From: Alphaproteobacteria bacterium
Lineage (GTDB): Bacteria; Pseudomonadota; Alphaproteobacteria; Micavibrionales; Micavibrionaceae
Assembly: GCA_007117665.1 (NCBI GenBank)
Contig: SKGD01000042.1
Coordinates: 1-36,763, forward strand
Length of the DNA: 36,763 nt
Direction: 5' to 3'
Of the stretch, positions 1 through 36,763 are shown piece by piece. The position numbers were made by a program, and so were the translations under genes. The notes beneath the pieces were generated by a model that ran no database searches, was not told the origin of the DNA, and worked only from the letters and a program-made list of their open reading frames with translations. Position 1 is the stretch's first letter; the number at the start of each line of letters is the position of its first letter.

Positions 1-54
1 CAGCAACGCCCATACTTTGTCTGAAATGTCGTGTCGTCTGTGGGATGGTTTCAT
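1..54 (-). mobile_element. N-terminal start of an IS5-like transposase, cut by the window edge
   Basis: Minus-strand translation from ATG at 54 gives MKPSHRRHDISDKVWALL, resembling the N-terminus of IS5-family transposases (RRHDISDxxW); only 18 codons visible. Confidence 0.6.
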
Positions 55-114
55 ATCAGCCTCCTTGCTTGCTGACATGATTCTCTCACATTTCGATTCT
101 CGTGACTACACTAT

Positions 115-864
115 CTAATGCACGGTCAGGATTGCGTCCTGAATAAGGTCGGGCGCATCGGTAAAGACGGTATCAACTCCCCATGCTTGCAAGCGCCGCG
201 CATCTTGCGGGTCGTTGACTGTATAGACCAGTACATTCTTGTCGTAATCTATAATATCTTCGACCAGTTCGCGCGTGGTGCAGGTCAGGCCGATATTGAC
301 CGTGCTGCATTGCAGGTAATCACACAGATCTTTCCAGCTTGGCGGTAGATTGTCGCAATCCAGCAACAGGCCACGATGCCAGTCTGTGGCGACATCCATG
401 GCGGCCTCCAGACTGACATGCTGAAAGCTAGAAACAAGCAATCTGTCATGATCGTCCCAGACCCGCGACAAAATATCCAGCGCCGCTTCCGCCGTGACTT
501 TCTCGCGACCGGGGCAGGGCTTTATCTCAAGGTTAAGCCCCAGATTATGATCAACTAACACTTCCAGCGCTTCTTCAAGGGTCGGAATTTTAATGCCGCT
601 GAAGCTTTCACCGAACCAGCTTCCGGCCTCAAGATGGCGGATATCCTCATACAGCGTTTCGGCGACAGCGCCGCTGCCGTTTGTGGTGCGTTCCAGCGTG
701 TCATCATGGAATATGATCGGGATCTCATCTTTTGTCAGCTTGACGTCCAGTTCGACCCATTCCACGCCCATTTCGGCGGCGGTCAAAATCGATTCAAGCG
801 TGTTTTCCGGCGCATAGGCGCAGGCGCCGCGATGGCCGATAATGCGGGGAAGTTTTAAGGTCAT
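115..864 (-). CDS. ugpQ: glycerophosphodiester phosphodiesterase
   Basis: IIGHRGACAYAPENTLESILTAAEMGVEWVELDVKLTKD GDPD motif and C-terminal YTVNDPQDARRLQAWGVDTVFTDAPD. Confidence 0.9.
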   Translation of the reverse strand: MTLKLPRIIGHRGACAYAPENTLESILTAAEMGVEWVELDVKLTKDEIPIIFHDDTLERTTNGSGAVAETLYEDIRHLEAGSWFGESFSGIKIPTLEEALEVLVDHNLGLNLEIKPCPGREKVTAEAALDILSRVWDDHDRLLVSSFQHVSLEAAMDVATDWHRGLLLDCDNLPPSWKDLCDYLQCSTVNIGLTCTTRELVEDIIDYDKNVLVYTVNDPQDARRLQAWGVDTVFTDAPDLIQDAILTVH

Positions 865-892
865 GAAAACATATCCTGTCTGGTTAAAAAAG

Positions 893-917
893 AAGCCCCT
901 TCATGTCAAAGGGGCTT
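893..917 (-). terminator. Rho-independent terminator downstream of pnp
   Basis: Perfect inverted repeat aagcccct/aggggctt with 9-nt loop; on minus strand followed by cttcttttttaa. Confidence 0.8.
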
Positions 918-940
918 CATTGACTGATAAGCGTACGGTG

Positions 941-3076
941 TTAGCCGTTTGCTTCTTTTTTGTCGTCACGGGCGATAATATCGCCGGTTTCCTGATTGAC
1001 GCGCTTCATGGAAAGTTTGATCTTTCCACGCTCGTCAAAGCCGATAACCTGTACTTTGACTTCATCGCCTTCATTGACAACATCGGTGGTTTTCGCGGTG
1101 CGGCCATCCTGCAATTCTGAAATATGCACAAGACCGTCACGGCTTCCCATGAAGTTTACAAAAGCGCCGAAATCGACCACTTTGACGACTTTTCCGGTGT
1201 AAACCTTGTTCAGCTCCGGCTCGTCCGTCAGGCCTTTGATCCAGTTGACAGCGTCATCAATCGATTGCTGGTTGACGGCGGCAACCTTGATTGTGCCGTC
1301 ATCATCAATGTCGATTTTTGCACCGGTGGTTTCGGTAATCTCGCGGATCACCTTGCCGCCCGTGCCGATCACGTCACGGATCTTGTCAACCGGGATCTTC
1401 AGCGTCACAATTTGCGGCGCGTATTCGCTGGTGCTTTCACGTGCCGTATCCAACGCCTTGGCCATTTCCTGCAGGATATGCAAACGTCCGTCTTTGGCTT
1501 GTGCCAGAGCGATCTTCATGATTTCCTCTGTGATCGAGGTAATCTTGATGTCCATCTGCAAGGCTGTAATACCGTCTTTCGTGCCGGCAACCTTGAAGTC
1601 CATGTCACCAAGGTGATCTTCATCGCCCAAAATGTCAGACAGGACGGCGAAGTCTTTATCTTCCTTGATCAGCCCCATGGCAATGCCTGCAACCGGCCGC
1701 GTCAGCGGCACACCGGCATCCATCAGCGCCAAAGAGGTACCGCATACGGTCGCCATCGAGCTTGAGCCGTTTGATTCGGTGATCTCGGACACGGTACGGA
1801 TCGTGTAGGGGAATGTTTCCGCATCGGGCAAAAGCGGGTGAACAGCACGCCATGCCAGCTTGCCATGCCCGATTTCACGGCGACCGGGAGGGCCAACCCG
1901 TCCGGCTTCGCCGACCGAATAGGGCGGGAAGTTATAGTGCAGCATGAAACGCTCGCGATATTCGCCGGTCAGCGCATCCATGATCTGTTCATCCTGACCC
2001 GTCCCCAGCGTGGCAACAACCAGTGCCTGCGTTTCACCGCGGGTGAATAACGCGCTGCCGTGGGCGCGGGGCAATGTGCCGACTTCCGCCACAATCTGAC
2101 GAACGGTTTTTGTGTCGCGGCCATCAATACGCTTGCCGGTTTTCAGGACAGCGCCGCGCAGGACGTCAGCTTCGATGCTTTTGAATTTTGATGATATGGC
2201 CGCATCCGTCAGGCCATTTTCTTCATCACGGAACTCTTCAACCGCTTTTGCGCGCAGCGCGGCAAGGGCGTTCTGACGCTCCTGCTTGACTTGAATCGCA
2301 TAGGCTTTTTCAACGTCGGCGGCATATTTCTTCTTCATTTCCGCGCCGGTTTTTTCGATTGCCTCGTCTTTTTCAGGCAGATCCCATGGCTCTTTCGCGC
2401 ACATTTCGGCCAGGTCTATAATACCGTCAATGACCGGCTGGAAGGCTTTCCAGCCATGCATGACCGCACCCAGCATTTCATCTTCGCTCAGTTCGGATGC
2501 TTCTGATTCAACCATCAGAACACCCTCTGCCGTTCCGGCAACAACCAGATCCAGCGTGCTGCCTTCCATTTCCTGTTGTGTGGGGTTGGCCAGATATTTT
2601 CCGTCTTTATATCCGACACGAGCGCTGGCGATCGGCCCCATAAAGGGGATGCCGGACAGTGTCAGCGCTGCCGAGCAACCGATCATCGCCACGATATCAG
2701 GATCATTTTCCAGATCGTGCGCGACGACAGTCGCCATAACCAGAACTTCGTTCAGAAACTCCTTCGGGAACAGGGGACGAATAGGGCGGTCGATCAGGCG
2801 CGATGTCAACGTTTCTTTCTCGCTTGGACGGCCTTCACGCTTGAAAAAACCACCCGGAATTTTTCCGGCGGCATAGGCTTTTTCCTGATAATGCACGGTC
2901 AGCGGGAAAAAATCCTGCCCTTCGCGGATGCTTTTCGCAGCGGTAACGGCACAAAGCACGGTTGTTCCGCCCAGCGTTGCCATAACAGTAGCATCAGCCT
3001 GACGTGCGACTTTCCCGGTTTCCAGCACAAGCTTTTTACCGGCAAAATCAATTTCTTTTCTAAACACATTAAACAT
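941..3076 (-). CDS. pnp: polyribonucleotide nucleotidyltransferase (PNPase)
   Basis: 711 aa; two RNase PH domains, KH ([20 protein letters not shown]) and S1 ([31 protein letters not shown]) domains. Confidence 0.97.
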
Positions 3077-3437
3077 AGTTCATTCCTTTTTTATGTTACA
3101 TCATGCAATCTCGCACGCCTTTTGCAGACGCCCGTATGATTGTGCCGAAAAAAGGAAAGATATACACTTGCGGTGGACAACAGGCAACGCCGTAACCAAA
3201 GAATAACAACGTTGTCGGCAGTCAACCGGAAAGCGCTTCACGCCCTTTTGACGGCTGTGCCTTACATGCCATGATTATGCTGTATTGTCAAAGGAAAAGC
3301 ATTGTTGTGCCGCCATTTTCAGGGCGATGATGTTTTTTTCTTATCAGCTGTATATTATGCTTTGGTAATACTGCGCGTTATGCTGTAAAGTTGAAAACCA
3401 TCTTTGAAGTATCGTTATAAGGGGTAAAAGAGGCATT

Positions 3438-4064
3438 ATGAGTTATCTGGTTTTATTGCGGCACGGGGAGAGCGAGTGGAACAAACAAAATCGTTTCACA
3501 GGCTTTAAGGATGTCGATCTTAGCGAAAACGGCATTCATGAGGCGATGCTCGCCGGACAAAAAGTCGCCAAGGCCGGCATCAAGTTCGACCAGATTTTTA
3601 CCAGCACGCAAAAGCGCGCTTATGATACGGCTATTTTAGCGATGGATGCCGCCGGACAAGAAGCTTTGACCAAAAGCATGATCCGGCATGATGATCTGCG
3701 CGAACGCGATTATGGCGAACTGACGGGGCAGAACAAGGATGAAGCCCGCGCGGAATTTGGCGAAGAGCAAGTGCATATATGGCGGCGTTCTTATGATACG
3801 CGTCCGCCGGGCGGGGAATGCCTTAAAGATGTTGTTGAAAACCGGGTGCGCCCTTACTACACGACAACAATAAAGCCGATGGTGGATGATGGAAAAAATA
3901 TATTGGTTGCCGCGCACGGTAATTCGTTGCGCGCGATGTTGATCATACTGGGCGTGGAAACACCGGAAACGATCAATGCGGCGGAAATGCCGACCGGTGT
4001 GCCTTTGGTTTTTGAAATTGAAAACGGGACGATCAAAAAGCGTTATTTCCTCGATCAGCCGTAA
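3438..4064 (+). CDS. gpmA: 2,3-bisphosphoglycerate-dependent phosphoglycerate mutase
   Basis: LLRHGESEWNKQNRFTGFKDVDLSENG and VAAHGNSLRAM catalytic motifs; 208 aa. Confidence 0.95.
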   Translation: MSYLVLLRHGESEWNKQNRFTGFKDVDLSENGIHEAMLAGQKVAKAGIKFDQIFTSTQKRAYDTAILAMDAAGQEALTKSMIRHDDLRERDYGELTGQNKDEARAEFGEEQVHIWRRSYDTRPPGGECLKDVVENRVRPYYTTTIKPMVDDGKNILVAAHGNSLRAMLIILGVETPETINAAEMPTGVPLVFEIENGTIKKRYFLDQP

Positions 4065-4107
4065 AAGCTTGTTCAAAACAGCTTCTTAAGAAAAAACTGC
4101 AATGAAA

Positions 4108-4139
4108 AAGGCGCGCTCTTTTGAAGAAAGGCGCGCCTT
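4108..4139. terminator. probable bidirectional terminator between convergent gpmA and rpsO
   Basis: Perfect 9-bp arms aaggcgcgc/gcgcgcctt (4108-4116 / 4131-4139), A-rich on left flank and T-rich on right flank. Confidence 0.75.
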
Positions 4140-4168
4140 GCATATTTATTGTCAGTATAATTCCGCGA

Positions 4169-4438
4169 TCAGCGGCGAATGCCGAGGCGCTTGATCAGAT
4201 CCTGATAGCGCGGCTCTTCGACTTTTTTCAGGTAGTCGAGCAATTTACGGCGCTGGGCAACCATTTTCAACAAGCCGCGGCGGCTGTGAACATCGCCTTT
4301 ATGTGCCTGCATATGTTCGGACAGGTTGGTGATGCGTTCCGTCAGGATAGCAACCTGAACTTCGGGGGATCCCGTGTCGCCTTGTTTGGTGGCGTATTCG
4401 GTGATAAGCGCTTGCTTACGTTCTGCTGTAATCGACAT
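4169..4438 (-). CDS. rpsO: 30S ribosomal protein S15
   Basis: 89 aa; [52 protein letters not shown]. Confidence 0.97.
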
Positions 4439-4452
4439 CGTTCTCTCCTTTT

Positions 4453-5400
4453 TTAAGTGTTCAATAAACGCAAGGGCTGAATATCGATGCCGGACACAGT
4501 TACAATCGCCAGCGCCCGCCCGTTTAACGTTACAAGCGCCGTATGATCATCCTGCGGATCGATCCCCGCTTTGCGGAGCCTTTCCACGTCCGGCCGGGCG
4601 ATAAAAGACAGTTTCTGTCCGTTTTTCAACCTTGCCGCTTCCTGTTCGTTCAAGGCCAGAGCCGGGATGTCGTCCAGCACGGTCTCGACAGGAAGGAGAA
4701 TATCATCACTAATATCCTCAGGCGGCAGACTATTACCAATTTCTTCGAGTTTTGCAAGAGAAATCGCGTTTTCGATGGTCATTGCGCCAACGGCGGCGCG
4801 CTCAAGATAGCCGACATAACCGCATGTGCCGAGCATTGCGGCAATGTCACGGGCGAGGGCGCGGATATATGTGCCTTTGCCGCAAACGCAGCGCAGCCGC
4901 ACTTTGTCTTGTGAAGCGCTTTCCAGTGTCAGCGATTCAATATAGACATCGCGCGGGGCCAGCTCTGTGACTTTGCCGTCACGAGCGCGGTCATAGGCAC
5001 GCTGGCCATCGACTTTTATGGCGGAGTATTGCGGCGGTGTTTGGGCGATTATGCCGGTGAAATGCGGCAGGATTTTGACAATATCTTCTTGCGCCGGGCG
5101 ATGCGGTGATGTGGCGATGATTGTGCCTTCGGCATCATCCGTATCGCGTGTTTCGCCCCATATCACGTCAAAAATATATGTTTTGAGGCGATCCTGGCAG
5201 TAAGGAACGGTTTTGGTTGCTTCACCGAGTGCAATCGGCAGCACCCCGTGTGCGAGCGGGTCAAGCGTGCCTCCATGTCCGGCTTTTTGGGCATCCAGAG
5301 TGCGCCGGACAAAAGCCACCGCATCGGTCGACGTCATGTCTGCCGGCTTGTTGAGATTGATCCAGCCATTAATGATACGGCCTTTTTTACGTCTGGCCAT
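4453..5400 (-). CDS. truB: tRNA pseudouridine(55) synthase
   Basis: [22 protein letters not shown]...[25 protein letters not shown]. Confidence 0.95.
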
Positions 5401-5767
5401 GGATGTTCTTCAGGATGTTTTCGATTTTCTGGGCTTCGTCAAAGCTGTGATCGGCCTTGAAAGCAAGACGTGGCGTAAATTTCAGGCGCGCATTGCGGTT
5501 AATCTCTTTTTGAAATAAGGGCGCTGCTTCGTTAAGGGCGGGGAGTATCTCATCCATGGCGCGGCCACCCAGCGCAACGACATAGGCAGTCGCATTTTTC
5601 AGGTCGGGGCTGACCCGGACTTCGGAAACAGTGATGCCGGGAGCCTGATCAATTAGGATCTCATCATGAAAATCGCCACGTTGCAGCGTTTCGGCGATCA
5701 TGTGCCGTAATTGCTCCCCGACGCGAAGCTGTCTTTGTGACGCCATAGCCGATACCCTTTCAAACAA
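5387..5767 (-). CDS. rbfA: ribosome-binding factor A
   Basis: QRQLRVGEQLRHMIAETLQRG...ITVSEVRVSPDLKNATAYV; overlaps truB start by 14 bp. Confidence 0.95.
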   Translation of the reverse strand: MFERVSAMASQRQLRVGEQLRHMIAETLQRGDFHDEILIDQAPGITVSEVRVSPDLKNATAYVVALGGRAMDEILPALNEAAPLFQKEINRNARLKFTPRLAFKADHSFDEAQKIENILKNIHGQT

Positions 5768-5800
5768 ACCGGAATGTTATGTGACTTTATGCGACCGGTT

Positions 5801-8371
5801 TTATTCTACTGTGCGCGCTTCCTGAACGATATCAAAGCACTCAATGACATCGCCTTCCTTGATGTCTTCATAGTTCTCAAAAGCCATGCCGCATTCCATG
5901 CCTTCCTTGACTTCCTTGACTTCGTCCTGATAGCGCTTGAGCGTTTTCAGGCGGCCTTCGTGAATGACCACATTGTCGCGCAAAAGACGAACGCCGGAGC
6001 CACGCTTGACAGTGCCGCCCGTGACCATGCAACCGGCAATGTTGCCAACTTTGGTGATGCGGAAGACCTGGCGGATTTCAGCCTGCCCCAGATACTCCTC
6101 ACGGACAGTCGGCGCCAGCATGCCGCTAAGCACTTTTTTGGCATCGTCAATGACATCGTAAATAACGTTGTAGTAACGCAGTTCAATTCCGTCACGTTCG
6201 GCCATTTCGCGTGCTTGTGTGTTAGCGCGCACGTTAAAGCCGATAATCATGCCTTTGGACGCATTGGCCAGCGTAACGTCTGCTTCGGTAATTGCACCGA
6301 CACCGCTATGCAGGACACGTATAATCACGTCCTCATTTTCTTCTTCGATCTTTTTCAGCGATCCGGCAATGGCTTCGACCGAGCCGTGAACATCGCCTTT
6401 GATAACAACGCCCAATGCCTGTTTTTCGCCTTCGCGGGCGGCTTCCAGCATTTGCTCGAAAGAAGATCCGGCACCGACCGAGCGCACAGTAGCGGCTTCA
6501 CGCTTTTTACGCTGGCGGTATTCACTGATGCTGCGGGCTTTGGATTCTTCCTGTGTGACGATAAAATGGTCACCGGCTTCCGGCGCGCCGTTCAGCCCCA
6601 ATACTTCGACAGGCTGGCCGGGCAGGGCTTCGCTGATATTTTTACCGTGATCGTCCATCAGGGCGCGTACCTTGCCCCATTCAGAACCAACAACGAAGAT
6701 ATCGCCTACCTTAAGCGTTCCATGCTGGATCAGAACCGTTGCGACATTGCCGCGACCTTGTTCAAGCTTGGCTTCAATAACTGCCCCGACCGCCGGACGG
6801 TTCGGATTTGCTTTCAATTCAAGCATTTCGGCCTGAAGCAGGATAGCTTCTTCGAGCGCGTCCAGATTTAGTTTTTTCAGTGCGGATACTTCAATACATT
6901 GCGTCTCGCCGCTGAAATCCTCGACAATGACTTCATGTTGCAACAGGTCATTTTTGACCTTTTGCGGGTCTGAATCCGGCAAATCAACCTTGTTCACGGC
7001 AACAATGATCGGCACATTCGCAGCCTTGGCATGGTGAATGGCTTCAATCGTTTGCGGCATCAAGCTGTCATTGGCGGCAACCACCAATATGACAAGATCG
7101 GTCACATTCGCACCGCGCGCCCGCATCTGGGTGAAGGCCGCATGGCCGGGCGTATCCAGAAATGTGATTTTCTGGCCGTTCGGACGTGTGATCTGGTAAG
7201 CGCCGATATGCTGGGTGATACCGCCGGCTTCGCCTGCGACGACATCTGTCGAGCGCAAAGCGTCCAGCAAGGATGTCTTGCCGTGATCGACGTGCCCCAT
7301 AATTGTAACCACGGGCGGACGAGGAAGCAGATCTGCGGCGTTATCGTCTTCTGATATCAGGGCGGCTTCAATGTCGGCATCCGTAACGCGCCTGATCTTG
7401 TGCCCGAATTCAAGCACCAGCAATTCAGCCGTATCAGCATCAATCGTCTGGTTGATCGTGGCCATCACACCCATTTTCATCAGGCTTTTAACAAGTTCGG
7501 AACCTTGTTCGGCCATACGGTTGGCGAGTTCCTGCACGGTGATGGTTTCCGGCACAATGACATCACGCGATATTTTTTTCGGGGCGTCAGATTCGCCTTG
7601 CATCGACATGCGGGCTTTTTCACGTGCGCGGCGCTGGGCTGCCAGAGACGGCCCGCGATCCCGTTCATAATCTTCATTCAAGACTTGGGTGACAGTCAGT
7701 TTGCCGCCGCGTCTTTTATCGGCGCCGCTAGAGCGGGAAGGTTTGCGCGCGGCCTGCTTTTTCATGCGCTCGCGGTAACTTTCTTCTTCCTCCGCATCGG
7801 CGGCGAAAATGTCTTTCTTGCCTTTATGATGGGCAGGTGCAGGCTGGGGTGCAGCAAATTGCTTTTCAAGCACCTGACGCTCGGCTTCCGCCTTAAGGCG
7901 CTCTTCTTCTTCAATTTTTTGAAGCTCTTCCAGCTCTTTTTGGCGGCTAAGCTCTTCCTTGCTAAGGGCAGGCTCCTGCGCGGCTGCTTTTTTCGCTTCG
8001 GCGTCTGTTGCTGACTTGGCGGCTTTTGCGTCTTCTTCTTTTTTGCGTTTCGCGTCAATTTCCGCTTGTTGCAAAGCGCGCATTCTGGCTTCGCGTTCTT
8101 CGGCGGTTAATTGCCGCAATGCGCTTTTGCCGGTGGTGCTATCATCAGGAGAATCGCTTTCAGGCGAGGGCGTTGCAGGCGCGGCCTGTCCGCCAACCCT
8201 TTTGCGGCGCACCTCAACGGCAACAGTTTTGCCGCGTCCTTGCGAAAGATTTTGCACAGGAGGCGCCTTGCTTGAACCACCTTTCAGGCTCAACGTTCCC
8301 TTGCCGAGACTCAGGGTTTTTTTCTCCTGATTCTCTTCAGTCTGCTTTTCTTTATCTTTTGTTTCGCTCAT
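5801..8371 (-). CDS. infB: translation initiation factor IF-2
   Basis: [40 protein letters not shown] GTPase motifs; long charged N-terminal region. Confidence 0.97.
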
Positions 8372-8430
8372 AAGCAGTCCTTTTACATCTTTTTACGCGA
8401 TTATGCTACATGCCGGGTAAATTTATTTAC

Positions 8431-9984
8431 TCATGCGTTCCCGACAGCCTCGGCCATATTTTCTTCCGCGTTCTCTTCGGCTTCATTGGCGGCGCCTTCT
8501 TCTTCGGCAAACCAGTGAGCGCGAGCGCTCATAATCAGTTTCTCTGCGTCTGATTCCGCCATGATGTCGCCACCGAGAATTTCCACCAACTCGTCAGCGG
8601 CCAGATCGGCCAGATCATCCCGCGATTTGATGTCATTCTCACCAAGCTTGATAATAATATCGGGGCTAAGCCCTTCAAATGTCACCAGATCATCATTGAT
8701 ACCCAGCTCTTTCTGTTTTTTGGCAAGCTCTTCTTTTTGTGCGTCCATCCATGCTTTTGCACGATTTTGAAGTTCGGTCGAGATTTCATCCTCGAACCCT
8801 TCAATATAGTTCAAATCTTCGATCGGGGTTTCCGCGATTTCCTGAATACTGCTGAAACCTTCCGCGACCAAAAGATGCGCGATCACTTCATCAACATCCA
8901 GCCCCTGAATAAACAGCGCCGACCGTTTTGTGAATTCTTCCGTACGGCGTTCGGATTCTTCGGCTTCGGTCATGATGTCGATATCCCACCCGCTCAGCAT
9001 CGAAGCCAGCCGGACATTTTGTCCGCGGCGGCCAATGGCAAGGCTCAGGTGATCTTCGGGAACGACAACTTCCATCCGTTTATTAACCTCATCCAGGACA
9101 ACCTTGGATACTTCGGACGGGGAGAGGGCACTGACGGTGAAAGAGGCAATATCTTCCGTCCACGGCACGATATCAATCTTCTCGCCTTGTAATTCATTGA
9201 CAACAGCCTGAACGCGACTGCCCCGCATGCCGACACAAGCACCAACCGGGTCGATTGACGAGTCATTGGACAGTACCGCGATTTTGGCGCGGCTTCCGGG
9301 GTCGCGGGCAACTGCTTTGATCTCGATAATGCCGTCATAAATTTCAGGCACTTCCTGTGTAAACAGCTTTTCCATGAAGACCGGACGCGTCCGGGACAGG
9401 AAAATCTGCGGGCCGCGCTGTTCTTGCCTGACGTCATAAATCACAGCACGAACGCGGTCACCGGTCTTGAGATGTTCACGCGGCAGACTTTCATCCCGGC
9501 GCATCATTGCTTCGGCGCGGCCGCCTATATCGATCGTTGCGTTGCCATACTCAACACGTTTGACAACACCGTTAATAATTTCGCCGGTGCGATCCTTGAA
9601 TTCGTGGTACTGGCGCTCACGCTCGGCTTCGCGGACTTTTTGTACGATAACCTGCTTGGCTGTCTGGGCAGCGATGCGTCCGAAATCAAGCGGCGGCAGA
9701 TCATCAATCAGGAACTCACCGACCTGGATGTCTTTTTTGATGCGCTGTGCCTCGGCAAGCGTCAACTGGCACGCTTCATCTTCAATCTCTTCAACGACCT
9801 CGCGATAGCGCTTCAGCGTAATTGCGCCGTTTTTACGATCAATATGAGCGCGTATATCGTGGTCGTGGCCATATTTCGACCGCCCGGCTTTTTGAATAGC
9901 CTCTTCCATGGCGACCAGAACGATGTCGCGGTCAATGCCTTTTTCACGGGCTACTGCATCGGCTACTTGCAATAATTCAGTCAT
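8431..9984 (-). CDS. nusA: transcription termination/antitermination protein NusA
   Basis: ELLQVADAVAREKGIDRDIVLVAMEEAIQKAGRSKYG; S1/KH regions (DPVGACVGMRGSRVQAVVNELQGEKIDIVPW); acidic C-terminus. Confidence 0.96.
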   Translation of the reverse strand: MTELLQVADAVAREKGIDRDIVLVAMEEAIQKAGRSKYGHDHDIRAHIDRKNGAITLKRYREVVEEIEDEACQLTLAEAQRIKKDIQVGEFLIDDLPPLDFGRIAAQTAKQVIVQKVREAERERQYHEFKDRTGEIINGVVKRVEYGNATIDIGGRAEAMMRRDESLPREHLKTGDRVRAVIYDVRQEQRGPQIFLSRTRPVFMEKLFTQEVPEIYDGIIEIKAVARDPGSRAKIAVLSNDSSIDPVGACVGMRGSRVQAVVNELQGEKIDIVPWTEDIASFTVSALSPSEVSKVVLDEVNKRMEVVVPEDHLSLAIGRRGQNVRLASMLSGWDIDIMTEAEESERRTEEFTKRSALFIQGLDVDEVIAHLLVAEGFSSIQEIAETPIEDLNYIEGFEDEISTELQNRAKAWMDAQKEELAKKQKELGINDDLVTFEGLSPDIIIKLGENDIKSRDDLADLAADELVEILGGDIMAESDAEKLIMSARAHWFAEEEGAANEAEENAEENMAEAVGNA

Positions 9985-9999
9985 GTTATCCTCGTTCCT

Positions 10000-10497
10000 T
10001 TATATGGATTTGTTCTTGTTGGTTGCAGTTTTCTTCAATAATTCATCCGTCATAACCAGTCTGGCTTTGTCGATATGATCGAAATCCAGCGCAAACGACC
10101 CTTGATCCGTATCAATCAGCACTTTTCCGCTCTCATCCTCGATTCCCTTGAGATAGCCGCGAAACTTTTTCTGGCCATCCAGAGGCACGGAAAGCTCGAC
10201 TTTGGCTTCAAGGCCGGCAAAATCAGTATAGTCCGATAAGCGCACCAGCGGCCTGTCTATACCGGGCGAACTGACCTCCAGCCGGTAAGCACCGCGGATC
10301 GGGTCTTCAACATCCAGTATGGCCGATACTTCACGGCTGATCACAGCGCACTGATCAACACCCAAATTTCGGCTCTGCGGATCCTCAGCCATAATTTGCA
10401 GCACGCCGCCTTTCAGGCTCAGATCAACAAGCTGGACGCTTTGTGCCTCCAGAACCGGTGCGATCATCGCGGCTATTTTTGTCTCAAGTGGCGTCAT
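10000..10497 (-). CDS. rimP: ribosome maturation factor RimP
   Basis: VDLSLKGG...DPIRGAYRLEVSSPGIDRPLVRLSDYTDFAG. Confidence 0.93.
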   Translation of the reverse strand: MTPLETKIAAMIAPVLEAQSVQLVDLSLKGGVLQIMAEDPQSRNLGVDQCAVISREVSAILDVEDPIRGAYRLEVSSPGIDRPLVRLSDYTDFAGLEAKVELSVPLDGQKKFRGYLKGIEDESGKVLIDTDQGSFALDFDHIDKARLVMTDELLKKTATNKNKSI

Positions 10498-10523
10498 CTC
10501 TTTTTCCCGTCAAGTGGTTCGGG

Positions 10524-10560
10524 CAATAAAAAAGGCGGGCTTTCTCTGGCCCACCCTTTG
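10524..10560 (-). terminator. terminator-like hairpin in the rimP leader (possible attenuator)
   Basis: Minus strand caaagggtgggc-cagagaaa-gcccgccttttttattg: GC-rich stem with small internal mismatch, then T6 tract, about 27-37 nt upstream of rimP ATG. Confidence 0.65.
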
Positions 10561-10693
10561 AAATATTCAGGGTTTTGCGGGAAATATAAGGAGGGAACGG
10601 GGTAAACGCAAGTATTTTTTTAACAGAGCGACGAAAGCCTTTACATAACGCGCTTCTTCTGCTATGTTGGCCGAGCTTTAGGTGGAGGGACGA

Positions 10694-11305
10694 ATGATTA
10701 TCAGAAAAATAACGGAATTATTCCAGCGCGCAAACCAGATATTGGAAGACGCAAAGTTGGCACATGAATATACCGAGTCATGCAAAAGCGTTATACAGGC
10801 GCAGGATATAGACTCTTATCGTCTTTGGTTGGAGGAGAATCAGGAAAATGCCGGCAAGTTAACCGATGACCAGCGCCGGGATTTGCTTTTAGAAGCGATT
10901 CAAAGAGACGATGAAGATATTTTCAAAGAGACTTTGGGCGCGTTCGCTGATGGCGATCCGAACTATGAAGTGATTGAAGAAGGAAGCGGGTTTGATGCGC
11001 CTATTTATCACAGGCGCAGCTCGTTGCTATATAATGCGATTTTGAACAAAAAGTGCAATGTCGCCTTGTCGCTTGCCCGTGATCCGCAAACGGATCTGTC
11101 TTATCAGGGCAGGGAAACAGGAGTTGTTATTGATTCCGGAATAGGTGCTTTTTACGCTGTTTCCGTGGACTTTACCAAAGATTATGCACCACTCGTGCTT
11201 GATCTGGCGCTCGATCTGGCGAAAGAGAAGGGTATGGAGCCTGTTGTTGAGGCGCTTAAAAAACGCGGCGCGCCGGTGACATCAGCGCCTGCTCTTTTGA
11301 AATAG
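10694..11305 (+). CDS. hypothetical protein, ankyrin-like helical repeats
   Basis: Open 10682-11305; ATG at 10694 preceded by ggaggga SD. Repeats such as LLYNAILNKKCNVALSLARDPQTDLSYQGRETG...DLALDLAKEKGMEPVVEALKKRGA resemble ankyrin-type helices. Confidence 0.7.
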   Translation: MIIRKITELFQRANQILEDAKLAHEYTESCKSVIQAQDIDSYRLWLEENQENAGKLTDDQRRDLLLEAIQRDDEDIFKETLGAFADGDPNYEVIEEGSGFDAPIYHRRSSLLYNAILNKKCNVALSLARDPQTDLSYQGRETGVVIDSGIGAFYAVSVDFTKDYAPLVLDLALDLAKEKGMEPVVEALKKRGAPVTSAPALLK

Positions 11306-12004
11306 CAGATAAGTCATGTGGGAAGCACCCTTGGCTCGTTTGGTTTCATAACGGGTCGGAATCCAGTCCGGCGGCGCTTTGCGCCAGTCATCCGCGCTTT
11401 GTGCCGTCCAGCGAAAAGCCGGATGATTGATTGTTTTCGTGACCATCCATTCAGCAAGATCCGGAACATCGGTTGACATGATCATCTGGCCGCCCGGCTT
11501 CAGGATCCGGGCGAAAACATCAAGATTACGCGGGTTGATAATACGTCTTTTGTGATGACGTTTTTTATGCCACGGATCGGGATTTAGAACATAAATGCCG
11601 TCTATGCTCTGGTCACCAAGCGCACGGGTGAGAATCATGGCGTCATCCATTAACACGCGGATATTGTGGTGATGCGGGGCGTCTTTGATGTCCTTGAGAA
11701 AGCTCGTCATGCCGTTTGTGAACGGTTCAGCCCCGATAAAGCCGTTTTCGGGGTGGCGCTTCATCAGGGAGGAAAGATGTTCGCCGCTGCCAAAGCCGAT
11801 CTCAAGCCATATTTGCGTGGGGGTAAAATCAAAAAGCTGCCGCGGATCGAGCTGTCCGGCGCGGGACAGGGCGTCAGGCGGAATATCAAGCTGTGGCAGA
11901 AAAGAGTCGAGCAGATCCTGCCGCGCAGCGCTCAGGGGGCGTCCTTGCCGCCGCCCGAAAAAGCCTCTTTTTTGCTCGTCATCGGACTCAGATTCCAAAT
12001 TCAC
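11282..12004 (-). CDS. trmB: tRNA (guanine-N7-)-methyltransferase
   Basis: IWLEIGFGSGEHLSSLMKRHPENGFIGAEPF...YVLNPDPWHKKRHHKRRIINP. Confidence 0.95.
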   Translation of the reverse strand: MNLESESDDEQKRGFFGRRQGRPLSAARQDLLDSFLPQLDIPPDALSRAGQLDPRQLFDFTPTQIWLEIGFGSGEHLSSLMKRHPENGFIGAEPFTNGMTSFLKDIKDAPHHHNIRVLMDDAMILTRALGDQSIDGIYVLNPDPWHKKRHHKRRIINPRNLDVFARILKPGGQMIMSTDVPDLAEWMVTKTINHPAFRWTAQSADDWRKAPPDWIPTRYETKRAKGASHMTYLLFQKSRR

Positions 12005-12022
12005 GGCGACTCCAGACCCGGT

Positions 12023-13291
12023 CTAGCTAAGGATTTTCTTCAGATCAGCCACAAGGTCGGTTTTTTCCCAAGAAAATCCGCCATCGGGATCCGGCATGCG
12101 TCCAAAATGGCCGTAAGCCGCCGTGCGTGCATAGATCGGACGGTTCAGCGACAGTTTTTCCCGAATACCACGGGGGCTGAGATCCATAATCCGCGGGATG
12201 GCGGTTTCGATGGCAATTTCCGGAATGGTGCCGGTACCGTGCGTGTTGATATAGATCGAAAGAGGCTGGCTGATTCCAATCGCATAGGAAAGCTGGATCG
12301 TGCAGCGTTCCGCATAACCGGCCGCCACGATGTTTTTGGCCAGATAACGGGCGGCATAGGCGGCGGAACGATCAACCTTGGTCGGGTCTTTGCCGGAAAA
12401 AGCGCCGCCGCCGTGAGGACAAGCGCCGCCATAAGTATCAACAATGATCTTGCGTCCGGTCAGGCCGGCATCCCCCACAGGCCCGCCAATAACAAAGCGA
12501 CCGGTCGGGTTGATATAGATATGATCCGGCTTGCAAAGCCATCCGGCGGGCAGTGTTTCGCTGATATAGGGCATGATTATATCCCGTACATCGTCCTGGC
12601 TTAGCCCTTCTTCATGCTGGGTCGAAAGAACAATCGACGTTGCCCGTACCGGCTCGCCGTTTTTATATTCCAGCGATATTTGCGATTTGGCATCCGGCCC
12701 TAATTGCGGCAATTTTCCGCTGTGGCGGTCTTCTGCTATCCGGCGCAGCAAATGATGGGCGTAATGGATCGGCGCAGGCATCAGCACATCTGTTTCGTGG
12801 CACGCATAGCCGAACATAATGCCTTGATCGCCGGCGCCTTCATCTTTGCCGGATGCCGCGTCAACACCTTGCGCTATATCGGGGGATTGCCGGTGAACAC
12901 GGATATCGACCGTTATATCGCGCCAGTGAAAATCGTCCTGTTCATAGCCGATATCCCGCACCTTGCGCCGGGCGATGTCTTCGATAACGTCTTTTGTGAT
13001 GTTGTCCGGGCCGCGCACCTCGCCGAAAATCCCCAGATAGCCTGTGGTGGCCACGCATTCAATCGCGGCGCGGCTCATCGGGTCGGCGGCCAGATAATGA
13101 TCCAGCACCGCATCGGAAATCTGGTCACATATTTTATCCGGATGGCCTTCCGATACGGATTCACTGGCGAAAACATAATCTTTTAACGCCGTTTTTTGCA
13201 CCGGGCTGTTTTGTGAGGATGATCTGGTCATAGGCTCATATTTTTCGGCTGGGAAATTCATCGGTAAAGCTCGCTTATCATAAAATGACAT
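12023..13291 (-). CDS. metK: S-adenosylmethionine synthase
   Basis: [61 protein letters not shown]; true start may be at 13231 (MTRSSSQ) rather than 13291. Confidence 0.96.
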
Positions 13292-13375
13292 TAACTAATG
13301 TCTTCTCATCATAGCCCGTCCACAGAGAATGAAAAGGGAAAAGCAGGAGAGGTATGTGTCTTTTGGATATGCCTG

Positions 13376-13801
13376 CTATGCGTTGCGGGCAGAGGCAGCC
13401 ATGCTTCTGATCAGTTTCAGAACGTCTTTACGGACTTTTTCGTCCGGTATTGCATAATATTCACGCACCAGTTTCAGTGTTTCTTTTTTGGTCATGACAT
13501 TTTCTTCTGGTTCAAAGCCTTCTTGCACGGTGTCCGACATGCCGTATAGAGGCGCTGCTTTTCCGGGTTTATAGCTGTCGAAGAAATAAGATGCCGACAC
13601 GTTCAGAACACGGCATATTTCCCACAGGCGGCTGGCGCTGATACGGTTAAAGCCGGTTTCATATTTCTGCAATTGCTGGAATTTCACGCCAATCGCTTCA
13701 GCCAGCTTTGACTGGCTGAGATTGAGGAACATGCGTCTTTCCTTAACGCGGTAACCAACGTGAACGTCAAACGGATGCGGGGTGTCTATTCTGCGCACCA
13801 T
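13376..13801 (-). CDS. XRE-family helix-turn-helix transcriptional regulator
   Basis: VGYRVKERRMFLNLSQSKLAEAIGVKFQQLQKYETGFNRISASRLWEICRVLNVSASYFF. Start chosen at MVRRID (13801); the longer ORF to 13876 runs through an inverted repeat. Confidence 0.9.
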   Translation of the reverse strand: MVRRIDTPHPFDVHVGYRVKERRMFLNLSQSKLAEAIGVKFQQLQKYETGFNRISASRLWEICRVLNVSASYFFDSYKPGKAAPLYGMSDTVQEGFEPEENVMTKKETLKLVREYYAIPDEKVRKDVLKLIRSMAASARNA

Positions 13802-13820
13802 GGCTGCTTTACCGTGTCTT

Positions 13821-13851
13821 GCTGTTGCTTTGAAGTGATCAAAGCAACAGC
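13821..13851. promoter_or_regulatory. perfect 13-bp inverted repeat upstream of the XRE regulator, candidate operator or 5' UTR hairpin
   Basis: gctgttgctttga-agtga-tcaaagcaacagc, 20 nt upstream of the regulator ATG; not followed by a T tract on either strand. Confidence 0.6.
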
Positions 13852-13906
13852 ATAATGCAAAATAAAATGAATACAAAGGTATTCTGCAAAGCGCGATTGA
13901 TTTTCG

Positions 13907-15514
13907 TTATGGGCGGCGTATGCGCTGTGCCTCGTGCAAGGCAACAGGCAGCAACAATAACAACAATGTTGCCCAAAATAACAAATTGCCGTATCGGGCA
14001 AAAAGCGTGACATGGGGAAGGGGGCGCGGCAAGGCGATATCGGGTGCGGCGCGGGTCATTAAAGGTATATTGTGAACCACCCGCCCCAGCGGGTCGATCA
14101 CGCCGGAAATGCCGGTATTGGCGCTCCGCACGACAGGCAGGCCTTCCTCGATTGCCCGGAAGCGCGCTTTGGTGAAGTGCTGCCGGGGGCCGCCGCTATC
14201 GCCGTACCATGCGTCATTGGTGACGTTGACGATCCATTGTGGCCTGTCACCGGGCAGAACAGCCTTGCCGGGGAAGATAATTTCATAACAGACCAGCGGG
14301 CTGTAGGGAGGAACGCTGTCTATGGCGGCTGTCGCAAGCCCATCTCCGGCGACAAAGCCGGTATGGTTGACGAAAGGCACCATCGAGAGAATATCCCCGA
14401 AAGGCACATATTCGCCAAAGGGAACGAGGTGAGCCTTGTCGAAGACATGCAAGGGCTGTAATTGGGTGTCATAGGCGACAAGGCTGTTGAAATAATGCCT
14501 GTGATCGTCACTATCTTGATAACGCAGGACACCGCTCAGCAAGGTTGCCTGTCCGTCATAGGACTCCAGCATGCGTAAAATTGCCGTCGAGGCATTTTCA
14601 TTTTGCAATGCAAAGTCGGTGATGGCGGTTTCCGGCCAGATAATTAGCGTTTTATATGGGCGGATAGTGTCCGGCATGCGCGCGGTTGACAGATCCAGCA
14701 ATGTCCGGAGGTTTGCTGTTGCCATCTCCGCCCGCCATTTATCTTCCTGTGCGATATTGGGCTGTACCAGCCGGACAACAAGATCGTCATGGAACGTGGC
14801 CGGATATCTGGCCAGACGATATTGCCCGCCTGCAATTGCTGTAAAAACCAGTATGATGACGCCGCACAAAATACCGGCTTTGAGTGCCGTGCGCTGTTGC
14901 CAGATCATCAAAAAACCGGGCAACGCCGCAAGGCAAAGGCTAAGCAGGCTCAGCCAGTAGACGCCGCCATAGGCCGCCAGTTGCGAAAGCGGATCGGAAT
15001 GAGCAAGGCTATAGCCGTATAAATTCCATGGAAAGCCTGTAAAAATATGACCGCGGAGCCATTCCGCAATCATAAATATCGCTATAAACAGGCTGTAGCC
15101 GTAACCAGAGCCTAGCCCGCCATAACGCGCCGTCAGCCGAGAAACGGCCATGGCTGCAAAGCCGTAGAACAGCGCCAGCCCGGCAGGTAGGCCGGCAATC
15201 GCCAACGGCCAGACCCATGAAAAATCATTGCCTTCGACCAGCAGCGCATTGGCAATCCATGACAGGCTGCATAAAAAATAGCCAAAACCGAACCCCCAGC
15301 CGTAAAGAAATGATGTCCGGGCGCTATCACAGCGCGCCAGCAGCAGGTAAAACCCTGAAAAGCCAAGCATAAGCGCCGGCCAGAGATGCCATGGCGGCAT
15401 CGCGGCAACCATCACAGCGCCGCATATAAAAGCGAGCGCCGACAAGGCGGCGATCTTGTAGCGGCCTGTCAGGCCGGACAAAAAAGCAATGTGCGGATCA
15501 GGGGTGTTATTCAC
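13907..15514 (-). CDS. lnt: apolipoprotein N-acyltransferase
   Basis: Multiple TM helices then nitrilase-like domain: LIIWPETAI, FDKAHLVPFGEYVPF, PLVCYEIIFP, WIVNVTNDAWYGDSGGPRQHF. Confidence 0.94.
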   Translation of the reverse strand: MNNTPDPHIAFLSGLTGRYKIAALSALAFICGAVMVAAMPPWHLWPALMLGFSGFYLLLARCDSARTSFLYGWGFGFGYFLCSLSWIANALLVEGNDFSWVWPLAIAGLPAGLALFYGFAAMAVSRLTARYGGLGSGYGYSLFIAIFMIAEWLRGHIFTGFPWNLYGYSLAHSDPLSQLAAYGGVYWLSLLSLCLAALPGFLMIWQQRTALKAGILCGVIILVFTAIAGGQYRLARYPATFHDDLVVRLVQPNIAQEDKWRAEMATANLRTLLDLSTARMPDTIRPYKTLIIWPETAITDFALQNENASTAILRMLESYDGQATLLSGVLRYQDSDDHRHYFNSLVAYDTQLQPLHVFDKAHLVPFGEYVPFGDILSMVPFVNHTGFVAGDGLATAAIDSVPPYSPLVCYEIIFPGKAVLPGDRPQWIVNVTNDAWYGDSGGPRQHFTKARFRAIEEGLPVVRSANTGISGVIDPLGRVVHNIPLMTRAAPDIALPRPLPHVTLFARYGNLLFWATLLLLLLPVALHEAQRIRRP

Positions 15515-15541
15515 GGCATTAATTATCCCTTTGTCCCGATC

Positions 15542-16597
15542 CTAGGGTGAAATATCTTCATCGGGCAAGGGAAGATTGCGGATCAACAGGCGGTTGATCT
15601 TGCGCGGGTCGGCGTCCACCACTTCAAACTCGATACCGGAAGGCTCGTGACATAATATTTCCCCGCGCGCCGGAACACGACCGGCCAGAGCAAAGACAAG
15701 CCCGCCGAGCGTGTCGATATGCTCGCGCTCTTCCTCGGTCACGAATGCGCCGCATTCATCCTCAAATTCTTCAATATCCATGCGTGCATCGATCAGCAGC
15801 GATCCATCGGCATTGCGGGACATTTGCGGTTCGTCTTCGGTGTCATATTCATCATCAATGTCACCGATAATATCCTCGATTACATCGCCGATGGTAATCA
15901 GCCCGTCAATGCCGCCAAATTCATCCACCACCAGCGCCATGTGCTTGCGGGCATGGCGCATCAGCAGCAGCAAGTCCAGAATATGCATCGAAGGCGCAAC
16001 AATCGGAACATCGCGCAACAAGGATTTCATGTTGACTTTCTCGCCGCTGGCAAGGCATGACAAAATATCCTTGATATGGATGGTTCCCACGACATTATCC
16101 AGCGTTTCGCGGTACACCGGTATACGGCTGAACTGTTTTTCAGCCAGCAGCGATAGAAGCTCTTTCTCAGACGCGCCGATTTCAACAGCAACAATATCGG
16201 CACGCGGGATCATAACATCAACAACGCTATGCTCGCGGATCTGCAATATGTTTGATAACAGGGATTTTTCATGCGCCGAAACCGATGGTGACAAGGTGCC
16301 GTCTTCGGACTCGTTCTCTTCAATATATTCCTCGATGGCTTCGCGCAGGCCGGATTCACCCTTGCTGCGGACAAGCGATCTCAGCCATGTGCGAATCGCA
16401 GAGACAGAACCGCCATGATCACCATGGCCGTTTCCATTGCCATTTGTTCTTTTTGTGCTGTGGCCGTTGCCGCCATTATCCGATGTCCGGGGTGCAACAG
16501 CCTTGCTACTGGAGGGATCGTCGTCCGTATCGCTCCGCAAGGGACGGTCTGTCATATTTGTTTTCATTGTCGTCATTATCTTTTCTTCACCCTTCAT
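15542..16597 (-). CDS. corC: CorC/HlyC-type CBS-domain transporter-associated protein
   Basis: VVDVMIPRADIVAVEIGASEKELLSLLAEKQFSRIPVYRETLDNVVGTIHIKDIL plus CorC_HlyC C-terminal domain (DEYDTEDEP...IDTLGGLVFALAGRVPARGE). Confidence 0.92.
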   Translation of the reverse strand: MKGEEKIMTTMKTNMTDRPLRSDTDDDPSSSKAVAPRTSDNGGNGHSTKRTNGNGNGHGDHGGSVSAIRTWLRSLVRSKGESGLREAIEEYIEENESEDGTLSPSVSAHEKSLLSNILQIREHSVVDVMIPRADIVAVEIGASEKELLSLLAEKQFSRIPVYRETLDNVVGTIHIKDILSCLASGEKVNMKSLLRDVPIVAPSMHILDLLLLMRHARKHMALVVDEFGGIDGLITIGDVIEDIIGDIDDEYDTEDEPQMSRNADGSLLIDARMDIEEFEDECGAFVTEEEREHIDTLGGLVFALAGRVPARGEILCHEPSGIEFEVVDADPRKINRLLIRNLPLPDEDISP

Positions 16598-17115
16598 TAT
16601 GACACAAAATAGGGATTTGCAATCCCCATTTCGGCAAGAATGTTAATTTCAAGCTGTTCCATGACAGCCGCATCCTCATCATTTTCATGATCATATCCGC
16701 ACAGATGCAAAATACCATGCACCAGTATATGGGTGTAATGATCGGTCAGCGCCTTATTCTGCTCGGTTGCTTCGCGCGCCAGCGTTTCATAAGCGATAAT
16801 AACATCGCCAAGCACGATCATAGGGCTGTCATCATCCGCGAAATGACAGGGAAACCCATCATCCTGCTGGGGAAAGGACAGTACATTGGTTGGTTTGTCC
16901 TGGCCGCGATAGGTGCGGTTTAGCTCCTGAATATGGCGGTCATCGGTCAAAACGATGCTAAGCTCGACTGTGGCGGTGCGATCGGCCAGAACAGTTTCGA
17001 TCACATAGTGTGCCGTTTTCCGGGTGATGGGAGCAATATCCAGCCCGGATGTTTCCCATGCAGGCGCGGCAATGTCTATATCGGTTTCGATGGCGTTTTG
17101 TCGGGACATGAGCAA
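16597..17115 (-). CDS. ybeY: endoribonuclease YbeY
   Basis: HILVHGILHLCGYDHENDEDAAVMEQLE zinc motif. Confidence 0.95.
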   Translation of the reverse strand: MLMSRQNAIETDIDIAAPAWETSGLDIAPITRKTAHYVIETVLADRTATVELSIVLTDDRHIQELNRTYRGQDKPTNVLSFPQQDDGFPCHFADDDSPMIVLGDVIIAYETLAREATEQNKALTDHYTHILVHGILHLCGYDHENDEDAAVMEQLEINILAEMGIANPYFVS

Positions 17116-17123
17116 GTCTGACC

Positions 17124-18065
17124 CTATGTTTTTTTTGATTGCTTGCGGCGTTCATAGGCCTTGATAACCTGTGCAACCAGCTTGTTACGGACAACATCGC
17201 GTGACGAGAAATAAACAAAGCCGATATTCTCTTCATCGGCCAGAATATGGCTGGCTTCGACAAGGCCGGAGCCGCTATTGTCGGGAAGGTCGATCTGGCT
17301 CGGGTCGCCGGTAATGACCATCCGGGAGTTTTCTCCCATGCGGGTCAGGAACATCAGCATTTGCATCCGGGTTGCATTTTGCGCTTCGTCAAGGATGATA
17401 AAAGCGTTATTCAGCGTCCGCCCCCGCATGAAAGCCAAAGGCGCGATTTCAATTTCTTCGCTGGCGAGTTTTTTCTGAACCTTGTCGGCGGCCATGGCAT
17501 CATATAGCGAGTCATATAAAGGCCGCATGTAAGGATCCATCTTATCCCGCATCTCACCGGGTAGAAAGCCGATCCGTTCTCCGGCCTCGACCGCCGGGCG
17601 GCTTAAGATAATACGTTCGATCTTGCCTTCTTCGAGCATGGCCACAGCCATTGCTACGGCAATATAAGTTTTGCCCGTACCGGCGGGCCCGATCCCGAAC
17701 ACCATGTGTTTTTCTTGCATGGCCGCGATATAGTCAGCCTGCATCGGCGTCCGTGGCAGGATTTTCTTCTTGCGTGTCGTGATGGTCGGCTGATCGTTTT
17801 TGGCTGAGCCGCCGCCATTATTCTTGCCGGATCCGTTCATATCGTCCTTTTGCCTGTCTAAAAAACGCAGTGCCGCATCAACGCTGTGATGGTCAATGTC
17901 CTGCCCCTTTTGCACCTGCTGCCATAAATCTTCTAAAATAGCCCGCGCCTGTTGTTTGTTGCGGCTCTCACCGGACAGCAATAGCTCATTGCCGCGGCAG
18001 GTGATGTCCACGCCGAGCGCTTGTTCGATGTTTCTGAGATGTGCGTTTTGCTCGCCGTAAAGCAA
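17124..18065 (-). CDS. phoH: PhoH-family ATPase (YbeZ-type)
   Basis: MVFGIGPAGTGKTYIAVAMAVAMLEEGKIERIILSRPAVEAGERIGFLPG...FIILDEAQNATRMQMLMFLTRMGENSRMVITGDPSQIDL. 18065 is a TTG; the frame is open without ATG/GTG/TTG further upstream to 18143. Confidence 0.93.
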   Translation of the reverse strand: MLYGEQNAHLRNIEQALGVDITCRGNELLLSGESRNKQQARAILEDLWQQVQKGQDIDHHSVDAALRFLDRQKDDMNGSGKNNGGGSAKNDQPTITTRKKKILPRTPMQADYIAAMQEKHMVFGIGPAGTGKTYIAVAMAVAMLEEGKIERIILSRPAVEAGERIGFLPGEMRDKMDPYMRPLYDSLYDAMAADKVQKKLASEEIEIAPLAFMRGRTLNNAFIILDEAQNATRMQMLMFLTRMGENSRMVITGDPSQIDLPDNSGSGLVEASHILADEENIGFVYFSSRDVVRNKLVAQVIKAYERRKQSKKT

Positions 18066-18195
18066 AGGGACAAGGCGGTTATTCTCAAATACAAGAATAT
18101 CCTGAGCGTCGCTATGATTTGTTATTTTCCACCTCGCATATGATCATGCTCCATTATCTCAAATAATCAGCAGCGGTGCAAATAACTTATTGATA

Positions 18196-19047
18196 TTACG
18201 GTGCGCTTCGTGCAGGGGCGGCGGCTGTCACTTTAGCTATTTTTGAATCGTTGCGATCCTCATAGCCTTCGAGCGGCCGGTCATCGTCATTGGCGATGAT
18301 AGCCGTCAAAAGCGGGTGGCGCTTGACGTCTTCCTTGCCCATATCAACCCGTCCGATATAGTCCTTGTAGCGATCTGCGGTAAAGCGATCCATAAAGGCA
18401 TCATACGCGGCTGCGGAAGCTGTCCGGTCATTTTGCCGGGAATCGCCCATATAAATAAACAGGGATTCTTTGCCCAGACGGCCGATCGAGGTCATAAGTT
18501 GCCGCGCTGAGGCATTTTGGCATTCATCCAGAAGATAGGCGGTGCCTTTATATGTACGGCCACGATTAAAGGCATGCGGCGCGATTTCGATCAATCCGGC
18601 TTCCTGCATCTCTTTTCTGAGCTGACGGGTAATTAGTTCGTCAATACTCTCCAAAATCTGCAGTACGTGGCCTTCCATTTTTTCATCTTTATCGCCGGGT
18701 ATGAAACCAAGATTTTCATCGGCTTCGACCGCGGGAGCCGTCAGGGAAATACGTTTAAATCGTCCTTCGGCCAAACCTTCCAGAGCGGCATAGCAGGCCC
18801 AGAATGTCTTTCCGGTTCCCAGAGCGCCGTTGACAAAAACGATGCTTTTGCATTTTGCCAGACGTATGATTTCCCTTTGTTTCTTGGTGGGGGTCATCTC
18901 TTCGCCGTCAATTTTCAGCGTATCATGAAGAGACGGCAGGTTCTTTTCCAGACGAGCAAGCAAACTGTCAATTGACTGGGCGCTATTGTTAAAAACCGGT
19001 GTTGCTTTTCCCTGTGTGTCCTGCGGATCTTTTTTCTTGTTTGTCAT
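18196..19047 (-). CDS. second PhoH-family ATPase, divergent paralog
   Basis: IVFVNGALGTGKTFWACYAALEGLAEGRFKRISLTAPAVEADENLGFIPG, YLLDECQNASARQLMTSIGRLGKESLFIYMGDSRQND. Confidence 0.88.
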   Translation of the reverse strand: MTNKKKDPQDTQGKATPVFNNSAQSIDSLLARLEKNLPSLHDTLKIDGEEMTPTKKQREIIRLAKCKSIVFVNGALGTGKTFWACYAALEGLAEGRFKRISLTAPAVEADENLGFIPGDKDEKMEGHVLQILESIDELITRQLRKEMQEAGLIEIAPHAFNRGRTYKGTAYLLDECQNASARQLMTSIGRLGKESLFIYMGDSRQNDRTASAAAYDAFMDRFTADRYKDYIGRVDMGKEDVKRHPLLTAIIANDDDRPLEGYEDRNDSKIAKVTAAAPARSAP

Positions 19048-19106
19048 TTTTTGCGCCCTGTTTATTGCATGTGGTTACTCGCGAAGAATTATACGTAATT
19101 CATTTT

Positions 19107-20459
19107 TCAGAATATTGCAACATTTCCTGTCAAAGAATTGGCATTTGCTTCTGTGACATCGACGGGAACCGTGTGGCCACGCAGGCGTGGATTGGCTTTG
19201 ACGTGAATTGCCTGATTATAAGGTGTGCGTCCGTGAAGCTGGCCATCTTTAGCGCCTTTGCGATCAAACAGCACATCAAAACGCTTGCCGATCATGTCGC
19301 GGTTGAACGCAAGCTGCTGTTCGTTCAGCAAATCCTGCAGGCGCTGGATACGCTCGGTTTTGACTTTTTCGTGAATTTGCATAGGCATATTTGCTGCCGG
19401 CGTGCCGGGGCGCGGGCTGTATTTGAAAGAATAGGCAAAAGCATAAGTCACATCGCGGACAATTTGCATGGTTGCCTCAAAATCCTCATCTGTTTCGCCC
19501 GGAAAGCCGACGATAAAATCCGAACTCATGGCAATGTCAGGACGGGCTTTTTTGATTTTTGCGATAATTTCGCGGTAATCATCGGCGCTGTGTTTACGGT
19601 TCATGGCTTTTAATATCGCATCGGAGCCGCTCTGGATCGGCAGGTGCAAAAACGGCATCAATTTGGCAATGTCACGATGCGCATCAATCAGATCCTGATC
19701 CATGTCGCGCGGGTGGGATGTGGTATAACGAATGCGCTCTAGCCCGTCCGTTTCGGCGAGTATTGCGATTAACTGCCCCAGATTACAGCTTTTACCGTCT
19801 TTACCGGTGCCGTGATAGGCATTGACATTTTGCCCCAGCAAAGTGATCTCGCGCGCACCGCTTTCAACCAGTTTCTTTGCTTCATCAGCTATCTGACTGA
19901 CAGGCCTTGAAAATTCAGCGCCGCGTGTATAAGGAACAACGCAAAAAGTACAGAATTTGTCACAGCCTTCCTGTACCGATAAAAAGGCGGTGACGCCCTG
20001 ATTGTCATTTTCCTGCGGCAAGGCGTCAAATTTGCTCTCGGCGGGGAAGTCCGTATTCACAACGCGCTCGCCGGTGGCTTTCATCACCATTTGCGGCAAT
20101 TCATGATATGTCTGGGGGCCGAACACCATATCGACATAGGGCGCGCGCTCCATGATAAACTTGCCTTCGGCCTGCGCTACACAACCGGCCACGGCCATCA
20201 GCATTTTGCCGCCGCGCGCTTTTTTCTGGTCGCGATGTTCTTTCAGGCGGCCAAGTTCGGAAAAAACCTTGTCTGTTGCCTTTTCCCGGATATGGCAGGT
20301 ATTGAGGATAATCATGTCGGCATCGTCAGGCGTATCGACCGGGCGATAGCCCAGCGGCGCCAGCACATCGGCCATGCGGCGGCTGTCATAGACATTCATC
20401 TGACAGCCCCATGTTTTAATATAAAGCTTTTTCTGTGCTTTTTCCGGCATCTTTCCCAC
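19107..20459 (-). CDS. miaB: tRNA-2-methylthio-N6-dimethylallyladenosine synthase
   Basis: TWGCQMNVYDSRRMADVL, SVQEGCDKFCTFCVVPYTRGAEFSRP radical-SAM motif, C-terminal TRAM domain. Confidence 0.96.
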   Translation of the reverse strand: MGKMPEKAQKKLYIKTWGCQMNVYDSRRMADVLAPLGYRPVDTPDDADMIILNTCHIREKATDKVFSELGRLKEHRDQKKARGGKMLMAVAGCVAQAEGKFIMERAPYVDMVFGPQTYHELPQMVMKATGERVVNTDFPAESKFDALPQENDNQGVTAFLSVQEGCDKFCTFCVVPYTRGAEFSRPVSQIADEAKKLVESGAREITLLGQNVNAYHGTGKDGKSCNLGQLIAILAETDGLERIRYTTSHPRDMDQDLIDAHRDIAKLMPFLHLPIQSGSDAILKAMNRKHSADDYREIIAKIKKARPDIAMSSDFIVGFPGETDEDFEATMQIVRDVTYAFAYSFKYSPRPGTPAANMPMQIHEKVKTERIQRLQDLLNEQQLAFNRDMIGKRFDVLFDRKGAKDGQLHGRTPYNQAIHVKANPRLRGHTVPVDVTEANANSLTGNVAIF

Positions 20460-20534
20460 GCTCTTGGTTGACGTGCCGTTAAACCATATCTAACCTGTGA
20501 AGATCAAGCTTTTTACATGATTCGGATGAGGCAC

Positions 20535-21476
20535 ATGGCAAAGACCATACTGGCACTGAATAATCTGCATCCTTTGGGACTGGACGGGCTGGAAGACGGT
20601 TTTACCGTTTTGCGGCTGGGGCGCGAACATGACCCTGAAAACGCCATTCAGGCGCATCAGAACGATATTGTCGGCATTGTCGCAAGTGTGGGAAATACGG
20701 TCAGCGCCAAATTAATCGAAGCCTTGCCGAACCTTGAGATCATCAGCAATTTCGCCGTCGGGGTGGATAATATCGATCTGGCGGCGGCGGACAGGCGCGG
20801 TGTTGTTGTGACCAATACGCCGGACGTATTGACTACTGATACGGCGGATATTGCCTTGTCGCTGATATTGTGCGCCGCGCGGCGCATTGTCGAGGCTGAC
20901 GCCTATGTCCGGGTCGGGAAATGGCATGGCGGCGCTATGCGCCTTGGCACCAGCCTGTCCGGCAAGACATGCGGCATTGTCGGGCTGGGGCGGATCGGGC
21001 AGGCGATCGCCGCCCGCGCTGCGGCGTTTGACATGAGGATCCTGTATCATGGTCGTACTGCCAAAACGCATGTGCCTTATGAATTTTGTTCGTCCCTGCA
21101 TGATATGGCTGCGCAATCGGACTTTCTTGTGCTGGCCTGTGCGGGAGGCGCGGAAACAAAACATCTGGTGGATGAGGGCATCTTGGAGGCGCTGGGTGAA
21201 AAAGGTTATCTGATCAATATTGCGCGCGGTTCCGTGGTCGATCAGGACGCGCTTTTGATCGCTTTGCAAAATAAATCTCTTGCAGGGGCGGGGCTTGATG
21301 TTTATGACAATGAACCTAATGTGCCTGAATCACTGTTTTCCATGGATAACGTTGTCCTGTTACCGCATATCGGTAGCGCAACAATGGAAACAAGGCGTAA
21401 GATGGCACAGCTTGTAATTGACAATATCAAGGCGCATTTTAACGGCGACCCTGTAAAAACCCCGGTGGCGGCATGA
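20535..21476 (+). CDS. D-isomer-specific 2-hydroxyacid dehydrogenase
   Basis: CGIVGLGRIGQAIAARAAAFDMRILYHGR Rossmann motif; INIARGSVVDQDALLIAL...GAGLDVYDNEP...LLPHIGSATMETR. Start chosen at MAKTIL within the 20517 ORF. Confidence 0.92.
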   Translation: MAKTILALNNLHPLGLDGLEDGFTVLRLGREHDPENAIQAHQNDIVGIVASVGNTVSAKLIEALPNLEIISNFAVGVDNIDLAAADRRGVVVTNTPDVLTTDTADIALSLILCAARRIVEADAYVRVGKWHGGAMRLGTSLSGKTCGIVGLGRIGQAIAARAAAFDMRILYHGRTAKTHVPYEFCSSLHDMAAQSDFLVLACAGGAETKHLVDEGILEALGEKGYLINIARGSVVDQDALLIALQNKSLAGAGLDVYDNEPNVPESLFSMDNVVLLPHIGSATMETRRKMAQLVIDNIKAHFNGDPVKTPVAA

Positions 21477-21958
21477 TGAAAAAACTGATGATTTTCCTGA
21501 CGGTTCTGTTTGTGGCGGCGCAAGCCTCACAGGCGATGGCCGCGCAATGTTACTCACGAAGCGAAGCCGAGGCCGAGCAGGCGATCCGCATCCATAGCGA
21601 GTTGATGGTGATTGGGCTGAATTGCATGAATATGCGTTTTCGTGACGGCACGAACTTATACCGGACATACCACAATTTCACTCGCGCCAATTCCGATATG
21701 TTTCAGGGGTATGAGCAAACGCTTGTCGATTATTTCCGCAAGGCCGGGCACGACCAGCCGGAGCGGTCGCTGGACACGCTGCGTACGGTTCTGGCCAACA
21801 ATATATCAAACAGCGCCGCGCGTATGAAGCCTGACCAGTTCTGTAACCGTTATGCGGGGCGGGTCTTGCAGGCATCGGGGATGGATCGTTCAACCCTGCG
21901 CCAGTGGGCATCGACCTTTCACCCGTCACACCCGGTATCCCGTCCGATTTGTGAATAA
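21473..21958 (+). CDS. hypothetical secreted protein with four cysteines
   Basis: Signal peptide MMKKLMIFLTVLFVAAQASQAMAA; mature part has exactly four Cys; 4-bp ATGA overlap with preceding dehydrogenase. Confidence 0.8.
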   Translation: MMKKLMIFLTVLFVAAQASQAMAAQCYSRSEAEAEQAIRIHSELMVIGLNCMNMRFRDGTNLYRTYHNFTRANSDMFQGYEQTLVDYFRKAGHDQPERSLDTLRTVLANNISNSAARMKPDQFCNRYAGRVLQASGMDRSTLRQWASTFHPSHPVSRPICE

Positions 21959-22035
21959 AAAACCGGGGGCTATTGTCTTTGGGTTTTTGGCTGAATATCC
22001 TGAAGGCCTGACAGCCATCAGGGGGGATCATAATA

Positions 22036-23544
22036 ATGGCCGGGATAGATTCATGGATTGACGAACGTTTTGCAATGATTGCCGATATTGCGGCAAGCGT
22101 TGTTTTCTTCAGCGTTCCTTTGCCCGGCGTGACCAACTCGGCCGGTGACGTGATGCAGCTTCCGCTGCTGATTATATGGCTGGCCGCGGCGGGGATATTC
22201 TTCACTTTTTATCTGGGCTTTATCAATGTCCGTTATTTCGGTCATGCGCTGAATGTGGTGCGCGGCAAATATGACAAGGATGATAAAGACAGCAAAAAAG
22301 AAGGCGATATTGGCCGCTTTCAGGCATTAATGACATCCCTGTCCGGGACGGTCGGGCTGGGGAATATTGCCGGCGTTGCCGCCGCAGTGTCGATCGGCGG
22401 ACCGGGTGCGGTTTTGTGGATGATGCTGATGGGGTTGTTCGGCATGGCGACAAAATTCGTCGAGGTAACGCTGGGCGTCAAATACCGTCATCACCCGAAC
22501 CCCGAACGCAAGGACGTGATTTCCGGCGGGCCGATGTATTATCTGCGCGATATTTTTGACAACCGGAATATCCCTTATATCGGCCATATTCTGGCGATTA
22601 TGTTTGCTATTTGCTGTATTGGCGGGGCGATTGGCGGCGGCAATATGTTTCAGGCCAACCAGTCCTATCAGCAGCTTGTCAATGTGACGGGCGGCGATGC
22701 CGGATGGATGGCTGACAAAGGCTGGCTTTATGGGCTGATGCTGGCCTTTTTGGTCGGGTTGGTCATTATCGGCGGGATCAAGTCGATCGCCCGTGTGGCG
22801 TCACGGCTGGTGCCGGTGATGGGCATGATTTACCTGATTGCCGGGCTGTTTGTTATTTTGATGCATTTCACGCACATACCCGGCGCATTGTGGACGATCA
22901 TATCTATGGCGATTTCGCCGGAGGCTGGTATAGGCGGCTTTATTGGTGGGTTGATTGTCGGGGTGCAGCGTGCGGTATTCTCGAACGAGGCCGGTCTTGG
23001 CTCGGCGCCGATTGTTCATTCCAACACCAAGACCGACCAGCCTGTCAGTCAGGGTTTTGTCGGCATGTTGGGGCCGTTTATTGATACGGTTGTGATTTGT
23101 ATGGTGACGGCGCTGGTGATCGTGATTACCGGGGCATATCAGGAAGGTGCGGCTGAATTCGCCGCCGCCGGCAGTATCGAAGGCGTTAGCCTGACATCGC
23201 GCGCTTTTGAGAGTGTCATACCGGGTGCGAGCTACGTTTTGGCGCTGACGGTTTTCCTGTTTGCCTATTCAACGATGATTACGTGGTCGTTTTACGGATC
23301 AAAAGCTACAACCTATCTGTTTGGTGAAAATGTCAGAATCGATCTGGCGTTCAAAATTTTCTTCTGTTCTTTCGTTGTGGTCGGCGCTTCGGCCAGCCTT
23401 GACAATGTGCTGTTATTTTCCGATGCGATGATCCTGTCGATGGCGATCCCGAATATTATCGGTCTGTATATTGCCGCGCCAGAAGTAAAGCGTGAACTTA
23501 AGAAATATATAGAACATATTGGAAGAAAAGAAAAACAAGCTTGA
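22036..23544 (+). CDS. sodium:alanine symporter family protein (AGCS)
   Basis: ALMTSLSGTVGLGNIAGVAAAVSIGGPGAVLWMMLMGLFGMATKFVEVTLGVKYR; GVQRAVFSNEAGLGSAPIVHSNTKTDQPVSQGFVGM. Confidence 0.94.
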   Translation: MAGIDSWIDERFAMIADIAASVVFFSVPLPGVTNSAGDVMQLPLLIIWLAAAGIFFTFYLGFINVRYFGHALNVVRGKYDKDDKDSKKEGDIGRFQALMTSLSGTVGLGNIAGVAAAVSIGGPGAVLWMMLMGLFGMATKFVEVTLGVKYRHHPNPERKDVISGGPMYYLRDIFDNRNIPYIGHILAIMFAICCIGGAIGGGNMFQANQSYQQLVNVTGGDAGWMADKGWLYGLMLAFLVGLVIIGGIKSIARVASRLVPVMGMIYLIAGLFVILMHFTHIPGALWTIISMAISPEAGIGGFIGGLIVGVQRAVFSNEAGLGSAPIVHSNTKTDQPVSQGFVGMLGPFIDTVVICMVTALVIVITGAYQEGAAEFAAAGSIEGVSLTSRAFESVIPGASYVLALTVFLFAYSTMITWSFYGSKATTYLFGENVRIDLAFKIFFCSFVVVGASASLDNVLLFSDAMILSMAIPNIIGLYIAAPEVKRELKKYIEHIGRKEKQA

Positions 23545-23557
23545 GTGAGGCTTGTTT
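23533..23557 (+). terminator. Rho-independent terminator overlapping the symporter stop codon
   Basis: aaacaagc-ttgagtgag-gcttgttt followed by cttcttttg. Confidence 0.7.
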
Positions 23558-23782
23558 CTTCTTTTGATTCTGCAGGTCGTCTATATTTTATCCCGAAATA
23601 TCCACAGCTTTCACATGCTGTGCTGATTCGCTGCTTTGCGGCGCTGGGCGGTTTTGTTCGGGGATAGTGCTCTGATGCCTTGAAAACAAAGGCTTGCGTC
23701 CGGCAGCGGGGCTGTTAAGAATATCGCATTCACAAGTTTATTGTCAGATTTTTAAAGAACCAGCATGGGAGAGCCGCCTGCG

Positions 23783-26700
23783 ATGAAGCCCTTATCCGCA
23801 CGCCATAACGAAGACAAAGACCGCAAGGAAACCGAAGGCGCAAGCGATGCGGCCTTATCGTCGAAAACACGCTCATCCTTGTCAGGCGCGGCGGCAGCCC
23901 GTATTCCCGAAGTTACGGCAAAAAAAATCGAGGACATTAAGGGCAAGTCATCCTCGTTACAGCATTTACGGATCACCGCGGCCAGAAATGAAGGCAAGAG
24001 CGGGGCAGGTGGCGGTTTTCACGTCAGCGCCCGTCAAAGCGAACGCAATCATGAAGAATACCGTATGGAAGAAGCGCAGGATCACCATCATGCTGCCGAG
24101 TCCGATGATGAGGCGGCTGTGCTGTCATTGGGAGCACCTGTCACGGCAGATGCCATCAAACGGCCTTTGGGGATGACTATGCTGGTTTATGGCGGGGCTT
24201 TGCTGACCGCACTGTGGGTCGCTTACAGCGTTATTTATATTGCCGGAATTTATGGTGTTCAAGGGTTGATGGCGATGAGCCCGCCGGAAATTGGCGGCAT
24301 GCTGGGCGGTATTTTGGCACCGGTTGCGCTGTTCTGGTTTATCGTCAGCTATGCCGCGCGCAGCATGGATGTGCATCACTACACACAGGCGCTGCGCCAT
24401 GAGCTGCAGTCAATCCTGTTCCCGTCCGAGGAGCGCGCCATTCGGGTTGGTAAGGATATTGAGCGCTTGTGCCATCAGGCAGCCGAGCTGTCGGCATCGT
24501 CCAGGGCGGTGGTGAAAACTATTTCACGGGCGCGGCAGGGATTGCGCTCCGAGATACGTGATTTTGTCGGTCTTTCCAAAAAGACCGAATTTCACATTGA
24601 AAGGCTGGCTGAGTCCTTAAATGAGAAAACGCTTAAGTTAAGCGCCCTGACTGACGAGATCGAACAAAGAACGGCAAAGATCGATGATGCCACACAATCC
24701 GGCGCTGAGGCGTGGGATCAGGCAACGCTTGTGGTTCTTGAGCGCGCCGGGGAAATGGAATCCGCAATGGGACGCGGAGCGGATAAAATACTGGACGCCG
24801 CCGATCAGGCCAAAACTAGAACGCGTGAAATTGAAGATAATCTGCAAAGCAGCTTTGACGGGCTGAGTAAGTCTGTCGATGCGGTCGCGGAAAGGCTGGG
24901 TGATCTCAGCGGCGATTTTGACAACCATATCAAAGGATTGTCTGATGCTGCCGGGCATGTTTCCGATGAAACGTCGCGTCTGGCCGAAACTATTGAAAGC
25001 CAGATCGGCAGCCTTGAGGATGTTGCGCACAGAACGCTGGAGTCCATGGCGAAATCCAGTCAAACGATTGAAGAGCATCGCGAGGCGCTGGATCGCGGGG
25101 CGAATTCTGTTGCCGCGCAGGCCGACCGCATTGCCGACACAATCAATGGCAGCCTGATGGGGTTGAATGATGCGGCTGATCACATGGTCACGCGCACGGA
25201 TGATCTTGAAGAGCGCATCGCCGGACAGGCTGAAAAGCTGCGTGAAACGGTTGGGACTATCACCGGACAGGCGGCCTTGATCGAGGATGCCGGGGTTTCG
25301 GCAGCGAATAAGCTGAGCGAATCCATGGCGGTTGCGTTGTCGGGTGCGGAATCGATCAGCGCCGCCGTGCGCCGTGCGATTGAATCGCTGGAAAAAACCA
25401 CATGCTCGGCCAAGGAACAGGCCGAGGACATGATTGAATCAACGCGCAACCATATCGCACAATTGAATGATGCGGGGGCGGGGAATGTTGCCCATATCCG
25501 CGAGATTCTCGATATGCTGGAGAAAAGCCGCACCCAGATCGAAGAAGCGTCATCCCTGTCCGATGCGCAGGTTGCAAAGCTGGCAGCAGCCGTCGAAGAC
25601 CAGGCCGCACGGATCAACACATCCACGGCCAGCATGGTCGAGCGGATCCAGTCAGTGCAAGGTGCGTTGGAAAAGCCGCTGCATAATATCAATCTGGCGA
25701 TCCGGGATGCGGATTCTCGTCACCAGATGATCGAGGAAACGCTTGGCAAGCGGGTCGAGGACTTGCAGGAATCAAGTGGCAAGGCACGGGAAGCGGCAGA
25801 TTATATCCGCAACATCTTACGCGGTCAGGCACAGGAAATATCGACATTATCCGGCCAGATTTCCGGCCATGCCCGCAGCCTGAACGAACAGCTCGGCGAG
25901 CAAAAAACGCTTTTGGATGACGAAGTGCGGGATTCGCTGCAGAAAATCGAGCAGGTGAGGGATGCACTCGAAAAACAGGCATTGCAGCTATCCGATATTT
26001 CAGTGCGCGCCGTCAGTGATGTTGACGGATTAGGGCGCAGCATCGAAACAAATTGCCGTGATATCGACTCCACAACCCAGAAAACACTTGTCGATCTTGG
26101 GTCTTTGAACGAGCGCTTACAGGATGCGGCAGCGCACCTGAAAGAGCGCAGCGGTGTTGCGAAAGAATCTGTGGAAACAGTCATGGAATCGTTCGAGGGA
26201 ACCGTTGAAAAATTCGAGCCGGTCTTTATCCGGGCGCTGGATTACGCCAAAGAGGCACAGGAAGGCTTTCAGCTTCTTCATGCTGATTTTGACGCCACAA
26301 GCACGCATAGTCTGGCGCGGCTGAAGGATGTCGGCGATGTGTTTGATGAACGCCTGCGCGACCTTAAGAATGGTGCGGATGACGCCGCACAGCTTTTGAA
26401 AACCTCCAGCGATCATTTACAGGAGCGTGTCAGCGATATCCAGCGTGCCGCGCAGGAATCCAGCGACCGCATGTATGAGATTGAGTCATCGCTGAAAGAC
26501 CAATCCTCGGAAATACATTTATCGACCGATCAGGCGATCCTGAAGATTGAGTCTATCCAGCGTTTGCTCAATGACCAGTTCCACGAATTATCGGAATCTG
26601 TTGGTCATGCCACGGCGCAAATTGCCGATGTCGGCGAGGCGCTTTCAAAATCAGCGCGTCATGTCGATGAGGTGTCTGCCAATGTGCTCAGCGGTATTTC

Positions 26701-27658
26701 GGATGTCGCCAGCAAGGTCAGGGAAGAAAGTCGCTCTTTTGCAGCGGTCAGCGCAGAATCCATTGAGCTGACGAAAAATCTGGTTACGACATTATCGGCT
26801 GAGTCCGGTCATCTGGTGCAATCATCCAAAGACTCGCTGGCGGAATTGCGCAGCACCGGCGACAGCATCGAAATGAAAACCCGTGAAGTCGAAGAGCAAG
26901 TCAAGGCGGCGCTGCGGACAACGCGCGACTACACAGCTACATTGCGCGAGCAGGCAACATTAGTGGCTGAAACTGCCGCCGACAGCACCGAACAAATCGA
27001 CCGTTCTGTTTCAATGCTGCGGAGCCGGCTGGGCGACGTGCAGGGCGTGGCCGGTGATGTGGTGGTGCAAGTTGATCGTTCGCGGGATAATTTGTCCGAA
27101 GAAGCAGACAGGCTTTTGCAGGTTTCGGCCTCTGCCATCAAGGCCGCCGAGGAAGCGTCTTCGGCCTTCAGCAAGCAGTCCGGCGCCTTATTCAAGGCTG
27201 TACAGGATGCCGCGCATCACACAGACCGGATCCGCAAGGAAGAATGGCGGGCGCAGCGTAACGCCTTTATGGGCGCGGCGAAATTCATTGTGGAAAGCCT
27301 GCATTCCCTGTCGGTGGATATGACCCGCATTCAGGACGGAGAGCTTTCTGAAAAACTTTGGAAAAACTATCAAAAAGGCGATGTCGCGGCGTTTACAAGG
27401 CGGTTGGCCGAGGTGGGCGATGACACGAAGCTGGAGAAAATCCGCGATAAATACGCCACAGATACGGAGTTTCGTACCTATACGCAGCGCTTTATCCGGC
27501 AATATGAAGAGCTTTACGATCAGGCTGTGGCGAATGATCACGGCGATTTGCTGGGCGCGACATTCTTGTCCAGTGATATCGGCAAGCTTTACATGACACT
27601 GTGTCATGCGGCCGGGAAACCGCCCCGCACAGGCAATCAGGAGCGTAACGCGGCCTGA
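23783..27658 (+). CDS. large inner-membrane-anchored coiled-coil protein, possible TipN/GPR-like polarity or envelope scaffold
   Basis: ORF 23765-27658 (1297 aa). Two adjacent hydrophobic segments (GMTMLVYGGALLTALWVAYSVIYIAGIYG and IGGMLGGILAPVALFWFIVSYAA) then about 900 aa of coiled-coil repeats and a C-terminal globular segment. Start 23783 preferred because of gggagag SD at 23768-23774. Confidence 0.85.
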   Translation: MKPLSARHNEDKDRKETEGASDAALSSKTRSSLSGAAAARIPEVTAKKIEDIKGKSSSLQHLRITAARNEGKSGAGGGFHVSARQSERNHEEYRMEEAQDHHHAAESDDEAAVLSLGAPVTADAIKRPLGMTMLVYGGALLTALWVAYSVIYIAGIYGVQGLMAMSPPEIGGMLGGILAPVALFWFIVSYAARSMDVHHYTQALRHELQSILFPSEERAIRVGKDIERLCHQAAELSASSRAVVKTISRARQGLRSEIRDFVGLSKKTEFHIERLAESLNEKTLKLSALTDEIEQRTAKIDDATQSGAEAWDQATLVVLERAGEMESAMGRGADKILDAADQAKTRTREIEDNLQSSFDGLSKSVDAVAERLGDLSGDFDNHIKGLSDAAGHVSDETSRLAETIESQIGSLEDVAHRTLESMAKSSQTIEEHREALDRGANSVAAQADRIADTINGSLMGLNDAADHMVTRTDDLEERIAGQAEKLRETVGTITGQAALIEDAGVSAANKLSESMAVALSGAESISAAVRRAIESLEKTTCSAKEQAEDMIESTRNHIAQLNDAGAGNVAHIREILDMLEKSRTQIEEASSLSDAQVAKLAAAVEDQAARINTSTASMVERIQSVQGALEKPLHNINLAIRDADSRHQMIEETLGKRVEDLQESSGKAREAADYIRNILRGQAQEISTLSGQISGHARSLNEQLGEQKTLLDDEVRDSLQKIEQVRDALEKQALQLSDISVRAVSDVDGLGRSIETNCRDIDSTTQKTLVDLGSLNERLQDAAAHLKERSGVAKESVETVMESFEGTVEKFEPVFIRALDYAKEAQEGFQLLHADFDATSTHSLARLKDVGDVFDERLRDLKNGADDAAQLLKTSSDHLQERVSDIQRAAQESSDRMYEIESSLKDQSSEIHLSTDQAILKIESIQRLLNDQFHELSESVGHATAQIADVGEALSKSARHVDEVSANVLSGISDVASKVREESRSFAAVSAESIELTKNLVTTLSAESGHLVQSSKDSLAELRSTGDSIEMKTREVEEQVKAALRTTRDYTATLREQATLVAETAADSTEQIDRSVSMLRSRLGDVQGVAGDVVVQVDRSRDNLSEEADRLLQVSASAIKAAEEASSAFSKQSGALFKAVQDAAHHTDRIRKEEWRAQRNAFMGAAKFIVESLHSLSVDMTRIQDGELSEKLWKNYQKGDVAAFTRRLAEVGDDTKLEKIRDKYATDTEFRTYTQRFIRQYEELYDQAVANDHGDLLGATFLSSDIGKLYMTLCHAAGKPPRTGNQERNAA

Positions 27659-27702
27659 TCTGTCGCGGTTTTTAATTTACCCGGTTGATTCAAAAAGGTA
27701 AT

Positions 27703-27726
27703 AGGTCAATAATCTTTTATTGACCT
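27703..27726 (+). terminator. Rho-independent terminator after the coiled-coil gene
   Basis: aggtcaataa-tctt-ttattgacct followed by ttatcttttatcttt. Confidence 0.7.
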
Positions 27727-27783
27727 TTATCTTTTATCTTTGAATGAGGATAAACAGACTCATCGCTCATTTTCAGGTGCTTC

Positions 27784-28719
27784 ATGGGAAAAACAAAATT
27801 CTGCCAAGGTATTTCGGATCTTTCCGACAGCTATAACGCTTTCATTATCGACCAGTGGGGCGTGTTGCATAATGGCGAGCGCGCCTATGACGGGGTAGCG
27901 GATTGCCTGAGAGAGCTAAAAGAGCGCAAAAAGCACATCATTATATTGTCTAATTCCGGAAAGCGTGCGGAAGAAAATAAAGAGCGTCTCAAAAAACTGG
28001 GGATCGGCGCCAGCCTGTATGACGAGATTATCACATCCGGTGAAATCACGTGGCAGGGCTTGCAGGCGCAAAATGAAGGCGTTTTTGAAAATATTGGTAA
28101 AAAATGTTTTCTGATGAGCCGCGACGGCGATCTCTCGCTTATTGGCGGACTGGACGATATTACCGTGACACCGGATATCGAAGAGGCGGATTTTTTGCTG
28201 ATCAGCGGCAGTGACGCGCCGGAAAAAACGCTGGCCGATTATTATGAGCCTATTTTGAGAACCGCGATCAGGCGTCGTTTGAAAGCTGTGTGCGCAAACC
28301 CCGACAGTCGTATTCTGGTTGGTAGTAACTCGACCTTCGGGCCGGGAATGATCGCCCGCCGTTATCAGGATTTTGGCGGGGTTGTCCATTATATTGGTAA
28401 GCCGCACAAACCGATTTTCCAGTACTGTATCAGACAATTGCAAAAACAGGATATCTATCCGGGGCAAACTGTGATGGTCGGCGATACGATGGCACATGAC
28501 ATACTGGGGGCGGCCTCGATGGATATTGACACATGCCTTGTCAAAAACGGCCTGCATTACGGCTCGTTCAAAGGCTGTGCGTCGGCCTATGATGTTGACC
28601 GGGCATTAAATATTTTGGTGTTGCAACATAATAACGTCAGGCCAACCTATCTCGTTGACCGGATGAAATGGGGCAAAGCCTTGCCCGATCGCAAGCATAA
28701 AAAGCGCAAATCCGCATAG
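27784..28719 (+). CDS. HAD-superfamily class IIA hydrolase (TIGR01459-like)
   Basis: YNAFIIDQWGVLHNGERAYDGVADCL...IIILSNSGKRAEENKERLKKLG...VMVGDTMAHDILGAASMDIDTCLV. Confidence 0.88.
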   Translation: MGKTKFCQGISDLSDSYNAFIIDQWGVLHNGERAYDGVADCLRELKERKKHIIILSNSGKRAEENKERLKKLGIGASLYDEIITSGEITWQGLQAQNEGVFENIGKKCFLMSRDGDLSLIGGLDDITVTPDIEEADFLLISGSDAPEKTLADYYEPILRTAIRRRLKAVCANPDSRILVGSNSTFGPGMIARRYQDFGGVVHYIGKPHKPIFQYCIRQLQKQDIYPGQTVMVGDTMAHDILGAASMDIDTCLVKNGLHYGSFKGCASAYDVDRALNILVLQHNNVRPTYLVDRMKWGKALPDRKHKKRKSA

Positions 28720-28773
28720 CCTGCTTTTTTTTCTTCTATGCTTTGACAGCTGCTCTTCAAGGATTGTATTTCA

Positions 28774-29353
28774 ATGGCGCATTTTGAATCCGCCAAAGAC
28801 AAAATCATGATGGGCGCCGAGCGTAAATCTATGGTTATGACTGAAAATGAACGAAAGCTGACGGCGTATCATGAGGCCGGTCATGCGCTGGTTGCTGTTC
28901 ATCAGAAACATTCCGATCCGGTTCATAAAGCCACGATTATCCCGCGTGGACGTGCTTTGGGCATGGTGATGCGCCTGCCGGAAAAGGATTCGCTGAGTAT
29001 TAATACGGCACAGCTAAAAGCTAATCTGGCGGTTGCTTATGGCGGACGGCAGCCAGTTTTCAGCCGGAACGGCGGCGCTTATCGATGAGGAAGTCAAGCG
29101 AATCACAGCCGAAAGCGAAACGGAGGCAAAAAGAATCCTAAGCGAGCACCGCGATCAACTTGAGATCATTGCGCAGGCTTTGTTGAAATATGAAACGTTG
29201 AGCGGTGCCGAGATTGATGCTTTGTTGAGAGGCGAAGAGCTGCAACGCGAAGGGGCTGTCGATGATATGGCGGCGGCACGCCGCCTATTCCGGGGTAGTC
29301 TTATTCGCGGTCTTCCATCTCTTCGCGCATCGCACGGGGCAAAAGGATATTAA
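28774..29353 (+). pseudogene. ftsH: truncated, internally deleted and frameshifted ftsH (M41 peptidase) fragment
   Basis: [72 protein letters not shown]...AYGGR, then in another frame [59 protein letters not shown] domain and the segment between are absent. Confidence 0.88.
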
Positions 29354-30299
29354 TAGCGGAATTAATCTCCGGCATGGCGCGCTCGACGGCTTTTTCGCCT
29401 TCTTCGATCATTTCTTCGGCTTTTTCAAACTCCAAAAAGCCGATATGGCCGATCGCCGGCTTGATGTGGACATCAGGCGGATCGCCGGCCAGACGTGATC
29501 GCGTCAGACGATCCTGCATGATATTCAGTGCCGACACCATAACGCCGAACAGGCTGGGGTTGCTGCTTTCGCGCCGGAACAGCCGCTGGGTCAGAGTATT
29601 GCGCACCTTGCGCTGGTCTTCGGCCGGGACGTCATGTTCGTTAAAGACGTCAAACCCGGCAACGGTCTGATAGCTGTGCCCCGGCTTGGTTGCCTTGCCG
29701 ATCATGTCGGCATTCAAATCAACGGCGATTGTCATCCGCGACCCCATCGCAAGGCATGCGGAAACCGGAACCGGATTGACTAAAGCCCCGTCAACCAAAA
29801 GGCGATGATTAATTTCCACCGGCGGAAAAACACCGGGCAGGGCAAAAGACGCCCGCATCGCATCCATGAAGTTTCCTTTCCTGAGCCAGACCTCATGCCC
29901 GGTCGCAAGATCCGATGCGATGGCGATATAGGGATGTGGCAGATCTTCGATCAGCAGGTCAGAAAAATGCTCTTCCATCAGGCTGTTGAGGCGGCTTCCA
30001 CCGATCAGCCCGGCGCTGCGGACGCGAAAATCAAGATAGGAAAAAATTTTACGGCGGTTCAGTGATAATGCCCATTCTTCAAATTCATCCAGTTTTCCGG
30101 CCAGATAACACCCGCCAACCAGCGCCCCGATAGAGGTGCCGGACACGATTGTCGGGGTGATGCCGTGGCGGGCGAGCGCTCTCATCACGCCGATATGGGC
30201 AAAGCCTCGCGCCATACCGCTTCCCAAAGCGATTGCAATCGGTGGCGACAAATGTGGCTTATGTGCGGATGATGATTTTTGCTTCTTTGTCTTTGGCAT
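29301..30299 (-). CDS. patatin-like phospholipase, RssA-like
   Basis: IAIALGSGMARGFAHIGVMRAL, VSGTSIGALVGGCYLAGKL, LVDGALVNPVPVSACLAMG. Confidence 0.92.
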   Translation of the reverse strand: MPKTKKQKSSSAHKPHLSPPIAIALGSGMARGFAHIGVMRALARHGITPTIVSGTSIGALVGGCYLAGKLDEFEEWALSLNRRKIFSYLDFRVRSAGLIGGSRLNSLMEEHFSDLLIEDLPHPYIAIASDLATGHEVWLRKGNFMDAMRASFALPGVFPPVEINHRLLVDGALVNPVPVSACLAMGSRMTIAVDLNADMIGKATKPGHSYQTVAGFDVFNEHDVPAEDQRKVRNTLTQRLFRRESSNPSLFGVMVSALNIMQDRLTRSRLAGDPPDVHIKPAIGHIGFLEFEKAEEMIEEGEKAVERAMPEINSAINILLPRAMREEMEDRE

Positions 30300-30515
30300 G
30301 TATGGTCATACTCCTTATAGAGGCAGAGTTCGTCACTTTTGAAGCGCTTGACGCTCTGCAAAGAGAGCTTTGCAAGAGAAGTCGAGGGATTGAAAGAATT
30401 CTGCCGCAGCAATAACTATGCTTTCGATTATTTTCATTGTATCTTTGCCGTTCGCATCCAACAAAACATTATGAGATCAATAGATCCTGATCCTTTAAGA
30501 TAATATCATAAAATC

Positions 30516-32318
30516 ATGAGTATTCAGACTGCAAATCTAACGAAGACGCTTGATTCATCGACCTGGCAGATGGTCAAACGGCTTGTGCGCGCTTATCTTC
30601 GGCCTTATCTCAGCCGTTTGTGGCTGGCGGTGTTTTTTATGCTGGTGGCGGCTGCGATGACGGCAGTGTTTGCATGGTTGATGGAGCCGGTGTTCGACAA
30701 GGTTCTGGTCGGGGGCGCTGAAAACCTGATCGTGCCTATGGGGCTGGCGGTGTTTGCGTGTTTCTTGCTGCGCGGTCTTGCGACTTACGCGCATAAGCTG
30801 ATCATGAACCAGATCGGTCAGCATATTGTCGGGGATATACAGCGTGATTTATGTGCCCGGCTTTTGATACTGGATATGGCTTTTTTCGTGCAAAACCCCA
30901 GCGGACAGCTTGTATCGCGCATCGTCAGCGATGTCACGGCTGTGCGCGGCGCGGTTTCAGACGTGCTGATGGGGGTCGGGCGCAATCTGATTACGCTGAT
31001 TTTCCTGATCGGGCTGATGTTTTATCAGGACTGGAAACTGGCGGTGATTGCCTTTATGGCTTTTCCGGCGGCGGCTGTCTTTGTCACATGGATCGGGCGC
31101 AGACTAAGAAAGATCAGTAAAAACGTACAGGCGGAAACAGCATCTTTGCTGGCTCTGCTGGTGCAGATTTTTCAGGGTGTCCGGCAGGTCAAGGCGTATG
31201 GCACGGAAGCATTTGAAAATCGCCGCGCATCAGACGCTATCGAGCGCGTCAGAAACCTGAATATAAAATCCATAAAGACAGCAACCTTATCCGCACCTTT
31301 TAATGAAACGCTGCTGGGGTTGGCGGTTGCCAGCCTGATTATCTATGGCGGCTTTCAGGTCAGCGCAGGCACGTTGAGCGTAGGGGTTTTGTCCTCTTTT
31401 ATAGCGGCCTTCGCGCTTGCTTATGAGCCAATGAAGCATCTGGCGAAGCTGAATAATACCTTGCAGATCGGTCTGGGCGCGGCGGAGCGTATTTTTGAAG
31501 TGATGGATCTTGAGCAAAATATTAAAAATAGCGACAAAGCTGTTGTTTTAAAGTCAGAAAATCCATCCATTATTTTTGATGGTGTGACTTTTTTCTATCA
31601 CCCTGATGAAGAACCGGCCTTGCAAAATATTTCATTTGTCGCCCCGGCCGGAATGGTGACGGCGCTGGTCGGCGCATCGGGCAGCGGCAAAACAACGATC
31701 ATGAACATGGTGCCGCGCCTTTATGATGCAACGAACGGGTCGGTTCATGTCGGTAGCCATGATGTGCGCGATGTAACGATTGAAAGCCTGCGCGCTCATA
31801 TTGCGCTGGTGTCTCAGGATGTCACGATTTTTGACGATACAATTCGCGCTAATATTGCTTATGGCATGGCACATATTGATGACGATGCGATTATAAATGC
31901 CGCGCGGACGGCGGCGGCGGATGATTTTATCAGGGACTTGCCGGACGGGTATGATACGCGGGTCGGGGAGCATGGCGTCAGGCTTTCGGGCGGCCAGAAG
32001 CAACGCATCGCCATTGCGCGCGCCGTGTTGCGCGATGCGCCGATTTTATTACTGGATGAGGCAACCTCCGCACTGGATAACGAATCCGAAAAAATTATCC
32101 AGCACTCTCTGGAAGCGCTGCAAAAAGGCCGGACGGTTCTGGTGATTGCTCATCGGCTTTCGACTGTACAAAAAGCTGACCAGATTATCGTCCTTGCCGG
32201 CGGGAAAATCGTTGAAACCGGCCAACATAAAGAGTTGATCGCCATGGATGGCGTTTATGCCCGCATGTATCGTGCCGGGATGGATGCAGGCAACAGTGAT
32301 GACATGGGGAAGGCATGA
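30516..32318 (+). CDS. msbA: ABC transporter, MsbA-like lipid/multidrug exporter (fused TMD-NBD)
   Basis: TMD followed by Walker A GASGSGKTTIMN, signature VRLSGGQKQRIAIARAVLRDAPILLLDEATSALD. Confidence 0.9.
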   Translation: MSIQTANLTKTLDSSTWQMVKRLVRAYLRPYLSRLWLAVFFMLVAAAMTAVFAWLMEPVFDKVLVGGAENLIVPMGLAVFACFLLRGLATYAHKLIMNQIGQHIVGDIQRDLCARLLILDMAFFVQNPSGQLVSRIVSDVTAVRGAVSDVLMGVGRNLITLIFLIGLMFYQDWKLAVIAFMAFPAAAVFVTWIGRRLRKISKNVQAETASLLALLVQIFQGVRQVKAYGTEAFENRRASDAIERVRNLNIKSIKTATLSAPFNETLLGLAVASLIIYGGFQVSAGTLSVGVLSSFIAAFALAYEPMKHLAKLNNTLQIGLGAAERIFEVMDLEQNIKNSDKAVVLKSENPSIIFDGVTFFYHPDEEPALQNISFVAPAGMVTALVGASGSGKTTIMNMVPRLYDATNGSVHVGSHDVRDVTIESLRAHIALVSQDVTIFDDTIRANIAYGMAHIDDDAIINAARTAAADDFIRDLPDGYDTRVGEHGVRLSGGQKQRIAIARAVLRDAPILLLDEATSALDNESEKIIQHSLEALQKGRTVLVIAHRLSTVQKADQIIVLAGGKIVETGQHKELIAMDGVYARMYRAGMDAGNSDDMGKA

Positions 32319-33148
32319 AAAACAAAAGGAAGAGCAGGGGGTTTTTGGTGGATTTTCTGATCGGTTTGGCGCTGATTTATCTCGGTGTCATGGTTTTTCT
32401 GTTTATAATCCAGCGCAGCCTTATGTATTTTCCCGAACAAACCCGCCCCGACCGCAACCTGTTTAACGCTCAAGATATGGAGATTATCAGCGTCCGGACG
32501 GAAGATGGTCTGGATCTGGAGGGATGGTACAAAGCGCCTGCGGATCCTGAGAAGCCTGTGATTGTAATGTTTCACGGCAATGCCATCCATATCGGCGCGC
32601 GGGCTTATAAAGCGCGCCTGTATATGAATGAAGGATATGGTTTTTTGTTGGCCGGTTATCGTGGTTATGGCGGGAATCCCGGAAAGCCGTTCGAAAAAGG
32701 ATTCTATAAAGATGCCCGTGCTTATTTGTCATGGGTAACCGAAACACAGGGATTCCAACAAGAAGACATCATATTGTACGGTGAATCTCTGGGCACCGGC
32801 ATTGTTATCGAGATGGCGTCAGGCGAATTCAGGGATGTCAGGGGGCTTATTCTGGAATCGCCTTATACCAGCTTTCTGGATCTGGCCAGACGAATCTATT
32901 TCTATCTTCCGGTCAGGCTGTTATTGCGAGACCGTTTTGACAATCTGTCGAAAATTTCCGATGTCAAAGCGCCACTTGTCTTTCTTCACGGGCAAAGAGA
33001 CATGGTTGTTCCTTATGAACAGGGGCGCGCGCTTTATGATGCCGCCAACCAGCCAAAGACCTTTATCACCATTAATGCAGCCGGGCATAACGACCTGTAT
33101 AATAGTGGCCGCATTAGCGAGGTTTTGAAAGCTCTCGAAAAAATCTGA
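32315..33148 (+). CDS. membrane-anchored alpha/beta hydrolase (BEM46/ABHD-like)
   Basis: N-terminal TM; MFHGNAIHIGAR, ILYGESLGTGIVIEMA nucleophile elbow, HGQRDMVVPYEQG, AGHNDLY; ATGA overlap with ABC gene. Confidence 0.88.
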   Translation: MKNKRKSRGFLVDFLIGLALIYLGVMVFLFIIQRSLMYFPEQTRPDRNLFNAQDMEIISVRTEDGLDLEGWYKAPADPEKPVIVMFHGNAIHIGARAYKARLYMNEGYGFLLAGYRGYGGNPGKPFEKGFYKDARAYLSWVTETQGFQQEDIILYGESLGTGIVIEMASGEFRDVRGLILESPYTSFLDLARRIYFYLPVRLLLRDRFDNLSKISDVKAPLVFLHGQRDMVVPYEQGRALYDAANQPKTFITINAAGHNDLYNSGRISEVLKALEKI

Positions 33149-33218
33149 ATTTTTTTGTTGCATTGCGATGCAAGCAGGCGCATAGATTTCCTGCTTATTG
33201 GTAAGAAGGAGTTTTTTC

Positions 33219-33722
33219 ATGCCTTGCAAATACGCAATGATCACCAATGTTATTTCTCTCAAGCCCGATATGGAGGCTGGTGAAGCCCTTGATGTGCTGC
33301 ACGATAACAAGATCCGGTGCGCGCCGGTTCTGGATCAGGACGGCAATCTTTTGGGTATGTTCAGTCTGGAAAATGTCCTGAAACATTTGCTGCCTGTCTC
33401 GGCGCGTATGGAAGATGGGTTGCGGCGGCTGGACTTTGTGGTTGGTGCAGCGCCGGGCATCGCAAAGCGCCTCAGAAAGCTGAGCTTGCTCAGGCTGGAA
33501 GATATCATGGATACGAAAATTGTCGTTCTGCACCCCGACACCCAGACATGGGAAGGAATCCGGCTTTTGGTGCGCTATGGCAGTCCGCTGCCGGTCGTTG
33601 AGGAAGGCAGCCGGAAATTATGCGGCCTGATGACCGAGCAATCAGCGCTCAACGAAATGAGCAAATCCCCGGAAGAGCTGGAAGCACGTGAGATTGAAGA
33701 CATAAAAAAAGGCGCTTCATAA
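33219..33722 (+). CDS. two-CBS-domain protein
   Basis: VISLKPDMEAGEALDVLHDNKIRCAPVLDQDGNLLGMFSLENVLKHLL ... VVLHPDTQTWEGIRLLVRYGSPLPVVEEGSRKLCGLMTEQ; ATG 33219 with aagaaggag SD. Confidence 0.85.
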   Translation: MPCKYAMITNVISLKPDMEAGEALDVLHDNKIRCAPVLDQDGNLLGMFSLENVLKHLLPVSARMEDGLRRLDFVVGAAPGIAKRLRKLSLLRLEDIMDTKIVVLHPDTQTWEGIRLLVRYGSPLPVVEEGSRKLCGLMTEQSALNEMSKSPEELEAREIEDIKKGAS

Positions 33723-33729
33723 GCCTTTT
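33707..33729 (+). terminator. weak terminator-like hairpin at the end of the CBS gene
   Basis: aaaaggc-gcttcataa-gcctttt across the stop codon; short T tract. Confidence 0.4.
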
Positions 33730-33804
33730 CAGCAAACATTTCAAAAAACAAGCGATCATACGCACATTCTCCAAAGATAAAGAAGGTCAATAGAGGTTAT
33801 TATC

Positions 33805-35157
33805 ATGCACCATAGCGGCACAGGCGATTTTACGTCTCAGGTCTTTTTTGGTTGGGATCCGCTGATCACAGCCACTGTGATTTTGGTTATCTCCTATGTT
33901 TTCATCGTCAGCGAAAAGATAAACCGCGCTATTGTCGCGTTGCTGGGGGCGTCGCTCCTTGTTTTGCTGGGGGTTTTGAATCAGGAATTAATGGTGCAGG
34001 GGATCGATTTCAATACGATCTTCCTGCTGACCGGCATGATGGTGATTGTGGCGATCACCAAAGATACCGGGGTTTTCCAGTTTGTGGCGATCATGTCAGC
34101 CAAGCTTGTGCGCGCCAATCCGCGGCTGCTTTTGATCAGCCTGGCGGTGATTACAGCCTTCTTTTCGGCGCTTTTGGACAATGTGACGACGGTTTTGCTG
34201 GTTGTTCCGATCACACTTCTTTTGACAGAGCAGCTTAAGTTAAAAGCATATCCTTTTCTTTTTACACAGATTTTTGCATCTAATATTGGCGGCATGGCGA
34301 CGCTGGTTGGCGATCCGCCTAATATCCTGATCGGTTCGGCGATCGGATTCAGCTTTATGGATTTCGTTTATAATGTCGGGTTGGCGTCGTTGATCATATT
34401 TGTGATTACAACCGTGATTTTTGACTTTATATGGGGGCGCAAGCTGCAAACCTCGCTGCGGGCGCGAGCGCATTTGATGCGTTACAATCCTTATGAAGCG
34501 ATTGAAGACCTTGAATTGCTGGTTAAAAGTCTGGCTGTGATCGGCTTTGTGCTGTTCGGTTTTGTCTGGGGACATGGCCAAGGATGGGAGCCGGGGACAG
34601 TCGCGATGGCCGGCGCGGCGCTGTTATTATTGTTGAAATGCTATCGCTTTAGCCCTGAAGAGCAATCTCACAAGGTTCATGCGGCCTTTCAGGAAGTCGA
34701 ATGGGAAACGATCTTCTTCTTTATCGGCTTGTTTGTGATTGTTTACGGGGTCGAGCATACAGGGCTGCTGGAAATTCTGGCGCAGAAAATGCTCGATTTC
34801 ACCGGAGACGACCTGTTTCTGGCGGGGATGTTTATCCTGTGGTCGGCGGCGATTATTTCGGCAATCATTGATAATATCCCCTTTGTCGCCACGATGATCC
34901 CGCTGGTGCAGGCAACGGCGCCGGCCTTTGGCGGCGATGATATGATCGAACCGCTCTGGTGGTGTTTGTCTCTGGGGGCTTGTCTGGGGGGGAATGGGTC
35001 GCTGATTGGTGCCAGTGCTAACCTGATGGTTGCGAGCTTTGCCCAACGTGCCGGACAGCGTATGGTGTTTCTTGAATTTATGAAACTTGCCTTTCCGCTA
35101 ATGATTTTCACAACAATTATTGCTACGATCTACGCATGGCTGATGTTCTTCAGATAA
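33805..35157 (+). CDS. ArsB/NhaD/SLC13-type (ion transporter superfamily) permease
   Basis: Polytopic; FNTIFLLTGMMVIVAITKDTGVFQFVAI, SALLDNVTTVLLVVPITLLL, ASNIGGMATLVGDPPNILIGSAIG, second-half SAIIDNIPFVATMIPL...CLGGNGSLIGASANLMV. Confidence 0.9.
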   Translation: MHHSGTGDFTSQVFFGWDPLITATVILVISYVFIVSEKINRAIVALLGASLLVLLGVLNQELMVQGIDFNTIFLLTGMMVIVAITKDTGVFQFVAIMSAKLVRANPRLLLISLAVITAFFSALLDNVTTVLLVVPITLLLTEQLKLKAYPFLFTQIFASNIGGMATLVGDPPNILIGSAIGFSFMDFVYNVGLASLIIFVITTVIFDFIWGRKLQTSLRARAHLMRYNPYEAIEDLELLVKSLAVIGFVLFGFVWGHGQGWEPGTVAMAGAALLLLLKCYRFSPEEQSHKVHAAFQEVEWETIFFFIGLFVIVYGVEHTGLLEILAQKMLDFTGDDLFLAGMFILWSAAIISAIIDNIPFVATMIPLVQATAPAFGGDDMIEPLWWCLSLGACLGGNGSLIGASANLMVASFAQRAGQRMVFLEFMKLAFPLMIFTTIIATIYAWLMFFR

Positions 35158-35672
35158 AGCTGCTCTCGGCACGGTTCCTTTTACTGTGCTGTGCGGCGCT
35201 TATTCTGCTTTCCTCCGGGTGCAGGGCGGATGATGATGACAACGGCGCGCCGGATGCCGGGCTAAACCCTGTGCGCCAGACAGCGCCTTTGCATATCCGC
35301 TCGGCGGATGGTGACCGGACGCATCGGTTTGACGTTGAGATCGCCCGGACACCCGCGCATCTCCAAATGGGGCTGATGTATCGCCGCGAGATGCCCGATA
35401 ATCACGGCATGCTTTTTGTGTTCGCAGACAATGCCGAGCGCCGCTTTTGGATGAAAAACACCTTTATTCCGCTGGATATGGTATTTATCCGTGAAGACGG
35501 CATTATCCATCATATTCACGCCAATGCAATTCCACATGATTTGACAGGCGTGCCATCCAACGGGCCGGTGCGGGCGGTGCTCGAAATTAACGGTGGCATG
35601 GCGGAAAAGCTCTCCATTCGTGCGGGTGATAAAGTTTTTCACGATTTTTTTGGCAATTCGCTTGCCGAATAG
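35136..35672 (+). CDS. DUF192 family lipoprotein
   Basis: Lipobox LILLSSGC; RTPAHLQMGLMYRREMPDNHGMLFVFADNAERRFWMKNTFIPLDMVFIREDGIIHHIH. Confidence 0.92.
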   Translation: MADVLQIKLLSARFLLLCCAALILLSSGCRADDDDNGAPDAGLNPVRQTAPLHIRSADGDRTHRFDVEIARTPAHLQMGLMYRREMPDNHGMLFVFADNAERRFWMKNTFIPLDMVFIREDGIIHHIHANAIPHDLTGVPSNGPVRAVLEINGGMAEKLSIRAGDKVFHDFFGNSLAE

Positions 35673-35705
35673 CCGATATTTGTATAAGACAAAACAACAC
35701 CGGAA

Positions 35706-35782
35706 CGGGGTGTAGCGCAGCCTGGTAGCGCGCCTGCTTTGGGAGCAGGATGTCGGGAGTTCGAATCTCTCCACCCCGACCA
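35706..35782 (+). tRNA. tRNA-Pro(TGG)
   Basis: cggggtg...caccccg acceptor stem, anticodon arm cctgc-tttggga-gcagg, ggttcgaatc-type T arm, CCA encoded; 77 nt. Confidence 0.96.
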
Positions 35783-35865
35783 TCTCTTTTTTTCAGGAAA
35801 AAATCAGGTATAATCAGGTCAGGCAGGCCAGCCAGCCGGGACAGTCTTTATCAAAAGGTGATGTT

Positions 35866-36162
35866 ATGAAGGTTTATATATCACAGCCATCCAAAAGCGC
35901 GATGCAATCGGGGCGCCGCAAAAAACAGGCATGGATCATGGAATATGAGTCCCCCAGCGCCCGCCGGCCGGATCCGCTGATGGGTTGGACATCATCCGCC
36001 GATACGCTGAATCAGGTGCGCCTGACCTTTGATACGCTGGATGCGGCGCTGGAGTTCGCCGGCACAAAAGGCTGGGAGGCTGTCTTGCTGCCCGCTCATC
36101 AACGTAAAATCACGCCGCGAAACTATACGGATAATTTTCGCTACGTACCGCCACAGGAATAA
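35866..36162 (+). CDS. NADH dehydrogenase complex I accessory subunit (NDUFS4/ETC_C1 family)
   Basis: VYISQPSKSAMQSGRRKKQAWIMEYE...DPLMGWTSSADTLNQVRLTFDTLDAALEFAGTKGWEA...NYTDNFRY. Confidence 0.93.
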   Translation: MKVYISQPSKSAMQSGRRKKQAWIMEYESPSARRPDPLMGWTSSADTLNQVRLTFDTLDAALEFAGTKGWEAVLLPAHQRKITPRNYTDNFRYVPPQE

Positions 36163-36211
36163 GCGCTTGATTCAGGCCGTGCTTTTGAATAAAACAGGCG
36201 GATATTCTCGT

Positions 36212-36288
36212 GCGCCCTTAGCTCAACCGGATAGAGCAACTGCCTTCTAAGCAGTAGGTTGGAGGTTCGAGTCCTCCAGGGCGCGCCA
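36212..36288 (+). tRNA. tRNA-Arg(TCT)
   Basis: gcgccct...agggcgc acceptor stem, anticodon arm actgc-cttctaa-gcagt, CCA encoded; 77 nt. Confidence 0.96.
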
Positions 36289-36646
36289 TCTCACTTTTGG
36301 GGGTTGATAAACCTGCTAAAGCCTTGAATGGGAAGGCTAAATCGGGTGTTCGAAGTCCCTTTTTGCGGCAGTAGGGCAGAGGCTGCGAAAAAGCGAGTCT
36401 CAGCACGGTCTTTCGGCCCAGTAAGCCTGCCTTTTTCCATATTTTACAAGGGCTTGCCAAAAAATTGAGGGCGTGTTCGAACGACTCCTCAAAGGTGTGC
36501 CTCGGCTTGCCGGTTTCCGCTAGTTTTTCTTGCGCCAACGCCTTTTCGCGCTCCAGCTTCGCAACTTTCTTCTCATACGCCCTGACCACACTCGTATTGC
36601 CTGTCTCGACGATGCGGTCGAGAAGCTGATCAATTTGCTTATCTAG
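36218..36646 (-). pseudogene. C-terminal remnant of a DNA-invertase-like serine site-specific recombinase running antisense into tRNA-Arg
   Basis: In-frame LDKQIDQLLDRIVETGNTSVVRAYEKKVAKLEREKALAQEKLAETGKPRHTFEESFEHALNFLASPCKIWKKAGLLGRKTVLRLAFSQPLPYCRKKGLRTPDLAFPFKAL; N-terminal catalytic domain absent, 5' side replaced by the IS end. Confidence 0.8.
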
Positions 36647-36658
36647 GCTCAGGACTCA

Positions 36659-36763
36659 TTAATTGAGATAAAATATGCAGACGGCAGCGATGCAGATGGC
36701 TGAGAAGAAAGTGTGGGCGCAGCGATCATAGCGCATAGCAATGCGCCTCCAATCCTTGATCCG
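36659..36763 (-). mobile_element. C-terminal end of an IS5-like transposase, cut by the window edge
   Basis: Minus-strand translation RIKDWRRIAMRYDRCAHTFFSAICIAAVCIFYLN* matches the C-terminus of IS5-family transposases (KDWRRIAxRYDRCAHTFFSAICIAA). Confidence 0.85.

Follow-up and report, generated by a model that had tools for sequence, protein, structure and literature searches.

Genomic context and gene model

The window, that is, the whole stretch of 36,763 nucleotides that was analyzed, comes from a 1.77-Mb draft genome of the Micavibrionaceae (the Micavibrio group is a predatory lineage). It contains a gene for a long rod protein in the order miaB, a dehydrogenase gene, an unknown gene, agcS, the rod-protein gene, a HAD-IIA gene, rssA and msbA, which is conserved across the order Micavibrionales. 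The features of the gene and its downstream neighbour are as follows.

23783..27658, forward strand: coding sequence, most likely 1291 aa; 1297 aa if translated from the in-frame ATG further upstream at 23765
23783..24154, forward strand: disordered charged N-terminus, residues about 7-130, with poor conservation and low AlphaFold2 pLDDT
24167..24355, forward strand: membrane hairpin, TM1 about 135-160 (invariant W151), TM2 about 175-197 (invariant P186)
24437..27259, forward strand: rod, residues 225-1165, continuous helical, with the repeat in phase between residues about 235 and 1155
25676..25678, forward strand: conserved Pro638 (96% of orthologs)
26219..26221, forward strand: conserved Pro819 (96% of orthologs)
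27242..27622, forward strand: all-helical C-terminal domain (CTD; residues 1160-1286), the hallmark common to RgsE/GPR and TipN
27784..28719, forward strand: HAD-IIA hydrolase (TIGR01459), adjoining the gene in most Micavibrionales loci

The open reading frame 23765-27658 on the forward strand encodes 1297 aa, and the full-length open frame is kept among the relatives from the order. The protein probably starts at the conserved ATG at 23783 and comprises 1291 aa, because the first methionine of the relatives aligns with Met7 of the longer frame (motif M-K-x-x-S-A) and this ATG is preceded, at a distance of 9 nt, by a Shine-Dalgarno-like GGGAGAG. Full-length orthologs with 26-61% identity were identified in more than 20 relatives. 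The gene is missing in 29 of the 90 good genomes of the order (about a third), and given that it is absent from whole clades at a time, it can be lost and hence is not indispensable. The genomes without it include entire Micavibrionaceae genera (g458, g6 and g17) as well as further families of the order, many of these genomes being nearly complete.

Upstream of agcS lies a gene for a 161-aa protein of unknown family (21473-21958, forward strand), which is kept in 50 of 70 related loci. A 104-aa fragment that corresponds to the middle portion of FtsH, at the start of peptidase M41 (28774-29088, forward strand), is present in none of the 70 and looks recent. Elsewhere in the window, two adjacent PhoH-like genes are found on the reverse strand (17124-18065 and 18196-19047), one with a strong match (E=2e-92) and one diverged (E=1e-41), and the best NCBIfam match of a CitMHS-type transporter (33805-35157, forward strand) is the magnetosome protein MamN, at 162 bits, below the cut-off of 500.

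Domain organization of the predicted protein

An earlier note on this DNA described a disordered charged N-terminus, two closely spaced transmembrane (TM) helices and a distinct, conserved C-terminal segment, and these parts of the description are borne out. In the ortholog alignment, the mean column identity of the N-terminus is only 0.23-0.38, and the AlphaFold2 pLDDT falls below 50 at residues 105-123. Hydropathy delineates two hydrophobic segments at residues about 135-160 and 175-197, and the AlphaFold2 model of this region (mean pLDDT 88) is a two-helix hairpin followed by a single long helix; the tryptophan/proline pair of TM1 and TM2 is also present in the TipN, RgsE and Sphingomonas homologs.

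No other part of the protein is as well conserved as the CTD, which has many invariant charged residues and is predicted to be folded, AlphaFold2 yielding a bundle of about six helices with pLDDT 70-92 over the core. In all 43 homologs examined, it lies 1-17 aa from the stop codon. The earlier note had also raised the possibility that this segment belongs to an unrelated family; however, no fitting model for the CTD was found in Pfam, NCBIfam, PHROGs or PADLOC, a search of the PDB sequences with its profile returned nothing significant, and PDB fold searches with the CTD and TM models gave nothing below E 0.1, the matches to tape-measure (phrog_167) and ZorA profiles being confined to the coil.

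The CTD profile matches 143 of 385 alphaproteobacterial genomes, in 97 of 277 genera and almost always with one copy per genome, as well as 74 of the 299 genomes of a phylum sample, every one of which belongs to Alphaproteobacteria; by this profile, the CTD was found only in Alphaproteobacteria among the genomes sampled. Genomes of the family f29 encode short open reading frames (329-377 aa) that the CTD profile matches weakly and only in part (E 1e-4 to 1e-7), possibly a rod-poor version of the protein.

A 25-residue repeat and a rod of fixed length

The rod is composed of about 37 tandem 25-residue (7-11-7) coiled-coil repeats, without a skip residue. In the family alignment, period 25 explains 59% of the hydropathy variance (adjusted R2 0.59; R2 = 0.43 for the sequence of the window protein alone), and periods 7, 11, 18 and 22 explain none. 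Rod models with a heptad, a hendecad or 18 residues as the unit were rejected (R2 about 0), as was an apolipoprotein-like rod, for which period 11 has R2 0.00 and the best PF01442 score is 24.5 bits vs a cut-off of 90; the heptad/apolipoprotein-like repeats proposed earlier are not upheld by these values (adjusted R2 0.00 for period 7). The averaged hydropathy oscillates with one sharply defined period, 3.572 = 25/7 residues per turn, which a fine scan resolved from the blurred peak at 3.58 given by a coarse scan (step 0.02). The core spacing is 3-4-4-3-4-3-4, i.e. 7+11+7; the self-identity of the window protein peaks at lags 25, 50 and 75; and the phase is held within about 20 degrees along almost all 941 rod residues. 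After shuffling of 7- or 11-residue blocks, the R2 of period 25 never exceeds 0.04, and a single random indel introduced in silico reduces R2 from 0.45 to 0.26.

The length of the rod is similarly constrained. Residues 225-1165 (941 residues) are gap-free in 21 of 23 orthologs. A measure that does not depend on this alignment agrees: of the 60 loci in which both an N-terminal anchor and the CTD were located, 46 have exactly 862 residues from one to the other, with a Hyphomicrobiales-titled genome among those at 862; in relatives from other groups, rod lengths differ. The two conserved prolines, Pro638 and Pro819, are possible kinks in the rod. The phase-locked 25-residue repeat and the frozen rod length are two features absent from the earlier note. 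We found no description of a 25-residue coiled-coil repeat in the open-access literature, which is weak evidence of absence.

Homology to TipN and RgsE/GPR

The PNPase encoded in the window matches PDB entries 4aim, 4aid and 4am3, which are the Caulobacter crescentus PNPase, and a 4.0-Mb genome that carries an open reading frame of TipN length has a PNPase 100% identical to the PDB chain over 236 aa. In this Caulobacter genome, the class-wide CTD profile hits the respective open reading frame (E=2.9e-8), which encodes 888 aa from a TTG or 882 aa from an ATG; its two TM segments are followed by a coil, a Pro-rich stretch and, at the end, a diverged CTD. Its identification as TipN rests on genome identity, architecture and the length of 882 aa given for TipN (PMC13170164) rather than on an annotated record. 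In comparisons with the Caulobacterales set that represents TipN, the CTD matches at 98% (profile-profile, E=1e-14) and the TM module at 97% (hhalign, E=9e-11), with controls for the TM module (reversed sequences and rod segments) reaching at most 8%.

In Sinorhizobium meliloti, the PLSDB record CP090106.1 contains a 2089-aa gene annotated as 'kinesin', which we identify as RgsE, a GPR homolog, because its length equals that given for RgsE (PMC7327166). The C-terminus of this protein and the CTD of the window protein are 42% identical over 113 aa, without gaps (E=1e-24), and RgsE also matches the TM hairpin (E=8e-8; hhalign of the TM module, 53%, E=1e-4, reversed controls at most 4%). The rod of RgsE scores 257.8 bits with PF01442, vs 24.5 for the window protein. 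CP090106.1 is named pSymB, yet spans 3.7 Mb with chromosome-type genes such as that for RgsE, and is probably mislabelled. A small, divergently transcribed Hpt-domain gene lies beside the RgsE gene (5096-5464 of that locus) and beside the Sphingomonas homolog (3658-3951 of that locus), and by similarity beside the Shinella homolog; it was rejected as a functional hint, with no match at the other loci.

The window protein combines the features of the TipN/GPR(RgsE) superfamily, namely, two TM helices after a disordered N-terminus, a long cytoplasmic helical rod, and the CTD at the protein end; judging from the above sequence and profile comparisons, its CTD and TM module are homologous to those of both TipN and RgsE/GPR, in agreement with the family assignment made in the earlier note. 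The same assignment had cast it as a divergent member, and here the relationship is reversed. Most of the class-wide homologs, for which mostly about 450 residues adjoining the CTD were examined, have the same period of 25, the exceptions being RgsE and Shinella (11/22), TipN (weak 18/36) and a few others. Given that most homologs share the 25-residue repeat and TipN and RgsE are without it, these two are the atypical members, and the window protein is close to the class norm.

In the literature, TipN and GPR are described as 'analogous' or 'similar', and both C-termini are called disordered (PMC13170164, PMC8546619). The shared TM module and CTD, the latter predicted to be folded, make TipN and GPR a single family spread over Alphaproteobacteria, so that pole marking becomes testable outside Caulobacter and Rhizobiales. 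GPR that lacks the last 10 residues is impaired in complementation, which is abolished by the loss of the last 221, and rings still form without the last 332 (PMC8262873). Because the CTD of RgsE stops two residues before the stop codon, we infer by homology that these deletions cut or remove the CTD of GPR.

Predicted functions

On balance, we consider it probable that the protein is an inner-membrane-anchored polarity scaffold which, by analogy with TipN, would function in Micavibrio as a landmark of the new pole rather than as a growth organizer. TipN works together with ParA and promotes the arrival of PopZ at the new pole (PMC10127582), and Micavibrio cells carry one polar flagellum and multiply by binary fission (PMC3189940). 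Via their rods, the chains would oligomerize to form a stiff coiled coil with a slow twist, which in extended form would reach up to about 140 nm and would be held in the membrane by the hairpin; many copies would gather at the pole left by division, and from the distal end of the rod the CTD would capture cytoplasmic partners, in the way that TipN captures ParA and flagellum-placement factors. In the small, curved, MreB-containing Micavibrio cell, such a landmark would serve flagellum placement and chromosome orientation, and GPR/RgsE would have become a growth organizer in the MreB-less Rhizobiales. Several points go against a pole scaffold: the rod is of another type than the rods of TipN and RgsE, the gene is absent in 29 of 90 genomes of the order, and the gene neighbours (AgcS, HAD, RssA, MsbA) give no pointer to polarity.

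The rod itself, phase-locked and frozen in length to the residue, is what a mechanical strut could look like: rods of fixed length would brace the pole or envelope, or space the inner membrane from the nucleoid, with the CTD only capping or bundling them and no signaling involved. The loss of TipN weakens the pole against envelope stress (PMC7403779), in line with such a role. However, relatives from other groups have different rod lengths and, because the CTD is the most conserved part and has many invariant charged residues, it may well be a partner-binding module, so we regard a purely mechanical function as unlikely.

The CTD and TM module that the window protein has in common with RgsE could also indicate a growth organizer of the GPR/RgsE type, a membrane ring that concentrates the synthesis of the envelope at the division site or at one of the poles; depletion of GPR/RgsE misshapes cells and its excess leads to branches (PMC7327166, PMC8262873). 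However, MreB is present in 38 of 38 relatives from the order, the source genome included, whereas the Rhizobiales that use GPR/RgsE lack MreBCD (PMC8546619). Moreover, the window rod is without the apolipoprotein-like 11/22 repeat of RgsE, and the other Rgs proteins are undetected outside Rhizobiales in orders with distant RgsE homologs (PMC7327166). Because all 38 relatives keep MreB, a TipN-like pole landmark is favored over a GPR-like growth ring, and the 'growth zone' that the earlier note had entertained as an alternative is disfavored; a growth organizer seems quite improbable to us.

A protein of an unrelated type, for instance a phage tape measure (phrog_167, E=3e-8), a ZorA-type defence protein (PADLOC, E=6e-12) or an SMC-like protein (TIGR02169, E=4e-8), is highly implausible, given that these matches all fall on the coil, far below the curated cut-offs where such are given, that the CTD matches none of them, that the protein contains no MotA domain, SMC-ATPase or phage structural domain, and that the chromosomal neighbourhood is stable and free of phage genes.

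Starting from the polarity scaffold, one could tentatively go further and propose, with some doubt, that a class-wide polarity family with an uncatalogued CTD and an ancestral 25-residue rod stands behind TipN and GPR/RgsE, and that in Micavibrionales the rod of 37 repeats is a ruler, about 140 nm long and fixed to the residue, that determines how far the partner-binding domain lies from the membrane anchor. A long, skip-free 25-residue rod is in any case an unusual natural coiled coil, which can be tested by addition or removal of whole repeats.

Comparison with known polarity systems

Scy of Streptomyces, with its 51-residue coiled-coil repeat, resembles the window protein as a polarity scaffold built on a long, regular, non-heptad coiled coil, but differs in the repeat and in the phylum and is not known to be homologous or to have a TM hairpin or a CTD. 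Scy interacts with ParA (PMC3718342).

TipN of C. crescentus shares with the window protein the disordered N-terminus, the TM hairpin with a tryptophan in TM1 and a proline in TM2, the helical rod and a homologous CTD that ends at the stop codon. In contrast, its rod is about half as long and without the 25-residue repeat (R2 0.03; weak 18/36), a Pro-rich low-complexity segment separates the rod from the CTD, and the CTD is strongly diverged. RgsE of S. meliloti likewise has two N-terminal TM helices, a very long helical rod and the CTD at the extreme C-terminus; unlike the window protein, it comprises 2089 aa, with an apolipoprotein-like rod of periods 11/22, and the Rhizobiales are without MreB and grow at the pole.
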